Translations under genes and position numbers: made by a program
Assembly: GCA_947498625.1 (NCBI GenBank)
Contig: CANMKR010000001.1
Location: forward strand, 860,090 to 924,089
DNA: 64,000 nucleotides
From: an uncultured Kangiella sp.
GTDB lineage: Bacteria; Pseudomonadota; Gammaproteobacteria; Enterobacterales; Kangiellaceae
Direction: 5' to 3'
Shown: positions 1-64,000 of the stretch, piece by piece
How positions within the stretch are numbered: the first letter of the stretch is position 1
Layout of the letters: every line of letters starts with the position of its first letter
Notes under the pieces: model-generated
What the model saw: the letters and a program-made list of their open reading frames with translations, nothing else
Told to the model about the DNA's origin: nothing
Database searches by the model: none

Positions 1-513
1 AAGCATATCGAAGTGAATCTAGATATGACAGAAATTGGTGGTTCAGCGTTAACCGATCACTCGATTGACGTACCCGTTAATGAACAAATTTCTGAACAAG
101 ACGCTATTCCTGTGACTTATGTTCCAGCTCGAAATACGGTTTTTTTATCTATTGCGCTAGGCTGGGCTGAGGTTTTGGATGCCAGTCATATTTTTGTGGG
201 CGTCAATGTGGTGGATTATTCAGGTTACCCCGACTGCCGCCCTGAATTTGTGCAAGCCTTTGAAGCCATGGCCAATTTAGCTACCAAAGCTGGGGTTGAA
301 GGAAACAAATTAACCGTTGCGGCGCCGTTAATCGATATGACGAAAGAAGAGATTATCGCCACCGGAATTAGGTTAGGTGTGGATTACAGCCAAACCGTAT
401 CTTGCTATAAAGCCACTGATGATGGTTTAGCTTGTGGTGAATGTGATTCTTGTATTTTGCGTGCGCGAGGTTTTGAGGGGCAGGGGATTAAAGACCCTAC
501 TTTGTATTTATAG
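1..513 (+). CDS. queC: 7-cyano-7-deazaguanine synthase QueC, 5'-truncated by the window edge
   Basis: QueC converts 7-carboxy-7-deazaguanine to preQ0 with ATP and ammonia, in the cytoplasmic pathway to queuosine in tRNA. The reading frame is open from base 1, so the gene starts upstream and about 55 N-terminal residues, including the PP-loop ATP site, are missing. Visible family marks are the [10 protein letters not shown] and [10 protein letters not shown] segments and the C-terminal zinc site: one Cys in TVSCYKA followed by three in ACGECDSC (spacing C-x9-C-x2-C-x2-C). The GTG at position 13 is internal and not the start. The last 17 bases overlap the 3' end of the convergent S41 protease gene. 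Confidence 0.95.
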
Positions 514-1735
514 TCTTTAAATATGTTAACGCCCTTTTTAGAATTTCATCATCTTTCTTATTAGTAATTTCCACTTGAATTTTAGGACGATAGTCTTCCC
601 TTGGGGTGCCATCTACATGGTACATTTTTTGAGTTGATATCTTAAAACCAATATTACTATTTGGCATTCTATAATCCCACATAGAGCCAAGTAGCTGCCC
701 CATTTTAGTTCCTATTACGGTAGCCCCTATATGGTCAAAACCTAAAGCGGTGCCTTCCCCCATACTGCCAGTCCATTGATTTACCAGAACAACCACAGGC
801 TTCGAATAGTATGGCTTTAGAGGGCTAACGATTTCTGCCCAGCTTCTTTTAATACCATACTCTTTTAGGTCATTAGGGTACTCATGCTTTTGATAGAAAC
901 TATCTTTATCAACAAAGTGACCTAAAATCGAACGAGCCACTAAACTGTTTCCACCACCGGAAGTAAATCTTAGATCTAAAATAAGGGCTTCTGTTCCTTT
1001 AAAAGACTCTAGTAAGATTGGGAATTTTTCTAGTATAGAGTTATTACCTAACGAGTTATTGAATTTGATATAACCAATGGAGCCAATCTGTTCAGAAAGT
1101 AGTGGATTATCGAAAGACATAAATTGTGTTTCTACAAGAGATAGCTTTAGTTTCTTACCAGACCGTTTTACAGTAATACTTCGAGGTTTACCTCTATCAC
1201 CCGCTAAGGTGACATTTAGTGCCCAAGTACGTATTTCGTCATCGATTGAATCAAAGCTGGTGCCAATATATCTGTCTATCGCTTTTAAAGTAAGTTCTTG
1301 GTTAATGGCAAGAATTTCATCGCCAATCTCTAACTGCTTATGTGCATCTGAACCTTGAAGTAAATTAACTACAGTGGCTTTGTTATTTTTATATTCGGCA
1401 TATACGTCAGCTGAAGAAGGCAGAACTTTAGGCGAGTAGGGGGTACTGCTGAGCAACTGCACATGATTATCATAAAGTTCTAATTGCAAACGCTCAATTA
1501 AAGCCAAAAAGTCTGTGTGATTGGTTACTTTTTCAAAATTTTCCCAAGCAAATCTAGTTACTTTGTCCCAATTAGTTTTCTTTTCATCAAAGTAGGCATA
1601 ATTATTTTTCACAGTGGATAAATAGAACTCGAGGTCCTGTTTGTATTTTGCAGCATTTTCTGGACTGAGTTCCGCATTGGCTTGTGATAAATAAGAAGAA
1701 AGTAATATGAGTATGCTTACAGTTATTTTTTTCAT
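497..1735 (-). CDS. Exported S41 family peptidase (C-terminal-processing/tricorn-core type)
   Basis: 412 aa. An N-terminal signal peptide ends near ANA (residue 21), so the protein is probably periplasmic. Residues about 115-200 look like a PDZ-like substrate-binding region, followed by an S41 core with [12 protein letters not shown] (253-264) and the nucleophile segment TGSMGEG, in which Ser324 is the expected catalytic serine. S41 enzymes cleave substrates near the C terminus; the substrate here cannot be told. The domain order and length fit stand-alone secreted S41 proteins better than the housekeeping protease Prc, which is longer. Monocistronic, convergent with queC. Neighbouring codon use is AT-rich, suggesting an accessory gene. 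Confidence 0.85.
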
Positions 1736-1875
1736 GAACTATTATTTTGGGTTATTTTATGATTCGCATCATATCTTGCAGTTTTAGGATTAGCTAGTGT
1801 TAATCAATGAATTGCCATTATAAACTTCTTTGGTCACTTAGGTTTAGATTTGATATAGGCCGCTAAAATTAATTT

Positions 1876-2478
1876 ATGATTAAAATAATGAAAAAACTTC
1901 TATTAAAACAAGGTGTATTAATACCAATAATTTACTTTTCCTTAATATTCATTAGCGCATTTTTTGCAGATAATTACAGTCATATTGAGCAACATGCTAG
2001 CGAACTTGGAATTAACCCCATTAATGCAGTAGTTAAAATTTTTGAAGTGGCTGCTTGGCTAACCAGTGTAATGGCGATGTTACTAGCAATAGGAATGTTT
2101 GTTAATTTCGGGAGTAGGTTATTTATATCTGGGACAATGATCTTTATATTTGGAGCATCGCTGGCTTTCGGAGCAATATTTCCCATAGGTTCTCATTGGC
2201 ATGGAGCTTATGGTATTGGTTTACTAGTGATGGCTTTACCCTTTGCTTTTCTTTATGAAACAAAAGGTTTTATGGAAACTCGCACTTTAAAGGTTATATC
2301 TATATTAGTCTTTTTAATATTATTTTTATGGCTATGGGGGGGAACTACTCGTTTAGATCCAATGGAATATCGAGGCCTTACTCAAAGAGTGTTTGGTATA
2401 GCTTTATTTGGGTGGTTGTCTTATATTTCCTTTAAATTATCAAAAAAGGCAGAAGATAATGCTTTGCCTATTAATTAG
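1876..2478 (+). CDS. DUF998 family integral membrane protein
   Basis: 200 aa with about six hydrophobic segments (near 12-30, 52-75, 80-103, 108-126, 138-155 and 170-188). The HASELGINP segment after the first helix and the H-W-H-G motif between helices 3 and 4 are typical of DUF998 proteins, whose function is not established. The start at 1876 is followed by a second in-frame ATG at 1888 (MKKLLLKQG) that could be the true start. It stands alone between the divergent S41 protease gene and ndk and looks like an AT-rich accessory gene inserted upstream of the core block. Confidence 0.7.
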   Translation: MIKIMKKLLLKQGVLIPIIYFSLIFISAFFADNYSHIEQHASELGINPINAVVKIFEVAAWLTSVMAMLLAIGMFVNFGSRLFISGTMIFIFGASLAFGAIFPIGSHWHGAYGIGLLVMALPFAFLYETKGFMETRTLKVISILVFLILFLWLWGGTTRLDPMEYRGLTQRVFGIALFGWLSYISFKLSKKAEDNALPIN

Positions 2479-2492
2479 GCTTTCTGTATAAT
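2464..2492 (+). promoter_or_regulatory. Candidate promoter for ndk
   Basis: A TTGCCT box (2464-2469) lies 17 bp before a perfect TATAAT (2487-2492), inside and just beyond the 3' end of the DUF998 gene. A transcript would begin near 2499 and carry a 67-nt leader into ndk. Box match and spacing are good; no experimental support. Confidence 0.55.
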
Positions 2493-2506
2493 TCCGCGCA
2501 ATTTAG

Positions 2507-2534
2507 GGGTTAGCTATTGCTAGCCCTTTATTTT
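2507..2534 (+). terminator. Hairpin with T-rich tail upstream of ndk
   Basis: GGGTTAGC (2507-2514) pairs with GCTAGCCC (2519-2526) over a TATT loop, with one T-G wobble, and is followed by TTTATTTT. It is probably the DUF998 gene's terminator. If the promoter at 2464-2492 is real, the hairpin lies in the ndk leader instead and could attenuate it. Confidence 0.45.
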
Positions 2535-2565
2535 CAATCTTTGTAATGATTAAACGGAGTCCGAA

Positions 2566-2997
2566 ATGGCTATCGAACGTACTTTTTCTATCGTAAAACC
2601 TGACGCAGTTGCAAAAAATGTAATTGGCGAAATCTACAGCCGTTTCGAGCGCGCTGGTTTACGCATCGTTGCTTCTAAAATGATGCATTTATCTCGCGAA
2701 AAAGCAGAAGGCTTCTACGCAGAGCACGCTGAGCGTCCTTTCTTCGGCGCTTTAGTTGATTTCATGACTTCTGGTCCAGTAATGGTTCAAGTTTTAGAAG
2801 GCGAAAATGCAATCAAAGCAAACCGCGAAATCATGGGTGCAACTAACCCTGCAGAAGCGCTTCGCGGAACTATCCGTGCAGATTACGCTGTATCAGTAGA
2901 TGAGAATGCGGCACACGGTTCTGACAGCCCTGAGTCTGCTGAACGTGAAATTAACTATTTCTTTAGTGCGGATGAAATTTGCCCAAGAACTCGTTAA
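2566..2997 (+). CDS. ndk: Nucleoside diphosphate kinase
   Basis: 143 aa, the normal length for bacterial Ndk. It transfers the gamma phosphate from ATP to nucleoside diphosphates through a phosphohistidine. The N-terminal [11 protein letters not shown] and the active-site segment [11 protein letters not shown] are intact; His117 is the phosphorylated residue. The ATG at 2566 follows a CGGAG Shine-Dalgarno (about 2555-2559). Position directly before rlmN is conserved in gammaproteobacteria, although here a terminator separates the two genes. Confidence 0.97.
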
Positions 2998-3026
2998 GAA
3001 TTGCTGCTTTACTTTATTTCTTTGTT

Positions 3027-3086
3027 AAAGCCTTTTGTTCGAGTTTCATTAACGAGCAGTTAACTCCAAGTCTCACAAAAGGCTTT
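3027..3086. repeat. 11-bp perfect inverted repeat downstream of ndk
   Basis: AAAGCCTTTTG (3027-3037) is matched by its exact reverse complement CAAAAGGCTTT (3076-3086), with a 38-nt spacer. The same AAAAGGCTT core returns in the terminator at 3134-3165. The structure could protect the ndk transcript 3' end or act as an extra terminator. No T-run follows the second arm. Confidence 0.5.
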
Positions 3087-3133
3087 GCCGCGAACTAAAG
3101 CAAATCATCTAATTCTTAAAAGATTTAATATGA

Positions 3134-3167
3134 AAAAGGCTTTTCATTTCGATGGGAAGCCTTTTTT
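3134..3167 (+). terminator. Intrinsic terminator between ndk and rlmN
   Basis: AAAAGGCTT (3134-3142) and AAGCCTTTT (3157-3165) form a 9-bp stem with a 14-nt loop, ending in a T-run. It probably ends the ndk transcript. Confidence 0.7.
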
Positions 3168-3271
3168 AGTGTAAAATACATACAATTATTTATTTGAAAG
3201 CTTATTGGCGAGCTAAACTTTAGAAAAGTTTATATGTGCCAAGAAGATATTATCGCAAAAAGGTATCAGTA

Positions 3272-4438
3272 ATGAGTACTCCACAGGTTAAAGAAAAAGT
3301 AAACCTACTCAACCTGACGCGCGATGGAATGGTCGAGTTCTTTAATGAACTTGGTGAAAAACCATTTCGTGCCACTCAGGTTTTGAAATGGATCCACCAG
3401 TTCGGCGTTGAAGATTTCGACGAAATGACCAATATCAGCAAAGCTTGCCGCGCTAAGCTAAAAGAAGTTGCCGAGATTAAAGGTCCTGAAATCGTCAGCG
3501 TGCAAGAATCAACCGACGGCACTATCAAATGGGCTTTGCATATCCCCGGCGGTCAAGCCATTGAAACCGTATTTATTCCTGAGCGTCATCGCGGCACCTT
3601 GTGTGTTTCTTCGCAAGTCGGTTGCGCCCTTGAGTGCACATTCTGCTCGACTGGCTATCAAGGTTTTAACCGAAATTTATCAACCGCAGAAATCATTGGT
3701 CAAGTTTGGCTAGCTGCTCGTCATTTAAATGGGCTACACAAATCTGACAATCGAGCGGTGACTAATGTCGTCATGATGGGCATGGGCGAGCCATTAGCGA
3801 ATTATCAGCCAGTGGTTAATTCCATGGAGTTGATGATGGATGATAATGCTTACGGTTTATCTAAGCGCCGAGTGACTTTAAGTACTTCGGGAATGGTGCC
3901 ACAGCTTAAACGTTTAATAGATGATATTGACGTCGCTTTAGCTATTTCTTTGCATGCACCGAACGATGCCCTTCGAGATATTTTAGTACCTATTAATAAG
4001 AAATATCCCATAGCAGAATTAATGCCGGCCATTCATCATTACTTGGATAATTCCAATGCTGCGCGCAAAGTTACTATTGAGTATGTGATGTTAAAAGGTA
4101 TCAATGATTCGTTAGAGCATGCAAAAGAACTTGCAACATTATTGAAAAATACGCCCTGTAAAATAAACTTAATTCCATTCAATCCTTTCCCGCAGTCTGA
4201 TTATGCGACATCGACTAGACAAAGCATTGATTCTTTTAGTGATTTTTTAATCAAGAAAGGGTATGTTGTGGTTACTAGAAGAACGCGTGGTGATGATATT
4301 GATGCCGCCTGTGGTCAGTTAGCGGGCAAAATTAATGACAAAACTAAGCGTCAAACAAGAAGAGAACAGAATGGCTCTACGGAAACTGTTTCATCTAACC
4401 CATATAAAAAACAAATTCCGGTGGAGCTGAGTAATTAA
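3272..4438 (+). CDS. rlmN: Dual-specificity 23S rRNA/tRNA (adenine-C2) methyltransferase RlmN
   Basis: Radical SAM enzyme that methylates C2 of A2503 in 23S rRNA and A37 in some tRNAs. From this start it is 388 aa, close to the Escherichia coli protein. The 4Fe-4S cluster motif CALECTFC gives Cys118, Cys122 and Cys125; the methyl-carrying Cys lies near the C terminus in [15 protein letters not shown] at 3236 would add 12 residues, but the ATG at 3272 has an AAAGG-like Shine-Dalgarno just upstream and matches the usual N terminus. It starts the run rlmN-pilW-rodZ-ispG, a classic gammaproteobacterial order. Confidence 0.96.
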
Positions 4439-4455
4439 TTAAAGGAAGTCAGTAA

Positions 4456-5250
4456 ATGAAGTTAGTCCTAGTGCCATCATTATTAGCCATAACACTATTA
4501 ATTGGTTGTGAGACCACGCAAAAGACTTCTACTCAAAATGCCACCAATGATCAAATTCAAACGAGTGGCAGAACTCAAGATCTTGATGCTGCCGCAGAGA
4601 AAAGGCTTGCATTAGGCTTAGGCTATATCAAGCGCGGTCTTTTCGAAAGAGCCAAAAAGAATTTACTGAAAGCAGAAGAATATGCGCCAGATTCTGCGGA
4701 TGTTCAATTCGGATTAGCCTATTACTATCAACAAGTATTAGAAATTGAAAAGGCGGAGGCTTATTACAAAAAAGTGATAAGACTCGATTCAAAAAATCCA
4801 GACTACCTTAATGCTTACGGCGCATTCTTATGTACATCTAAAAAAGAATACGACAAAGCGGTCACCTATTTTCTAAAGGCAGTGGATAAGCCTGAGTACA
4901 CTTCAGTAGGTGAAAGCTATGAGAATGCTGGTTTTTGTACTTTAGAAGCAGAAGATTTTGATATGGCAGCTATTTATTTCCAAAAAGCCATGACCTTCAA
5001 TCCTCGCTTAACGCGTCCATTATATGGTTTAGCATTACTGTCATTCCAACAGACTAAATACAATAAAGCTGAAAATTATTTATTCCAATTTGAAGCTAAA
5101 TCTAAACCCACTGCTGACAGTTTATTGTTAGGCTATAAAATTGGCCGACGCCTAAATGACCGTTTTTCTATGGAGTCTTATGGCGAAAAGTTAACACAGC
5201 TTTTTCCAAATTCTGAACAAGCTTTGATTTATCGCAGGATGAACGGTTAA
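4456..5250 (+). CDS. pilW: Type IV pilus biogenesis/stability lipoprotein PilW (PilF)
   Basis: 264 aa outer-membrane lipoprotein. The signal peptide ends in a lipobox LLIGC with lipidated Cys18. Residues about 50-240 are a run of tetratricopeptide repeats (for example GYIKRGLFERAKKNLLKAEE). In this position, between rlmN and rodZ, the gene encodes the pilotin-like protein needed for PilQ secretin assembly or pilus stability. An AAAGGA Shine-Dalgarno precedes the ATG. Start and position agree with the family; no other pilus genes are in the window. Confidence 0.9.
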   Translation: MKLVLVPSLLAITLLIGCETTQKTSTQNATNDQIQTSGRTQDLDAAAEKRLALGLGYIKRGLFERAKKNLLKAEEYAPDSADVQFGLAYYYQQVLEIEKAEAYYKKVIRLDSKNPDYLNAYGAFLCTSKKEYDKAVTYFLKAVDKPEYTSVGESYENAGFCTLEAEDFDMAAIYFQKAMTFNPRLTRPLYGLALLSFQQTKYNKAENYLFQFEAKSKPTADSLLLGYKIGRRLNDRFSMESYGEKLTQLFPNSEQALIYRRMNG

Positions 5251-5260
5251 CGGTATTCTT

Positions 5261-6205
5261 ATGAGTGACGAAGAATCTAAACCAGTAGAACAAGGTCCAG
5301 GCTCTTTATTACAGGAAGTACGTGAACAACAAGGATTAACCACTAAAGACGTCGCTGATCGCCTTAAATTGATGGAACAGTCCGTTCGTAACATTGAAGC
5401 GGATGATTACAAAGATATTCCCATCACTTTCTATAAAGGCTACATAAGAAATTACGCCCAGTTACTGTCACTTGATCCAGAAAAAGCCTGCCAAAGTTTC
5501 GATGAATATGCAAAAAAGCATGGTTTAGTTTCAAAAACGCTAGCGACTCCAGCGTATCGTGACGAATCGGTTAAACGAAAAAGAAACATGCAAGCTATTC
5601 GGATTTTTATGAAACTAGTTTCTTTCTTGTTGGTATTAGCATTTGTATATTCGATTTATTATTTACTGGTTGAAAAAGGCTATTGGAATAAATTTATTAA
5701 TAGTTTTGATAAGCCTGAGACTCAGCAAGAATTGCCTATAGATTCGGGTGGTAATGATAAGGATGATGGTAATGAAGGTGAGTTAATTCCTGTAACTTCT
5801 AATTCTGCCTCGCTACCTTTAGTCCAAGAGCCTGTCTCTGAGAAGATTAGTCAACCAAATGATCAAACAATTTCAAATGAGTTGTCATTGGATAATGCAA
5901 CTTTGGAAAATACAGAAACTAATGAAGCTGAAAATTTAAAGAATGAGGTTGCTAACTCCGTTAGTTTGTCGGGTTTAACTTTGGCTTTTAGTGGTGATTG
6001 CTGGGTTGAAATCTCTGATGCCACTGGCCGTATTTTAGTTTCTGGTGTTAAATCTTCAGGTCATATATCGAATGTCACAGGACAATTGCCATATCAAATC
6101 ACCTTGGGTGACCCTTCAGTGGTATCCATAAGTTTCGATGGCCAGTCATATGATCTTTCATCTTATTCTGCTGCGAAGGTAGCAAAATTCACCATTGGCG
6201 ACTAA
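5261..6205 (+). CDS. rodZ: RodZ-family helix-turn-helix/DUF4115 membrane protein
   Basis: 314 aa. An N-terminal Cro/C1-type HTH (about 15-80, with LLQEVREQQGLTTKDVADRL) faces the cytoplasm. A basic stretch KRKRNMQAIR leads into one transmembrane helix (about 118-138), an Asn/Ser/Glu-rich periplasmic linker follows, and a DUF4115 beta domain (about 230-312, LTLAFSGDCWVEISDATGR) ends the protein. RodZ links MreB to the elongation machinery and sets rod shape. Ten bases separate it from pilW, so the two are probably co-transcribed. Confidence 0.9.
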   Translation: MSDEESKPVEQGPGSLLQEVREQQGLTTKDVADRLKLMEQSVRNIEADDYKDIPITFYKGYIRNYAQLLSLDPEKACQSFDEYAKKHGLVSKTLATPAYRDESVKRKRNMQAIRIFMKLVSFLLVLAFVYSIYYLLVEKGYWNKFINSFDKPETQQELPIDSGGNDKDDGNEGELIPVTSNSASLPLVQEPVSEKISQPNDQTISNELSLDNATLENTETNEAENLKNEVANSVSLSGLTLAFSGDCWVEISDATGRILVSGVKSSGHISNVTGQLPYQITLGDPSVVSISFDGQSYDLSSYSAAKVAKFTIGD

Positions 6206-6261
6206 AATCGATTAGAATAGCTTCGTAATTTTACCACTAGTACTTAATTAATAGCTTTCTT

Positions 6262-7398
6262 ATGAACAACAACTCTTGGATTAAAAGGCGTCAATCTCGT
6301 CAGATTATGGTTGGCAATGTACCTGTTGGTGGTGATGCGCCAATTGCAGTGCAAAGCATGACTAACACTGAAACCTGCGATGTTGACGCTACCTTAGCTC
6401 AAATCAATGCATTGGCTGATACAGGCGCGGATATTGTGCGCGTTTCGGTACCGACTATGAAGGCAGCTGAGGCTTTTAAGCTAATTAAAGCTCAGTCGCC
6501 TGTTCCTCTGGTTGCGGATATTCACTTTGATTACCGAATTGCATTGCAAGTTGCCGAATACGGTGTGGATTGCTTACGGATTAACCCAGGAAATATTGGC
6601 TCAGAAGCTCGCGTTAAAGCGGTGGTCGATGCCGCTAAAGCGCGTAATATACCCATCAGAATTGGCGTAAATGCTGGTTCATTAGAGAAGGATCTGCAAG
6701 AAAAATATGGTGAGCCAACACCTGAAGCGCTAGTGGAGTCTGCATACCGCCACATTGAATACTTAGAAAAACACAATTTTAAAGATTATAAAATTAGTCT
6801 GAAAGCATCCGATGTCTTTATGACGGTTTCTGCCTATCGAATCTTGGCCAAAGAGATCGATAATCCCTTACATTTAGGCATTACCGAAGCGGGTTCTTTC
6901 CGCTCGGGCACCGTTAAATCTTCAGTGGGTTTAGGTATGTTATTGGCAGAAGGGATTGGCGATACCATTCGTATTTCGTTGGCAGCGGACCCAGTACAAG
7001 AAGTAAAAGTGGGTTTTGATATATTAAAAAGCCTTGGTTTACGTCAGCGTGGAATAAACTTAATCGCTTGTCCGTCTTGTTCACGTCAGCAGTTTGATGT
7101 GATCAAAACCGTGAATGCTCTTGAAGAACGCTTGGAAGATGTGAATGAGCACGTGGATGTTGCGGTGATCGGTTGTGTAGTGAACGGTCCTGGTGAAGCG
7201 AAAGAAGTTGAAGTGGGTTTAACTGGTGGCCATAAGAAATCGATGCTTTATACCAATGGCGAAAAGAGTCATAAGGTGGCAAACGAAGATCTAGTGGACG
7301 AGTTAGAAAAACAAATTCGCGCTAAGATTGCGGTCAAACAGGCGCAAAAAGAAACTAAAACCAAGGGTGAAGCAGAAGTTGCGATTAAGCAGATTTAG
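6262..7398 (+). CDS. ispG: 4-hydroxy-3-methylbut-2-enyl diphosphate synthase (flavodoxin type)
   Basis: 378 aa. IspG reduces methylerythritol cyclodiphosphate to HMBPP in the MEP isoprenoid pathway, using a 4Fe-4S cluster. The cluster ligands are Cys270 and Cys273 in IACPSC and Cys305 in [11 protein letters not shown], at the same positions as in E. coli. The protein has the short proteobacterial form without the plant insert. The C-terminal tail after 355 is Lys/Glu-rich and low complexity. It follows rodZ by 56 bp, in the conserved order. Confidence 0.97.
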
Positions 7399-7435
7399 TT
7401 TATTCTCAATAGCGTTAGTGTTTATGGGCTCATAA
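7379..7435 (+). pseudogene. Signal-peptide-like coding remnant ended by an in-frame TAA just before the DUF3224 ORF
   Basis: In the frame of the DUF3224 ORF, TTG at 7379 starts [17 protein letters not shown], then TAA (7433-7435), and the frame continues directly as LFSQQTFAKEP. Without the TAA this would be a normal Sec signal peptide: basic start, hydrophobic core, and a TFA-K cleavage site. It overlaps the last 20 bases of ispG. This is read directly from the bases; whether it is a mutation, a base-call error or a recoded site is not decidable here. Confidence 0.5.
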
Positions 7436-7900
7436 TTGTTCTCGCAACAAACGTTTGCTAAAGAACCATTAGACAAAGAATCATTCGACAAAGAATCATT
7501 CGACAAAGAATCAGGAAGTGTTATGCACAGTGTCACTGGAAGTTTTGAAGTGAAGATTACCCCAGCTGAAGATGAAACTAGTGTTGGCAGAATGATTTTA
7601 GACAAAAGCTATTTTGGCGCTTTATCAGGAACGTCCAAAGGGCAAATGCTCAGTCACAGAACCGAAGTTAAAGGTTCAGCCGCTTATGTGGCGCTAGAAC
7701 ACTTTGAGGGTGAGTTAGTGGGTAAAAAAGGAAGCTTTTCCTTGGTCCATAAAGGTTTGATGGATAAAGGCGCAAGCTCACTCGAAGTGAATATCGTTGC
7801 TGATTCTGGCACTGAAGAGCTGAAAGGTATTTCCGGCTATATGGAGATCAAAATTGAAGATGGTAAGCACTTTTATGTTTTAAATTATCAATTCGATTAA
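7436..7900 (+). CDS. DUF3224 domain protein with uncertain N terminus
   Basis: The folded part (about residues 30-154, starting near VTGSFEVKITP) matches the DUF3224 family, small beta-barrel proteins of unknown function. The TTG start at 7436 has no clear Shine-Dalgarno and gives an N terminus that looks like the second half of a signal peptide, then a tandem 15-bp repeat encoding DKES-F units. The ATG at 7523, with AGGAAG upstream, would give a 125-aa cytoplasmic protein covering the whole domain and is a good alternative. See the broken signal sequence at 7379-7435. It lies between ispG and hisS, where most relatives have no gene. Confidence 0.65.
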   Translation: MFSQQTFAKEPLDKESFDKESFDKESGSVMHSVTGSFEVKITPAEDETSVGRMILDKSYFGALSGTSKGQMLSHRTEVKGSAAYVALEHFEGELVGKKGSFSLVHKGLMDKGASSLEVNIVADSGTEELKGISGYMEIKIEDGKHFYVLNYQFD

Positions 7901-7970
7901 TTAGTATTAGTCTCGAGTTAAAATTATCCTTTTATCGCTTTAAAAACCTACTGTTTTCCTAGAAATCCGC

Positions 7971-8011
7971 TATAATCTCGCTCTTATCTGAAAAATAGAA
8001 TATTCGAGCGA
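7971..8011 (+). promoter_or_regulatory. Candidate -10 element and small dyad upstream of hisS
   Basis: A perfect TATAAT (7971-7976) lies 45 bp before the hisS start, without a convincing -35 box. Just after it, TCGCTC (7978-7983) is complementary to GAGCGA (8006-8011), which could fold in the leader. Moderate support for a hisS promoter only. Confidence 0.4.
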
Positions 8012-8020
8012 ACACAGGCT

Positions 8021-9295
8021 TTGAGTCAGAAAATTCAAGCAATTCGCGGCATGAACGATATTTTGCCGCAGCAAACTCCTTATTGGCATAAGTTGGAAGC
8101 TATATTGCGTCAGCTAATGGCTGCCTATGGCTATAACGAAATTCGTATGCCAATCGTTGAAAAGACTCAGTTGTTTAAGCGTGCAGTTGGTGAAGTCACT
8201 GATATCGTTGAAAAGGAAATGTATACTTTTGACGACCGTAATGGTGACAACTTAAGTCTGCGTCCAGAAGGAACGGCTTCTTGTGTACGTGCTGGTATTG
8301 AGCATGGACTGTTATACAACCAAGAACAACGTCTTTGGTATATGGGGCCTATGTTTCGTCACGAGCGCCCGCAAAAAGGTCGTTATCGTCAGTTTCATCA
8401 GTTAGGGGTAGAAACTTTTGGTATTGCTACGCCAGATGTAGATGCGGAATTAATTCTGCTGACCGCGCGATTATGGAAAGCCTTAGGCATTGATGATTCG
8501 GTGGTGCTGGAGCTGAATTCTTTAGGTTCTAACGAAGCGCGAGCAAACTATCGCGATGCCTTAGTGGAATTTTTAACGCCGATCAAAGACCAATTGGATG
8601 AAGATAGTCAGAAGCGTTTGCAAACGAATCCACTGCGAATTTTGGATTCTAAAAATCCAGAGGTTCAACAGTTAGTCGCTAATGCGCCAAAATTAGCGGA
8701 TTATTTGGATACTGAATCGGTTGAGCATTTTGCTCGTTTGCGCCAAATTTTGGATGCTAATGGCATAGCTTATAAAGTGAATCAAAAGTTGGTCCGTGGT
8801 TTGGATTATTACAATCGAACCGTGTTTGAGTGGGTGACCGATAAACTAGGCGCGCAAGGTACTATTTGTGCCGGCGGCCGTTACGATGGCTTGACCGAAC
8901 AACTTGGTGGTCATGCGACTTGTGCCAGCGGCTTTGCTATGGGTATCGAGCGAATTGTAGCTTTAATGGAAGAAATAGCGCCAATTGAAATTAGCGATGC
9001 AGATTTGTATTTGGTTGCGATTGGTGAAGACGCTGAAATTAGCGCGATTCTAGTTGCTGAGCAGTTAAGAACTGAGTTGCCGCAATTAAGAGTGAGAAAT
9101 AACTTTGGCGGTGGTAATTTTAAAAAGCAGTTTAAACGCGCAGATAAAAGTGGCGCCCAGCTAGCTTTGGTTATTGGTGAGCAAGAAGTTAAAGATAAGC
9201 AAGTTGGCGTAAAGTTTTTACGTGAACATAAAGAACAATTAATGGTTTCGCAGTCTGATTTAGTTGAAACCATTAAACAAATTTTAAATTTATAG
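8021..9295 (+). CDS. hisS: Histidyl-tRNA synthetase
   Basis: 424 aa class II synthetase that charges tRNA-His. Motif 1 region at about 40-80, motif 2 [15 protein letters not shown] near 113-127, the histidine-specific segment [13 protein letters not shown], and motif 3 around FAMGIERI are all present. The C-terminal alpha/beta anticodon domain begins near 330. The start is TTG at 8021, giving [15 protein letters not shown], which matches the family N terminus. It heads the hisS-yfgM-bamB-der run. Confidence 0.97.
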
Positions 9296-9323
9296 AATAT
9301 TAGAAAGATGTAGGAGGCCATTC

Positions 9324-9950
9324 ATGGCTTATGAAACTGAAGAACAACAAGTAGAAGCGATAAAGAGTTTTTGGAAAGAAAATGGTAATGCCATTATTTT
9401 AGGTGCAATCATTGGGTTTGGCGGCTTGTTCGGCTGGAAGTATTATCAGAGCGTCCAAAAAGAGCAAGCTGAAATGGCTTCAGAAACTTATAACCAAGCG
9501 ATCGCGGCTATTACTGCTGGTCAAGCGGAAAACCCTGAGTTTGTAGCAAAAGCCAACGAATTGATTAAAGCTTATCCTGAAACTAGCTATGCGACTATGG
9601 CTGCGTTAAAGCTTGCTCAACAGTATGTCGAGCAAGATAAATATGCAGAAGCTGAGGAACAATTGGCTTGGGTTGCTGACAAAGGTAATGAAACCTTTAA
9701 ATCTTTAGCGCAAGTTCGTTTAGCTAAAGTTTTATTGCAACAAGAAAAATATGCTGAAGCGCAAACCGTTGCTGCAGCGGTAGAGTTTGATGCTAATAAA
9801 GCCACTAGCTTGTTACTGCAAGGCGAAGCACTGCTTGGACAAGACAAAAAAGATGAAGCTATTGTGATGTATAAGCAGGCAAAAGAAGCTTCTGATGGCG
9901 CAGTAGAACCTTTGCTTTCTATGCGTTTAACTGAATTTGGCATCAAATAA
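9324..9950 (+). CDS. yfgM: YfgM family protein (ancillary SecYEG translocon subunit)
   Basis: 208 aa. The N-terminal EEQQVEAIKSFWKENG precedes one transmembrane helix (about 20-42, AIILGAIIGFGGLFGWKYY), then a periplasmic TPR-like domain. In E. coli YfgM binds PpiD at the SecYEG translocon and helps hand proteins to periplasmic chaperones. A strong TAGGAGG Shine-Dalgarno precedes the ATG. The hisS-yfgM-bamB order is diagnostic. Confidence 0.92.
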   Translation: MAYETEEQQVEAIKSFWKENGNAIILGAIIGFGGLFGWKYYQSVQKEQAEMASETYNQAIAAITAGQAENPEFVAKANELIKAYPETSYATMAALKLAQQYVEQDKYAEAEEQLAWVADKGNETFKSLAQVRLAKVLLQQEKYAEAQTVAAAVEFDANKATSLLLQGEALLGQDKKDEAIVMYKQAKEASDGAVEPLLSMRLTEFGIK

Positions 9951-9982
9951 TTAAACTATTTAAGCCCTTATTAGGAATACTT

Positions 9983-11191
9983 ATGTCACTTAAAAATCAA
10001 TTATCAACGGCTAAAGTCACTTTATCTAAATTGGCAATGATCAGTTCCATTGCTTTATTAGCCGCTTGTGCCGAAGCGCCATTGAATGAGCCAACTGAAT
10101 TAGCGGACATTCAAGAAAAGTTTGAACTCGATCGTGAGTGGCGTGAAGTTATTGGTAACAGTGACAATGAACAGTTTAATAGTTTAGTTCCTGCGATTTG
10201 GGAAGATAAAATTATCACCGCTGATCCAACTGGTTTAGTCACCGCCTTTAATAAAATGACTGGTGACGTGATTTGGGAAAAGAATCTTGAATTAGCACTT
10301 TCTGGTGGTGTGACCGCTGATGCTGGTGTGGTGGCAATAGGTACCAAAGACGCTGAAGTTGTTTTGTTGGATGTCAACGATGGTTCCGAACAATGGCGCT
10401 CGGAAGTGACCAGTGAAGTATTGGCTCCACCAGCCATTGATGGCGGTAAGCTTGTGGTTAGAACTGCGGATGGTCAAATCTTTGGTTTAGATTTGCAAAC
10501 GGGTAAGCAAGATTGGTTCTACGATCGTGTGTTACCAAAGTTAACCTTGCGCGGTACTTCAGCTCCAATCGCTACCGGCGGATTGGCAGTATCTGGTTTT
10601 GCCAACGGTAAAATTGCCGCTTTTAATATTCAAAATGGCGACCTTTTGTGGGAACAGCGGTTATCAACTCCTCGTGGAAGTTCTGACATTTCGCGTATTG
10701 TAGATGTTGATGCTAACCCAGTTATTTATGGCGCAAATCTTTATGCTGCTGGTTATGATGGTTATGCGATTGCTCTTGATTTACAAAATGGTCGCTTCTT
10801 ATGGCGTCATTCGACTTCAGTGTTACGCGCTCCTTTAGTGGATACCAATCGCGTCTACTTAGTGAATACTGATGGCGAAGTTGAAGCGTTAGATAGACTT
10901 TCAGGTGAGTTAGTATGGAAAGCTGAAGGTTTGAAATACCGTAACTTAACTGGCGCTGCTGATAATGGTAATAGCATTATCGTAGGTGATTTCGAAGGTT
11001 ATTTGCACTGGTTGGATAAATCTACGGGTGAAATCGTAGCTCGCACACATCTTGATGATTACGGTGTTGCAGGCGCTCCAATCGTAACTTCTGAAATGAT
11101 CTATGCGACTAGTCGTTATGGTTATTTGTATGCGCTTAAAAATCCTAATTTTCAATCTATAGATACCAGACCTGTTTTGGACTCTGAATAG
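9983..11191 (+). CDS. bamB: Outer membrane assembly lipoprotein BamB
   Basis: 402 aa. The signal peptide ends in lipobox LLAAC (Cys29). The mature protein is built of PQQ-like beta-propeller blades with repeated TG-(D/E)-WR and LD-x-x-(T/N)G signatures, for example DLQTGKQDWFYD and LDRLSGELVWKAE. BamB is the scaffold subunit of the BAM complex that inserts outer-membrane beta-barrels. It lies 32 bp after yfgM in the conserved order. Confidence 0.95.
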   Translation: MSLKNQLSTAKVTLSKLAMISSIALLAACAEAPLNEPTELADIQEKFELDREWREVIGNSDNEQFNSLVPAIWEDKIITADPTGLVTAFNKMTGDVIWEKNLELALSGGVTADAGVVAIGTKDAEVVLLDVNDGSEQWRSEVTSEVLAPPAIDGGKLVVRTADGQIFGLDLQTGKQDWFYDRVLPKLTLRGTSAPIATGGLAVSGFANGKIAAFNIQNGDLLWEQRLSTPRGSSDISRIVDVDANPVIYGANLYAAGYDGYAIALDLQNGRFLWRHSTSVLRAPLVDTNRVYLVNTDGEVEALDRLSGELVWKAEGLKYRNLTGAADNGNSIIVGDFEGYLHWLDKSTGEIVARTHLDDYGVAGAPIVTSEMIYATSRYGYLYALKNPNFQSIDTRPVLDSE

Positions 11192-11233
11192 ATTTTTTTA
11201 GAATAGAATATTTTTTAATTTCGGTACTCTTGT

Positions 11234-12634
11234 ATGTTACCTGTTATAGCCTTAGTTGGCCGTCCTAACGTTGGTAAATCGACGCTTTTTAATCGATTAA
11301 CAAAATCTCGTGATGCTTTGGTTGCTAACCTACCTGGGCTGACACGCGATCGTCAGTATGGCCAAGCAAAACTTAAAGGCCAGAAATTTATCGTAGTGGA
11401 TACCGGCGGTATAGCAGGGGATGAAGAGGGTATTGATGGTTTAATGGCCGAGCAGTCATTACAAGCCATTGAAGAAGCCGATATTGTTTTATTTTTAGTG
11501 GATGCCAGAACCGGCATGACTGGCGCTGATGAGTTTGTATCAGAACATCTTCGTCGCAAAAACAAGCCTGTTTTAATGCTAGTCAATAAAGTTGACGGCG
11601 TGCATGAAGAAGCTGCTATGGCTGAATATTACAGCCTTGGTTATGAGCATGTATTGCCGATGGCTGCAGCTCATGGCCGTGGCGTTAATAACGTTGTCGA
11701 TAATATTTTTGAGCAGCTGAATCTTGAAGAAGTGGATGCGGATGCTGAACCACAAGAAACCGCTAAAGGCGTTAAGCTTTCGATTGTTGGTCGTCCGAAT
11801 GTAGGTAAATCAACACTGGTTAATCGTTTTTTAGGCGAAGACCGAGTGGTGGTTTATGACATGCCTGGCACGACTCGTGATTCCATTTATATCGAAATGG
11901 AACGTCGTGACAAAAACTACACCTTGATTGATACGGCAGGTGTTCGTCGTCGCGGTAAAGTTAAAGAAGCAGTCGAAAAATTCTCGGTCTTAAAAACCCT
12001 ACAAGCAATTAATGATTCTAACGTTGCCATTATGGTGATGGATGCTCGTGAGCCTATTACGGATCAAGATTTAAGCTTGATTAGCTATATTGTGGACGCT
12101 GGCCGCTCAATGGTCATTGCCATTAACAAATGGGATGGCATGACTGAAGAAGAGCGCGATGAAGTTAAGAATGAAATCGACCGTCGTTTGGGCTTTATCG
12201 ATTTTGCCAAGATACACTTTATTTCTGCTTTGCATGGATCAAATGTGGGTCATTTATGGGAGTCTGTAGACGAAGCCTGGGAATCAGCGCAAGTTGAAAT
12301 GTCTGCTTCACAACTGACATCTTTACTAGAAGAAGCCTACGAAAAGCATCAGCCACCATTAATCAAAGGCCGTAGGGTAAAACTGCGCTATGCGCATCCA
12401 GGTGGCCACAATCCTCCAATCATCGTGATTCATGGAACCGCTTGCTCCAAGCTAGGCGATAGTTATAAGCGTTACCTGATTAACTTCTTTAGGAATAAAC
12501 TCAAGTTAATCGGCACGCCAATTCGGTTAGAGCTCAAGGAAGGGGATAACCCATTTAAAGGTCGTAAAAACGAAATCACCCGTCGTCAAAGACTTAAGCG
12601 TAAAAGAGCTATTAAAAGATTTGGTAAGAAATAA
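11234..12634 (+). CDS. der: Ribosome assembly GTPase Der (EngA)
   Basis: 466 aa with two tandem GTPase domains and a C-terminal KH-like domain. The P-loops are GRPNVGKST at 9-17 and again near 186; each domain has its own DTAG and NKxD motifs. Der is essential for 50S subunit maturation. The C-terminal tail is strongly basic ([17 protein letters not shown]), as expected for rRNA contact. Last gene of the hisS run; it converges with the NERD gene six bases further on. Confidence 0.97.
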
Positions 12635-12640
12635 CAATAA

Positions 12641-13414
12641 TTAGATATTTCTGGTGAAGCGACAACTTGGGAAGTTACTACATCCTAAAAACGGCTCACC
12701 TGCTTTTACACCTCTTTTGCTAGTACGTAGTACCAATTGGCTACCACATTTTGGGCATCGTTTCTTTTCATTATAATGCCTATGTGTCTGCTCAAGATTC
12801 TTTATATGCTTATAGTCAGTAATTAATCCCTTCTGTAAGCTACATTTATCAATATCATGTCTTAAGTCGGCTACCTGCTTATTGCTGAGAACTTGATTGG
12901 AGTATGACTCTATATAAGGTATAGCATCATCTAGATAAGTAACATAGGAAGGAAGTTGTGTTTTAAATTGAGCCTCCTTTGAGAATATAATAATGGAATG
13001 AAAGTAGCCTTCATCTAAATCAGAAAGTTCTGACAATATTTTAATATGCTTATAGTTTTGATGAATTGGGTTTTGAAATTTGTACGAATGCCTATAAATT
13101 TTTTGAGTCCACATCTTTTGTTTTTCAGTACCAAAAATCCAACCTTTAAAATTCTTTGTTTCTATTACAAAAACACCATATATAGAAACGATAATATGAT
13201 CGACTTGAGTAGTTTCCTCATTTATAGAAAAAGTTAAATTGTTAAAAAGATAGTACTGATTAGTACTGAAGTGACGCTCCAACGCTTTTCTAACTATAAA
13301 TTCTCCTAATTTACCTTTAAACCAACTAGATTTCAGGAATGCAAAAAGAATAGCTATTGGGATAATAAGCTTTAGATAACTAAATAAAGGGGTTAATACT
13401 GCTGATATGTCCAT
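12641..13414 (-). CDS. NERD domain protein with C-terminal topoisomerase-type zinc finger
   Basis: 257 aa. A hydrophobic N-terminal segment (about 12-30) probably anchors it to the membrane. Residues about 35-150 form a NERD (nuclease-related) domain, including DHIIVSIYGVFVIETKNFKG, where the Asp and Glu-x-Lys fit a nuclease-like core. The C terminus has a four-cysteine finger of topoisomerase I type (RCPKCGSQL, then FLGCSNFPSCRF). The substrate is unknown. It sits between der and xseA. It is more AT-rich than its neighbours, which suggests an accessory gene. Confidence 0.8.
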   Translation of the reverse strand: MDISAVLTPLFSYLKLIIPIAILFAFLKSSWFKGKLGEFIVRKALERHFSTNQYYLFNNLTFSINEETTQVDHIIVSIYGVFVIETKNFKGWIFGTEKQKMWTQKIYRHSYKFQNPIHQNYKHIKILSELSDLDEGYFHSIIIFSKEAQFKTQLPSYVTYLDDAIPYIESYSNQVLSNKQVADLRHDIDKCSLQKGLITDYKHIKNLEQTHRHYNEKKRCPKCGSQLVLRTSKRGVKAGEPFLGCSNFPSCRFTRNI

Positions 13415-13430
13415 ATTATTTGAGGTCTAA

Positions 13431-14792
13431 TTATGCGGTTTTACTTTCTATTTCCCCATCTATGAATTTAGTTGTTAAGTTTTTAGCTTTTTTAGCCTGT
13501 TTTATAGAAGTTAGTGTCTTACCTGTTTCATCTTCAGTGATGGTATAGCCGCGCTTTAAAGTGGCTAGTGGACTAAAGTCATTCAACTGCTGCATTGATA
13601 ATGCCATCTGTTGTTGTTTACCTTTAAGTAAATCCTTAAATGCTTTAACAAGATTATCTTGGGCTATTATTAATTCATCTTTTCTATGTTCCAGCTCAAA
13701 CTGCGGATCGAAACTTTTTAACCGGTACTGCAAGTCAATTAAATCTGTGGAGCGTTCAGAAATAGTCTCTCTAAATGCCACTAAAAGGTTTTGTGTTAGC
13801 TCTCTAAGTTCGGAGCGGGATTCAATCAGCTTTTCTTTAGGGTGAACAATTTGCGCGGTTAACCTATCCAGCAGTGCCTGCGCTACTTCTAACTTATGTT
13901 CGGTTTCATTAACTAATCGTCTTTTGAATTGATTAAGTTTTTGGCGATACTCAGTTTGGTCGGGCACTAATAATTCTGCGGCAGCCGATGGTGTGGGAGC
14001 GCGTAAGTCAGCCACCATATCACTTATAGAAATATCCACTTCATGGCCAACGGCTGAAACCAGAGGTAATTCGCTGGCAAAAATAGCTTCTGCTAAAGCT
14101 TCGTCATTAAAGCACCACATATCTTCGAGTGAGCCGCCACCACGAGTTAACAATAATACGTCACAAGCTTTATCTAGATTTGCTTGCTGGATTTGTTGAA
14201 TTAAACTTTGTGCAGCGCTATCGCCTTGAACTAGGCTGGGGTAAATCGCCACGGGTACTTGTGGCATGCGACGTTTCAATACTGTTAAAACATCTCTGAT
14301 GGCTGCGCCACTGGCAGAAGTGATAATACCAATTTTATTTGGAACTTTCGGTATGGTTTTCTTATGAGCAGCTTCAAATAAGCCCTTAGACTTAAGCTTT
14401 TCTTTCAGGCGATTAAAAGCAACTTGTAATGCGCCTTCACCTGCCGGTTCGATATATTCGCCAATTAACTGTAAATCCCCTCGCGGCTCGTACAAGCTAA
14501 GTTTTGCGCGAATCAGAACCTGCTGTCCATCTTCAGGAGTGAAACGAGCAGAGCGATTACGGTTTTTGAAAATCGCACACTTTAACTGAGCATTGGCGTC
14601 TTTAAGTGTGAAATACCAGTGCCCCGAAGCTGGTTGCATAAAGTTTGAGATTTCACCCGTGATCCAGATTTGGCCAATTTCTCTTTCTAACTGTCGACGA
14701 ATGGTCAGTGCCATTTCGGATACCGAAAAGACTTTCCGCTGTTCGCTTGGCGAGTTAGCTGCTTTTTGTGGCTGTAAAATTGGCTGAATCAT
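13431..14792 (-). CDS. xseA: Exodeoxyribonuclease VII large subunit
   Basis: 453 aa, the standard length. XseA with XseB degrades single-stranded DNA in both directions. An N-terminal OB fold (about 20-115, IWITGEISNFMQPASGHWYF) precedes the catalytic domain with LLTRGGGSLEDMWCFNDE and AVGHEVDISISDMVADLRAPTPSAAAEL, then a coiled-coil region (about 280-400). Divergent from guaB, a common gammaproteobacterial arrangement. The small subunit gene is not in the window. Confidence 0.95.
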   Translation of the reverse strand: MIQPILQPQKAANSPSEQRKVFSVSEMALTIRRQLEREIGQIWITGEISNFMQPASGHWYFTLKDANAQLKCAIFKNRNRSARFTPEDGQQVLIRAKLSLYEPRGDLQLIGEYIEPAGEGALQVAFNRLKEKLKSKGLFEAAHKKTIPKVPNKIGIITSASGAAIRDVLTVLKRRMPQVPVAIYPSLVQGDSAAQSLIQQIQQANLDKACDVLLLTRGGGSLEDMWCFNDEALAEAIFASELPLVSAVGHEVDISISDMVADLRAPTPSAAAELLVPDQTEYRQKLNQFKRRLVNETEHKLEVAQALLDRLTAQIVHPKEKLIESRSELRELTQNLLVAFRETISERSTDLIDLQYRLKSFDPQFELEHRKDELIIAQDNLVKAFKDLLKGKQQQMALSMQQLNDFSPLATLKRGYTITEDETGKTLTSIKQAKKAKNLTTKFIDGEIESKTA

Positions 14793-14842
14793 GTTTTTGT
14801 CATTATTTATGGTTGAATATGGCTAACTAAAGATAGTTATTT

Positions 14843-14897
14843 AGCGCGTTATTTAATTGTTTACCTGAGGTTCCTTTAAAAGGTATAATAACGCGCT
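14843..14897 (+). promoter_or_regulatory. guaB promoter bracketed by an 11-bp inverted repeat
   Basis: The boxes TTTACC (14860-14865) and TATAAT (14884-14889) are 18 bp apart. They are bracketed by AGCGCGTTATT (14843-14853) and its perfect reverse complement AATAACGCGCT (14887-14897), whose centres are 44 bp apart. The right arm overlaps the -10 box, which would suit an operator for a dimeric or looping repressor. It is not a recognisable PurR site. Confidence 0.5.
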
Positions 14898-14970
14898 TCA
14901 TCAAGCCAGAGTAGCGGATTGAATAATGGTTTTCAGCCCATTTACTGGCACATAATACGTGGTAAACGAT

Positions 14971-16431
14971 ATGCGCATTATAGAGGAAGCTCTTACCTTT
15001 GACGACGTTTTATTAGTACCGGCACACTCGACGGTATTACCTGCGGATGCGGACTTACGCACCCAAATCACGCGCGACTTTTCTTTGAATATCCCGTTAG
15101 TTTCTGCTGCTATGGATACGGTAACAGAAGCACGACTAGCTATTGCTTTAGCGCAAGAAGGCGGTATTGGCTTTATTCATAAAAATATGACCATTCAGCA
15201 GCAAGCTGAGAATGTACGTCGTGTAAAAAAATTCGAAAGCGGTATCGTAAAAGATCCTATTACTATTCCTCCAAACACTACCATTGGCGAAGTCAAAGCT
15301 ATGACCGAACGTCATGGTATTTCTGGTATGCCGGTGGTCGATGGCGATCAATTAGTGGGTATCGTAACTAATCGTGATATTCGTTTTGAAACTAATTTAG
15401 ATCAACCTGTTTCTAATGTAATGACGCCTAAAGGCGATTTAGTCACAGTAAAAGAAAATGCATCAAATCAAGAAGTTTTAGAAAAGCTGCATCAACACCG
15501 TATTGAAAAAGTACTAGTGATCGATGATGACTTTAACTTAAAAGGCTTGATTACCGTTAAGGATATTCGTAATGCCGAAAATAAACCCAATGCCTGCAAA
15601 GACAGTGAAGGTCATCTTCGAGTTGGTGCGGCAGTTGGAACTGGTGCTGATACTGAAGATCGAGTTACTGCACTAGTTGAAGCTGGTTTAGATATTATTT
15701 TGGTGGATACTTCGCATGGCCACTCACAAGGCGTACTCGACAAAGTTAAATGGGTTAAGCAAAAATTCCCAGACGTACAAGTAATTGGTGGCAATATTGC
15801 TACCGCGGCAGGTGCTCGGGCTTTAGTCGATGCTGGTGCTGACGCAGTAAAAGTTGGTATCGGTCCTGGATCTATTTGTACTACCCGTATCGTAACAGGT
15901 GTTGGGGTTCCGCAAATTTCGGCAATTTCTAACGTGGCTAAAGAACTTAAAGGCTCTGGCGTTCCATTTATCGCCGATGGCGGCATTCGCTTCTCTGGCG
16001 ATATTTGTAAAGCACTAGCCGCTGGTGCTTATTGCGTGATGGTTGGTTCAATGTTAGCAGGGACTGAAGAAGCTCCTGGAGAAGTAGAACTTTATCAAGG
16101 CCGTTCTTATAAATCGTACCGTGGCATGGGATCTCTTGGCGCAATGAACCAAAAGAATAGTTCTGCTGATCGTTATTTCCAAAGCTCAAATGCAGCAGAT
16201 AAATTGGTTCCAGAAGGTATTGAAGGTCGTGTTCCATATAAAGGAGCAATGAACCAAATTATTCATCAAATGATGGGTGGTTTACGTTCAAGCATGGGCT
16301 TAACAGGTTGTGGCACCATTGATGAGATGCGTAATAAAGCTGAGTTTGTCAGAGTGACTAATGCGGGCATGAGCGAGAGCCATGTACACGATGTGACTAT
16401 CACAAAAGAAGCACCTAACTACAGGAGATAA
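14971..16431 (+). CDS. guaB: IMP dehydrogenase
   Basis: From ATG 14971 it is 486 aa. It oxidises IMP to XMP with NAD, the first committed step of GMP synthesis. It begins [20 protein letters not shown], as in relatives; a GTG at 14959 would add only four residues. A pair of CBS domains (about 95-205) interrupts the TIM barrel. The catalytic loop [17 protein letters not shown] holds the active Cys, and the flap carries the [14 protein letters not shown] motif. It is followed by a repeat element and a terminator, so it is probably not always co-transcribed with guaA. Confidence 0.96.
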
Positions 16432-16458
16432 ACTGTATAGGTTTATCGATCTCTTGAG

Positions 16459-16546
16459 TTTTAAATGGGGTCAGAGTCAATTTATTTTGATGCGTTTGCA
16501 TCAATGAAGATGTTGAGAGATAAATTGACTCTGACCCCATTTAAAA
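16459..16546. repeat. Long palindromic element: 26-bp perfect inverted repeat with inner hairpin
   Basis: The left arm at 16459-16484 contains GGGGTCAGAGTCAATTTA; the right arm at 16521-16546 is its exact reverse complement over 26 bp. The 36-nt centre contains its own perfect hairpin, TTGATGC (16487-16493) with GCATCAA (16498-16504). GTCAGAGTC palindromes of this kind are known next to REP-associated tyrosine transposase genes in other gammaproteobacteria. The element is probably a non-autonomous mobile palindrome. No transposase gene is nearby. Confidence 0.65.
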
Positions 16547-16548
16547 TA

Positions 16549-16573
16549 AACCGCAGATGTTCTGCGGTTTTTT
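16549..16573 (+). terminator. Intrinsic terminator downstream of guaB
   Basis: AACCGCAGA (16549-16557) and TCTGCGGTT (16561-16569) form a 9-bp perfect stem with a 3-nt loop, followed by a T-run. It separates guaB from guaA. Confidence 0.85.
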
Positions 16574-16624
16574 GATTAAAGATTTTAATTAGACTGTTCT
16601 ATCTAACCTAAGAAGGTAAAGCTG

Positions 16625-18196
16625 ATGCAAGCGAATATTCATGATCATCGAGTTCTAATTTTGGATTTTGGTTCTCAATATACTCAGTTAATTGCACGTC
16701 GAGTGCGCGAGATTGGAGTTTATTGTGAGCTAGTGCCTTTTGATGTGAGCGACGACTTTATTCGTGAATTTAATCCTAAAGGAATTATTCTTTCAGGTGG
16801 CCCTGAGTCTGTTACTCTAGAAAATACCCCTCGTGCACCTGAGTTGGTTTTTGAGCTAGGTATTCCTGTTTTAGGAATTTGCTATGGCATGCAAACCATG
16901 GCTCATCAGTTGGGCGGTAAAGTGGGCACTTCTGATAAAAAAGAATTTGGTTATGCAGAAGTTAGCGCAGTCGATAATGATTTATTTAATGGCATTGAAG
17001 ACCGCATTATTGGTGGTAAGGCAATTTTAGATGTTTGGATGAGTCATGGCGATAAGGTTGTTGAAACGCCTGAAACGTTTGAAGTGATTGCATCCAGTGA
17101 CAATGCTCCAATTGCGGCGATGGCACATAAAGAAAAGCCTTTTTATGGCATTCAATTTCACGCAGAAGTTACTCACACTAAACAAGGCGGAAGAATTTTA
17201 GAGCGCTTTGTTGCAGACATTTGTGGTTGTGAAAAGCTGTGGACTTCAGCCAATATTATTGAAGATGCGATTGTTCAAATTAAACAGCAAGTTGGCGATG
17301 AGGAAGTTGTTTTAGGTTTGTCAGGCGGCGTTGATTCTTCAGTAACCGCTATGCTTTTACACAAAGCCATTGGCGATAAGTTAACTTGTGTCTTTGTCGA
17401 TAATGGTTTGTTGCGTTTGAATGAAGGCGATCAAGTGATGGATATGTTCGCTGGAAAATTTGGCCTAAGCATTATCCGAGTTGATGCTGAAGACCGCTTC
17501 TTAGGCGAACTAAAAGGTGAGGATGAACCAGAAGCCAAACGTAAAATTATTGGTAAGGTATTTGTTGATATTTTCGATGAAGAATCTAAAAAGTTAGTTA
17601 ATGCGAAATGGTTAGCGCAAGGAACTATCTATCCTGACGTTATTGAGTCAGCAGGAGCTAAAACCGGTAAGGCGCATGTGATTAAGTCTCATCATAACGT
17701 TGGCGGCTTACCTGAAGATATGGAATTGAAACTAGTTGAGCCTTTACGTGAGCTATTTAAAGATGAAGTGCGGAAAATTGGTTTAGAGCTAGGTTTACCT
17801 TACGACATGCTTTACCGTCACCCATTCCCAGGACCAGGCTTGGGTGTTCGTATTCTTGGCGAAGTTAAAAAAGAATATGCGGATTTACTGCGTAAAGCTG
17901 ATGCTATCTTTATCGAAGAATTATACAAATGGGACCTTTATCATAAAACCAGCCAATCCTTTACCGTATTTTTACCCGTACGTTCTGTAGGCGTGATGGG
18001 TGATGGCCGTAAATATGATTATGTAGTGGCGTTACGTGCGGTTGAAACCATTGATTTTATGACTGCTCGTTGGGCGCATTTGCCTTATGATTTCTTAGAG
18101 CATGTTTCTGGAAGAATTATTAATGAGGTTGATGGGATTTCGAGAGTTACCTATGATATTTCGTCTAAACCACCAGCAACAATCGAGTGGGAATAA
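16625..18196 (+). CDS. guaA: GMP synthase (glutamine-hydrolysing)
   Basis: 523 aa. It aminates XMP to GMP using glutamine and ATP. The N-terminal class I glutamine amidotransferase domain has the nucleophile GICYGMQ and the His/Glu of FHAEVTHT. The ATP-pyrophosphatase domain has the PP-loop [11 protein letters not shown]. The C-terminal dimerisation domain ends in [15 protein letters not shown], the normal terminus. It follows guaB by 193 bp, which hold a repeat and a terminator, so it likely has its own promoter. Confidence 0.97.
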
Positions 18197-18226
18197 AATT
18201 TGTCTTTTTTGGATTATTCGGTGTTA

Positions 18227-18284
18227 AAAAAGTTCTCACTCGGTCATGTACTTGTAGGTACACTCCCTTCGCTGCGAACTTTTT
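18227..18284. repeat. Palindromic intergenic element between guaA and tadA
   Basis: AAAAAGTTC (18227-18235) and GAACTTTTT (18276-18284) are perfect inverted arms around a 40-nt centre that contains GTACTTGTAGGTACAC. That 16-mer recurs with two mismatches at 33976-33991 beside tRNA-Leu, which suggests a dispersed small repeat. It may also end the guaA transcript, since the right arm finishes in a T-run. Confidence 0.45.
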
Positions 18285-18358
18285 GGCCTAGAATTATTCA
18301 AAAAATCCTAAATTTTTCAGTAGTTCAAATAAAAGGTTTTACTCATCTTCAATAACGT

Positions 18359-18829
18359 ATGGCTGGATTCTCTGAATTAGATTATCAATTCATGCAGCGA
18401 GCTATAGAGCTTGCTGCAATCGCTGAGGAGAAGGGTGAAGTTCCAGTAGGGGCGGTGCTAGTTAAGGATGATGAGATTCTGGCAGAGGGCTATAACCAGC
18501 CTATTCAAAATCATGACCCTTCGGCTCATGCTGAAATAATGGCTTTAAGGGATGCAGGACAAAAGCTAAATAACTACCGCCTTATAGATACCACCTTATA
18601 CGTTACCTTAGAGCCTTGTGCTATGTGTGCTATGGCTTTGGTGCATGCACGCATGGCTAGAGTTGTTTTTGCAACTCATGACCCTCGAACCGGTGCGGCG
18701 GGCTCTGTGCTCAATATTCTGCAAGATAATAGTTTTAATCATCAATGCAAGTTAGAGTCAGGCTTGTTGCAAACTGAAGCTAGCGAGCAACTAAAGCAAT
18801 TCTTCAAACGGAAAAGGAAAAATGGATAA
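18359..18829 (+). CDS. tadA: tRNA-specific adenosine-34 deaminase
   Basis: 156 aa. It deaminates A34 to inosine in tRNA-Arg(ACG). The zinc site is complete: His57 and Glu59 in SAHAEIMALRDAG, Cys87 and Cys90 in EPCAMCAMALVHARM. The length is normal. The downstream DUF805 gene starts 8 bp before its stop codon, which suggests translational coupling. Confidence 0.95.
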   Translation: MAGFSELDYQFMQRAIELAAIAEEKGEVPVGAVLVKDDEILAEGYNQPIQNHDPSAHAEIMALRDAGQKLNNYRLIDTTLYVTLEPCAMCAMALVHARMARVVFATHDPRTGAAGSVLNILQDNSFNHQCKLESGLLQTEASEQLKQFFKRKRKNG

Positions 18830-19361
18830 CTCCGTTTATCAAGCACCTAAAGCAGATATACAGGTTGCCGAAATAGAGCAGAAGCAACACTTTAAATATT
18901 TCAATTTTAGAGGTCGAATGAATCGACTGAAGTATTTGCAGTTGGCTTACTTTTTGCCGAGCATCATTTTCTTTGGCTATATTTTTGTAATATATCTAAT
19001 AGTTTATTTGGATTACCGTGATCCTTTCGAAGACCGTAGGTCTTATGGCTTAGATATTGTGCTTTGGATTGGCATCTTAGTGATTTTGATATCGGCCGTT
19101 ATAAACGGTGTCTGGCTTTCGATACAAAGAGCTCACGATATTGGTCATAGAGGTTTTGTTGCACTCACCAGCTTAATTCCCTTGATAGGACTGCCGTTAA
19201 TAATCATGCCAGGTGAACAGCATAAAAATGCTTATGGCGAAGAACCAGTCGAAAATAGTGGTTTAGTGAAAATTACTGGTTGGCTTGGAATTGCAGGAGT
19301 AGCACTTTATTATTTTTTAGTTTTTGTACTTGGGCTCTTGTGGCTTGAAAGGTTTATATAA
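18822..19361 (+). CDS. DUF805 family membrane protein
   Basis: 179 aa with four predicted membrane helices (about 41-66, 83-105, 120-136 and 150-172). The FNFRGRMNRLKYLQLAY segment before the first helix and SIQRAHDIGHRGF between helices 2 and 3 are DUF805 hallmarks. The function of the family is unknown. The start overlaps the tadA stop in another frame, so expression may depend on tadA translation. Confidence 0.8.
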   Translation: MDNSVYQAPKADIQVAEIEQKQHFKYFNFRGRMNRLKYLQLAYFLPSIIFFGYIFVIYLIVYLDYRDPFEDRRSYGLDIVLWIGILVILISAVINGVWLSIQRAHDIGHRGFVALTSLIPLIGLPLIIMPGEQHKNAYGEEPVENSGLVKITGWLGIAGVALYYFLVFVLGLLWLERFI

Positions 19362-19401
19362 TGCGTCAACTAATAAAGCTGAACTGCTATACAGAGATTT
19401 A

Positions 19402-19429
19402 TTGTAACTTCTTATCATTTTCGTAATCT
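19402..19429 (+). promoter_or_regulatory. Candidate promoter for the lysine leader transcript
   Basis: TTGTAA (19402-19407) lies 16 bp before TAATCT (19424-19429), placing a start site near 19436 and leaving about 45 nt before the leader ORF. A second candidate is a perfect TTGACA at 19446-19451 with the imperfect TATAAG boxes at 19466 and 19472; that would make the leader ORF almost leaderless, which would explain its lack of a Shine-Dalgarno. Confidence 0.35.
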
Positions 19430-19480
19430 ATAAGTAACGAGTGGATTGACATCCATAGAGTTTTATATAAGTATAAGCCC

Positions 19481-19558
19481 ATGAATATAAACATCTGCAA
19501 TAAAGCATTCGCTAAAAAAGCTTTGAAACATAAAGCTATGGCGTGGTATTGCGGGTAA
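19481..19558 (+). CDS. Putative lysine-rich leader peptide (25 codons)
   Basis: ATG 19481 to TAA 19556-19558. The peptide begins MNINICNKAFAKKALKHK and ends AMAWYCG. Five of the 25 residues are Lys, all encoded by AAA and clustered at residues 8-18. Its last sense codons contain GCGGGT (19551-19556, running into the stop), which is complementary to the left arm ACCCGC of the terminator that follows. The gene after that terminator makes lysine. This fits a translation-controlled attenuator: lysine shortage stalls ribosomes at AAA codons and leaves GCGGGT free to break the terminator. No clear Shine-Dalgarno is present. The role is inferred. Confidence 0.55.
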   Translation: MNINICNKAFAKKALKHKAMAWYCG

Positions 19559-19575
19559 AAATGATAGTTTAAATT

Positions 19576-19601
19576 AAAAACCCGCTTCGGCGGGTTTTTT
19601 T
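19576..19601 (+). terminator. Intrinsic terminator/attenuator before lysAC
   Basis: AAAAACCCGC (19576-19585), loop TTCG, and GCGGGTTTTT (19590-19599) form a 10-bp stem capped by a UUCG tetraloop, followed by further Ts. It lies 22 bp before the lysAC start, not behind a completed gene. Its left arm can instead pair with 19551-19556 inside the leader ORF, so the two structures exclude each other. Confidence 0.8.
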
Positions 19602-19623
19602 ATGGCTGGCAAAAGGTGAAGTA

Positions 19624-22182
19624 ATGAATCAACAACAGTGGCAAGTGTTAAAGTTTGGAGGAACCAGCGTTTCCTCATTAAGTAACTGGCAAAATATTGT
19701 CAAGATTATAAAAAAGAAACTGGTTGCTAATAAAAGCATATTGATTGTTCACTCCGCTTTAAGTGGTGTTTCAAACACTTTAGAAAGAATTATAGAGTTT
19801 GCTATTAATGGTAAAGATGAGAAAACTCTGAATTTATTTGATGAAGTGATACATCTACACAAGGAGTTAATCGCCGAGCTAGAGTTATTCGCAGACTTAT
19901 TAGTAGAGCAGCAGTCTTACTTAAAAAAAATGTTAGATGGCATTTTATTATTGGGTGAGGTGTCTGATCGAATTAGAGCTGAAGTTTTAGCGCAAGGAGA
20001 ACTATGGGCAACAAAAATTGGCGCTGAGTATTTAAACCGTGAATTAGATAGTCATGCAACTTGGCTTGATGCAAGGCAGTACCTACTCAGCAGCTCAGAG
20101 GATTCTCAATACCTAACGGTTAATTGTAATTATAAGCCAGATAAAAATTTAATCTCGGCTATCAATCAAACATCAATAGTTGTCACACAGGGCTTTATTG
20201 CGGCAAATGCAGAACAAGAAACCGTATTAACTGGTCGTGGTGGTTCTGACACTTCAGCAGCTTACTTTGCCAGTAAAATTACTGCAGAGAGATTAGAAAT
20301 TTGGACTGATGTCGAAGGTATTTTCACAGCTAATCCTAATCAAGTACAAAATGCTCGGTTATTAAAGCAACTAGATTATGCCGAAGCTCAGGAAATGGCT
20401 TCCGCGGGTGCCAAGGTGTTACATCCAAGAGCTATTCAGCCCGCCAAAGAATTTCAAATACCTATTTATATTCGCTCGACTTTGGCACCTGAAATTAAGG
20501 GTACTAAAATTTACTCTGCTGAAACGACTAAGGGCATGGTTAAGGCGGTGACCGCTAAAGAAAAAGTTACTTTGATTTCAATGGAAAGCCAAGGTATGTG
20601 GCAACAAGCGGGTTACTTAGCAGATATATTTGCGATATTTAAAAAGCACAATGTTTCGATTGATCTAGTCTCCACATCTGAAACCAACATTACTGTAACC
20701 TTAGACAGTTTAACTCAAGTAATAAAAACAAAAGAGCTATCGCGTTTGATTCGCGATTTGGAAGAGGTTGCTGATGTTGAACTAATGACAAATTGCACGG
20801 CGGTATCCATTGTGGGGCAAAATGTTAGAGCAATCCTACACAAAATATCACCGGGATTGAGTATATTTGAAACTTATCCCGTCTATCTTTTATCGCAAGC
20901 AGCATCAGATCTAAATTTAACCTTTGTGATAGATGATGAATTTACGGAAAAAGTGATTGCTTCTTTACATGAGTTATTGATTAGCAATAACCCTAATAGC
21001 TCGATCTTAGGGCCAACCGTTGCAGAATTAGCACAAAATACTCAGCAACAAGAAGTAAGATGGTGGCATGAGCAAGTTAATAGATTAGAAGAAATACTAA
21101 GCACTACTAATCAAGCCTATGTATATCATCAACAAACGGTAAGCCAAAAAGTAGCGCAACTTTCTTCTTTGCAAGCTATTGAGCAAATTTTCTTTGCAGT
21201 TAAAGCGAATAACAATAAGCAGATATTAGAAAATATTTATCAGCAAGGGTTAGGTTTTGAAACGGTATCTTTAAATGAACTAGAATTAATTTTAGATTTA
21301 TTTCCTGGCATCGATAGAAATAAAATATTTTTCACACCGAATTTTGCAAATAAAGATGAGTATCAACAGGCTTTATCATTAGGTGTAAATTTATCTTTAG
21401 ATAGCACTTATCCATTAACTCAATGGCCTGATGTATTTTTTGGGCAGTCGGTGTTTTTACGAATTGACCCGAATATAGGGAAAGGACATCATGAAAATGT
21501 CAGAACTGCTGGAGCAACTTCCAAATTTGGTATCCCTATTTATGAATTAGAATCGATAAAAGCTGTTATTGAAGAGCATAAGATTTCTATTAGAGGCCTG
21601 CATGCTCATGCAGGCAGTGGGATTTTAACCCCTAGACACTGGGCAGAGCATGCACGATTATTGGCAGGACTAGCTACAGAATTTCCAACAGTAAAATACC
21701 TCAACCTAGGCGGAGGCTTTGGTATCAAAGAAAAGGCAGAGCAAGAATCGCTTGACTTTATCGAGGTGAATTTGGCTCTGAATGAGGTCAAGTCTGATTA
21801 CCCAGAACTTATTTTTTGGATAGAGCCTGGAAGGTATCTAGTTGCGGATGCTGGGATCTTAATATCTAAAGTAACGCAAGTTAAGCAAAAGCAAAACTAT
21901 TATTATGTGGGTATTAATACAGGCATGAATTCTCTTTTGAGGCCAGCCCTATACGGTTCATACCATCCTATCGAAAACCTTACTCGAATTAATGCTGATA
22001 AAGATAAGCTAGCAACCATCGTCGGCCCAATTTGTGAGAGTACGGATAAGCTGGGTATAGAAATTCCATTCCCCACAACTAAAGAGGGCGATATTATTTT
22101 AATTGATAAAGTTGGAGCCTACGGTCATGTAATGAGTAATCGTTACAACTTAAGAGAGCCTGCAAAAGAGTTTTGTATTTAA
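19624..22182 (+). CDS. Bifunctional aspartate kinase/diaminopimelate decarboxylase
   Basis: 852 aa fusion of the first and last enzymes of the lysine pathway. Residues 1-290 are the aspartokinase catalytic domain (KFGGTSV at 10-16, VLTGRGGSDTSAAY), followed by ACT regulatory domains (about 305-460). From about 500 to 852 it is a PLP-dependent decarboxylase: Lys527 in FFAVKANNNK should bind PLP, and HAGSGI, LGGGFGI (near 696), EPGRY (734) and CESTDKLG (Cys804) are present. Such fusions are known in some gammaproteobacteria such as Xanthomonas relatives. The Shine-Dalgarno AAAGGTGA precedes the ATG. The leader upstream points to control by lysine. Confidence 0.93.
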   Translation: MNQQQWQVLKFGGTSVSSLSNWQNIVKIIKKKLVANKSILIVHSALSGVSNTLERIIEFAINGKDEKTLNLFDEVIHLHKELIAELELFADLLVEQQSYLKKMLDGILLLGEVSDRIRAEVLAQGELWATKIGAEYLNRELDSHATWLDARQYLLSSSEDSQYLTVNCNYKPDKNLISAINQTSIVVTQGFIAANAEQETVLTGRGGSDTSAAYFASKITAERLEIWTDVEGIFTANPNQVQNARLLKQLDYAEAQEMASAGAKVLHPRAIQPAKEFQIPIYIRSTLAPEIKGTKIYSAETTKGMVKAVTAKEKVTLISMESQGMWQQAGYLADIFAIFKKHNVSIDLVSTSETNITVTLDSLTQVIKTKELSRLIRDLEEVADVELMTNCTAVSIVGQNVRAILHKISPGLSIFETYPVYLLSQAASDLNLTFVIDDEFTEKVIASLHELLISNNPNSSILGPTVAELAQNTQQQEVRWWHEQVNRLEEILSTTNQAYVYHQQTVSQKVAQLSSLQAIEQIFFAVKANNNKQILENIYQQGLGFETVSLNELELILDLFPGIDRNKIFFTPNFANKDEYQQALSLGVNLSLDSTYPLTQWPDVFFGQSVFLRIDPNIGKGHHENVRTAGATSKFGIPIYELESIKAVIEEHKISIRGLHAHAGSGILTPRHWAEHARLLAGLATEFPTVKYLNLGGGFGIKEKAEQESLDFIEVNLALNEVKSDYPELIFWIEPGRYLVADAGILISKVTQVKQKQNYYYVGINTGMNSLLRPALYGSYHPIENLTRINADKDKLATIVGPICESTDKLGIEIPFPTTKEGDIILIDKVGAYGHVMSNRYNLREPAKEFCI

Positions 22183-22198
22183 CTTGGGCTTATAATGG

Positions 22199-22576
22199 TT
22201 AATGACTCAAGCTGTATTGGTACTTTGCTTTGGTGTCGTCTAACAGAGATTTCCACATAAAGCAGTAAACATTTTCTTTTTCTGCTGTAAATTGGTAATT
22301 GAGTTCTGAGAGGTTGCGTTCTGCTAGGGGATAAACAGTGTCATTATCGAGATGATAATGAAAGTTAAACTTAACTGGCAAGTTACTATTGAAGGTGAAG
22401 CTAACGGATTGCCCTTTAGTTAACTCAGGGCAGATCTCAACTATCTGCCCTTTGTTACCCTTAATGATTCCATGATGCGCTAGTTTCTTTGCCGGTCCTT
22501 TTTCAAGAGACTCATTCTTAGCAGCCTGGCAAGATGCTAAAAAAATTAATAAGGCGAAAAGAAAGCTAAGCTTCAT
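22199..22576 (-). CDS. Small hypothetical lipoprotein
   Basis: 125 aa. The signal peptide ends with lipobox FLASC (Cys16). The mature part has FTFNSNLPVKFNFHYH and DNDTVYPLAER, compatible with a small beta-rich periplasmic domain. I do not recognise a named family. It starts 15 bp downstream of the valS stop on the same strand and may be co-transcribed with it. Confidence 0.65.
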   Translation of the reverse strand: MKLSFLFALLIFLASCQAAKNESLEKGPAKKLAHHGIIKGNKGQIVEICPELTKGQSVSFTFNSNLPVKFNFHYHLDNDTVYPLAERNLSELNYQFTAEKENVYCFMWKSLLDDTKAKYQYSLSH

Positions 22577-22591
22577 AATAAATCTAGTAAA

Positions 22592-25372
22592 TTATAATTC
22601 TTTTAAGCTTTCGATTTGCTCTTTGACTTTAGCCAAGGCTGTCTCAATTTCTTCTAGTTTTGCTTTCTCTTTTTCAACAACCGCCGCAGGTGCTTTGTCA
22701 GAAAAATTAGCGTTTGATAACTTTCCAGAAATTCTAGCTTGTTCTTTATTGAGCTTTTCAGACTCTTTCGCCAACCTTAACATTTCCTGCTCTACATCGA
22801 TTAAACCGGCCATTGGGATTAAAATTTCCATATTGCCTGCCAATGCAGTTGCGGACAGTGGAGCTGACTCATCTGCATTTAGCCATTGAGTCGTTTCTAA
22901 CTTGGCTAGTTTACTTAAGAAGTTTGAGTAGTTATTCAATCGATGCTGATCTTGCTCTGAGCCATGTTTAAACAATGCATTTAATGGCTTGCCAGGAGCA
23001 ATATTCATTTCACCACGAATATTACGGATGCCGACGATAATGGTTTTTAGCCAGTCGATATCTTGATCTGCTTTAGTATCTTGCAAACTTGAATTTGCTT
23101 CTGGAAATGGTTGGAACATGATGCTCTCGCCTTCAATTCCAGCAAGTGGAGCTACTTTTTGCCAAATCTCTTCAGTGATAAACGGCATGAAAGGGTGTAG
23201 CAAACGCAATAACTCTTCTAAGACAGTAACTAGGGTATGTCGAGTACCGCGTTTTTCGGCATCACTGTAATTATCGCCATACAAAATCGGTTTGGATAAT
23301 TCTAGATACCAGTCGCAATAAGTATTCCATGTAAATTCGTATAGTGCATTAGCTGCTAGATCAAAACGGTATTGCTCAATGGCTGCTTCGTATTCCACGA
23401 TAGCGGTTTGTAGCTTGCTGATGATCCAACGATCGGCAACACTTAAAACTTTCTCGTCATCGCCAAGACCAGTATCTTGATCTTCAGTATTCATCAAGAC
23501 ATAACGAGTGGCATTCCAGATTTTATTACAGAAGTTTCGATAACCTTCAACGCGATTTAAATCGAAATTAATATCACGAGAAGTTGACGCCATGGCACAG
23601 AAAGTAAAGCGCATAGCATCTGTACCGTACGACTCAATACCGTCTGGGAATTGCTTACGAGTGCGCTTAGTAATTTTAGCTTTGTCAGATTCTCTGTCTT
23701 GCTGCATACCATGAGTACGCTTTGCCACTAAATCATCTAAACCAATGCCATCTATTAAGTCGATTGGGTCAAGCACATTGCCTTTAGACTTGGACATCTT
23801 TTGACCTTGTTCATCTTTAATAAGGCCAGTGATGTAAATTTCTTTGAAAGGGACTTTACCCGTAAATTTCAAGCCCATCATGATCATGCGGGCTACCCAG
23901 AAGAAAATAATATCGAAACCAGTAACCAAAACATTAGTGGGCAAAAAAGTTTCTAATTCAGGCTTTTTCTCTGGCCAACCTAAAGTAGCAAATGGCCAAA
24001 GGGCAGAGGAGAACCAAGTATCGAGTACATCTTGGTCACGCTTTAATTCGATATCACCTAAGTTATATTTTTGGCGTACTTCTTCTTCAGAGCGACCAAC
24101 ATACACTTCGCCATCATTGTCATACCAAGCTGGAATTTGATGTCCCCACCAAAGCTGACGTGAAATACACCAGTCTTGAATATTTTCCATCCAATGGTAG
24201 TAGGTATTAGCCCAGTTTTCAGGGACAAATTTAATATCACCATCTTTAACCGCTTTCAAAGCAGGTTCTGCTAAAGGTGCAATTTTCACATACCACTGAT
24301 CGGTAAGGTACGGCTCTATGACCACGCCAGAACGGTCGCCTCTGGGAACTTTTAATTTATGCGGATCAATTTTTTCTAGTAAGCCAAGAGCTTCGAAATC
24401 GGCTATTACTTTTTTACGCGCTGCGAAACGCTCTAACCCTTGAAAGGCTTCTGGAGCATTGCTATTGATATGCGCGGTTTCGGTAAGAATGTTTATCAAG
24501 GGTAAATCATGACGCTTACCCATCTCGTAATCATTGAAATCGTGTGCAGGGGTTATTTTTACGCAACCGGTTCCAAAATCCTTTTCAACATAGTCATCAG
24601 CAATGATGGGGATTTCACGATCCGTTAAAGGAAGCTTAATCGTTTTACCCACTAAATGCGCATAACGTTCATCCTCTGGATGTACTGCTACAGCCGAGTC
24701 ACCCAGCATAGTTTCTGGCCGAGTTGTCGCTACTACTAGATGACCAGAGCCATCAGCAAGCGGGTAACGTAGATGCCATAAGTGGCCATTCTCTTCTTCT
24801 GATTCTACTTCGAGATCAGAAACCGCAGTTAAGAGTTTAGGATCCCAGTTAACTAAACGTTGTCCGCGATAGATTAAACCTTCTTCATGCAGTTGAACGA
24901 AGACTTCTAACACCGCGGCAGAAAGTTCTTCATCCATAGTAAAGGCTTCACGTTGCCAATCACAGGAATCGCCTAAGCGACGCATTTGGCTAGTAATAGT
25001 GCCACCCGATTGATCTTTCCATTCCCAAACTTTATCGATGAACTTTTCACGTCCTAAATCGTGGCGGCTGATACCTTCTGCGCCAAGCAAACGTTCAACC
25101 ACCATCTGGGTGGCGATACCCGCATGATCAGTACCTGGTTGCCACAAAGTATTATCACCTTTCATACGGTGATAACGAGTTAAGGCATCCATGATGGTAT
25201 GTTGGAAAGCATGTCCCATATGTAAACTACCCGTGACATTGGGCGGCGGGATCATAATGCTGTAGCTAGCTTGGCCGGCTTGATTCGTCGGATTCGACGC
25301 AAAGTAGTTCTTATCTTCCCACTGCTGATATAGGGTTTGCTCTATGGCTTTGGGATCGTATGCTTTATCCAT
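22592..25372 (-). CDS. valS: Valyl-tRNA synthetase
   Basis: 926 aa class I synthetase. HIGH-type motif in [15 protein letters not shown] (about 42-56), editing domain with [10 protein letters not shown] and [15 protein letters not shown] motif in [14 protein letters not shown], then the anticodon-binding domain and a C-terminal coiled coil (about 860-926) that contacts the tRNA-Val core. Length and domain order are typical. On the minus strand a TATAAT (complement of 25421-25426) lies about 50 bp upstream. Confidence 0.97.
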
Positions 25373-25447
25373 GATTATACTGGCCTGAATGTTATGCTGC
25401 AGTTTTGCGTAAAACCTTGAATTATAGCGTTTGTAGGGGATTTATCT

Positions 25448-25469
25448 AGGTTTGAAGTGATTCAAACCT
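25448..25469. other. Perfect hairpin between the methyltransferase gene and valS
   Basis: AGGTTTGAA (25448-25456), GTGA, TTCAAACCT (25461-25469): a 9-bp perfect stem only 3 bp after the methyltransferase stop and about 75 bp upstream of valS. No T-run follows on the minus strand, so it is not a standard terminator. It could be an operator or a transcript-stabilising structure. Confidence 0.5.
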
Positions 25470-25472
25470 AAA

Positions 25473-26012
25473 CTATTTTTCACAAAGATAAATAAATGCT
25501 GGTGGCGCGTTACGCAAAACGAATTTTAGAGTGTTTTTGGCAAAATATTTATTGATAAATTTACGGTCTTTTAACGAATATTGATACTGGATAAAAAGAC
25601 CACCAGGCTTCAAGGATTGATAGATCGCAGCCATTAACTCTTCTTTCATGGAGTCGTTAAATAAGGCTAAAGGTAAGCAAGAAACCACGACGTCAATCGC
25701 ATCATTGCCAAAGTCATTGGCAATTTCTAGCGCTGAACGCTCAAGGATGGTCAAGCGTTCGTCAGACACATTATTTTTTAGCAGCTTGATAAATTCGGCA
25801 TTGATTTCATAGCAATCTAAGCTTGCATCGGTAGACATATGGGCGAGTAAACTTTTAGTTACTGCACCATTACCGGCTCCTAATTCAACCACCTTAGTTA
25901 CGTTATCTGGAATTAAGCGACTGATTTTGTTAGCTAAAAAGCGCGAACTAGGGAAAAAGGTTCCCGTGCTTTTTATATTACTTATAGCATTTCTGGTAAA
26001 TTTAGGGCTCAT
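25473..26012 (-). CDS. SAM-dependent methyltransferase, phospholipid N-methyltransferase-like
   Basis: 179 aa class I methyltransferase. SAM-binding motif I is VVELGAGNGAVTKSL (about 41-55), with the acidic loop CYEINAEF and the motif IV region VVSCLPLALFN. The N-terminal TGTFFPSSRFLANKI is like that of bacterial PmtA-type phospholipid methyltransferases and KsgA relatives. The target lipid or RNA cannot be told. It lies 43 bp downstream of holC on the same strand. Confidence 0.75.
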   Translation of the reverse strand: MSPKFTRNAISNIKSTGTFFPSSRFLANKISRLIPDNVTKVVELGAGNGAVTKSLLAHMSTDASLDCYEINAEFIKLLKNNVSDERLTILERSALEIANDFGNDAIDVVVSCLPLALFNDSMKEELMAAIYQSLKPGGLFIQYQYSLKDRKFINKYFAKNTLKFVLRNAPPAFIYLCEK

Positions 26013-26055
26013 TATTGTTCTTAGTGGTAATTGCGTTAAGTTGGCCTTAGACGAC

Positions 26056-26484
26056 TTAATGCTTATGATGTTTCAAAGGATAGCCATGACTACGGTAAAA
26101 TTTATAGCGCTCGCGCGCGCTTTCTTTAGCATCGTCTTGGTTCGGTACAATTTCAAAACACTGTAAGAAGTAACTAAAAAACTTTTGCACTTCATTGCTG
26201 AGATTAATTAAACAGTCATGCTGATTTTCTGGCGGCTGCAGGTAACCAATTTGCACGGGTGGTGGCTTATTAGGCCCTTCGCCAACAAGATTGTGTGGGA
26301 TAAAATCTTCTAAATCTTGCGTCCATAACCATTCATCAAGCTGTTTTGCCTGCTCTTCAGAAGCGGCATGTATATAAATTTTGCGTGACTGGCGATACAG
26401 CTGTTGAACTTGTTGGCCTATCAATTCCAGATAGGCCTTATCGCCAGTGACTTGTTCACAAATGTGAAATTCAACCTGTGTCAT
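26056..26484 (-). CDS. holC: DNA polymerase III chi subunit
   Basis: 142 aa, the normal length. Chi links the clamp loader to single-stranded DNA-binding protein. The sequence shows VEFHICEQV at the start, IYIHAASEEQAKQLDEWLW in the middle and FIPHNLVGEGP, the usual conserved block. It starts 5 bp after the pepA stop, the conserved pepA-holC pair that normally precedes valS in gammaproteobacteria. Here the methyltransferase gene is inserted between holC and valS. Confidence 0.92.
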   Translation of the reverse strand: MTQVEFHICEQVTGDKAYLELIGQQVQQLYRQSRKIYIHAASEEQAKQLDEWLWTQDLEDFIPHNLVGEGPNKPPPVQIGYLQPPENQHDCLINLSNEVQKFFSYFLQCFEIVPNQDDAKESARERYKFYRSHGYPLKHHKH

Positions 26485-26489
26485 ACAGT

Positions 26490-27989
26490 TTAAGAAGCCT
26501 TGCTGACGCGATTAAGTACGATTTGACTTAATAATGGGACTGGTCTACCTGTGGCACCTTTTTGCGCGCCACTACGCCATGCAGTACCCGCAATATCAAG
26601 GTGTGCCCAACGGTACTTTTTAGTGAATTTAGCTAAGAAACAACCGGCTGTAATGGAGCCAGCAGGGCGTCCACCTAAATTACTAAAGTCAGCAAAGTTC
26701 GACTTTAATTGGCTATGATAATCGTCCCAGATAGGCAGGCGCCATACTCGGTCTTGAGTCATGTCACTAGCATTTTCAATTTCATGGGCTAAAGGATTAT
26801 TATTACTCATTAAGCCAGTGGCATGATGCCCTAAAGCAATAATCACAGCACCTGTAAGCGTTGCAATATCAATAACGATTTCTGGATTATATTTTTCAAT
26901 GTAAGTTAAAGCGTCGCAAAGCACTAAACGGCCTTCGGCGTCGGTATTTAAAATCTCAACCGTTTGTCCAGAAAGAGTGGTAACAATGTCGCCCGGACGA
27001 GAAGCGTTACTGGCTGGCATATTTTCAGCCGCAGCAACAAAACCGATAACATTGATTGGCAAGTCCATTTCAGCGATAGACTTCATCAAACCGAATACCG
27101 AAGCTGCACCCCCCATATCGTATTTCATTTCATCCATACCAGCACCTGGCTTCAACGAAATACCGCCGGTATCAAAGGTAATACCTTTACCAACAAACAC
27201 TAGCGGCTTGGCATCTTTTTCACCGCCCATATACTCCATGGCGATCATTTTGCCGGGTTGGGCAGAACCTTGGGAAACAGAAACAAAAGCGCCAGCGCCC
27301 ATTTCTTTTAATTCAGACTCATCTAAAACATCGACGCTCATTGCAGCGTAGTCTTCGGCTAATTTAGTAGCTTGCTCTGCTAGGTAACTTGGATGACAGA
27401 TATTACCCGGTAAATTGGCTAAATCTTTGGTGAAGCTTTGACCTTTAGAAATCGCTTCTGCGTGATTAATCGCTAATTCTGATTGTGCTAAATCTGCACG
27501 AGAGTCGATTAAGTAGGTTACTTTACGAAGCGGCTTACGAGTTTCTGATTTTTTACTCTTCAATTGGTCAAAACTGTATAAAGCATCATTCGCAGCTTCA
27601 ATCGCAAAGCGGATTTTCCAATATAAGTCTTGGCCTTTAACATTCAACATGGTTAAACAGTTTAAGGCGTCAGTGGTGCCTGTTTCGTGTAGTATTTTGA
27701 TGATTTTCTTTGAAACTTTTTGATAATTAGCAACATTAAACTCGCGCTCTTTACCACAACCTACTAATAAAATACGGTCGCAATTTGAATTTGGAATCGA
27801 GTGCAATAATAAAGTTTGGCCTAGTTTGCCTTCCATATCACCACTACGTAAAATGCCGCTTAAATAACCATCAGTGACTTCATCGACTAGCTGTGCTTGC
27901 GGGCTTAATTTTCTTGAATCGAAAATCCCTAAGATTAAACAACCTGCCTTTTGTTTGTCTGAACTACCGCTTTTAACAAAGAATTCCAT
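26490..27989 (-). CDS. pepA: Leucyl aminopeptidase (cytosol aminopeptidase, M17)
   Basis: 499 aa. Two-metal M17 peptidase that removes N-terminal residues; in E. coli it also binds DNA. The signature NTDAEGRLVLCDALTY and the metal-site segment VGKGITFDTGGISLKPGAGMD are complete, and the macro-like N-terminal domain is present. It is divergent from lptF, a conserved arrangement. Confidence 0.96.
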   Translation of the reverse strand: MEFFVKSGSSDKQKAGCLILGIFDSRKLSPQAQLVDEVTDGYLSGILRSGDMEGKLGQTLLLHSIPNSNCDRILLVGCGKEREFNVANYQKVSKKIIKILHETGTTDALNCLTMLNVKGQDLYWKIRFAIEAANDALYSFDQLKSKKSETRKPLRKVTYLIDSRADLAQSELAINHAEAISKGQSFTKDLANLPGNICHPSYLAEQATKLAEDYAAMSVDVLDESELKEMGAGAFVSVSQGSAQPGKMIAMEYMGGEKDAKPLVFVGKGITFDTGGISLKPGAGMDEMKYDMGGAASVFGLMKSIAEMDLPINVIGFVAAAENMPASNASRPGDIVTTLSGQTVEILNTDAEGRLVLCDALTYIEKYNPEIVIDIATLTGAVIIALGHHATGLMSNNNPLAHEIENASDMTQDRVWRLPIWDDYHSQLKSNFADFSNLGGRPAGSITAGCFLAKFTKKYRWAHLDIAGTAWRSGAQKGATGRPVPLLSQIVLNRVSKAS

Positions 27990-28122
27990 ACTACACCTGC
28001 AAATTATTGATTTTTCGTTATAATGTTGAAAAAGTTGGATTAGTTTAACCGATATTGGGATTTAATCCAGCCTCTATTGTCCAATTCAATTAGATAAAAA
28101 GTAGAAGTTTCTAGGCCCAAAT

Positions 28123-29238
28123 TTGATTATCAGTCGTTACTTAAATCGCGAAGTTTTTACCAGCACAACCGCTATCCTGGGGGTTTTGTTTGCGATTTTT
28201 ATCAGCCAAAGAATTGTCAAACATTTGGGCCAAGCAGCCAATGGTGACATTTCAGGCACTATGGTTTGGCAAATGGTGGGGCTATTCTCGCCGGTCTTAA
28301 TTGGGTTCTTATTGCCTCTGGCTTTCTTCCTTGGCTGTTTGCTCGCTTTCAGTCGTTTATATGTGGACAGCGAAATGGCGGTTTTACGCTCCTCAGGAGT
28401 TAGCGAGTATCGTCTGATAAAAATGTTGTTACCGATTGCTTTTATCGTTTCGATAATTGGCGGCGTTGTTACCTTATGGGTTGCTCCTTGGGCGAGCGAA
28501 ACCACCTATGAGTTAAGAGATGAGCAAGCCAGTAAGTTAGAGCTGAGTATGTTATCGCCAGGCCAGTTTCAAACTTTCCAAAAAGCTAAGGGCGTTGTCT
28601 ATGTGGATGAAGCCAGTGAAGGCTCACAAAGTGGATTGGGTAACTTTTTCTTGGCTGAGCTACCAGAGGATGAGCAGGGCGAAAGCCGATTAGTTTCTGC
28701 AAAGAGTGCTGAACGCTTTTATGATGAAAAACAAGATAAAAACTTTTTGCAGTTAAATGATGGCTACGTTTATCAGTTGGATAAAAATAAGCAAGTTCGA
28801 AAAATTACCAAGTTTGAACATTATTATGCTCGACTTGATGCCGAGCAAAGCATTACTTCTAGACGTAAAATTACCGCAACGCCGACCATTAAACTTTGGC
28901 AAGACCAAGACGCTTTAAGTTTAGCTGAACTTAATTGGCGGCTGGCCGTTCCTATGTCAGTTCCATTTTTATTGCTATTGGCGATCCCTCTAAGTCGGGT
29001 TCGGCCGAGAGAAGGTAAGTTTGCCAAAATATTACCAGCTATCTTTGTCTATATTGGCTACATCATTGCAATCGTCGTCTTTAGGCGGTGGATTGAAGAT
29101 GGCCAAATTCCAGGTTGGGTGGGCTATATACCTATTTACCTTACGATGGCCTTATTGGCGGTAAGGCTTTTGTATTTGCATAGCCGCGCCAATACCCATG
29201 ACAATAAATCCAAAAAGAAAAGCGAGGTGGTTTCGTGA
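28123..29238 (+). CDS. lptF: LPS export ABC transporter permease LptF
   Basis: 371 aa. It has six membrane helices (two N-terminal near 15-60, one near 100, three near 270-350) around a periplasmic beta-jellyroll domain (about 125-255). With LptG and LptB it extracts LPS from the inner membrane. The start is TTG at 28123 (IISRYLNREVFTST), matching the family N terminus. It overlaps lptG by 4 bp. Confidence 0.95.
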   Translation: MIISRYLNREVFTSTTAILGVLFAIFISQRIVKHLGQAANGDISGTMVWQMVGLFSPVLIGFLLPLAFFLGCLLAFSRLYVDSEMAVLRSSGVSEYRLIKMLLPIAFIVSIIGGVVTLWVAPWASETTYELRDEQASKLELSMLSPGQFQTFQKAKGVVYVDEASEGSQSGLGNFFLAELPEDEQGESRLVSAKSAERFYDEKQDKNFLQLNDGYVYQLDKNKQVRKITKFEHYYARLDAEQSITSRRKITATPTIKLWQDQDALSLAELNWRLAVPMSVPFLLLLAIPLSRVRPREGKFAKILPAIFVYIGYIIAIVVFRRWIEDGQIPGWVGYIPIYLTMALLAVRLLYLHSRANTHDNKSKKKSEVVS

Positions 29239-30299
29239 ATATTCTTCGCTTTTATATCGGTAAAACCATTTTATTAACCTCGTTAATGACTTTGTTTGCA
29301 CTTGCCGCTATTCGTATTTTATTTACTTTAATCGACGAGATGAATGATTTGGGTAAAGGTAATTATGACTTTACCGATGGGTTGGTTTACTCGTTAATGT
29401 TGGCGCCGCAATACATCTACGATTTCTTTCCAATGGCGGTCTTAATTGGCTCCATTGCTGGTCTAGGTTTGTTAGCTTCTAAGTCGGAATTAACGGTGAT
29501 GCGAGCGGTAGGTAAAACTACAGGACAAATTGTTGGTGCGGCTTTAAGTTACGGTTTGATATTAATCGCGGTAGCTATTTTTATTGGTGAATATGTGGCG
29601 CCGAAGTCCTCCCAAGCAGCGGAGAGTTTAAGGAATCGCGCTATCCATGGTGATTCCTTTATCAAATCGGGTAAAGGCATTTGGCTAAAAGATGCTAATC
29701 AAATGATTCACCTGGAAGAAATTATTGGCGAGCAACAACTTAAAGGGATTAATATTTATACCCTTAATGATGAGCAAGCCATTTCTCAAATTACCGAAGC
29801 TAAATCAGCCAACTTGGTGGAAGGCGCTTGGGAACTTTTTGACGGTAAAGAATCATTCGTTTCTAATGAACAAATTACTAGCCAGGTTTTTGATAAGAAA
29901 GTTTGGAACACAGAAATTTCTTTAGAGCATATTTCAGTTCTGAAATTAAAGCCTGAAAACTTTAATGCTTATAGCCTTTATGAATACTCAAATTACCTTG
30001 AATCCAATGGCCAAGACTCCACCAGTTATGATCTGGCTTTTTGGCGAAAAATATTTCAACCTTTAAGCACTGCGGTGATGATTTTGCTGGCGGCTTCTTT
30101 TATCTTTGGCCCGATGCGAAGCGTCTCTATGGGGGCGAGAGTTTTAGTGGGCGTAGTGACCGGCTTGATTTACTTCTTTGTAGTCAGAGCTTTTGGTCCT
30201 GTTAGTCTAGTTTTTGGATTGCCTTCATTCTTTGGAGCCTTGTTACCGCCATTATTATTTGCTGGACTGGCTTGGTATCTTTTAAGGAAAGCAGGCTAG
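29235..30299 (+). CDS. lptG: LPS export ABC transporter permease LptG
   Basis: 354 aa, same fold as LptF: NILRFYIGKTILLTSLMT opens the first helix, a periplasmic domain spans about 125-260, and the three last helices include FIFGPMRSVSMGARV. The GTG start overlaps the lptF stop (GTGA), so the two permeases are translationally coupled and made in equal amounts. Convergent with the RDD gene. Confidence 0.95.
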   Translation: MNILRFYIGKTILLTSLMTLFALAAIRILFTLIDEMNDLGKGNYDFTDGLVYSLMLAPQYIYDFFPMAVLIGSIAGLGLLASKSELTVMRAVGKTTGQIVGAALSYGLILIAVAIFIGEYVAPKSSQAAESLRNRAIHGDSFIKSGKGIWLKDANQMIHLEEIIGEQQLKGINIYTLNDEQAISQITEAKSANLVEGAWELFDGKESFVSNEQITSQVFDKKVWNTEISLEHISVLKLKPENFNAYSLYEYSNYLESNGQDSTSYDLAFWRKIFQPLSTAVMILLAASFIFGPMRSVSMGARVLVGVVTGLIYFFVVRAFGPVSLVFGLPSFFGALLPPLLFAGLAWYLLRKAG

Positions 30300-30309
30300 C
30301 AATAAACCT

Positions 30310-30777
30310 TTAACCATCTTTTTTCTGATCAGGCATCAACACCACTCGAGTTCCTGTCATTAAATCGTGCCAGCCACGTTTTTGCGCATTAAAAACGCTA
30401 GAAATCATTCCGGCACCTAATATTGAAAGTATCGACCGAGCGGTCGCTTGCAGCCAAGTTACCCGAGTTCCGTCGAGTTTTACTAAACGCAACTTCCAAG
30501 CACTCATGCCAACGGTTTGTCCAGATTTAACGTGGTTATAGACAAAATAAAGCAGCACAAACAACCAAGGGGTTATCATGTAATACTGGTACACGGTGGT
30601 ATCTTTCCAACTGGTATCGGCTAACCAGTCTTGATTGCCACCAATAATCCAGCGTATCAGCGGAGAAGTAAAGGTCACCCAAAGAAAATAGATAGCAATG
30701 GATATCAAAGCATCGTAAAGCCATGCGCCTAGCTTTTTGCCAAGGGGGGCAGGGGTGGTGACTAAAGTATTGCTCAT
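30310..30777 (-). CDS. RDD family membrane protein
   Basis: 155 aa. It begins APLGKKLGAWLYDALI, the family's usual Arg/Asp-rich first-helix region in variant form, followed by further helices near 72-90 and 110-135 and SGQTVGMSAWKLRLV with the R-ATARSILSILG segment. RDD proteins are small multi-helix membrane proteins without a settled general function. Its position downstream of lptFG is frequent in gammaproteobacteria. Confidence 0.85.
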   Translation of the reverse strand: MSNTLVTTPAPLGKKLGAWLYDALISIAIYFLWVTFTSPLIRWIIGGNQDWLADTSWKDTTVYQYYMITPWLFVLLYFVYNHVKSGQTVGMSAWKLRLVKLDGTRVTWLQATARSILSILGAGMISSVFNAQKRGWHDLMTGTRVVLMPDQKKDG

Positions 30778-30811
30778 AAAGTTAGCTGATAAATAGTGAG
30801 TAGGCGCTAGT

Positions 30812-30829
30812 TTAACAAAACCTTGTTAA
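30812..30829. promoter_or_regulatory. Perfect palindrome in the RDD/DUF885 intergenic region
   Basis: TTAACAA, AACC, TTGTTAA: 7-bp perfect arms with a 4-bp centre, lying between two divergent genes. The form suits a dimeric repressor site. No matching regulator is recognised. Confidence 0.35.
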
Positions 30830-30945
30830 TGCCACTAGAGTTTAGATGGACAGTTAAAGAAGAGTTTAGAGCAATTATCATTAACATCTTTCGTCAAATA
30901 CGCATTCCTGTTATAAAAAGGCATGCAAATTATTTGGACGCCACT

Positions 30946-32718
30946 ATGCGCATTAAACAAACTCTTATAGCCTTGTCAGCACTGTTCATGATCTCCGGTC
31001 TTCACGCAAAAGAAGTATCCAAGAGCGAAGCCTTGCATAAACTATTTGACCAGGTTTCAGCTTACCAATTATCACTCAACCCAATTGCTGCTGCTAATCG
31101 AGGGGATGAAGATGCTAAAGGAAAAATTGCGGATTTAAGCCCAAAAGCTTATGGCGCTCAGCTCAACCAATTAACTAGTTTCAAAAAACAGCTGACTAAT
31201 ATTGAATCTTCTGATTTATCAAAAACCGACAACGTTAGCTATCAAATGATGTTGAGAAACCTTGAAATAGGCATTTCAGATATTTCATACAAAACCTATG
31301 AAATGCCGCTAACAGCCGAGTACGGATTTCATGCGCAAGCTGCATCTATCGCGACTCAATTACCTTTTAAGAATTTAGATGATTATAAAAACTATTTAAC
31401 GCTGCTTGAGCAAACGCCGAATTTCTTTAAGCAAAATATTGATAATATGAAAGCGGGCATCGCTCGAAATTTCACAGTTCCGCAGGCAGTCCTAGATGGC
31501 TATACCGATAGCATTAGCGCCTACATTCAAGAAGACCCAATAAAAAGTGTTTGGTATCAACCTTTTAATAGTTTGCCTGACTCCATTAGTAAAAAAGAGG
31601 CTGAAAAGCTAACTAAAAAAGCTAAGACTGTTATTGAAAACAAAGTGATAAAAGAATTTAGAGACTATAAGAAGTTCTTTGAAACAGAATATTATCCAAA
31701 TGCTAAAAAGACTATCGCGGCAACGGATTACCCTGATGGTAAAGCATTCTACTTAGCGCAAATAAAACGCTATACCACTCTAGATTTAACACCTGAAGAA
31801 ATTCATGAAATAGGACGAAAAGAAGTTAAACGAATTCGCGCAGAAATGGAGCAGGTCATTGCAGATACAGGCTTTGAAGGCAGTTTCGCGGATTTTCTAA
31901 ATTTCTTACGCACAGATCCGCAGTTTTATGCCAAAACTCCAGAAGAGTTGTTAAAAGAAGCTGCCTATATTTCAAAAAAAATGGATCACAAGCTGCCAAA
32001 GTTTTTTGGAAAGTTACCAAGACAACCTTACGGGGTTGTGCCAGTAGCGCCTGAAATTGCACCGAAATACACCACAGGCCGTTATTCAGGAGCACCGCTT
32101 GATAGTGATCGAGCGGGTGAGTACTGGGTTAATACGTATGATCTTAAAACACGCCCACTGTATAACTTAGAGGCGCTATCCTTGCATGAAGCGGTTCCGG
32201 GCCATCATCTGCAAATTGCCTTGTCGAAAGAATTAACCGAGCTGCCCAAATTCCGCCAGAACACTTACATCTCTGCTTTTGGTGAAGGTTGGGGATTGTA
32301 TTCTGAACGTTTAGGCTTAGAAGCTGGTTTTTACCAAGATCCCTATTCCAATTTTGGTCGCCTGACTTATGAAATGTGGCGAGCAATGCGTTTAGTCGTG
32401 GACACAGGAATGCATGCGATGGGCATGAGTCGTGATGAAGCCATTCAATTGATGGAGGAAAACACAGCCCTTTCAAAGCACAATGTTAGAACAGAAATTG
32501 ACCGCTATATTTCATGGCCAGGCCAGGCATTATCTTATAAATTAGGCGAAATCAAAATTCGTGAACTCAGAGCTAAAGCTGAAAAAGAGTTAGCAGAAAA
32601 CTTCGACATTCGTAAATTCCATGACGCCGTTCTAGGTCAGGGATCTGTACCTTTGTCAGTTCTGGAAGAGCAGATTGATGATTTTATCAAAGCTCAAAAA
32701 GAAGAAATCAAAAAGTAG
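30946..32718 (+). CDS. Exported DUF885 family protein (putative metallopeptidase)
   Basis: 590 aa from ATG 30946, which opens a clear signal peptide (MRIKQTLIALSALFMISG, ending near HA). A longer ORF from 30823 would put 41 extra residues before it and is unlikely. The zinc-type motif HEAVPGHH (His414, Glu415) and a later Glu-rich segment YISAFGEGWGLYSERLGLE match the DUF885 family, which resembles M32-like/gluzincin peptidases and is usually periplasmic. The substrate is unknown. A terminator follows. Confidence 0.85.
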   Translation: MRIKQTLIALSALFMISGLHAKEVSKSEALHKLFDQVSAYQLSLNPIAAANRGDEDAKGKIADLSPKAYGAQLNQLTSFKKQLTNIESSDLSKTDNVSYQMMLRNLEIGISDISYKTYEMPLTAEYGFHAQAASIATQLPFKNLDDYKNYLTLLEQTPNFFKQNIDNMKAGIARNFTVPQAVLDGYTDSISAYIQEDPIKSVWYQPFNSLPDSISKKEAEKLTKKAKTVIENKVIKEFRDYKKFFETEYYPNAKKTIAATDYPDGKAFYLAQIKRYTTLDLTPEEIHEIGRKEVKRIRAEMEQVIADTGFEGSFADFLNFLRTDPQFYAKTPEELLKEAAYISKKMDHKLPKFFGKLPRQPYGVVPVAPEIAPKYTTGRYSGAPLDSDRAGEYWVNTYDLKTRPLYNLEALSLHEAVPGHHLQIALSKELTELPKFRQNTYISAFGEGWGLYSERLGLEAGFYQDPYSNFGRLTYEMWRAMRLVVDTGMHAMGMSRDEAIQLMEENTALSKHNVRTEIDRYISWPGQALSYKLGEIKIRELRAKAEKELAENFDIRKFHDAVLGQGSVPLSVLEEQIDDFIKAQKEEIKK

Positions 32719-32751
32719 ACTCATATTTTGGTTTTAATCTGAACGAAGAAG

Positions 32752-32779
32752 CCTCATCGCACCTGGTGAGGTTTTTTTT
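32752..32779 (+). terminator. Intrinsic terminator after the DUF885 gene
   Basis: CCTCATC (32752-32758) pairs with GGTGAGG (32765-32771), one wobble, loop of 6, followed by eight Ts. Confidence 0.8.
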
Positions 32780-32898
32780 ACCTCCTCGAATATCTCCCAC
32801 TTGACACAGGAACCTTGGTTGTCCATAATGTAACCTTAAAGTATCGAAAGGGTGTTCTTAGGTTTCTTTTAGATACCTGTAAAAGAGGATGAGTAAAT

Positions 32899-33372
32899 AT
32901 GAGTAAATCAGTGAATTGTGCAGAAGCTATCGATAATATGAACCGTAAAGTGGCTTGGGGTTTGTTATTTGTTGGGATAACTTATTTTATGCAGGCGGCT
33001 GAAAAGCTGTTAGAGCCTGGTGCTTTGAATAGTGCTTTGGACATTGCATCAGGAGTGGGTGTTGTCTTAACCATGGGTGTGACGCTTTGGGGGATTTTCC
33101 CTGTAATGAAGCTAAAGGCAGGAGGTAAGTTCTTGAGTAAGTCTGAACCGGAAAGCTTTATGACCGACGCTATGCATACCAGTTTTAAAAACTCTTGGAT
33201 GGTGACAATGATCACCACGACAGTGGCTCTGGCGTTTCAAAAATACATTGACGATTGGAATATTGAAACATCATTTTACTTAATTGTTTTGTTTGGATTT
33301 ATGACGTTAACGGCAAGCTTGAGTTTCTTTTATCTAACGCGTAACGATGATGTTGAAGACTTGGAGGAGTAG
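32899..33372 (+). CDS. Hypothetical membrane protein paired with an HTH regulator
   Basis: 157 aa with four predicted membrane helices (about 18-36, 48-68, 95-112 and 124-145) and an acidic C-terminal tail (DDVEDLEE). I do not recognise a named family. The next gene, an XRE-type HTH regulator, begins 2 bp after its stop codon; small membrane protein plus YozG/HTH pairs of this kind are common in bacteria, and the membrane protein may control or be controlled by the regulator. That last point is inference. Confidence 0.65.
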   Translation: MSKSVNCAEAIDNMNRKVAWGLLFVGITYFMQAAEKLLEPGALNSALDIASGVGVVLTMGVTLWGIFPVMKLKAGGKFLSKSEPESFMTDAMHTSFKNSWMVTMITTTVALAFQKYIDDWNIETSFYLIVLFGFMTLTASLSFFYLTRNDDVEDLEE

Positions 33373-33374
33373 TA

Positions 33375-33593
33375 ATGAATAGCGAACTAGACAATCGTAT
33401 TCGAGTATTCCGAGCTGAGCACCGGATGAGTCAAGCCGATTTAGCAGAAGCCATAGGTGTCTCTCGTAAAACGATCAGTACTATAGAGGTTGGGCGTTTT
33501 GTACCATCAACAATTATTGCACTCAAAATAGCACAATATTTCAAAGTTCCGCTTGAGGAAGTGTTTTCATTAACCTCTGCAAGCGATAACTAG
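33375..33593 (+). CDS. Small XRE-family helix-turn-helix regulator
   Basis: 72 aa made almost entirely of a Cro/C1 HTH: NRIRVFRAEHRMSQADLAEA for helices 1-2 and GVSRKTISTIEVGRFVPST for the recognition helix, then FKVPLEEVFSL. This is the compact type seen in YozG/YgzD-like regulators that act with a neighbouring membrane protein. It is tightly coupled to the gene before it (2 bp) and followed closely (15 bp) by a small membrane-anchored ORF. Confidence 0.85.
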   Translation: MNSELDNRIRVFRAEHRMSQADLAEAIGVSRKTISTIEVGRFVPSTIIALKIAQYFKVPLEEVFSLTSASDN

Positions 33594-33608
33594 TCTAAGG
33601 TTGTTAGT

Positions 33609-33884
33609 ATGAATCTTAAATATTTATTATTAATCGCAGCCTTATTAGTCATTAGTGCTTCGATCTTATTAAAAGAGGTGCTATACAGTCAGGAAGTGGA
33701 GTCGACAGATTGCACTTCTCTGATTGGCAACTTGCCAGTAAAGGCAACTGCTAATTTAAAGATAGCTATTACGCTAGCAAAATCGAAAGATTGCCTGGTA
33801 AAGGTGTTGAAAAACTATCAATTGAAGAGCTCTTGTTTAGATAGCGGCGAAAATCAAAAGACCACTATTGCAATGAATCAATAG
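33609..33884 (+). CDS. Small hypothetical protein with an N-terminal membrane segment
   Basis: 91 aa. Residues 3-22 are hydrophobic (LKYLLLIAALLVISASILL), giving a membrane anchor or an uncleaved signal. The rest has three Cys residues (DCTSLIG, KDCLVKV, SSCLDSG). No recognised family. It is probably co-transcribed with the HTH gene. The real start could be the ATG at 33609 preceded by a weak AAGG-type site. Confidence 0.5.
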   Translation: MNLKYLLLIAALLVISASILLKEVLYSQEVESTDCTSLIGNLPVKATANLKIAITLAKSKDCLVKVLKNYQLKSSCLDSGENQKTTIAMNQ

Positions 33885-33895
33885 TGAGATATAAT
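33868..33895 (+). promoter_or_regulatory. Candidate stable-RNA promoter for the tRNA-Leu region
   Basis: TTGCAA (33868-33873) lies 16 bp before a perfect TATAAT (33890-33895), followed by the GC-rich GCCCGCC typical of stringent stable-RNA promoters. The start site would be near 33902, 40 bp before the degenerate tRNA copy. Confidence 0.55.
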
Positions 33896-33941
33896 GCCCG
33901 CCACTTAAATGACTGAGTTTATCCATTCATTTCTAAGTTTA

Positions 33942-34056
33942 GCCAGAGTGGTGAAATTGGTATACGACCTTGGGAGTACCTTTAGGTACACAGGGGCTAG
34001 AGCGAAGCTCTAGTAAAACTTATCGTTGCTAACGAAACTGCCGGTAACAAAACAAT
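33942..34056 (+). pseudogene. Degenerate tRNA-Leu-like copy
   Basis: Positions 33942-33965 are identical over 24 bases to the 5' end of the intact tRNA-Leu (34057-34080). Further matches are ACAGGGG (33990-33996) and TGCCGGT (34039-34045), the bases that begin the anticodon arm and the T arm in the intact gene. Between them lie foreign hairpins: GTACC/GGTAC around TTTA, and CTAGAGC-GAA-GCTCTAG. No anticodon loop or acceptor 3' strand can be formed. It looks like the first of two tandem tRNA-Leu genes, destroyed by insertion and drift. Confidence 0.6.
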
Positions 34057-34143
34057 GCCAGAGTGGTGAAATTGGTATACACAGGGGATTCAAAATCCCC
34101 CGCCCTTAAAAGCGTGCCGGTTCGAGTCCGGCCTCTGGTACCA
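34057..34143 (+). tRNA. tRNA-Leu(CAA)
   Basis: 87 bases with encoded CCA. Acceptor GCCAGAG pairs with CTCTGGT (G1-U72 wobble). The anticodon stem GGGGA/TCCCC holds the loop TTCAAAA with anticodon CAA (34091-34093), reading UUG. The variable arm CGCCCTTAAAAGCG is long, as in class II tRNAs, and the T arm GCCGGTTCGAGTCCGGC is perfect. A terminator follows. Confidence 0.95.
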
Positions 34144-34150
34144 TCTTTTT

Positions 34151-34179
34151 AAAAGCCCTGATATTTCAGGGCTTTTTTT
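34151..34179 (+). terminator. Intrinsic terminator after tRNA-Leu
   Basis: AAAAGCCCTGA (34151-34161) and TCAGGGCTTTT (34166-34176): an 11-bp perfect stem with a 4-nt loop and a T-run. Confidence 0.9.
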
Positions 34180-34374
34180 ATGCTTTATTTTTATCTCTTC
34201 AAGCAAAATGCAAACTGCATCACACTTTGAGATGAAATACACCGGATTAATTATTTTTATTATTCGGTTTGCCTGCTGCTTTGTTTGATTTTTATTTTCT
34301 AATATTAAAAAATAACTATTATCAATGACTTAAACTTTCGTTTTTCATGTATCGCTTGTTTAAAACACCTGTTT

Positions 34375-34403
34375 TTTACAAGCGTGTGAGCAAGTGGTAT
34401 AAC
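34375..34403 (+). promoter_or_regulatory. Candidate promoter of the exported hydrolase gene
   Basis: TTTACA (34375-34380), 17-bp spacer, TATAAC (34398-34403), with an extended -10 TGG directly before it. The rest of the region 34180-34470 is AT-rich and shows no other gene or clear structure. Confidence 0.5.
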
Positions 34404-34470
34404 CTGTCTTGCAAAAAAAATCTAATGCAAACATTGCAGTCAATCTTTTCAATTAACTATGGGGGTAGTT

Positions 34471-35322
34471 ATGTTTAAGAAACTCATCGCAATCGTTTTT
34501 GCTACTGTTGCATTTTCTGCACAAGCCAATGAAGGAGTCGCATTTGTTCATGGCACAGGAAACGCAACTGACGCATTAAATGATTATTGGACCAGTCAAA
34601 ACGTCAACTCTATTGTCTCAGGCTTACCTAACTCAAGTAATTACACGGTTATCAATTGTGATTTTGAGCAGTATATGTGGGACTCAAGAGCATCCGGTTG
34701 TCTTGCCGAGCAATTAACTAGTTTTATAAATGCCAAAGGCATTACTCAAATGACGTTGATTACTCACTCTAATGGGGCCAATGTCGTTCGTTGGATCATG
34801 TCGAACCCGACTTGGGATAGTCGTTACCCCAATATCATTAACAAGACTAAAGAAGTTATTGCTTTAGCACCTTCAAGTGCTGGTACGCCATTAGCGGATG
34901 CAGTGATAGAAGGCAATGTATTTGAATCTGTTTTAGGTTGGTTATTAGGATTTAAAAATAACGCTGTTAGAATGCAGCAAGTTTCTTGGATGGCTTATTA
35001 CAATCAGAATTGGTTGTTTGGTACTGCTGGACGTCCTGCGTTACCAAAAAATATGGTCAATGTGGTAGGAACAGATGTTGAGTCGGCTATTTGGGATGGC
35101 GACAGTTATTGTGGCGGTTATGCTCAGCAAGTGGGTTTAGAGTTTACTCAAAATTGGTTAGATAACTGTTCCGATGGTTTCTTAAATTGTAGTTCGCAAG
35201 AAGCGGCAGGATCGCTTTGGTTTAGAGATAAATCTCGCACTCGTGGCAGAGAGCCATTAAGTCATCAACAAAGTCGTCGTAAGTGTTTCAACTTAGACGT
35301 TTTCTTACGCGATCGCATATAA
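34471..35322 (+). CDS. Exported alpha/beta-hydrolase-like protein
   Basis: 283 aa from ATG 34471, which has GGGGG just upstream; an earlier in-frame ATG at 34459 is less likely. A signal peptide (MFKKLIAIVFATVAFSAQA) leads to VAFVHGTGNATD, an oxyanion-type HG loop. The likely nucleophile is Ser100 in LITHSNGANVV, an H-S-N-G elbow in which the usual first Gly is Thr. The C-terminal part is rich in Cys (C-GGYAQQ, NCSDGFLNCSS), suggesting disulphides. A secreted lipase/esterase or triacylglycerol-lipase-like role is plausible. The following gene starts 10 bp later. Confidence 0.65.
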   Translation: MFKKLIAIVFATVAFSAQANEGVAFVHGTGNATDALNDYWTSQNVNSIVSGLPNSSNYTVINCDFEQYMWDSRASGCLAEQLTSFINAKGITQMTLITHSNGANVVRWIMSNPTWDSRYPNIINKTKEVIALAPSSAGTPLADAVIEGNVFESVLGWLLGFKNNAVRMQQVSWMAYYNQNWLFGTAGRPALPKNMVNVVGTDVESAIWDGDSYCGGYAQQVGLEFTQNWLDNCSDGFLNCSSQEAAGSLWFRDKSRTRGREPLSHQQSRRKCFNLDVFLRDRI

Positions 35323-35332
35323 GGAGCTATTC

Positions 35333-36595
35333 ATGAATATTAAATTTTCAATGTTAAGTATGGCTCTAGCGTCAAGCTTCGCTATCTCAGCGGTTGCAAC
35401 TGAGCGTGAATCATTAGAGTTAGAAGACAGAATGGTTTTCAATAAAATTGGTGCAGCAGAGCGAGCTATTGCTTTACCAAGATTTGAGCCGGGTATCCGT
35501 GATTTTGAACCTGAAAATATTGATATCTTCAGACAAAGACCTTTTCAAAATAAGTCGGTAAGTTTTAGTTTTCCTGTCTCGAATAAAATGGCGATGGATT
35601 TTTCTGAAAAGCAAGCTCACAGTCAAAGCCGTCAATACCGAATGGAAGTCACGGGTAAGCAACTTCGTCAAGGTATTGAATTGAATACTACAGCTCCTGG
35701 TGCTTTGGTTCGTATTTCAGGTTTTAATAATGACAATGCGATTGAACCACAAAATCTAAGTCTAGTGGTTTCAAATCAAAAGTTTGCTAGAGGCACTGCT
35801 TTCGATACTTTAGTGGATAGTCGTATGATGACTAAAACAGGTGTTGGTTTTCAGCGTGGAACTACCGGTTTTAAAATTTCTGAGCAAGTTGGAAAGGGTG
35901 CTTTTAAATTACAAACTCAACAGCAAGTGGCCGATGGCGATCGCTATTTGGTCAATGTATTTGAAAAGAATAGTGATTTAGAACTGCATTTAACCGCTAA
36001 TAAAAGTAATTATTTAAAAGGCCATTCGATGAATATCAAATCAGCGTTATGGTTTGATGGAAAGAAACTTCCTTTTAATGCATTGCAGTCACGTTTGATT
36101 TCTCCGACTGGCGAGAAGTTTAAAGTATTGGCCAATAAATCCGGTCAAATGCAATTGCCACTTAATATGAATGCTAGTCGGGTACCGGGTGCTTTATGGA
36201 CATTAGAAACTGAAGCTGAGGCAATGTTTGATGGTCAAAAGGTAAAGCGTATTGCAAAGGTAGCATTTTCTTTTGCGGATAAAACTGCAAGTTTGCCAAA
36301 GATGCAGCCGTTGGTCAGCAAAAGAGGAGCAAGTCTTTCGACCGCAATTCCCGTCAATGTTAATCGTCTAGGTCGTTATGAAGTTAGAGGGGTCTTGTAT
36401 GGCACTAATTCCTATGGCAAGTCAGTTCCTGCCATGGTTACTCATGCTGCTAGCGATTTAAATCCTGGTATGGGGATTATTAACATGCAGTTCGATCAGA
36501 AAATTCTTGCAGCTTCTGGACTTAAAGCTCCGTTTGCTATAAGAAATATTCAACTTCGAGATCAAAAACAAATGGCTTTACTAGAAGCTAAATAA
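35333..36595 (+). CDS. Exported protein of unknown function, DUF4785-like
   Basis: 420 aa with a signal peptide (MNIKFSMLSMALASSFAIS, cut near AVA-TE). The body is beta-rich with repeated Ig-like stretches (for example LHLTANKSNYLKGHSMNIK and LGRYEVRGVLYGTN). This arrangement recalls DUF4785 secreted proteins of Legionella and Shewanella, but I cannot confirm it. Its close coupling to the hydrolase gene (10 bp) suggests the two act together outside the cytoplasm. A strong terminator follows. Confidence 0.55.
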   Translation: MNIKFSMLSMALASSFAISAVATERESLELEDRMVFNKIGAAERAIALPRFEPGIRDFEPENIDIFRQRPFQNKSVSFSFPVSNKMAMDFSEKQAHSQSRQYRMEVTGKQLRQGIELNTTAPGALVRISGFNNDNAIEPQNLSLVVSNQKFARGTAFDTLVDSRMMTKTGVGFQRGTTGFKISEQVGKGAFKLQTQQQVADGDRYLVNVFEKNSDLELHLTANKSNYLKGHSMNIKSALWFDGKKLPFNALQSRLISPTGEKFKVLANKSGQMQLPLNMNASRVPGALWTLETEAEAMFDGQKVKRIAKVAFSFADKTASLPKMQPLVSKRGASLSTAIPVNVNRLGRYEVRGVLYGTNSYGKSVPAMVTHAASDLNPGMGIINMQFDQKILAASGLKAPFAIRNIQLRDQKQMALLEAK

Positions 36596-36613
36596 AGTTT
36601 GTTTATAGTATAT

Positions 36614-36637
36614 AAGGCAGCTACGGCTGCCTTTTTT
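36614..36637 (+). terminator. Intrinsic terminator after the hydrolase pair
   Basis: AAGGCAGC (36614-36621), TACG, GCTGCCTT (36626-36633), then Ts. The same AAGGCAGC/GCTGCCTT core is used at 41090-41117. Confidence 0.85.
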
Positions 36638-36735
36638 ATACCTGCAGTCCGATTAAGTTTCTGTCATATCTTTATCGAATTCATTGCCGATCATCTACAC
36701 TAGAACTAAACTAATGAAAAATTGGGGTAATTATT

Positions 36736-37224
36736 ATGAAACTATTTAAACTTATTTTTTTATCGATTTTCCTTTTTAGCGCTTTTGCTTGTCAGGCTGC
36801 TCAGCCTTCCCAAAAAGCTCAGGCTACTAATGTTAGCTACAATGCTGAATTGGCCAATGAGTTAGGTGCCGATGATTACGGTATGAAGTCTTATGTTATG
36901 GTCGTTTTAAACACCGGGCCAGAAGACTCAAAGATCACTGATAAAGAGCAAAGAGCAAAATTATTCAAAGGTCATTTTGATAATATGGGAAGGTTAGCAG
37001 AGCAGGGTAAACTGGTTTTGGCAGGCCCGCTTGCTGGTAATAAACCAAAGCGAGGTTTATTCATCTTTAATGTAAAAACCATTGAAGAGGCCGAAGCATT
37101 AGTTAAAACCGATCCCACGGTTAAGGCTGGTATATTCACCTATGAACTAACTCGGTATTATGGTTCAGCCGCTTTAATGAAAGTAAATGCAATCCATAAA
37201 ACACTGCAAAAGCAAAAAAATTAA
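36736..37224 (+). CDS. Exported YciI-like protein
   Basis: 162 aa. A signal peptide with possible lipobox FAC (Cys19) precedes a YciI-type ferredoxin-like domain (about 50-150): SYVMVVLNTGPED, then HFDNMGRLAEQGKLVLAGPLAG and FNVKTIEEAEALVKTDPTVKAG. YciI relatives have a conserved His/Asp pair of uncertain role; here the His is in KGHFDNM. An exported form is less common than the cytoplasmic one. Confidence 0.75.
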   Translation: MKLFKLIFLSIFLFSAFACQAAQPSQKAQATNVSYNAELANELGADDYGMKSYVMVVLNTGPEDSKITDKEQRAKLFKGHFDNMGRLAEQGKLVLAGPLAGNKPKRGLFIFNVKTIEEAEALVKTDPTVKAGIFTYELTRYYGSAALMKVNAIHKTLQKQKN

Positions 37225-37253
37225 TAATTAGTAATATAGGTATTAATACAGCT

Positions 37254-37811
37254 TTACCACATTAAATCGTCAGGGATCTGATAGTCGGCGTAAGGGTCTT
37301 CTTCACCCTGTTCTAATGCTTGTAAGTCAGCTTGGTATGCAATGTAGTTGGCATCGCGAGTAGCAATCTTATCCGCTACTGGGCTTGCAACTAAATGATA
37401 TTGATCAGGGTTTTTAGTATCTATGGATTGAACGATAACTAAGCGACCTTGCTTGATTTGTTGTTCTTGAAGTTTTGAAACCACCAAGGTTCGTGACTTG
37501 GCTTGGTGATGGAATATAAAAGCAATATCCTTGGAGTCTATCTCGATGCTGTTATTATTGATTAGCTGCTTTATTTGAGCGGCTATAGCAACGGCTTCAG
37601 CTTTTTCTTTCTGTTGTTGGTTTAGTTTTTTATCTAATTCGGCCTTTTCTTTAATAGCTTGCTGAGCTGCAACTTTTGCTTCATCGACTAGCTCAGTTTT
37701 ATGTTTTTTACTGATGCGTTTCTGGTGGTGTTGTTCGCGTTGTATTTTTTTTGCTTTGTTTTTATTAACAAGGCCTTTTTTAAGCAATTGATCTTGAAGT
37801 GAGCCAGCCAT
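37254..37811 (-). CDS. DUF2058 family protein (YaiL-like)
   Basis: 185 aa. The start AGSLQDQLLKKGLVNKNKAKK is the DUF2058 signature, followed by a highly charged Lys/Glu/Gln coiled coil (about 20-85) and a C-terminal domain with FIFHHQAKSRTLVVSKLQ and QYHLVASPVADKI. YaiL relatives are nucleoid- or polynucleotide-associated proteins of unclear role. Divergent from recQ. Confidence 0.85.
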   Translation of the reverse strand: MAGSLQDQLLKKGLVNKNKAKKIQREQHHQKRISKKHKTELVDEAKVAAQQAIKEKAELDKKLNQQQKEKAEAVAIAAQIKQLINNNSIEIDSKDIAFIFHHQAKSRTLVVSKLQEQQIKQGRLVIVQSIDTKNPDQYHLVASPVADKIATRDANYIAYQADLQALEQGEEDPYADYQIPDDLMW

Positions 37812-38019
37812 AGGTCTTCGTTGTAAATGACATTTTATTCAATTTTATCATAGCTGTTAATTGATGCTAGGAATAATGTGCTTGTTCTGATGCTGGCCTC
37901 AGTTATTTCGCTATTCACTGTAATCATGATGACATTGAGCTTGTTATAGCATAGAGTCTCACCATCAAATCGATTTATTCAGCACTTTATTCAACAATGT
38001 ATTCAAAACAACAGAAATT

Positions 38020-40140
38020 ATGCAATCAGCAATAGAGCTACTACAAGATACGTTTGGTTATGCCGAGTTTAGGCATAATCAACAAGCGATTATTGATGAT
38101 TTGCTGTCTGGGAAAAATGCTTTAGTACTTATGCCTACTGGCGGTGGTAAGTCTTTATGCTATCAAATACCTGCGATTTTAAGATTCGGCACCGGTGTAG
38201 TGGTATCGCCACTCATTGCTTTAATGCAAGACCAAGTGGATGCTTTGGAGCAGCTAGGAATAAAAGCTGCTTTTTTAAACTCTAGCATGAGCAATGATGA
38301 GCAACGACTTGTTGAGCAGCAGTTGCTTAATAATGATATTGAGCTTCTCTATATTGCTCCAGAGAGACTATTGAACGAAAGTACACTTCAGCTATTGTCT
38401 CAAGCAAATATATCTTTGTTTGCGATTGATGAAGCTCATTGTGTTTCACAGTGGGGGCATGATTTCAGACCAGAGTATCAAAAGCTTTCAATCTTATCAG
38501 AGCGTTTTACCACTATCCCCAGGATTGCATTAACGGCAACAGCAGATCAGCGCACACGTGATGAAATGGTGTCGTTATTAGGCTTAGAAGATTCAAATGT
38601 TTATATTGATAGTTTTGATCGAAAAAATATCCACTATACCATTGAGGAAGCCACCAATGGTCGTACTCGATTAGTCAACTTTATCAAAGCCAATCATGCT
38701 AAGGATTCAGGAATAGTCTACTGCTTATCACGTAAGAAAGTTGAGTCTGTGGCGGAGCATTTGTCCAATCAAGGCTTTAAGGCATTGCCGTACCATGCAG
38801 GTTTAAGTCATCAGCTTCGGCAGCATAATCAAAAGCGCTTTTTACAAGAAAGTGGAATTATTATCGTGGCGACCATTGCTTTTGGTATGGGGATTGATAA
38901 ACCGGATGTTCGGTTTGTGGCGCATTTGAACTTGCCAAAAAATATAGAATCCTATTACCAAGAAACAGGCCGTGCAGGAAGAGATGGTCAGCCATCAAAT
39001 GCCTGGATGAATTATGGGTTGCAGGACGTCATTACTCTGAGTCAAATGATGCAACAAAGTAGTGGTAATGAAGATTATAAGCGCATCACACAACACAAAT
39101 TGAACGCCATGTTAGGGCTATGTGAGTTGGTGACTTGCCGCCGTCAAACCTTGCTGAAATACTTTGCGGAAGAACTAGCTGAGCCTTGTGGTCATTGTGA
39201 TAATTGTCTGAATCCGCCGGAAACTTGGGATGCTACGGTTGACGCACAAAAGGCCTTATCCACAGTGTATAGAACAGGCCAAAGTTTTGGTGTGGAATAT
39301 TTAAGTAAAGTGCTCCTTGGCAAAACTGATGAGCGGATAGAGAAAAACCAACATCATCAAGTGAGCACTTGGGGTATTGGTGCGAACTTAACCAACGCCG
39401 AGTGGCGAAGTATTTATCGGCAACTAATTGCTCAGAATTATCTTTATACTAATGTTGAGCGATTTGGCGCTTTAGAGCTAACTGAAAAGTCACGTCCTTT
39501 GTTAAAAGGTTTAGAGACATTCTTCGCCAGAAAGTATATGGCTCCAGCTAAAGCTGACGGTAAACCTAAGAAAAAAACCAATAAGAAAATACGAGCAAGT
39601 GATGAGCCTTTATTTGAGGCGTTAAAGGAATTGCGTAAGCAGCTAGCAGAAGAGCAGGAAATTCCGCCCTACATGATCTTCCACGACTCAACCTTAGAGC
39701 AAATGATCGCCGATAGACCTTCTACTTCGAAGGAATTTCAATTTATCTCTGGAGTAGGTGAGAGCAAGCTTAAGCGCTATGGAGGAGCCTTTCTGGCAGT
39801 AATCAATGAACATCCTAGGCCAGGTATTTTAAACAACCAATTATCGGATACCGTTAATGATACTTTGGAGTTGTTGCTTCAAGAATTAAATGCTGATCAA
39901 ATCGCAGAAAAGCGAGGTTTAACCAAGTCTTCAATTTATAGTCATTGTGCACAAGCGATTGCTGCAGGATTATTAGAGTATGAACAAGTTTTGACTATAA
40001 GTGCAGAGGATATTGAGGAAATTATTCAAACTGCAAATTTCTTAGATATCGGCTCAGATTCCTCATTAAAACCATTATTTGAGGAATTTAATGGGCAATA
40101 CAGTTATGGCGAGTTAAAATGTGTTATTAGTGCCATCTAA
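38020..40140 (+). CDS. recQ: ATP-dependent DNA helicase RecQ
   Basis: 706 aa superfamily 2 helicase of the RecF-type repair pathway. Walker A in MPTGGGKSLCYQ, motif II FAIDEAHCVSQWGHDFRPEY (DEAH), motif VI QETGRAGRDGQPS. A zinc-binding site (CRRQTLLKYFAEELAEPCGHCDNC) begins the RQC region, and an HRDC domain lies near 525-600. It is about 95 residues longer than the E. coli protein, with an extra C-terminal winged-helix/HTH-like stretch (QIAEKRGLTKSSIYSH), as in many marine relatives. Confidence 0.95.
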   Translation: MQSAIELLQDTFGYAEFRHNQQAIIDDLLSGKNALVLMPTGGGKSLCYQIPAILRFGTGVVVSPLIALMQDQVDALEQLGIKAAFLNSSMSNDEQRLVEQQLLNNDIELLYIAPERLLNESTLQLLSQANISLFAIDEAHCVSQWGHDFRPEYQKLSILSERFTTIPRIALTATADQRTRDEMVSLLGLEDSNVYIDSFDRKNIHYTIEEATNGRTRLVNFIKANHAKDSGIVYCLSRKKVESVAEHLSNQGFKALPYHAGLSHQLRQHNQKRFLQESGIIIVATIAFGMGIDKPDVRFVAHLNLPKNIESYYQETGRAGRDGQPSNAWMNYGLQDVITLSQMMQQSSGNEDYKRITQHKLNAMLGLCELVTCRRQTLLKYFAEELAEPCGHCDNCLNPPETWDATVDAQKALSTVYRTGQSFGVEYLSKVLLGKTDERIEKNQHHQVSTWGIGANLTNAEWRSIYRQLIAQNYLYTNVERFGALELTEKSRPLLKGLETFFARKYMAPAKADGKPKKKTNKKIRASDEPLFEALKELRKQLAEEQEIPPYMIFHDSTLEQMIADRPSTSKEFQFISGVGESKLKRYGGAFLAVINEHPRPGILNNQLSDTVNDTLELLLQELNADQIAEKRGLTKSSIYSHCAQAIAAGLLEYEQVLTISAEDIEEIIQTANFLDIGSDSSLKPLFEEFNGQYSYGELKCVISAI

Positions 40141-40176
40141 TTATCATAGTTTACTAAAACCCTTAGAGACAATCTT

Positions 40177-41091
40177 TTGAGTAGAAAGCAGCGAAAGCGT
40201 TTCCATAAAGTTCATATTGAAATCAGCAATATTTGCAATCTGCAGTGTAGTTTCTGCCCACCTGTTGAGCGCGATAATAAAATGATGTCGCTCGATTTGT
40301 TTCGAGATTTAGTGAAACAGATTGCGCCTATGACTGAGCTAGTTTGCCTGCACTTAATGGGTGATCCGCTGGTGCATCCTAAGCTTAAAGAAATGATCGA
40401 TATTTGTGATGAGTATGATTTAAATATCTTCTTAGTGACTAATGGTGTATTGCTTAAGCCTGAAAAGTTTGAACTTTTACTGCATCCACGTTTTTATCAA
40501 ATTAACTTTTCTTTGCACAGCTTTTTTGACAATTTCCCAGAAAAAAGTCCAGAAAAATATTTAACTCGGATTTTCGATTTCACAAGGTTAGCACTAGAAA
40601 AACGCCCAGAGCTTTATTTGAATTATCGTTTATGGAATCTGAATGATCCTATTGGTAGTCAAACACAGAATACCCAAATGCTGGACCAGATTTGCCAACA
40701 ATTTAATTTTGAACGGCCTACAGAGTTAGATGTTCGCAAGAAAAAAAGTATCAAGATACAAGATAGGCTTTATCTTCATTTTGATACGGAGTTTATTTGG
40801 CCTAGTCTGGATTTGCCCATGCTAGGAACTAAAGGCACTTGTTATGGCCTCTCTTCTCATTTTGGCATATTAGCAGACGGCACTGTGGTTCCTTGTTGTC
40901 TTGATAAAGAGGCCGCTATTCCGATTGGCAATGCTAATCAACAACCGATAAAAGAGATACTAGCTTCCAGTCGAGCGCAGGCAATACTAAGGGGCTTTAA
41001 GCAAAAAGAGTTAGTTGAGAAGCTATGCCAACGCTGTCAATATATAGAGCGATTTAGTCATAGAATTCCAGTAGAAAACTTATCATATTAA
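40177..41091 (+). CDS. Radical SAM protein with SPASM-like C terminus
   Basis: 304 aa. Starts at TTG 40177. The cluster motif is ISNICNLQCSFCPP (C-x3-C-x2-C). The C-terminal region has additional Cys (KGTCYGLSSH, VVPCCLDKEA, LCQRCQYIE) that suit a second Fe-S cluster of SPASM or twitch type. The family includes peptide-modifying enzymes, but no precursor peptide gene is visible here. The substrate is unknown. It lies 36 bp after recQ. Confidence 0.8.
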   Translation: MSRKQRKRFHKVHIEISNICNLQCSFCPPVERDNKMMSLDLFRDLVKQIAPMTELVCLHLMGDPLVHPKLKEMIDICDEYDLNIFLVTNGVLLKPEKFELLLHPRFYQINFSLHSFFDNFPEKSPEKYLTRIFDFTRLALEKRPELYLNYRLWNLNDPIGSQTQNTQMLDQICQQFNFERPTELDVRKKKSIKIQDRLYLHFDTEFIWPSLDLPMLGTKGTCYGLSSHFGILADGTVVPCCLDKEAAIPIGNANQQPIKEILASSRAQAILRGFKQKELVEKLCQRCQYIERFSHRIPVENLSY

Positions 41092-41117
41092 AAAAGGCAG
41101 CTTACGCTGCCTTTTTT
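41090..41117. terminator. Bidirectional intrinsic terminator
   Basis: AAAAAAGGCAGC (41090-41101), TTAC, GCTGCCTTTTTT (41106-41117): a perfect 12-bp stem with T-runs on both strands, placed between two convergent genes. Confidence 0.9.
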
Positions 41118-41118
41118 A

Positions 41119-41640
41119 TTAGAAGTAGAAATTATATTCTTCTATTAATTCTTTTAAAGCTTTGTCGCTTTGTAGACTTTCTTCTAATTGAGGGATCGTA
41201 GATTCAATCCAGTCCATAGTTTTCTTATCAAGTTTACTATCAATACCAGCATATATATTAATAGTTTCAGTAAAGTTCTCTGTATACGAATAACTGGCTA
41301 TTTTTTTCTTATTTACCAAGATGTCATATCTTAAGGTCCAATCCTGATTGGTAATGATTGGAATTAAACCTAGAGTACTTCCTGATAGGAGAGCTGAAGC
41401 AAATCCAGCGGCTTCACCACCGGTAGTATTTTGTTGCGATAATGAAACAGTGATTACCACAGGACTACCAGGTAAGTTTTTATCGATTTCGGATAGTAAT
41501 GGTAATTTTTTTAAAGATTCAAACGGAACCTCATCAGGTAAAGTGGTAAAGAAATGCATTGGTAATGTCTTTGCATCTTTAGCATTCACCGCAGTCAATG
41601 ACATCGAAATAAAAATTAGTGTTAAGAAAAGTAAACGCAT
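41119..41640 (-). CDS. Hypothetical exported protein
   Basis: 173 aa with a signal peptide (MRLLFLTLIFISMSLTAVNA). A glycine- and alanine-rich stretch GGEAAGFASALLSG with GLIPII near residues 73-92 may be a small membrane hairpin. No named family is recognised. It starts 10 bp after the stop of the serine protease lipoprotein gene on the same strand, so the two are probably one operon and one pathway. Confidence 0.6.
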   Translation of the reverse strand: MRLLFLTLIFISMSLTAVNAKDAKTLPMHFFTTLPDEVPFESLKKLPLLSEIDKNLPGSPVVITVSLSQQNTTGGEAAGFASALLSGSTLGLIPIITNQDWTLRYDILVNKKKIASYSYTENFTETINIYAGIDSKLDKKTMDWIESTIPQLEESLQSDKALKELIEEYNFYF

Positions 41641-41650
41641 TTTGTTCTCC

Positions 41651-42868
41651 TTATTGATAACAAGCTAATTGAACAGTAGCTGCTAACGTTGCATCACTAA
41701 CATTCTTACTATCAAGCTTTTTAGAGTTATATTTATATTCAAATGAATGTTTATTAAGAAATTTATTTATATATTTTGTATCTAACCCAAAATTAACATT
41801 TTGGGGAATTACTCCTCGTTCAACAAGACTGGATATATTTAAAGTACTAGTTACTACGCCTAATACATCACCATGTTCTGAAACAATAGGGCCACCACTT
41901 GAACCCGGCTGTATTGGTGCTGAAAATTGGAACAAGCCTAAAGAACCTTTAAGCGCTTTTTTTGAGCTAATGTTTCCAAGAGTTAAGTTAGGAGAAGCTT
42001 CAAGCAGTCCTTTTAATGGATAACTTACAGTGGTTACTTTTTCTCCTAAGACAATGTCATTCGTTTTGCGGAATTTTAAGTAATTTTCAGTAGGCTTTCC
42101 TGTTTCCATAACCGCTAAGTCTAAAAGTGGGCTTTCTTGCACTAAAGACGCGTTTGTCACTTTCTCACCAACTTGTGCCTTAACTACTAAGCAATTTCTG
42201 ATAACGTGCGCTGCAGTCAGTATTTGGCCATTTGCATTGATATGAAAGCCGGTGCCACTACTTACTGGCTTTTCCATATCAGCTAATAATTCTGTAGAAA
42301 CTGAGTTCATGGTAGCGACTTCAGGATAGATAGCAGCTGTAGGTTTTAACTTATTAAGTAACTTAACCATCATTTGTTGTGTGGCGCGTAAAGAACTGTT
42401 GTAGAAGCCTACATTTGGGTATTGATAATTAAAGGTCCCTTCGTAAGTGGTACTTGATTCCATGATTATTTTTTGTTGAGCATTCAATACTTTATAGTTA
42501 AATGTCAGCACTATGTCGCCGTTTTTATAATCCCATTTTGGCTCAATATCTAACAAAAGACCAAAATTCTCATCAGATGAAGGATCAAAATAGCTAACTT
42601 TAGTGAAGTACTTATTGGTTACTGTATCCATAGCACTTATTAACGACTTTCCAACTTCTACGCGGCGATTACTATACTTTTGGACAAAGCTGCCTTCTAG
42701 AACGCTTTTCGGCAAATAGATTGCTAGTGGGACATCTGAAGGAATGCTAAGTTTTTTATTGAGTGTGTATCCCTTTGGGAGTTTGTTAGCATCTAGCCGT
42801 GTTGCACCACCACAAGATGTAAGTAGCAAGCATGTTAGTGCAATGCTAAATAAAGCTTTATAATTCAT
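41651..42868 (-). CDS. Trypsin-like serine protease lipoprotein (S1C/HtrA-like)
   Basis: 405 aa. Signal peptide with lipobox LLTSC (Cys19). An N-terminal domain of about 180 residues, rich in YLPKSVLEGSF-type strands, precedes the chymotrypsin-like protease: His in TAAHVIRNC, Asp in LLDLAVME, Ser in QPGSSGGPIV. There is no PDZ domain, unlike DegP or DegS. A surface or periplasmic stress protease is likely; the substrate is unknown. Co-oriented and tightly spaced with the gene at 41119-41640. Confidence 0.8.
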   Translation of the reverse strand: MNYKALFSIALTCLLLTSCGGATRLDANKLPKGYTLNKKLSIPSDVPLAIYLPKSVLEGSFVQKYSNRRVEVGKSLISAMDTVTNKYFTKVSYFDPSSDENFGLLLDIEPKWDYKNGDIVLTFNYKVLNAQQKIIMESSTTYEGTFNYQYPNVGFYNSSLRATQQMMVKLLNKLKPTAAIYPEVATMNSVSTELLADMEKPVSSGTGFHINANGQILTAAHVIRNCLVVKAQVGEKVTNASLVQESPLLDLAVMETGKPTENYLKFRKTNDIVLGEKVTTVSYPLKGLLEASPNLTLGNISSKKALKGSLGLFQFSAPIQPGSSGGPIVSEHGDVLGVVTSTLNISSLVERGVIPQNVNFGLDTKYINKFLNKHSFEYKYNSKKLDSKNVSDATLAATVQLACYQ

Positions 42869-42961
42869 GAAGTTATCCCGTATTATAGATTTTTTAGTAT
42901 TGTAGACGTTTACCTGTAAAACGTACCGGAATACTAGCAGGAAAAATCATGATTTTGTAGC

Positions 42962-43801
42962 TTAATCCAAGATCAAATCTTGGAAATCTTCACGATAACT
43001 TTTTAGTTTTTTTAATAGCTTTTTCTTTTGCTTTTTGGTCAGGCTTTGATGCAGTTGTAAAATATATGTTTTTTCTAATTCTTTGTTGTACGCATACCGG
43101 CTTTGCAATTCTGGGCTTTGCAACTCGCCCGGATTTAACATCAGCTGAATGATGGTATCTTGACCTTTTACTGTAGCTCGCTCAGCTAAAGCGTAATCCA
43201 TAGCGACTCGCCATTTATTACCATAATCAAAACGCAGCTCACTGGTGGATTGCATTTCACTGACCCACTGTTTAATCAGTGCTTTCTGATTTTTGTTCAA
43301 ACGACCAGTCCATTCTACGAAGCCGTCAGTAACGTTTTCTAGAGTGTTCTTTATGCGCTTTTCTGGCTTAGTCTTATTGTATTTTTTAACGCGTTTATTT
43401 GCTGTGTCGTTAATGTTTTGCATCACCTCTTGAACTTGCTCATTGTCAAGTTCCGATATTTGATTAACCAATTCAGGTACTAGTTCATTTGCAGCGGTTC
43501 GGTAGAAATCGACTAAAGTTGTTTGGTAGTAATCATAATTTTCAACTATTTTTTCAGTGCCTATCTCAGATTCTAGTTGCTTTATTAAAGCGACGTATCT
43601 TGGCAATTGAGTAGTGCGGTGCCATTGTAGTTTTTCTCTAACCAGTGCTTCGAGTCGATCCTCTTGCGCGCTGCTTAATTCAACATAATCATCGACTTGC
43701 CAGCTGACTACCCAATCCAGTCGGTTATACCAAAACTTCAAGCCGCAAGATTGCAAGAAAATTACCGAGCATAATAATAAAATGAGTTTTTTGGATTTCA
43801 T
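42962..43801 (-). CDS. DUF6279 family lipoprotein
   Basis: 279 aa from ATG 43801; a TTG eight codons upstream is less likely. The lipobox is FLQSC, and the mature start GLKFWYNRLDWVVSWQVDDY is the family mark. The body is helical, with LSSAQEDRLEALVREKLQWHR and a C-terminal LTKKQKKKLLKKLKSY. The function is not established. It stands alone, divergent from the amidohydrolase gene. Confidence 0.75.
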   Translation of the reverse strand: MKSKKLILLLCSVIFLQSCGLKFWYNRLDWVVSWQVDDYVELSSAQEDRLEALVREKLQWHRTTQLPRYVALIKQLESEIGTEKIVENYDYYQTTLVDFYRTAANELVPELVNQISELDNEQVQEVMQNINDTANKRVKKYNKTKPEKRIKNTLENVTDGFVEWTGRLNKNQKALIKQWVSEMQSTSELRFDYGNKWRVAMDYALAERATVKGQDTIIQLMLNPGELQSPELQSRYAYNKELEKTYILQLHQSLTKKQKKKLLKKLKSYREDFQDLILD

Positions 43802-43930
43802 AATCAATAGGCCGTTGTTATTCAATAATAATAGGCAGCATTTAAAGTAAATAGTTCACAATCAAATACTTATGCAACATATTAGCTATTATGTTAATTT
43901 GGTTTTACCAAACACTATAGAGATAACTCA

Positions 43931-45316
43931 ATGAATAAAAAGTTAAGAGTTAAGTTATTCCTTTTAAGCATTCTGTGCATTACTTCGGTATCACTATCAG
44001 CGGCTGATAAAAAAGCATTAGTTGGTGGAACCCTAATTGATGGTATGGGTGGTAAACCCATCCAAGATAGCGTCATTCTAGTAGAAGGCACTACTATTAC
44101 TGGCGTTGGGACTGTAGCGACTTTAAAAGTACCGGATGACTATCAAGTTATTTCCACTGAAGGAATGTCAGTATTACCGGGTCTTTGGGATATGCATGTG
44201 CATTTGATGATAACAGGCCATAGTGATTATCCCCATTGGCATAAGGAATATCTGGACAAGTTTAGCTCTGAAATAATGCCAGCTGCTGCGGTACAGCTTT
44301 TATTGGCAGGTGTAACCAGTGCCAGAGATTTAGGCGCTCCTTTAAAAGAATCTATAGAGATCAAAAACAAAATTAATTCAGGCGAAATCCCTGGGCCCAG
44401 ACTGTATGTTTCAGGACCTTTTATTCAGCATAAGGCATATCCGGGCACCGATGCTTATCGTTGGGGTGTGAAAAATGAAGCAGATGCGCGTAAGAAAATT
44501 AATAAACTGGCAGATGCTGGTGTTGATGTTATTAAATTGATTGATCACGATGAAATGACACTCTCTGTCGCTAAAGCTGTTGTTGAGCAAGCTCATAAAC
44601 GTAACCTAAAAGTAGTGGGGCACTCGCATAAGCCTGATGAAATTCGACGAGGTTTAGAAATCGGCATCGATAATTTTGAACATACTGGATTAACCTCTGC
44701 CCCAGAGTATCCAGAAGATATTATGGTTCAACTTAAAGAAAGAACGGCAAAAGGCCGTATTAGTGGCGGTCCATTGTTTTGGACGCCAACCATTGAAGGT
44801 TTATGGAATTATGACTATGTTCGTGATTATCCAGAAGAACTTGATAATAGCTGTTGGAAACGCGGTTTAGCGCAACAGACGATTGACGATATAAAACAAT
44901 CTATTGCTCATCCCGATCGTTTGGATTATATGCAGTTAACTCCCAAGCGAAAGCCCACATTGAAACGTAAATTTAAACAATTAAGAGATGCGGGTGTGGT
45001 GCAGTTGATAGGGACCGATAGTGGTATTCCAATGAAGTTCCACTGTCAGTCTACTTGGCATGAGCTTGAAATGTGGGTTAATGTTTTAGAGGTTCCAGCT
45101 ATGGAAACCATTCGAGCTGCTACTTATTGGCCAGCCAAATTTATGGGGGTTCACGATAAAGTAGGCACGCTAGTGCCTGGTAAATATGCAGACATTATTG
45201 CGGTTAAAGGTGATGTATTGAAATATATTAACTTATTACAGGATGTTGATTTGGTTATGAAAAACGGCGTCCTTTATAAGGAAAACGGGCAGGTCAATGA
45301 ACAGCTAGTTAATTGA
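43931..45316 (+). CDS. Exported amidohydrolase family protein
   Basis: 461 aa with a signal peptide (about 24 residues, ending near SAADK). The metal site starts with LWDMHVHLM (His89, His91). Further ligands are expected in VIKLIDHDEM, VGHSH, FEHTG and the Asp of LIGTDSGIP. The C-terminal beta domain contains the GTLVPGKYADIIAVKGD signature. This is the imidazolonepropionase/prolidase-like group, often annotated as Xaa-Pro or unknown amidohydrolases. The substrate is unknown. A terminator follows. Confidence 0.85.
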   Translation: MNKKLRVKLFLLSILCITSVSLSAADKKALVGGTLIDGMGGKPIQDSVILVEGTTITGVGTVATLKVPDDYQVISTEGMSVLPGLWDMHVHLMITGHSDYPHWHKEYLDKFSSEIMPAAAVQLLLAGVTSARDLGAPLKESIEIKNKINSGEIPGPRLYVSGPFIQHKAYPGTDAYRWGVKNEADARKKINKLADAGVDVIKLIDHDEMTLSVAKAVVEQAHKRNLKVVGHSHKPDEIRRGLEIGIDNFEHTGLTSAPEYPEDIMVQLKERTAKGRISGGPLFWTPTIEGLWNYDYVRDYPEELDNSCWKRGLAQQTIDDIKQSIAHPDRLDYMQLTPKRKPTLKRKFKQLRDAGVVQLIGTDSGIPMKFHCQSTWHELEMWVNVLEVPAMETIRAATYWPAKFMGVHDKVGTLVPGKYADIIAVKGDVLKYINLLQDVDLVMKNGVLYKENGQVNEQLVN

Positions 45317-45317
45317 T

Positions 45318-45344
45318 AAAAAGCCGCTTGTTAGCGGCTTTTTT
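45318..45344 (+). terminator. Intrinsic terminator after the amidohydrolase gene
   Basis: AAAAAGCCGCT (45318-45328), TGTT, AGCGGCTTTTTT (45333-45344). Confidence 0.9.
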
Positions 45345-45441
45345 AATAATATAGAACTAGGGCGCATCTAGGCTAATTAAAGTTCAATTTAACCTCAATC
45401 TTAGTTACAATTCCGCTTCACCTAATCTTGTGGACACCTTA

Positions 45442-47400
45442 ATGTTTAAGAAAATTCTAATGCTAGTAATCTTGAGCGGCATGATATTGTCTTGCTCTAA
45501 TGATTCCGATACCCCAAAAGCTCAAGTCACTAAAAAACAACTCATAAAAAGTGGCTGGTTACAAAATACATTGCCGGCTAATGCTTTAGCTTATGCACGC
45601 TTGCCTAACCCATGGTTCATTTTTTCAGGCCAGGACAATGGCTTTGAATATGCTCAATCTAATGCTGGTCACAACCAGCAGATCCAAGCAATCCGAGATG
45701 CTTTTTTAAGTAGGTTTGTGGATGCATCGCATATTCCAAATAAAGAAGCATTAAATCTATTACTTAAACATACTAATGCGCCGATTGAGTTGGCAGTTTT
45801 GCAAGAAAGACCAGGGCAAATAATGCCGGTGCTAGTCTTGGCTACTCAATTTGATTATTCAAGTCAGGCCGAATTCTCCGAGCAATTCCAACAAATTTTA
45901 AACGGCTTGCCAATGATCCAAGAGTTATCGGCGATCAATCAAGCTGGTGAAGGCGAATTATCCATTCAAGGCGGTAGCGTCCATTATCGCTTTGATGAAT
46001 CTAATGGTCATTTTAGATTGATGTTTGGGATGTTCGACATGAGCACCTTAAAAGCCGTGGCCGAACAATTAAAACCGGGTCAACCTGATTCTATGCAAGA
46101 GTTGCAAGAGCGCGTTGATACCAGCGGCCAAGGCTTGTTTGCTTGGGTAAATGGCAAGGATTTAATGCCAATGGCTGAAATGATGTTGTCTCCTTATGAA
46201 ATGCAACCTTTTAAGGAAATGGGTCTTGAGCAGCTTAATGCACTTGCTTTAGGTTACGGCACCGCTAGTAACAAAAGTCGTCTTCGTTTAGCAATGGATA
46301 TGCCTTATGTAGGAGTTCGTCAGTTTTTACCTAAGGTAGAAAATAAGATTTCAGTAAAAACGGTGGGTGAGCCCAGTGCTTTTGGCATGGTTTCTATTCC
46401 ATCTTATGCTCAGTTAGAACAAATTATCACTAGAGCTGAGGAAGCAAATGCACAGGAAATTTTAGCTGAACTTGAAGCTGAAACTACGCAAGTTCTCGGC
46501 ATTGGATTTAAAGACTTGATGTCAATTTTTGGCCCAGAGTTAACCGTTTACAAGGATACAGTTGGGACTTTCTCTTCGGTTCGGTTGAACGATAAAGCCG
46601 GCTTGCAGAGCCTAATCAAAAAGCTTAAGGATTCTGGTCATGGTGATTATCAAATTCGTAAATACAATGGTCAAGAGATACACCATTTAAGCTTTCAACT
46701 GGCTAACGATGACAATCTTCCAGAATTGCCTAATGCTTCGGCGACTGAGTTTTTTGCAATATTAATGCAGATGAGTAGCCATCTGTTTTGGTTAGAAGAA
46801 GATGGCCATATGATTTTTGCTTCAATTCCGCAGCCTTTAATGGAACGATTGGATAAAGGCGCAAAGGTTGATTTAGCCTCTTGGATCGCTAAAAACCAAG
46901 GACAGAATATTGATAATGCTTTATTCGCGGCCAGTGGCACTTTTGATGATTTATCGCGCAGTGCCTACCACACTTATATTGAACTACTGTTGTTAGCTTC
47001 TGAGTTGGTTGACTCAAAAATGGATGTTATGGCTTTTCCATCGGCCAATAAATTAGCATTTGCCAATGAAGGCACTTTAGGTCTACAAATTGACTCAACC
47101 GATAACCTATTTGCTATGGAACTGACTTTTGAGCAAGGGCCATTAGATCTCTTGCATGCCGCTGGTAGTATGCAGGTGTTTGCAGTTGGTGGAATCTTGG
47201 CTGCAGTGGCAATTCCTGCGTATCAAGATTATGTTGATCGCAGTAAGGCTTATCAGCGTGATATAGAGGCCTTAAGAGAAATGAGGGACCAACCTAGAGT
47301 TTATCCAGAGCAGTTTGATGACTCAGTTATCGAAATTGAAAGTGAAGTCATTGAGTCGGTTGAAGACGAGATTGAAGAAACGATTATAGATGATCAATAG
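45442..47400 (+). CDS. Large lipoprotein with a C-terminal pilin-like helix
   Basis: 652 aa from ATG 45442; a GTG at 45430 would add four residues. Lipobox MILSC. The body has three similar modules (for example SGQGLFAWVNGKDLMPMAE and FGMVSIPSYAQLEQII) that resemble DUF3352-type repeats, though I am not certain. Near the C terminus, residues 584-602 read GILAAVAIPAYQDYVDRSK, except that the first pair is GGI: this is almost the standard hydrophobic helix of type IV pilins. No prepilin cleavage site precedes it. A very acidic tail follows (EIESEVIESVEDEIEET). Odd and possibly a new arrangement. Confidence 0.7.
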   Translation: MFKKILMLVILSGMILSCSNDSDTPKAQVTKKQLIKSGWLQNTLPANALAYARLPNPWFIFSGQDNGFEYAQSNAGHNQQIQAIRDAFLSRFVDASHIPNKEALNLLLKHTNAPIELAVLQERPGQIMPVLVLATQFDYSSQAEFSEQFQQILNGLPMIQELSAINQAGEGELSIQGGSVHYRFDESNGHFRLMFGMFDMSTLKAVAEQLKPGQPDSMQELQERVDTSGQGLFAWVNGKDLMPMAEMMLSPYEMQPFKEMGLEQLNALALGYGTASNKSRLRLAMDMPYVGVRQFLPKVENKISVKTVGEPSAFGMVSIPSYAQLEQIITRAEEANAQEILAELEAETTQVLGIGFKDLMSIFGPELTVYKDTVGTFSSVRLNDKAGLQSLIKKLKDSGHGDYQIRKYNGQEIHHLSFQLANDDNLPELPNASATEFFAILMQMSSHLFWLEEDGHMIFASIPQPLMERLDKGAKVDLASWIAKNQGQNIDNALFAASGTFDDLSRSAYHTYIELLLLASELVDSKMDVMAFPSANKLAFANEGTLGLQIDSTDNLFAMELTFEQGPLDLLHAAGSMQVFAVGGILAAVAIPAYQDYVDRSKAYQRDIEALREMRDQPRVYPEQFDDSVIEIESEVIESVEDEIEETIIDDQ

Positions 47401-47413
47401 TTTGTAAATTACA

Positions 47414-47441
47414 AAAAAGCCCAGCTGATGCTGGGCTTTTT
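47414..47441. terminator. Bidirectional intrinsic terminator
   Basis: AAAAAGCCCAGC (47414-47425), TGAT, GCTGGGCTTTTT (47430-47441): a 12-bp perfect stem between convergent genes. Confidence 0.9.
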
Positions 47442-47461
47442 AATGTCTTTTAGCGAAGAAA

Positions 47462-48076
47462 CTAAGCAACGATATCCAATAACTCAATATCGAATACTAA
47501 AGCTTGGTATGGACCAATGTCGCCACCAGCGCCTTGCGCGCCATAGGCTAAGGCATAAGGGATATAAAGCTTCCACTTAGAACCTACCGGCATTAGCTGA
47601 AGCGCTTCTGTCCATCCTTTAATAACGCCACCCACTGGGAACTCAGCTGGTTGCCCACGACGGTACGAGCTATCGAACTCTTTACCATCGATTAAAGTAC
47701 CTGCGTAGTGAGTTTTCACTGTTGAAGCGGCGGTTGGGATTTCACCAGTACCAGTTTCTATAACTTCATATTGTAAGCCTGATTCTAAAACAGTCACTTC
47801 TTCGCGTTTAGCGTTTTCCGCTAAAAAAGCTTCACCTTCAGCGGCAAATTTCTCAGCATCTGCTGCTTGCTGCGCTTGCAGTTGCTGCTGGATTTCTTGG
47901 AAAGCAGCATTGATATCATTAGGGTCAACTTGTGGTGCTTGACCGTTGAAAGCATCTTGTAAGCCAGCCACTAGTGCAGTTAATTCAACGCCTTTGAATG
48001 CGCCGTGGGCTTGTTGGCCCATTTGCATGCCAATGCCATAAGAAGCTCTAGCTTCGGTAGTTTTAAAATCAGACAT
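47462..48076 (-). CDS. fklB: FKBP-type peptidyl-prolyl isomerase, FklB-like
   Basis: 204 aa. An N-terminal dimerisation domain (TEARASYGIGMQMGQQ) with a Gln/Ala-rich helix (IQQQLQAQQAADAEKF) precedes the FKBP domain: VKTHYAGTLIDGKEFDSSYR, GWTEALQLMPVGSKWKLYIP and an ending VFDIELLDI. No signal peptide, so it is cytoplasmic like E. coli FklB, not FkpA. It catalyses cis-trans proline isomerisation. Confidence 0.9.
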   Translation of the reverse strand: MSDFKTTEARASYGIGMQMGQQAHGAFKGVELTALVAGLQDAFNGQAPQVDPNDINAAFQEIQQQLQAQQAADAEKFAAEGEAFLAENAKREEVTVLESGLQYEVIETGTGEIPTAASTVKTHYAGTLIDGKEFDSSYRRGQPAEFPVGGVIKGWTEALQLMPVGSKWKLYIPYALAYGAQGAGGDIGPYQALVFDIELLDIVA

Positions 48077-48282
48077 AATAATCTCTTGGTTATGAATTCT
48101 TTAGATAAAGAGTGAGTAAACGGATTGATAGGCTAGTATCTGGGGGCATCTTTAGATTATTAAAGGGGGAAACTCAATTTTTGTTATCAGGGTAAAATGC
48201 TGTTAAAAATGCATGGTCACTAGTGTGTTTCTTCAAGAATTTAGCGATAATGCCGCTAACTCTTAATAATACAAATATCAAT

Positions 48283-49185
48283 ATGTGGTTTAAAAACTGC
48301 TACATCTACTTACTGAATAAAGAAACCGAGCTTTCGGCAGAGTCATTAACAGAAAAACTTGAGTCACACCGATTTTCTGAAGTCGGTCGGCAGGAAGCTG
48401 AAAGGGTGGGCTGGATATCCCCTCTAAGTCGGAACCTGGAGACTCTAGTACACTCAGCTAATGGTTGTCATTTGGTCTGTTTACGCAAAGAACAAAAAGT
48501 AATCCCAGCCAGTATGCTCAAAGAGCGCTTGGAAGATAGAGTGCAGGCAATTGAAAATAATGAAGGACGCAAAGTCTATGGCAAAGAAAAAAGCGCGCTA
48601 AAAGATGACATCCTAAGCTTGTTAAAGCCTAAAGCTCTGACTAAATCCAATCATACCTTTGGCTATTTTGATTTTAGGAATCAACTGTTAGTGGTGAATG
48701 CAGGTTCTAATGGAGTTGCCGATACCTTTGTTCAGCTTTTGATTGATTCACTTGGAACCTTGGGCGCCGTTAAACTGATTGGTGAAGAAAATCCAAGTCA
48801 AATTATGAATCAGTGGCTATTGGATAGTATGCCGGATGCCTGGTCTTTGACTGGCCAATATGAACTTAAGGATCCAAAAGATGAGCGAGTGGCTAAATTC
48901 AAAGATAACGAAGCGAATAATAGCTTGATTCATGAGTTGATTGAAGATGGCTACTGGCTACAAAAGTTAGGCATAAACTATCAAGATACTTTTAAAGCAG
49001 TGATTCAAAGTGATTTGCTAATAAAGAGCATCAAATACAGCGATGAGTTAGTTGCAGAAAATGATAATATAGATAAATCGGAACAGTATGCGCAATTTGA
49101 TGCTGACTTTGTTTTGATGACGCAAACCTTGGCTGGATTTATTGCTGAGTTGAAGCAGCTGTTTAAAGTTAAAATAGAACATTAA
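48283..49185 (+). CDS. rdgC: Recombination-associated protein RdgC
   Basis: 300 aa from ATG 48283 (MWFKNCYIYLLNK), which matches the family N terminus; 20 further upstream codons in frame are not conserved. The segment RQEAERVGWISPL and the C-terminal FVLMTQTLAGFIAEL fit RdgC, a ring-shaped DNA-binding dimer that restrains RecA. The protein is somewhat diverged from E. coli RdgC. It is followed after 24 bp by the 487-aa conserved gene. Confidence 0.88.
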   Translation: MWFKNCYIYLLNKETELSAESLTEKLESHRFSEVGRQEAERVGWISPLSRNLETLVHSANGCHLVCLRKEQKVIPASMLKERLEDRVQAIENNEGRKVYGKEKSALKDDILSLLKPKALTKSNHTFGYFDFRNQLLVVNAGSNGVADTFVQLLIDSLGTLGAVKLIGEENPSQIMNQWLLDSMPDAWSLTGQYELKDPKDERVAKFKDNEANNSLIHELIEDGYWLQKLGINYQDTFKAVIQSDLLIKSIKYSDELVAENDNIDKSEQYAQFDADFVLMTQTLAGFIAELKQLFKVKIEH

Positions 49186-49209
49186 AGCGGAAAATCACTA
49201 GGAATTATT

Positions 49210-50673
49210 GTGAACGAAACTAATCACGACAAGAAGCATGACCAAAAACATGATAAGGCTTTAAGTACTGAGCAAAAAGCACTATCCATCAATCTTGATA
49301 ATAATCAGTATGGTACTTTTGTTGAAATTGGTGCAGGTCAGGAGGTCGCTCGCCAGTTTTTCTCAGCGGGCGCCGCTGCGGGAACCGTCGCCAAAACCAT
49401 GTCTGCTTATGACATGCAAGTCAGTGATGATATTTACGGTAAAGCTGGGCGCTATGTCAGTCGTGAGCGACTAGAACAAATGCTCAGTCATGAGTATGAA
49501 CTCTTGCATAAGCGGTTAGGCGAGGTTCGCCCGCAAGAAACTCAATATTTCAGTTATGCCGCGACGGTTACCGCAAAAAGTTATTCCCAGAAAAATGAAT
49601 GTCACGGTTGGATTGGAATTAAATTTCAGCCAGAAGCTGATGCAGAAGCTAGCGAAATCATTATGCACGTTCGCATGCTAGATGATACTAATCGTGAGCA
49701 ATCTGAAGCGCTTGGTATCTTTGGGGTTAACGTGGTTTACGGTGCTTTTCACTATAAAGATAAGCCCAAAGTTTTTATTGAATCTTTGTTAGATAACTTA
49801 GTGGATGGTTTTGGTCAGAAGCGAATAGAAGTGGATTTGATTCACTTCTCTGGAAATCAATTTGAAGCCATTGAAAACCGTTTGATGAATTTACACCTGG
49901 TGCGTTCTTGGTGCTGTCGTGCGGTAATGTTTGATGCGCAAGGCGAGTCAGAAGTTCCAGGCAGTCTGCTACGTAAGAAAGATGTAATGGTTATTCGTGG
50001 ATCTTTTAAACCACCCACGAAAGTGCATTTGGATATGACTGAAGCTGCCATGCAGCAGTTTTTAAAAGAAGATGGCATAAATCCAGAAAAAGTATGTACC
50101 GTTGCTGAAATCACGATGGCTGAACTGGCTTCAGACGATGATGAAACCGATGCTAGTTTCTTGGCACGTGTTGATTTGCTGAATAAGCTGGGCTACAACG
50201 TATTAATTTCAGATTATCTGCGTTTCTTCCGGTTGCGTTCTTGGATGCGTCGTTATACCCAGAATCGCATTGGTATTGTTCTCAGCATCTTAGATTTCGA
50301 TCAGTTGTTTAATGAAGAATATTACGAAGGTTTAGAAGGCGGGATTTTAGAAGCCATGGGAAAACTCTTCTCTGGCAACACCAACGTTTATGTGTATCCG
50401 ACTCGCGTGAATGGTGGCCTGATTACCCTGGATAATGTAAAAGTTTCTGAAAATACTCATTATTTATTACAGCACTTGAAAGACAATAAATTATTGGTAG
50501 CAACCGAAACTTGGAACGATGAAAACCTGCATATTTCGGCGCATAACATTGCTAAAGAAATTCCTTTGGGACAAGGCGACTGGGAGAAGCAGTTACCGGA
50601 AGCTATTCGCGATGAAATTAAAGATAAATGTATGTTCGGTTATTGCGAACTGCCTGAATTACCTTCGGATTAA
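49210..50673 (+). CDS. Conserved protein of unknown function with a nucleotidyltransferase-like motif
   Basis: 487 aa from GTG 49210. After a His/Lys/Asp-rich start, residues 26-75 (LSINLDNNQYGTFVEIGAGQ, then RQFFSAGAAAGTVAKTMSAY) are strikingly conserved-looking. Near residue 260, VMVIRGSFKPPTKVHLDM resembles the G-x-F-x-P-x-H-x-x-H loop of nicotinamide/nicotinate-nucleotide adenylyltransferases, in variant form. Such proteins carry conflicting automatic names (adenylyltransferase; TonB-dependent receptor). No signal peptide or barrel is present, so a receptor is unlikely. The function should be considered unknown. It lies between rdgC and the YchJ-type gene. Confidence 0.6.
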   Translation: MNETNHDKKHDQKHDKALSTEQKALSINLDNNQYGTFVEIGAGQEVARQFFSAGAAAGTVAKTMSAYDMQVSDDIYGKAGRYVSRERLEQMLSHEYELLHKRLGEVRPQETQYFSYAATVTAKSYSQKNECHGWIGIKFQPEADAEASEIIMHVRMLDDTNREQSEALGIFGVNVVYGAFHYKDKPKVFIESLLDNLVDGFGQKRIEVDLIHFSGNQFEAIENRLMNLHLVRSWCCRAVMFDAQGESEVPGSLLRKKDVMVIRGSFKPPTKVHLDMTEAAMQQFLKEDGINPEKVCTVAEITMAELASDDDETDASFLARVDLLNKLGYNVLISDYLRFFRLRSWMRRYTQNRIGIVLSILDFDQLFNEEYYEGLEGGILEAMGKLFSGNTNVYVYPTRVNGGLITLDNVKVSENTHYLLQHLKDNKLLVATETWNDENLHISAHNIAKEIPLGQGDWEKQLPEAIRDEIKDKCMFGYCELPELPSD

Positions 50674-50689
50674 TCGTTTTAAACCAGTC

Positions 50690-51163
50690 ATGATATGCCC
50701 TTGCCAAGATAAAAGTGTTGCAAATGCAAAACTCTATGCAGATTGTTGTGAGCCTAAACACAAAGGTGTAACAAAAGCTCTATCGCCAGAAGAGTTAATG
50801 CGCTCTCGCTATAGTGCTTTTTCCTTAGGCCTAGGCCAGTATATATTTGATACCCACCATGCGGACTTTAGAAGTGGAACAATAGAAGATTATACTGCTA
50901 GCGCTCAATCTACTAACTGGTGCCGTTTAGAAGTTTTAGAATCTGAACGGTTAGATAATAAAGGTAAAGTAAATTTCAAAGCTTATTTTTTTGAAAAAGA
51001 TAAACTTCATTGCCTACACGAAATTTCCAACTTTGTATTAGAAGTCAATCAATGGTTTTATACCGATGGTGATTATCAACCGAAGAAAGTTGTTAAAATA
51101 TCACGAAACGATCCTTGTCCCTGTGGCAGCGGTATAAAAGCAAAAAAGTGCCACCTTAAATAG
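50690..51163 (+). CDS. YchJ/UPF0225 family protein with two SEC-C motifs
   Basis: 157 aa from ATG 50690; the frame is open further upstream, inside the previous gene, but the upstream part does not fit. It begins MICPCQDKSV with CCEPK, one metal-binding SEC-C-like motif, and ends NDPCPCGSGIKAKKCHLK, a canonical SEC-C zinc motif. The middle, PEELMRSRYSAFSLGLGQYI and FKAYFFEKDKLHCLHEIS, is the NTF2-like UPF0225 core. The function is unknown. Confidence 0.85.
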   Translation: MICPCQDKSVANAKLYADCCEPKHKGVTKALSPEELMRSRYSAFSLGLGQYIFDTHHADFRSGTIEDYTASAQSTNWCRLEVLESERLDNKGKVNFKAYFFEKDKLHCLHEISNFVLEVNQWFYTDGDYQPKKVVKISRNDPCPCGSGIKAKKCHLK

Positions 51164-51209
51164 CCACTTAAAATAGCAGCTAAATAGCCGCTTGAAAAAG
51201 AGATAAACT

Positions 51210-51437
51210 ATGGATGATTTAAAACAAATTGAACAGCAACTAGAAGAGCTGCAAACTAAAGTGGCTTTTCAAGATGATGCGATTGAACAACTGAATGAAA
51301 TTATTACCAAGCAAGACTCAATTATCCGAAAGATGGAAGAACGCTTTTTATTGATAGGCGAGAAAATTCAAGACATGGAAAGCCAAATGCCCAGTAAAGG
51401 TTTTAACCCTGCTGATGAGTTGCCACCGCATTACTGA
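51210..51437 (+). CDS. slyX: SlyX family protein
   Basis: 75 aa. An N-terminal coiled coil (about 4-52, QIEQQLEELQTKVAFQDDAI) and the ending ADELPPHY are the SlyX hallmarks. Its role is not established. It follows the YchJ-type gene and overlaps no other gene; the next ORF starts 2 bp after its stop. Confidence 0.88.
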   Translation: MDDLKQIEQQLEELQTKVAFQDDAIEQLNEIITKQDSIIRKMEERFLLIGEKIQDMESQMPSKGFNPADELPPHY

Positions 51438-51439
51438 TT

Positions 51440-52729
51440 ATGAAGTGTACTAACTGTAGAGTTTCTCATGATGAAAGGGCATTTGAGTATTTAGATGAAG
51501 GGAAACAAAAAAAACTGACAGAATGTCTTTTCTGTAGATATAACCCTAAGAGAAGCTTAGGCACTGTAACCTTCTTACTTTTTGGTCTTCTCTACTCTTC
51601 TAGCTATTACTTTTATAGTATATCTATTGCTCCAAAATTAAGTATATACATTTTTTTCATATGCACATTATACGCTTCATTTTGGATATCGACCTTTATC
51701 CATGAGATTGGCCATGCTGTTGGATGTTTATTAGTTAGATATAAGATTAAAGCTATTGTTGTTGGAGATATAGATAAAGGTAAACGATTTAACGTCTTTG
51801 GAATTATGATAATTTTTTCTTCTAAATTAAAGCATGGACTTGTATATCATGACTATGGTGAAAATCATTCTAAAACTAAGTGTTTTATAGTTACTCTGTT
51901 GGGACCACTATTTAATTTAATTACGTTTATTATTCTGTTTTTTTTGTTCTTAGATATGAGTTCGTACAAACATAATCTAATTGAAACCATATTATTAGGA
52001 GTTATAGCTTTTATAAGTCTTTTCTTTTTTTTTATTAATATATGGCCCTTTAAGACGAAAGAAGACAATAGGGATGGACTTGTTAGAGATGGTATAACTC
52101 TTAGAGAGCTTCTTACGAAAGACGATTATTTTCAGAGTATTCATAAAGATAGATTGAGATGCGAGTACATTAAGCTTCATAATGATGGGGAATATATCAA
52201 AGCTAAGAAGATTGCAGATGAGCTATACAGCAGCAGTGATAGAAATGTATTTGATAAGTTTAATTATGCTCTGAGTTTATTGCAGTCGGAAGAGTTTTAT
52301 AGATCGGAAATGCTATATATTGAGTTGCTCGAAAATAGTGTTGATGAAAGATTTAAAGGAGTTATCTATAACAATTTAGCTTGTATAGAGTTTGAGTATT
52401 TATTGCAAGGAAAGGGCGATATAGAGAAGTGTGAAAAATATATTTATGAATCGACTAAATACCTTAATAACATAATTAACCCTCTGCTTATATGGTGTAG
52501 GTTAGCTTATCATCGAGAAGAATATGATTTAGCTTTGGACTATTTTGACTTCTTGCAAGCACCAGAAGAAGGAAAAGAGTTAATATCAGGATATTACATC
52601 TATAAGGGGTTAACTCAGCTTCAGTTAAACATGAAGTCGGAAGGGGAGCAAAATATAAAAAAAGGTATCGGCATATTCCCTAATACATCTCTTATAAAAA
52701 AATTAGAGTTAGAAAAATTTGCAGTTTGA
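51440..52729 (+). CDS. M50 (site-2 protease-like) membrane protein with N-terminal Cys pairs and C-terminal TPRs
   Basis: 429 aa. An N-terminal mini zinc ribbon (MKCTNC, then CLFC at about 29-32) precedes membrane helices. The zinc motif HEIGHAVG (about 87-94) and, after two further helices, N-I-W-P-F-K-T-K-E-D-N-R-D-G match the M50 H-E-x-x-H and N-x-x-P-x(n)-D-G signatures. The C-terminal 180 residues look like tetratricopeptide helices (DLALDYFDFLQAPEEG). The gene is clearly more AT-rich than its neighbours and sits only 2 bp after slyX, suggesting insertion by transfer. Substrate unknown. Confidence 0.75.
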   Translation: MKCTNCRVSHDERAFEYLDEGKQKKLTECLFCRYNPKRSLGTVTFLLFGLLYSSSYYFYSISIAPKLSIYIFFICTLYASFWISTFIHEIGHAVGCLLVRYKIKAIVVGDIDKGKRFNVFGIMIIFSSKLKHGLVYHDYGENHSKTKCFIVTLLGPLFNLITFIILFFLFLDMSSYKHNLIETILLGVIAFISLFFFFINIWPFKTKEDNRDGLVRDGITLRELLTKDDYFQSIHKDRLRCEYIKLHNDGEYIKAKKIADELYSSSDRNVFDKFNYALSLLQSEEFYRSEMLYIELLENSVDERFKGVIYNNLACIEFEYLLQGKGDIEKCEKYIYESTKYLNNIINPLLIWCRLAYHREEYDLALDYFDFLQAPEEGKELISGYYIYKGLTQLQLNMKSEGEQNIKKGIGIFPNTSLIKKLELEKFAV

Positions 52730-52746
52730 AAATTAATCATTATAAT
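52718..52746 (+). promoter_or_regulatory. Candidate promoter for the leader-rtcB transcript
   Basis: TTTGCA (52718-52723), 17-bp spacer, perfect TATAAT (52741-52746), overlapping the end of the M50 gene. The start site would be near 52753, followed at once by a GTTTGC/GCAAAC hairpin (52757-52774). No clear promoter was seen between the terminator at 52939 and rtcB. Confidence 0.5.
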
Positions 52747-52803
52747 CCTCAGCCAAGTTTGCAATGGCGCAAACATTTTAAAGAATCGATTTGGAGGTTC
52801 CCG

Positions 52804-52845
52804 ATGAAACAATTTAATTATGATTGGAGTTTAGAACAAAGCTAA
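52804..52845 (+). CDS. Putative leader peptide MKQFNYDWSLEQS upstream of rtcB
   Basis: A 13-codon ORF with a near-perfect GGAGG Shine-Dalgarno at 52793-52797 (6-nt spacing), the best in the whole region. The stop codon is followed directly by the first arm of a chain of competing hairpins ending in an intrinsic terminator. This is the layout of a ribosome-controlled attenuator. The codons are diverse, not repeats of one amino acid; Asn, Tyr and Asp codons are adjacent. The ORF and its site are read directly from the bases; the role is inferred. Confidence 0.6.
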   Translation: MKQFNYDWSLEQS

Positions 52846-52939
52846 ACCTCGGGCACCTTTATGAAAAGCTCGAGGTAATTATTATCTCGAGCCAAGAATC
52901 CTAAAACCCTTGGCCTCGAAAGAGTCTAAGGGTTTTTTT
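52846..52939 (+). promoter_or_regulatory. Attenuator with mutually exclusive hairpins before rtcB
   Basis: Four competing helices: (1:2) ACCTCGGGC 52846-52854 with GCTCGAGGT 52868-52876, 9 bp; (2:3) GCTCGAG 52868-52874 with CTCGAGC 52886-52892, 7 bp; (3:4) TCGAGCCAAG 52887-52896 with CTTGGCCTCGA 52909-52919, 10 bp with one bulge; terminator AAAACCCTT 52903-52911 with AAGGGTTTT 52928-52936 plus Ts. A ribosome at the leader stop covers arm 1, so 2:3 forms and the terminator follows. A stalled ribosome frees arm 1, so 1:2 and then 3:4 form and the terminator is broken. Confidence 0.6.
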
Positions 52940-53011
52940 ATGCCTGTATTTATAGTTTATTCGTTGCGCTATAGGTTTAGGTGATCCAATGGCATGGGAT
53001 AAAAAGGACTG

Positions 53012-53028
53012 CTAATTTTTAAAATTAG
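53012..53028. other. AT-rich dyad upstream of rtcB
   Basis: CTAATTTT, T, AAAATTAG: 8-bp perfect arms around one base. It could be an operator. The rest of 52940-53080 holds nothing more than a good AAAGGAAAGG Shine-Dalgarno (53063-53072) before rtcB. Confidence 0.3.
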
Positions 53029-53080
53029 TTTTAGACAGTAGTGATACTGACAATATGAAAATAAAGGAAAGGTAAAGAAT

Positions 53081-54277
53081 ATGCCTATTCAAAGAGTATT
53101 TAGCAAAGGCAAAGTGCCGGTAAAGGTTTATACCGAAGATATAGCACCAGAAGCTATTCAACAGTTGGAAAATATGTCGCACTTACCTTTTATTCATTCG
53201 CATATCGCAGCAATGCCAGATGTGCACTTGGGTAAAGGGGCAACCGTTGGATCGGTGATTCCAACTAAAAAAGCGATTATTCCTGCAGCGGTCGGGGTGG
53301 ATATTGGTTGTGGGATGAATGCGGTGCGTTTATCGTTAAAAGCTTATCAATTACCGGATAACTTAAAGCCCATTCGTATGGCAATTGAGAATAAAGTTCC
53401 TGTGGGCTTTGCGGCTCATAAATGGACTGGGTTTGACGATAAGTATTCAAGACCATTAATGGATGGTTTAGATAAAATTATCGCCAAGCATCCGGAGATT
53501 ATTAAGCGAATGAAGGCGCCACATAAAACACCGATTATTCAAATGGGAACCTTAGGTGGAGGAAACCACTTTATAGAATTATGCCTAGATGAGAATAACG
53601 ATGTTTGGGTGATGTTGCATTCAGGTTCGCGCGGTATAGGTAATCAAATTGGCCAGTATTTTATTCAATTGGCGAAGAAAGAGATGCAAACGCATCATAT
53701 TAATTTGCCAGATAAAGATTTAGCTTATTTAAGCGAAGGTACTGAATCTTTTGACGATTACTGGTTTGCGGTTAAGTGGGGGCAAGATTATGCCTACAAA
53801 AACCGCCAAAAAATGATGGCTTTAGTGTTGGATGTATTAAAACAACAGTTGCCAGAATTTAGCGTGACTAAGGAAGCGATTAACTGTCATCACAATTATG
53901 TCGAGATGGAAAATCACTTTGGAGAAAACGTTTACTTAACGCGTAAAGGCGCTATCCGCGCAAGAGAAGGTGATTTAGGGATTATTCCGGGCTCAATGGG
54001 TGCAAAGTCATTTATTGTTCGAGGAAAAGGTAACCCCCAATCATTCTGCTCATGTTCGCATGGCGCTGGTCGATCATTAAGTCGAACCGCTGCTAAGAAG
54101 TTGTTTAAGCGTTCTGACTTAGAGATGCAAACTAAAGGCGTTGAGTGCCGCAAAGATAGTCAAGTCATTGACGAAATTCCTGCGGCTTATAAGGATATTG
54201 ACGTGGTTATGGAAAACCAGCATGACTTGGTTGAAGTAGTGCATACTTTAAAGCAAGTAGTATGTATCAAGGGCTAG
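53081..54277 (+). CDS. rtcB: RNA-splicing ligase RtcB (3'-phosphate/5'-hydroxyl RNA ligase)
   Basis: 398 aa. RtcB joins RNA ends with 2',3'-cyclic phosphate or 3'-phosphate to 5'-OH, using GTP and Mn; it heals cleaved tRNA and rRNA. Metal and nucleotide ligands are present: Asp and Cys in AVGVDIGCGMNAVR, His in GGGNHFIELC, His in LHSGSRGIGN, CHHNYVE, and the guanylated His in SHGAGRSLSR, with PGSMGAKSFIVRG. Unlike E. coli there is no rtcA or rtcR beside it; instead it has a leader peptide/attenuator upstream and an ArfA-like ORF downstream. Confidence 0.95.
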   Translation: MPIQRVFSKGKVPVKVYTEDIAPEAIQQLENMSHLPFIHSHIAAMPDVHLGKGATVGSVIPTKKAIIPAAVGVDIGCGMNAVRLSLKAYQLPDNLKPIRMAIENKVPVGFAAHKWTGFDDKYSRPLMDGLDKIIAKHPEIIKRMKAPHKTPIIQMGTLGGGNHFIELCLDENNDVWVMLHSGSRGIGNQIGQYFIQLAKKEMQTHHINLPDKDLAYLSEGTESFDDYWFAVKWGQDYAYKNRQKMMALVLDVLKQQLPEFSVTKEAINCHHNYVEMENHFGENVYLTRKGAIRAREGDLGIIPGSMGAKSFIVRGKGNPQSFCSCSHGAGRSLSRTAAKKLFKRSDLEMQTKGVECRKDSQVIDEIPAAYKDIDVVMENQHDLVEVVHTLKQVVCIKG

Positions 54278-54295
54278 CGAAAGCTAGCTCTTTTT
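54273..54295 (+). terminator. Terminator-like hairpin overlapping the rtcB stop codon
   Basis: GCTAGC (54273-54278), GAAA, GCTAGC (54283-54288), then TCTTTTT. The short stem with a GNRA loop contains the TAG stop. It may only partly end transcription, leaving some read-through into the next ORF. Confidence 0.6.
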
Positions 54296-54314
54296 ATTAA
54301 GCAAAGAGGCAATT

Positions 54315-54497
54315 ATGCAAACAAAAAAATTTAAGCGGAGAAATCCTGTGGCACGAAATCTCTATCAAAATAGAGGTGGAGTCCACGAAAAATCTAAAAA
54401 AGCAAAAAGGGAGGCGAGCAAACAAGAAACAAAACGCAAAGTTTCTGAGTGGGCAAGCCACTCTTCTTCTATCTTCCTAAGACTATTTTTTCGATAA
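54315..54497 (+). CDS. Small basic protein, ArfA-like putative ribosome-rescue factor
   Basis: 60 codons. The Shine-Dalgarno AGAGG precedes the ATG. KRRNPVARNL, then V-H-E-K-S-K-K-A-K-R resembles the core of ArfA (a nonpolar N-A-x-x-x-L helix followed by V-E-K-N-K-K-G-K), though distantly. As in E. coli arfA, a terminator-like hairpin (54447-54463 plus T-rich tail) lies inside the coding region at codons 45-50, and the part encoded beyond it (SSIFLRLFFR) is hydrophobic. In arfA this makes non-stop mRNA cleared by tmRNA. The last 15 bases overlap the convergent transporter gene. Similarity is my reading, not a search result. Confidence 0.5.
   Translation: MQTKKFKRRNPVARNLYQNRGGVHEKSKKAKREASKQETKRKVSEWASHSSSIFLRLFFR
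54447..54476 (+). terminator. Terminator-like hairpin inside the ArfA-like ORF
   Basis: GAGTGG (54447-54452), GCAAG, CCACTC (54458-54463), then TTCTTCTATCTTC. On the minus strand the tail is A-rich, so it can act only on the plus strand. Confidence 0.45.
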
Positions 54498-55382
54498 ATC
54501 TTTTCGATTAACCACAAATAAGTTCCCAATGCCTATTAAGATGATGCCAATGGCGATTGGCCAAGTCCAAACAAAATCTTCAAAGAAGGTGGAAATTATC
54601 AGTGCCACTGCTGGGAACATGACGACAACATAGGTTGCCTTGTGAATACCTATTCGTCTTAGTAACGTCAAATAAGCCCCAAAGGCTAATACAGAACCAA
54701 ACAGTGATAAATAGATCATGCTAATACTGTAAGAAGTAGCTGTGTCGTAAATTAGCGCTTTACCTTGAACTAAGCCAATCAACAAACTTAATAAAGCACC
54801 ATAGCCCATAGCGTAGGCATTCATTTGCATCACGGGTAGCTGATACTTCTGGGTTTGCACCGAGACCATATTGCCAATAGAGGCAGCAAGAACACCAAGT
54901 AAAGATATGACTAGGCCATACAGAGTTTTATTCTCAAAACTAAAGTCACCGATGTCTTTCCAAAAGATAAGCACTATTCCAGTAAGGCCAATGACAGCGC
55001 CAATAATGACCTCTTTACTGATAGGGGTTCTAAAGAATAGCCAAGAATTAAAAATGTTGACGATAAGGATTGCCGAGAAAATTACCGAAGCCATGGCCGA
55101 AGTTAAATGCTCTTGCGCTTCATAAACCATAATGTAGTTTAGACAAAATAAGGTTAACCCAAGCAACAGCATCCAAAAGTGATGCTTAAGTGAAAACTTC
55201 AGGTTAAGCTTTTTATACAAGCAATAAACAAACAGAATTAAACTAGCTGAAATAAAGCGATAAAAGCTTGAGTACTCGTGTGGAACAACTCCAAGTTGAT
55301 ACTCGATGGTAAACCAGGTGCTGCCCCAAACTAGGACCGTGAAGATGTAGAGGAATAGGGTGGAGTTTAGAAGCTTTACCAT
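54483..55382 (-). CDS. EamA/DMT family transporter
   Basis: 299 aa from ATG 55382, which overlaps the stop of the preceding gene by one base (TAATG); a TTG two codons upstream is also open. Ten membrane helices in two EamA repeats, beginning LNSTLFLYIFTVLVWGSTWF. DMT exporters move metabolites or drugs; the substrate cannot be told. The C terminus ends VVNRKDLSKK. Confidence 0.88.
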   Translation of the reverse strand: MVKLLNSTLFLYIFTVLVWGSTWFTIEYQLGVVPHEYSSFYRFISASLILFVYCLYKKLNLKFSLKHHFWMLLLGLTLFCLNYIMVYEAQEHLTSAMASVIFSAILIVNIFNSWLFFRTPISKEVIIGAVIGLTGIVLIFWKDIGDFSFENKTLYGLVISLLGVLAASIGNMVSVQTQKYQLPVMQMNAYAMGYGALLSLLIGLVQGKALIYDTATSYSISMIYLSLFGSVLAFGAYLTLLRRIGIHKATYVVVMFPAVALIISTFFEDFVWTWPIAIGIILIGIGNLFVVNRKDLSKK

Positions 55383-56149
55383 TAGCAAGGCACTACGGAA
55401 AAAGCTGAACCTATTGCATTTGTGATGGTATTAATGATCTCTGAAGTTATTCTCGCTTTGTTAAGACCAATATCAATTAATAGACCAAAAATAGCAGCGA
55501 TATAGGCTAAATAACCTATGCCCATATAATCATTATAGACTATGGTGTAAAACCAATCTTGCCCAAATAGGTAGATTGAAACAGAAATTATTGTTGCTAT
55601 AAGCAAAAGAATTGCGGGCAAAAAGAGATGCTCGATAGCTCTTGGCTTGGCAAATGAAATTAATAATAATATAAGGAACATTGTAAAATTAGAACCTAAG
55701 AAGATTCGGAGATCGACTTTTAGATTTTCAACAATCTCTAAGTATTTTCCTTTGATAATTTCGCTTAAGTTTTTTTGAGCTACTTGAATGCTCAAGAGTC
55801 TTTCTAAATAATCAGAGGTTATCGATGAAGCTATTGCTTTTTTCTTTTCGCAATCATAGCCACACATAGCGGCCAATACACGAGCAATTTTTTCAGGCAA
55901 TCCATCTTTTAATTTCTGTGTAATTGATTTGGTTTCAATGCCTAACTTTTCTGAGAAAACTTTTGCTTTAGATGTTATTGCCGATTCCTCAAAAGCATCA
56001 AATGTTTGATTTAATTCATGTGCAATTTGCTTCTTTATAAAACCAGTTGCAGAGTCTTCAAGTGTTTTTGGGCTCAAGAAAGTTAGTGAAAAAAACAAGC
56101 CGAATAATAGAATTCCAAATAGGCCTGTGATTCCTAGAGTTAATTTCAT
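55382..56149 (-). CDS. Hypothetical membrane protein
   Basis: 255 aa. A first hydrophobic segment (about 3-27), a charged helical middle (about 40-145, with GYDCEKKKA), then three further membrane helices (about 150-170, 176-197 and 208-232). No family is recognised. Its stop overlaps the transporter start, so the two are translationally coupled. Confidence 0.65.
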   Translation of the reverse strand: MKLTLGITGLFGILLFGLFFSLTFLSPKTLEDSATGFIKKQIAHELNQTFDAFEESAITSKAKVFSEKLGIETKSITQKLKDGLPEKIARVLAAMCGYDCEKKKAIASSITSDYLERLLSIQVAQKNLSEIIKGKYLEIVENLKVDLRIFLGSNFTMFLILLLISFAKPRAIEHLFLPAILLLIATIISVSIYLFGQDWFYTIVYNDYMGIGYLAYIAAIFGLLIDIGLNKARITSEIINTITNAIGSAFSVVPC

Positions 56150-56194
56150 AGTTTAGATAGCTTATTATATTTTTTTATGATTTGAGTTTAACAT

Positions 56195-58057
56195 CTAACT
56201 TAAATATCCACCATCCACACTTAGACAAGTCCCCGTAACATAACTTGCAGCATCAGAAACTAAGAAAGCAATGCTTGGCGCTATTTCTTCCGGTTGTGCC
56301 ATTCGGCCCATTGGGATTAGTGGCAAGATCATTTTTAGCATTTGCTCGTTTTGGGTTAGTGCTGAGGCAAATTTAGTATCGGTTAAGCCCGGTAGGACTG
56401 CATTTACTCGAATATTAAAGGCAGCACATTCTTTAGCAAAGGCTTGAGTCATGGATATCACTGCAGACTTAGTCATGGAGTAGACCGCTTGCATGGGCGC
56501 AGGGGTTTTGCCATTGACCGAGGCGATATTTACCATAGCGCCACCGCCATTGTTCTTCATGAGCTGTCCAGCCTTCTGGCTCATTAAGAAATAACCTTTA
56601 ATATTTACATCAATGGTCTTATCAAAAGCATCAACGGGCATATCTAAAACATGGCCAAAATAAGGGTTGGTGGCAGCATTGTTAATTAGTATATCTAACT
56701 TACCGAACTGTGCTTGAATATCACTAAAGAGCTTATCAATCGCTGCTGGTTCGCCAATATGACATGGCATTACCGATACTTTACCCCCAGCATCACTAAT
56801 ATCTTTTGCCACTTTTTCTAACGAGTCTTTACTGCGGCTGGTCAGAATCACATGAGCACCATTTTGTGCAATGAGCTTTGCGGTTGCTTCGCCAATGCCA
56901 CGGCTAGCGCCTGAAATTAAGGCGACCTTGTCTTTAAAATTTAACATTGGGTTTGCTCCTGATTCTTGAGTTTGATGCTTTCTTTGATAGTTATTAATTT
57001 CTTCTTGTGCCTTGGCTAATAAGATCCCGCAGACTTGGCCAAACTGGGCAAAGCGCTTGTCCTTGGTTTGTCCGTGATAAAAACGATAATAAATTTGCTG
57101 CACGATTCCCGCCAAACGGAACAGGCCGAACACATAGTAATAAGTAAAGTCTTCAATCTCGACACCAGAAAGTTCAGAGTAGAGCTTTACGATTTCATCG
57201 CGTTTCATCATACCATCGATTTGCGTCGGCATAGTTCTTAAAGCATGCATTTGTGGTGCATCGGTCGCTTCTACCCAGTAGGCTAAGGAAGAACCTAGAT
57301 CCATGAGAGGATGACCAAGAGTGGTCATTTCCCAGTCTAAGACGCCGATAATATCAAGCGAATCTTCATGCTCAGCCAAAACTAAATTATCAAATTTATA
57401 ATCATTATGAATAAGAGTCGGCTTATGATAATCCTCTGGCATATGAGCCTGTAACCATTCGATAACATTTTCCCCATTAGGTACATCATCGGTCTTAGCA
57501 TTGCGATAACGCTTGGCCCAACCTTCTACTTGTCGCTCAACATAACCATCCATCCGGCCTAATTCTGCTAAAGGAGTTTTGCCTATTTCTATCGAATGCA
57601 GATCCACTAGCGTTTTCACCATCTCATGACAAAGCTGCTTGGCTTGGCTAGCCGAAACGCGCATGCCTTTTGGTGGGTTTTTTCTAAAAATAATACCTTC
57701 CAGAGCCTTCATTAAATAAAACTCTGAACCAATCACCGACAGGTCGTCGCAAAACAAAATAGCTTCAGGCGCTTTATCAAAATAAGGCTTTAGCTCATTG
57801 AGTACGGTAAACTCTCGACCCATATCGTGCGCAGATTTAGCCTTAGTGCCTATTGGCGGGCGACGTAAAATATAATTTTGCTGATTGATGGTGATCTGAT
57901 AAGTCAGGTTAGAGTTCCCACCGGGAAATTGTAGAACTTCTAAACTGGAAGCATTAAGGTCTAGTTGCTGATTTAGATAAGCTAACAGCGATGCTTCATC
58001 TAAAGTTTCATCTTCACGAACTTGGGTTGGTTTATCGGTATAGTCCATATCATTCAT
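56195..58057 (-). CDS. Fusion of an APH/ACAD10-type phosphotransferase and a short-chain dehydrogenase
   Basis: 620 aa. Residues about 20-365 are an aminoglycoside-phosphotransferase-fold kinase of the ACAD10/11 group: FPGGNSNLTYQI, the catalytic IHNDYKFDNLV and IGVLDWEMTTLGHP. After a linker (about 366-372), residues 373-620 are a classical SDR: GASRGIGEA glycine loop, NNAA, Ser in NIASVNG and the Y-S-M-T-K active site, ending GTCLSVDGGYLS. The two parts are usually separate adjacent genes, so this looks like a fusion. Relatives phosphorylate 4-hydroxyacyl-CoA before beta-oxidation. Confidence 0.85.
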   Translation of the reverse strand: MNDMDYTDKPTQVREDETLDEASLLAYLNQQLDLNASSLEVLQFPGGNSNLTYQITINQQNYILRRPPIGTKAKSAHDMGREFTVLNELKPYFDKAPEAILFCDDLSVIGSEFYLMKALEGIIFRKNPPKGMRVSASQAKQLCHEMVKTLVDLHSIEIGKTPLAELGRMDGYVERQVEGWAKRYRNAKTDDVPNGENVIEWLQAHMPEDYHKPTLIHNDYKFDNLVLAEHEDSLDIIGVLDWEMTTLGHPLMDLGSSLAYWVEATDAPQMHALRTMPTQIDGMMKRDEIVKLYSELSGVEIEDFTYYYVFGLFRLAGIVQQIYYRFYHGQTKDKRFAQFGQVCGILLAKAQEEINNYQRKHQTQESGANPMLNFKDKVALISGASRGIGEATAKLIAQNGAHVILTSRSKDSLEKVAKDISDAGGKVSVMPCHIGEPAAIDKLFSDIQAQFGKLDILINNAATNPYFGHVLDMPVDAFDKTIDVNIKGYFLMSQKAGQLMKNNGGGAMVNIASVNGKTPAPMQAVYSMTKSAVISMTQAFAKECAAFNIRVNAVLPGLTDTKFASALTQNEQMLKMILPLIPMGRMAQPEEIAPSIAFLVSDAASYVTGTCLSVDGGYLS

Positions 58058-58072
58058 AATCGTATTAAAAGT

Positions 58073-58774
58073 CTAATGTTTAGCCGTTAAGTAAATGGTT
58101 AATAAATTCGCTATTTCTTTAAAATAGCTATCGACATCAATGTTTCTTTCGGCATACTTCCAAGGCTTTAAATACCAGTCTTGCAATAATGCTTTTATCA
58201 TTGAAGAAGTAAAGTTCATATCAACAGCAGCAAAGCGTTTTGCCTGTATGCCAGATTGAATTATATTGCGAAAATATAAATCGCTTTTTAACTCTGACTC
58301 TTTGGCTAGGGCAATGATTTTTTTATTCAAATGTTTCGATTCAGTAAATGCAAAATAAAACCATGGACGAAATACTTGGCTCAAGTATAAATGCGCCTTA
58401 ACTGCCAATAATAAATTATCCATCGGGTTCTTATGCGGCAAACCGATTTGATTAAAAGTATCTTCTATCACTTTAATGTAATGCGAATGCAGCATTAGTA
58501 GTAAGTCATCTTTAGCGCTGATATAAGTATAAATTTTGCCAAGGCTCATATCCGTAGCTTGACTTAGATCTCTAAGAGATGTCGCATTAAAACCTTTAGT
58601 GTTGCCAATCTTTATCGCTTCATCGAATATTTTCGGTAAGTTCTTCAGTGCAGTCTTGGTAGAAACCTTGATGATGTCTTGATTAGTTTCAACCAATAAC
58701 AAAAATTGTTTTTCTTCAAGCACTTCAAGATCACGCTTAAAGTCGGTTAAGTCTTCGAGTGATTGAATATTCAA
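58073..58774 (-). CDS. TetR family transcriptional regulator
   Basis: 233 aa. The HTH lies at about 45-85 (IFDEAIKIGNTKGFNATSLRDLSQ, then MSLGKIYTYISAKDDLL), preceded by an unusual 40-residue N-terminal extension. The start codon is TTG with a poor Shine-Dalgarno, so the true start may be later. The C-terminal ligand domain follows. It lies inside the acyl-CoA gene cluster and is the likely binder of the palindrome at 60740-60753. Ligands of such regulators are often acyl-CoAs; that is inference. Confidence 0.8.
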   Translation of the reverse strand: MNIQSLEDLTDFKRDLEVLEEKQFLLLVETNQDIIKVSTKTALKNLPKIFDEAIKIGNTKGFNATSLRDLSQATDMSLGKIYTYISAKDDLLLMLHSHYIKVIEDTFNQIGLPHKNPMDNLLLAVKAHLYLSQVFRPWFYFAFTESKHLNKKIIALAKESELKSDLYFRNIIQSGIQAKRFAAVDMNFTSSMIKALLQDWYLKPWKYAERNIDVDSYFKEIANLLTIYLTAKH

Positions 58775-58799
58775 AAGTGGCTCATCAACTATTTAATAC

Positions 58800-59981
58800 T
58801 TATTTAAGCAGTTGCTTGGCAACAGATATTTGATGTACTTCATCTGGCCCATCATAAATTCTCGCCGCTCGCTCGTGCCTAAAGAAGTAGGCGAGTATCG
58901 TATCATCGGTCATGCCTAAACCGCCCATGGCTTGAATGGCATCGTCTAGAGATTTTTGTAACACATTAGCGGTAAAGTATTTAATCATGCTGATATTAAA
59001 GCGAGCCGCTTTAAAGCCTTGATGCTCAATTTGCCATGCGGTTTGTAAAACCAACGCCTTTGCTGCTGCAATATTGGCAGCATTTTCAGCGATTCGCTGT
59101 TTGGTTATATCTGAATCTGCCAGTGAACGCTTGTGACCTATCATTCGAGTTTTAGCATAATCGCAATGCATTTTTAGGGCGCGATCAGCAATCCCTAACC
59201 AGCGCATGCAGTGATGAATGCGGCCTGGTCCTAAGCGTGTTTGTGCCAGTTTAAAACCTTCGCCTTCTGCACCAATTAACGCCGTTTTCGGTACACGACA
59301 ATTGGTAAATTTAGTTTCGGCATGGCTGAAGTAGCCGGCGCCTTGTTCGCCCATAATGGAAATATTTCGAACTAATTCGAACCCTGGATTATCACAATCG
59401 ACAATCAGCATGCTAGAGCGTTGATAGATATCAGCTTCGGGATTGGTTACCGCCATAATAATGGCAAAATTAGCGCCGTCGGCAGAAGAGGTGAACCACT
59501 TATGAGCATTAATGATATAGTCATCGCCATCTTTTTCTGCAGTAGCTTCAAGTAAAGTCGGATTAGAGCCGGCCACAGCAGGTTCAGTCATAGCAAAGCA
59601 GCTACGAATTTTGCCATCCACTAACGGCTTAAGGTATTGTTCCTTTTGTTCCTCGCTACCAAAGGCTTCTAGTAATTCAGCATTGCCCGCATCGGGTGCT
59701 TGACTCCCGAAGACATAATGACCTAATGGCGAAGCTCCCATCACTTCTGAAATCAAGCCCAACTCAACTAAGGAGTAGCTCTTTCCCTGTTTATTGCCAT
59801 GGAAATAGGGTGCCCACCAAGCATTAGATTTAACCGTATCGCGCAAAGGTTGCAAAGTGGACTCTATTGTTGGCCATGACTCATGGAGCAGTTTAGATTC
59901 AATTGGATAGAGTTCCTCTTTGACAAAAGAGCGCATTAACTTCAAGTCTAGCTGTATTTTGGGTGATATTGAAAAGTCCAT
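58800..59981 (-). CDS. Acyl-CoA dehydrogenase, ACAD10/11-like
   Basis: 393 aa flavoprotein. The FAD/substrate segments CFAMTEPAVAGSNP and INAHKWFTSSADGANF, the helical C-terminal domain with QIEHQGFKAARFNISMIKYF, and the C-terminal AMGGLGMTDDTILAYFFRHERAARIYDGPDEVH are intact. In human ACAD10/11 and the Pseudomonas Lva system such dehydrogenases work with APH-fold kinases on 4-hydroxyacyl-CoA. The fused kinase lies two genes away here. Confidence 0.9.
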   Translation of the reverse strand: MDFSISPKIQLDLKLMRSFVKEELYPIESKLLHESWPTIESTLQPLRDTVKSNAWWAPYFHGNKQGKSYSLVELGLISEVMGASPLGHYVFGSQAPDAGNAELLEAFGSEEQKEQYLKPLVDGKIRSCFAMTEPAVAGSNPTLLEATAEKDGDDYIINAHKWFTSSADGANFAIIMAVTNPEADIYQRSSMLIVDCDNPGFELVRNISIMGEQGAGYFSHAETKFTNCRVPKTALIGAEGEGFKLAQTRLGPGRIHHCMRWLGIADRALKMHCDYAKTRMIGHKRSLADSDITKQRIAENAANIAAAKALVLQTAWQIEHQGFKAARFNISMIKYFTANVLQKSLDDAIQAMGGLGMTDDTILAYFFRHERAARIYDGPDEVHQISVAKQLLK

Positions 59982-59989
59982 AATTGATC

Positions 59990-60691
59990 CTATCGATAGG
60001 TAATCAGATTTGGGTTTAAATTAAGGTGGGCGTATTGATTTAAGCTGTGCAAATACAGCTGCCCTTTATGGAGCCGTAATTCGGTGACTGAACTGTTAAT
60101 AATGTTCCAAGCTATTTTGAACATTTGCATATCCAGCTGGCGGTTATTGTTGATAACTTGATAGCAAATTGCTGCGATACAGCCAGCTGAAGTAAAGACC
60201 GCTAATGAATCCTCAAATTCATGGCTTTTTAGTTCCGTCATTGCTTGCTCAACGCGCTGGGAAAATTCTAAAAAAGATTCAAAGTTAAGATCTTCTGGCT
60301 TAGCCTCGGTGATCCAAAGTTTCAATACTTCGCCAAATAACTTTTGAAAAATTAAATTATCAGAAAATATTTTTTCCCGTGTGAGGCTTGGATCATTTTT
60401 CCTCGCAACAACTAACGGTAGGTAATGCTCTGTTATAGCTTCAGCTGGAAATTCATTGAAGCAGTTCATTTGGCTGCTGTTCGAGTTAGCGCCAATATCT
60501 TGTTGGATAATGTCCAAGGTATGTTTCTGCCGCTCTAAGGTTCCACTGAGCCAAGCACAGGGTTGGAGCTTAATCTGTTGCCATGATTGAGCCAGCAGCT
60601 TGGCTTGTTGTTCGCCATTAGTTGAAAGCTGATCGTAATGATCTTGACCAAAAGAGGCTTGTCCATGTCGTACTAGAAAAATTCTTTTCAT
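59990..60691 (-). CDS. Histidine phosphatase family protein
   Basis: 233 aa. The active-site start MKRIFLVRHGQASFG contains the R-H-G motif; the second His is expected in FTSAGCI-A, although the usual H-G there is replaced by S-A-G, so catalysis may be weak. The body is of phosphoglycerate-mutase type. Its place beside the kinase fusion and the dehydrogenase suggests dephosphorylation of an intermediate. It is divergent from the SDR gene. Confidence 0.75.
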   Translation of the reverse strand: MKRIFLVRHGQASFGQDHYDQLSTNGEQQAKLLAQSWQQIKLQPCAWLSGTLERQKHTLDIIQQDIGANSNSSQMNCFNEFPAEAITEHYLPLVVARKNDPSLTREKIFSDNLIFQKLFGEVLKLWITEAKPEDLNFESFLEFSQRVEQAMTELKSHEFEDSLAVFTSAGCIAAICYQVINNNRQLDMQMFKIAWNIINSSVTELRLHKGQLYLHSLNQYAHLNLNPNLITYR

Positions 60692-60739
60692 GTTTTAACG
60701 GGTTTATGGCTTAAGTATGCTTAGCTAATATTTATATTA

Positions 60740-60753
60740 TGAACGATCGTTCA
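60740..60753. promoter_or_regulatory. Probable TetR operator
   Basis: TGAACGATCGTTCA, a perfect 14-bp palindrome midway between the divergent phosphatase and SDR genes. This is typical of TetR-family operators. The cluster's own TetR gene at 58073-58774 is the natural candidate. Confidence 0.65.
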
Positions 60754-60769
60754 CATTATTGCTAATACT

Positions 60770-61645
60770 GTGTATGATAAATTTTATAAAGGGTCGATTA
60801 TCAATTGTGAGAAGCGTTTGGCTGACTTAAAAAATACTCCTTTTTCCCACAAAACCGTGCTCATTACTGGAGCGGGTAGCGGCTTGGGAAGAGCATTGGC
60901 GCTGCATTTCGCGGAAAAGAGCTGGAAATTGGTGGTTGCTGATAGCAACTTAGTCACGGCTCAAGAAACACAAGACATGATACAGTCAAAAGGTGGCAAA
61001 GCGTTTGCTGCCGAGGTTGATGTGCGTGATAAGCAGCAATTGGAACAACTCCGAAAAAAGGTTAAAGAGCAATACGGCACTATCGATGTGCTAATTAATA
61101 ATGCCGGCGTCAGTGGTGGCGGTGAGTTTGATAGCTTAGAGCGAGAAACCTTAGATTGGTTATTTGATATCAATTTCTTTGGGGTGGTTAATGGTTATCA
61201 AGCCTTTGCTTCAGAGTTAAAGCAGCTCGACAGGGCACAGGTTATTAATATTGCTTCTTTTGCAGCGATTGCTAATCCGCCAGCTTCAGGCGCCTACAAC
61301 GCCAGTAAAGCCGCGGTGGTTTCATTTAGCGAAACCATTCGAGGAGAATTAGCGCATACCAATGTTGGAGTAACGGTCGTTTGCCCTTCATTTTTTAGAA
61401 CCAATTTGTTGAAATATTTCCGCTCGAATGAAGACAAGGTAAAAAAAGTGGCTGATCGATTAATGGAAAAATCCTCTTTAAATGCTCAGCAAGTAGCTGC
61501 AATTATTTATGACAAAGCGATGGCTAACCAGTTTATGGTGATCCCGCATAAAGAATCGCAATGGCATTACCGAATTAAGCGCTGGTTCCCAGAGTTTTTC
61601 TTTAAAAAGATCAAGAAAATGACTCGCTATCTAGTAGCAAAATAA
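60770..61645 (+). CDS. Short-chain dehydrogenase/reductase
   Basis: 291 aa. Glycine loop TGAGSGLGRAL, acidic VVADSN after beta-2 (NAD-leaning), NNAGVSGGG, Ser in INIASFAAI and the Y-N-A-S-K catalytic motif. The C-terminal part PHKESQWHYRIKRWFPEFFFKKIKK is basic and amphipathic, as in membrane-associated SDRs. The start GTG at 60770 has no Shine-Dalgarno; TTG 60818 is an alternative that removes 16 residues. Probably controlled by the palindrome just upstream. Confidence 0.85.
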   Translation: MYDKFYKGSIINCEKRLADLKNTPFSHKTVLITGAGSGLGRALALHFAEKSWKLVVADSNLVTAQETQDMIQSKGGKAFAAEVDVRDKQQLEQLRKKVKEQYGTIDVLINNAGVSGGGEFDSLERETLDWLFDINFFGVVNGYQAFASELKQLDRAQVINIASFAAIANPPASGAYNASKAAVVSFSETIRGELAHTNVGVTVVCPSFFRTNLLKYFRSNEDKVKKVADRLMEKSSLNAQQVAAIIYDKAMANQFMVIPHKESQWHYRIKRWFPEFFFKKIKKMTRYLVAK

Positions 61646-61725
61646 ATAGTGGTAAAGTAATAAGTACGATGGCAATAAATTCATTATAAGAAATATAAAC
61701 AAAAGATTTAATAAAGAGGTTTGTA

Positions 61726-62781
61726 ATGGTTAAAAGTTGGATGATATATGGCGCGACAGGCTATACCGGTCAGTTAATGGTTGAAGAAGCGATAAAAAAA
61801 GGCCTAAAGCCTATCGTCGCTGGTCGTGATATTAAAAAAGTCACTGCCGTTGCAGACAAATATAATTTAGAGTCCTGTGTTTTTGATTTAAATGATACCC
61901 AAGCAACAAACGCTGAAGTCGCTAACGTTGATTTGGTTTTGCATTGTGCAGGACCTTTTTCACAAACCGCTAAACCTGTGATGCAAGCTTGCCTGCAAGG
62001 TCAAACTCACTACTTGGATATTACCGGTGAAATTAGTGTGTTTGAAGATTGTCATGAATTAAATCAAGCGGCTGAAAATGCAGGCGTTACTTTATGCTCA
62101 GGCGTTGGTTTTGATGTTATTCCAACAGACTGTATCGCTGCGACGTTAAAACAAGAATTGCCCGATGCTGTTTCGCTGCAATTGGGTTTTGATTCGCGCT
62201 CAGGCTTAAGTCCGGGAACCGCTAAAACTTCTGTAGAAGGTTTAAAAGAGGGCGGTCGCGTTCGTAAAGATGGCGTCATTACAAAAGTGGGTTTTGCTCA
62301 TGGCGTGCAGAAGATTAATTTTGGCGATGGTGAAAAATTGGCTATGACCATTCCATGGGGCGATGTCTCAACTGCCTATCACAGTACCGGCATTCCTAAT
62401 ATTGAAACTTATATTCCAGCCTCGCCACGATTAGTAAAACGGATGAAACGATTAAATTATGCTAGACCATTGTTGGGTTTAGGTTTTGTACAAAACTTTC
62501 TTAAGAAACAAATCGATAAAAAAGTTCGTGGTCCTAATAAAGAAAAACGTGATCAGTTAAGAACCTATGTTTGGGGCGAAGCCGCTAACGGCCAAGGCAA
62601 GAAAGTCACTGCAAAAGTCGAAACTGCTAGCGGTTATGATGTCACGGTTTATGGCGCAGTCGCCATTGTCGAACATTTTATGCAAAACGAAGTAGATGCA
62701 GGTTCAACAACCCCATCTCAAATTATGGGCGCTAATTTTGTAGAAACCTTGGAAGGGTCCAACAAGATTGAAACCAGTTAA
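61726..62781 (+). CDS. Saccharopine dehydrogenase-like/trans-acting enoyl reductase family protein
   Basis: 351 aa. The N-terminal Rossmann domain starts MIYGATGYTGQLMVEEA and contains LVLHCAGPFSQTAKPVMQAC, typical of this NAD(P)-dependent family, which includes mycobacterial enoyl reductases that act on polyketide lipids. The later segment SPGTAKTSVEGL is conserved. It follows the SDR gene and probably belongs to the same lipid/acyl-CoA module. The substrate is unknown. Confidence 0.85.
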   Translation: MVKSWMIYGATGYTGQLMVEEAIKKGLKPIVAGRDIKKVTAVADKYNLESCVFDLNDTQATNAEVANVDLVLHCAGPFSQTAKPVMQACLQGQTHYLDITGEISVFEDCHELNQAAENAGVTLCSGVGFDVIPTDCIAATLKQELPDAVSLQLGFDSRSGLSPGTAKTSVEGLKEGGRVRKDGVITKVGFAHGVQKINFGDGEKLAMTIPWGDVSTAYHSTGIPNIETYIPASPRLVKRMKRLNYARPLLGLGFVQNFLKKQIDKKVRGPNKEKRDQLRTYVWGEAANGQGKKVTAKVETASGYDVTVYGAVAIVEHFMQNEVDAGSTTPSQIMGANFVETLEGSNKIETS

Positions 62782-62816
62782 TTGAGTTTAATAATGGTGC
62801 TTGGCGGGTATGCTTT

Positions 62817-63119
62817 TTATTCTATAATTAAATTTAATAAGCTAGCAATCCCTTCGTTAGCTACTTTTGTAATTAAAAAGGGCAGTAACATTCCAATGAT
62901 TAATCCCCAGAAAAGCGAAAACAAATAAGGGTTTTCGCGCTTTCCTTTAGTAGGCCAGATAGAGTTTGATATAAAACCAATGGCCAGTAATGTTAGTATC
63001 GCAAGCCAGTATCCAATAGCTGGAGAATATAGGCTTGCCAAGTAAGCAATGGCAGCAACTATCAAAGTGAATAAAACCGACTTTAACTGAGGCCGCACTA
63101 ATGCATCGTTTCTAAACAT
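62817..63119 (-). CDS. Small hypothetical membrane protein
   Basis: 100 aa with about four short membrane helices (about 13-30, 34-50, 67-83 and 85-98). No family is recognised. The start overlaps the MAPEG gene stop by 8 bp, so it is translationally coupled to it. Confidence 0.65.
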   Translation of the reverse strand: MFRNDALVRPQLKSVLFTLIVAAIAYLASLYSPAIGYWLAILTLLAIGFISNSIWPTKGKRENPYLFSLFWGLIIGMLLPFLITKVANEGIASLLNLIIE

Positions 63120-63534
63120 GGTGATTACTCGCGTTTACAATGTTGATAAATAAGGTAAACCACATTCCTAGTACCGCCAGATAGTTAATGGTAAATACCA
63201 GCCCTCGTAGTTTTATATTATTAGATAGTATTTGCACACCACTATGTAGAAAGCGACCTGCTATAAATATCCAGGCTAATACGATGTAAGTTGAGTTAAT
63301 TAAACTAGGGTTAGCGATTAAGATTATGCAAATGGCATGGAAAAACAAAGGCCATTCAAATTGATTGGATAAATTCGCACTTGCCTTGACTTCTAAAGTT
63401 TTAAGTGTACTTGGACCATCACTTTTAGCAGCAATTCCCCATACTTTAGGAGCTCGCAATACCGTGACTAAAGCATAAAGTATTGCAGTCCACATAACAT
63501 GTGCAAACATCGGTAAAATAATAGAGTTAATCAT
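63112..63534 (-). CDS. MAPEG family membrane protein
   Basis: 140 aa with four helices. The signature is NQFEWPLFFHAICIIL, then AGRFLHSGVQ (the G-R-x-x-H-S motif), as in MAPEG glutathione-related proteins (microsomal glutathione transferases). Catalysis is not assured; many bacterial members are uncharacterised. It precedes the small membrane gene with overlapping ends. Confidence 0.85.
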   Translation of the reverse strand: MINSIILPMFAHVMWTAILYALVTVLRAPKVWGIAAKSDGPSTLKTLEVKASANLSNQFEWPLFFHAICIILIANPSLINSTYIVLAWIFIAGRFLHSGVQILSNNIKLRGLVFTINYLAVLGMWFTLFINIVNASNHHV

Positions 63535-63608
63535 TAAATAACCTTATTTGATTAACGCTCCGCTAAAATGTGGCGCACTTAGCTCCGGTTGGTTAGATGT
63601 TTCTAGGT

Positions 63609-63893
63609 TCATCTTGGCACCTTAATTCCTGCACGCCGCATTTGTGCTAATGGATCCCAGCCTGACGGTGATCTTGTGGTTGCCGACCACCACTTGCAAC
63701 CTTTATTTATAACCCACTCGGCTCTATGTTTTGTGAGATCCCTTTCATTTGAATTTTGGTTATATTCACATCCTGCTTCGCATCCGCAAGAATCATAGAT
63801 TTCAAATGTTGTGCAGCCATACTCATCCAACACCGTAATTTCTTTGTAACCGCAGATTGGGCAGCCTTCTTTATTCATTGATACATCTAACAT
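63609..63893 (-). CDS. Small Cys-rich (zinc-ribbon-like) hypothetical protein
   Basis: 94 aa from ATG 63893; a GTG at 63920 and ATG 63878 are other possible starts. Cysteines lie in GCPICGYKE and YDSCGCEAGCEYN, and a Trp-rich end follows (GCKWWSATTRSPSGWDPL). The C-P-x-C-G with S-C-G pair recalls CPCC-type or zinc-ribbon small proteins. Function unknown. Bases 63921-64000 hold nothing recognisable. Confidence 0.65.
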   Translation of the reverse strand: MLDVSMNKEGCPICGYKEITVLDEYGCTTFEIYDSCGCEAGCEYNQNSNERDLTKHRAEWVINKGCKWWSATTRSPSGWDPLAQMRRAGIKVPR

Positions 63894-64000
63894 AGCAATA
63901 TATAAAAACGAATGTAACACATTAATTTATAAGAATAAATTGTATAAGCTCTGGGTTTTTTGATATTTTTTTGATTAGCGGATCTCTGTATTATTTTTAA

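Follow-up and report, generated by a model that had tools for sequence, protein, structure and literature searches.

A candidate ribosome-mediated attenuator in front of the RNA ligase gene rtcB in Kangiella and other Gammaproteobacteria

How might an RNA-repair gene be switched on in bacteria where its usual regulator is not found? The ligase RtcB is central to RNA repair, and in the accessible literature its control is ascribed to RtcR together with sigma-54, which govern rtcBA in E. coli and Salmonella upon RNA or translation damage (PMC12606134, PMC7790460; accessible parts of both). The window analyzed here, 64,000 nucleotides of an uncultured Kangiella sp., carries an rtcB gene on the forward strand (53081-54277; 398 aa), with matches to PF01139 (E 5.6e-131) and to the RtcB structure 1uc2 in the PDB (E 4.2e-35). 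Neither RtcR nor RtcA was found in the three Kangiella genomes, and the window genome gave no match to PF06956 or PF01137, for both of which the E. coli control was positive. Elsewhere, rtcR lies beside a second, sigma-54-type rtcB in one genome (G031), and about 3 kb from a second rtcB in another (G021).

The stretch before the gene (52718-52939) offers a possible answer. Direct reading bears out what the first-pass annotation had listed there on the forward strand: a sigma-70-type promoter, TTTGCA-17-TATAAT (52718-52746; -35 at 52718-52723, -10 at 52741-52746), a strong Shine-Dalgarno (SD) sequence, GGAGGT (52793-52798), a 13-codon ORF, MKQFNYDWSLEQS (52804-52845; ATG at 52804, stop TAA at 52843-52845), several helices and a terminator. 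As it had also claimed, the first helix arm starts at the base after the leader stop. This arm 1 (52846-52861) has two partners, since 52846-52854 pairs with arm 2 and 52849-52861 with the SD and start codon (52792-52804); the latter helix, SD:1, is predicted from the MFE fold and from covariation seen for its counterpart in other groups. Arm 2 (52868-52878) pairs with arm 1 or arm 3 in the folds; arm 3 (52882-52896) pairs with arm 2 through 52882-52892 and with arm 4 through 52887-52896; arm 4 (52903-52919) is the 5' arm of the terminator plus the start of its loop, 52909-52919 being the part that pairs with arm 3; and arm 5 (52922-52939) is the 3' arm of the intrinsic terminator in the folds, including the T-tract (52933-52939). 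A translatable leader ORF with an SD therefore precedes an intrinsic terminator, which lies some 140 nt before rtcB. The promoter match alone is not above chance in a pattern scan (1 found vs 3.2 expected in shuffles); the scan reported 0 terminators in the window, and is uninformative for promoters and terminators. An Rfam search of the window returned a tRNA and no other match.

We regard it as probable that this leader is a ribosome-mediated transcription attenuator, which would sense early translation that has become stuck and switch on RNA repair. It would resemble the RtcR/sigma-54 system in that an rtcB gene responds to RNA or translation damage, and differ from it in that the latter consists of a protein sensor and a sigma-54 promoter, neither of which was found in these Kangiella. 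Transcription would begin at the 52718-52746 promoter. On a transcript free of ribosomes, pairing with the arm 1 region would close off the SD and start codon, 2:3 would form, and RNA polymerase would stop at 4:5. A ribosome reading all 13 codons would cover arm 1 at the stop codon, 2:3 would form and transcription would end. A loaded ribosome that halts short of roughly the final two or three codons would leave arm 1 free and the SD covered, by the stalled ribosome itself early on and by a queued ribosome later; in this stuck state 1:2 would form, arm 3 would take arm 4, the terminator would be delayed, and rtcB would be transcribed. Gln codons may be preferred stall sites, and the likely inducers would be drugs, toxins or RNA damage slowing elongation. 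We infer transcription, termination and the kinetic capture of 3:4, as well as the inducers and the benefit to the cell. Broadly, his-type attenuators also combine a leader ORF with overlapping alternative helices and a stalled ribosome that masks the first element; the present leader differs from them in that it has no one-amino-acid run and its first element is its own SD/start codon.

The elements listed above are computational results, as are the conservation, the pairing plan and the fold states. In the window folds, the RNA was ended when arm 4 and its loop are out, and the ribosome was given a footprint of -15/+13. A ribosome at the stop masks arm 1 and leaves the terminator free (1:2 0.00, 2:3 1.00, long 3:4 0.00), and one held at the start, codon 4 or codon 6 leaves arm 1 free for 1:2 and long 3:4 (0.95, 0.02-0.03 and 0.93-0.94 in the same order), both of which had been proposed on first reading. 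It had been supposed too that the absence of a ribosome would give read-through, and this part is not supported: the ribosome-free fold is predicted to combine SD:1 and 2:3 (0.01, 0.93 and 0.01), because the SD (paired at 0.97) and start codon pair with 52849-52861, so that arm 1 is taken. The direction of these states was the same at the three RNA ends tried. With the SD covered as well, a ribosome stalled at codon 8 or 10 is likewise "on" (0.99, 0.00, 0.96) and one at codon 12 gives a mixed state (0.39, 0.41, 0.56). A small footprint (-12/+11) lowers 1:2 to 0.30 for a stall at codon 4 and to 0.13 for one at codon 6 when the RNA is taken to its last end, except where the SD is covered too. 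Folded at full length, the window leader forms the terminator for almost all ribosome states (P about 0.97); the switch must therefore be kinetic, and truncated RNA was used because an equilibrium fold of the full leader cannot show it. Apart from the read-through without ribosomes, the main attenuator logic of the first-pass annotation holds in these predictions, which leaves its interpretation partly supported.

That annotation had also staked its reading on conservation in close relatives, and the leader ORF and helices are conserved in 3/3 Kangiella. Two other Kangiella carrying this rtcB match the leader stretch at 96% and 82% identity, the homology starting at window position 52713 in one (L031) and 52714 in the other (L032), 4-5 nt before the -35; the genes upstream of this block differ between the Kangiella. 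Invariant in all three are the -35, the -10, the SD, codons 5-13, the stop, the T-tract and the arms of 1:2, 2:3, 3:4 and 4:5; variable are the two final bases on the 3' side of SD:1 (52860-52861) and codons 3-4, which read QF, QF and PV. Because these arms are invariant, no covariation can be drawn from the window's own lineage, and the compensatory changes that had been suggested as a check appear in other groups and not in Kangiella, where codons 5-13 are also unchanged. By a crude pairing measure, 1:2 in Kangiella is weaker than in shuffles (-0.6 vs -1.5).

The leader was placed before related rtcB at 113 loci from several gammaproteobacterial groups, Acinetobacter included, many of the sampled loci being near relatives. 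This set comprises 97 automatic calls, minus 13 doubtful ones, plus 15 recognized by eye, one of which lies at a discarded locus, and 14 recognized through an SD/post-stop motif; at locus L131 the folding rule gave no terminator. In a blind survey of 200 distinct upstream regions of related rtcB, a terminator, called independently of ORFs, was found in 104, and in 75 of these 104 an SD-ORF (7-16 codons, SD match of at least 5 nt) ends 30-110 nt before it, as compared with 1.8 in dinucleotide shuffles. The leader SD is stronger than that of rtcB itself in 103/112 (median -8.9 vs -3.7 kcal/mol). A sigma-54 -24/-12 motif occurs at 0/113 leader loci (0/116 with three duplicate records) and at 12/125 non-leader rtcB loci; the duplicates (L031, L032, L245) had first been counted among these others, and the recount without them is 12/122. 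Families are labeled f99, f57 and f32, the last being Moraxellaceae by its position in an rtcB tree of 103 rows, in which large groups were thinned by rule and which was built by a quick method with SH-aLRT only; its label "sigma-54 type" covers 9/12 motif-bearing loci (L028, L175 and L178 left out). Leaders were seen by eye at 2/4 rtcB loci of a plasmid collection, both from A. baumannii, and not at the 1 phage rtcB locus examined; six stretches of viral contigs contain the SD-start 17-mer, with rtcB found in none.

In the window, rtcB is followed by a gene for a 60-aa small basic protein, RNPVAR..GGVHEKSKKAKR (54315-54497, forward strand), and then by a gene on the opposite strand, with no release-factor gene. 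Same-strand downstream matches to the small protein occur at 66/83 leader loci vs 33/94 others at E<=1, and at 45/83 vs 6/94 at E<=1e-3, and here too the three duplicate records had first stood among the others and were removed in a recount; its gene is a probable operon partner of rtcB, and would probably be co-transcribed with it upon read-through. Related operons contain rtcB, often a protein of ~310 aa weakly resembling acetyltransferases, and a basic protein of ~50 aa.

Leader sequences differ among groups, and what recurs is the pairing plan SD:1, 1:2, 2:3, 3:4 and 4:5 (terminator). All 12 shuffles were beaten by 2:3 at 63/103 loci, by 3:4 at 45/103 and by 1:2 at 31/103 (7.9 expected). 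In the alignments used for counting pairs (34/46 Moraxellaceae and 24/32 f99 references), double changes outnumber those of shuffles for SD:1 and 2:3 in both groups and for 1:2 and 3:4 in f99 only, slid controls also giving some double changes (2-5 pairs vs 6; in a second test, 1-4 vs 6). Sequestration of the SD by post-stop RNA is above 0.6 in 88/102 loci vs 52% of shuffles; it is found in 42/42 Moraxellaceae (57% of shuffles) and in 3/3 Kangiella, whose shuffles also reach 80%.

The effect of ribosome position was likewise followed across loci. Over 102 distinct loci, a ribosome at the stop leaves the terminator 5' arm freer than an early one does (mean +0.087, shuffles -0.005; 50 up, 11 down; p 2e-8, uncorrected for relatedness), going up in 28/31 f99 (45% of shuffles) and 13/14 f57 (26%); seven "other" loci gave 3 up and 3 down. 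This coarse test revealed no switch in the three Kangiella or in Moraxellaceae (2 up, 7 down of 42), and the latter result is the weak point of the switch model. With the SD covered, mean arm freedom stays low until the last 2-3 codons in f99, f57, Kangiellaceae and Kangiella, and codon by codon it is flat in Moraxellaceae. In this sense, ribosome position selects terminator or antiterminator in truncated folds of the window, f99 and f57, but by the coarse measure not in Moraxellaceae, and not at full length.

What such a leader would read can be approached through its peptide. Leader peptides are not conserved, with no obvious motif common to groups and, in the leader list, no runs of one amino acid like trp/his-type control codons. 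According to the folds, a stall can be reported from nearly any codon, which would explain the unconserved peptide. Gln is the only residue above within-leader shuffles in every group, its excess being modest (28 vs 18.0, 21 vs 15.0, 18 vs 7.1 and 20 vs 13.0 in the four groups). As the hand-edited set made this first test not blind, it was repeated on the 97 automatic calls (37 vs 21.6, 14 vs 9.1, 12 vs 4.2 and 11 vs 5.4). Such enrichment is not predicted by a purely codon-blind sensor, and we thus take the leader for a sensor of stalls in general, with a possible bias towards Gln. We hold at close to even odds the broader proposal of a widespread gammaproteobacterial damage-response operon governed by RNA and not by a protein sensor, on only while a started ribosome cannot finish a throw-away ORF, the gate telling stuck, absent and working ribosomes apart largely independently of the peptide.

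In Pseudomonas, a comparable switch is already on record for a distant RtcB-like cousin, as described in the accessible parts of the papers cited here. PA5471.1 is a 13-aa leader of armZ (PA5471), an RtcB-like gene of P. aeruginosa for which transcription attenuation has been proposed; drugs that target the ribosome induce armZ, as does loss of Cca, and full translation of the leader leads to the terminator (PMC3516279, PMC12057347, PMC13041342). When the leader region is deleted or carries an early stop, armZ is switched on (PMC13041342), unlike in Kangiella, where the ribosome-free state is predicted to be off. Besides the shared 13-aa leader before an RtcB-family gene, there are further differences: armZ is linked to a release-factor gene and is therefore read as belonging to the RtcB2-PrfH branch, and its product acts on MexZ, whereas the window rtcB is of another clade and outside any RtcB2-PrfH operon, the setting that marks the armZ leader family. 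Six RtcB2-type genes are 28.5-30% identical to the window RtcB, four of them with a GGQ release-factor frame behind. The first-pass annotation knew of no ribosome-mediated attenuation of rtcB; this stands for rtcB proper among the matches listed, where subscription papers are thinly covered and the relevant ones concern P. aeruginosa armZ/MexXY, and it does not stand for the RtcB-like armZ/PA5471. "Leader" and "attenuat" are absent from the accessible texts of PMC1586002 (RFH operon), PMC9223846 (RtcB2-PrfH), PMC12606134 (Rtc model) and PMC7790460 (RtcR).

The armZ leader also suggests a more specific sensor, in which the decisive event is a stall at Gln (perhaps also Phe) codons close to the beginning of the leader. 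Gln lies early in 19/21 f99 and 13/18 f57 cases, Phe is raised in both families, and Q3 and F4 of PA5471.1 matter for armZ induction (accessible part of PMC13041342); compared at these two residues alone, two Kangiella leaders (MKQF) agree and the third has P3 V4. We consider this reading unlikely: 67/94 distinct edited leaders contain Gln (about 41 expected) but 27 do not, the f99 p values are 0.07-0.08 with many amino acids tested, and the sequence needs of SD:1 could bias codons.

On the other hand, the signal might be failed initiation. A cut 16S 3' end is a reported RtcB substrate, and ribosomes that have lost their anti-SD would leave the leader untranslated and rtcB read through; the unusually strong leader SD and the freely varying peptide would fit. 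This appears improbable, as RNA free of ribosomes is predicted to terminate through SD:1 and 2:3. Slightly more doubtful still is a sensor of cut Asn/Tyr/His/Asp tRNAs, whose GUN anticodons are the targets of colicin E5. It is striking by eye (FNYD in the window leader; N, H, Y and D in many others), and NYHD reach 164 vs 142.0+-10.2 in shuffles of 60 non-Moraxellaceae leaders (p 0.019), but it failed the composition controls: the excess is Asn alone (97 vs 61.9), significant in one family (f99), with H not enriched, and Y and D below shuffles; NYHD are depleted in 34 Moraxellaceae leaders (35 vs 59.8; blind set 56 vs 86.1), and are no commoner early in the leader (0.25 vs 0.29 in f99, 0.22 vs 0.27 in f57).

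That the terminator simply trims expression or ends a small RNA, with an incidental ORF and an rtcB promoter after 52940, is very improbable: the gap of some 140 nt between terminator and rtcB and the nearly constant termination of full-length folds would suit it, but the SD-ORF-terminator order far exceeds expectation, pairing of the SD-start with post-stop RNA covaries in two groups, and a simple pattern scan gave no sigma-70-like match in 52940-53080. A nascent-peptide arrest signal for one ligand or drug deserves next to no credence, despite the fitting size and the drug response of the armZ leader (accessible texts), given the lack of an obvious common motif and codon positions 1, 2 and 3 that vary alike (entropy 1.03, 1.20 and 1.09 in 26 distinct 9-codon Moraxellaceae leaders).

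The favored reading, a leader sensing stuck early translation, would have several consequences. An RNA-only route that reads ribosome distress would explain the induction of repair in bacteria without RtcR, and the RNA-repair enzyme would be made when protein synthesis is in trouble. In A. baumannii ATCC19606, an rtcB gene, unmatched to a leader locus, rose 2.6-fold by RNA-seq after 10 min of half-MIC minocycline (PMC9741440, accessible part); if the model is true, translation inhibitors would be linked to RNA repair in Acinetobacter, and the Pseudomonas armZ leader would join a wider pattern of leaders before RtcB-family genes.

Upstream of rtcB (53081-54277, PF01139 match), the promoter, the Shine-Dalgarno (SD), the 13-codon leader ORF, the alternative helices (1:2, 2:3, 3:4) and the intrinsic terminator (4:5) follow one another over 52718-52939, and direct reading placed every one of them where the first-pass annotation had. 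The gene itself occurs in 3 of 20 Kangiella genomes searched, the window's included; the closest named matches of its product are L031 ('Kangiella sp. HZ709') and L032 ('uncultured Kangiella sp.'). Leader ORF and helices are conserved in the two other rtcB-bearing Kangiella, at 96% and 82% identity over the leader stretch: the -35, -10, SD, codons 5-13, stop, arms of 1:2 to 4:5 and T-tract are unchanged across the three, and codons 3-4 read QF, QF and PV. Homology begins at 52713 or 52714, 4-5 bases 5' of the -35, and the genes further upstream differ among the Kangiella compared; leader and rtcB thus behave as one unit. Between slyX and the rtcB block the window has a gene for 429 aa (51440-52729) whose match to M50 peptidases is below threshold; L032 keeps its neighbours without it, and L031 shows no match at that site. 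A small hairpin (CAGTAGTGATACTG, 53036-53049) in the untranslated RNA ahead of rtcB is kept in all three Kangiella, within partly variable surroundings.

The arrangement extends well beyond this genus. Upstream regions of related rtcB genes were taken from genomes and named contigs (200 distinct regions); by a rule blind to ORFs, 104 hold an intrinsic terminator, and in 75 of these an ORF of 7-16 codons, preceded by an SD that matches over 5 or more bases, ends 30-110 nt before it (dinucleotide shuffles, 1.8). The working set, partly chosen by eye, comprises 113 leader loci: Kangiella 3, other Kangiellaceae 5, families f99 32 and f57 14, Moraxellaceae 47 (including Acinetobacter) and others 12. 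In a tree of 103 rows, 48 of 49 leader rows fall within one 73-row group (SH-aLRT 92), together with 25 genes without a leader in the working set; eight sigma-54-type rtcB rows lie in a separate 17-row group (SH-aLRT 99), with eight others and one leader row. A sigma-54 motif was found upstream of none of the 113 leader loci and of 12 of 125 others (12 of 122 after removing duplicates). Of 80 genomes tested for RtcR, 30 gave a match: none of the three rtcB-bearing Kangiella, none of ten f57 leader genomes, 14 of 21 f99 and 10 of 19 f32 genomes (Moraxellaceae by tree position). In the latter two families RtcR and a leader-bearing rtcB are thus often found together. In genome G031 RtcR adjoins a second, sigma-54-type rtcB, and in G021 RtcR and a second rtcB are ~3 kb apart. 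A search for RtcA gave hits in 8 of 28 genomes, none of them among the three rtcB-bearing Kangiella. Psychrobacter rtcB upstream regions (L049, L051, L056 and others) show by eye short ORFs (e.g., MSKNYNS) or decayed versions, and a rule-based terminator search found none in those examined; the attenuator may be eroding there.

Sequences after the leader stop are unlike between groups, yet the pairing scheme is repeated: the bases around SD and start codon can form a helix with the RNA right after the stop (SD:1), followed by 1:2, 2:3, 3:4 and 4:5, with arm 3 able to pair with the terminator 5' arm. Helices beat all 12 dinucleotide-shuffled spacers at 63 (2:3), 31 (1:2) and 45 (3:4) of 103 loci (expected 7.9 each); 1:2 of Kangiella is weaker than shuffles by this crude pairing measure, though it forms in folds of the window. 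Compensatory changes were seen for part of the scheme. The Moraxellaceae alignment (34 rows) shows covariation in SD:1, with 4 pairs changed on both sides, and in 2:3, with 2; 94.0% of cells pair (28-38% when slid), 6 pairs carry double changes (shuffles 2.5, slid 2-5), and 3:4 shows one-sided changes only. In f99 (24 rows) all four covary: SD:1 and 2:3 with 89.3% paired and 6 double-change pairs (shuffles 2.4, slid 1-4), 1:2 and 3:4 with 98.7% and 4 (shuffles 0.6, slid 0-1). In both alignments the shuffle numbers should not be taken as probabilities, the rows being related. Since SD:1 shares bases with 1:2, and 2:3 with 3:4, each of the mutually exclusive helices is kept in f99.

Window folds were taken when arm 4 and the loop have been transcribed. 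A ribosome on the leader stop gives 2:3, in agreement with the proposal that finishing the leader leads to termination. The proposal that a stall inside the leader favours 1:2 and 3:4 held for ribosomes placed on the start codon or on codons 4 and 6, where 1:2 and a long 3:4 form. For stalls at codons 8-10 the outcome depends on the SD: it is mostly 'off' if the SD can pair again once the ribosome has passed, and 'on' if a second ribosome occupies the SD. Outcomes for codons 4-8 vary with the assumed footprint size. Ribosome-free RNA, expected by the first-pass annotation to read through, instead forms SD:1 and 2:3. When 102 distinct loci were compared, moving the ribosome from an early position to the stop codon left the 5' arm of the terminator freer on average (+0.087, against -0.005 for mononucleotide shuffles); 50 loci rose and 11 fell, and the rise was seen in 28/31 f99, 13/14 f57 and 4/5 other Kangiellaceae. 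This coarse test gave no switch in Moraxellaceae (42 loci, 2 rising and 7 falling), 'others' (7 loci, 3 rising and 3 falling) or the three Kangiella. In Kangiella the reason is that 2:3 can stand alongside a short 3:4 (CCAAG:CTTGG); in the window folds it is the long 3:4 that switches. With the SD covered, arm freedom remains low until the ribosome is within two or three codons of the leader's end in f99, f57, Kangiellaceae and Kangiella, so that nearly any codon would be usable as a stall site where a switch is seen; in Moraxellaceae it is flat along the codons. Ribosome-free SD/start pairing to post-stop RNA exceeds 0.6 at 88 of 102 loci (shuffles 52%) and at 42/42 in Moraxellaceae (shuffles 57%). 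Together with the window folds, this recurring pairing suggests a logic in which an absent or finished ribosome would leave rtcB off and a stuck one would turn it on. In full-length RNA the terminator prevails in nearly every ribosome state, so the decision must be kinetic, as is assumed for known attenuators.

Regarding the signal, a sensor of cut Asn/Tyr/His/Asp tRNAs was rejected, the modest codon excess (164 vs 142.0, p 0.019) being Asn-driven and reversed in Moraxellaceae (35 vs 59.8). In this control nucleotides were shuffled within leaders (43% A, 12% G). Gln exceeds shuffles in 4/4 groups, both in the hand-edited set and in the blind one, with p 0.003-0.083 for excesses of 1.4- to 2.8-fold. 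Some groups also have a Phe excess, and 27 of the 94 distinct leaders lack Gln. Gln codons sit early in the leader ORFs, as counted in f99 (19 of 21) and f57 (13 of 18). In Moraxellaceae the 26 distinct leaders of nine codons vary about equally at the first, second and third codon position (entropies 1.03, 1.20 and 1.09 bits), so no purifying selection on the peptide is evident there. What is kept among leaders is a strong SD, the length and the stop position; the leader SD pairs with the anti-SD at a median of -8.9 kcal/mol (rtcB's own, -3.7) and is the stronger in 103/112. These features, with the Gln excess, suggest from sequence that the leader would report on early elongation in general, perhaps with extra weight on Gln. 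Independent support for stall sensing, short of proof, comes from Acinetobacter baumannii ATCC19606, where, according to the accessible text, an 'RtcB family protein' is among 15 genes up after 10 min of half-MIC minocycline (2.6-fold; PMC9741440). The A. baumannii chromosome-sized records H1, H3 and H4 have one RtcB place apiece at E<=1e-100, and H1's (L132), the one examined, carries the leader; we infer that the induced A6739_RS02970 is this same leader-bearing locus.

A small basic protein (~50-60 aa, RNPVA...GGVHEKS..KR) lies behind the window's rtcB (54315-54497) and behind leader-controlled rtcB in many lineages, Acinetobacter included (L132, L168 and others). Where loci are long enough, it follows on the same strand at 66/83 leader loci (E<=1; 45/83 at E<=1e-3) and behind 33/94 non-leader rtcB genes (6/94 at E<=1e-3); among Moraxellaceae, the matches at the 17 loci listed begin 16-25 nt past rtcB. 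It is probably co-transcribed with rtcB, gave no significant Pfam match in four members scanned, and possibly binds the ribosome or RNA. A ~310-aa family, often between rtcB and the small protein (L032:3757-4722, L106:2743-3690, L004:326-1258 and others), is encoded at 32 leader loci and at 9 further loci, among them L032, itself a duplicate of a leader locus; it is missing from the window lineage. It gave no match to Pfam (two members), NCBIfam (one) or PHROG (25/25); its AlphaFold model is confident (pLDDT 89), with weak likeness to GNAT acetyltransferases (best PDB E 0.054).

Among described systems PA5471.1 comes closest: this leader of 13 aa lies ~250 bp upstream of the RtcB-like, release-factor-linked armZ (PA5471) of Pseudomonas aeruginosa, where, in the accessible parts of the reports, ribosome stalling under ribosome-targeting drugs or Cca loss lets transcription proceed (PMC3516279, PMC12057347, PMC13041342) and Gln3/Phe4 are the codons implicated (PMC13041342). 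The armZ gene order points to the RtcB2-PrfH branch. Six RtcB2-type loci inspected (L020, L021, L022, L028, L029, L030; release-factor frame behind 4/6) have a different layout again: an SD (for example GCAAAGGAG) base-pairs with CTTTTGC or CTTTGC within the short ORF, a second helix comes next, and most could also pair a CCAATT with AATTGG at the rtcB2 SD. This layout looks like translational attenuation, and these leaders are likely relatives of PA5471.1. The first-pass statement that ribosome-mediated attenuation is not known for rtcB holds for rtcB itself, for which no report was found by title in the literature searched (few subscription journals covered), and has to be qualified by the armZ leader. 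The kind of mechanism is therefore already known; what would be new here is the gene clade, the predicted additional SD gate and the low codon specificity.
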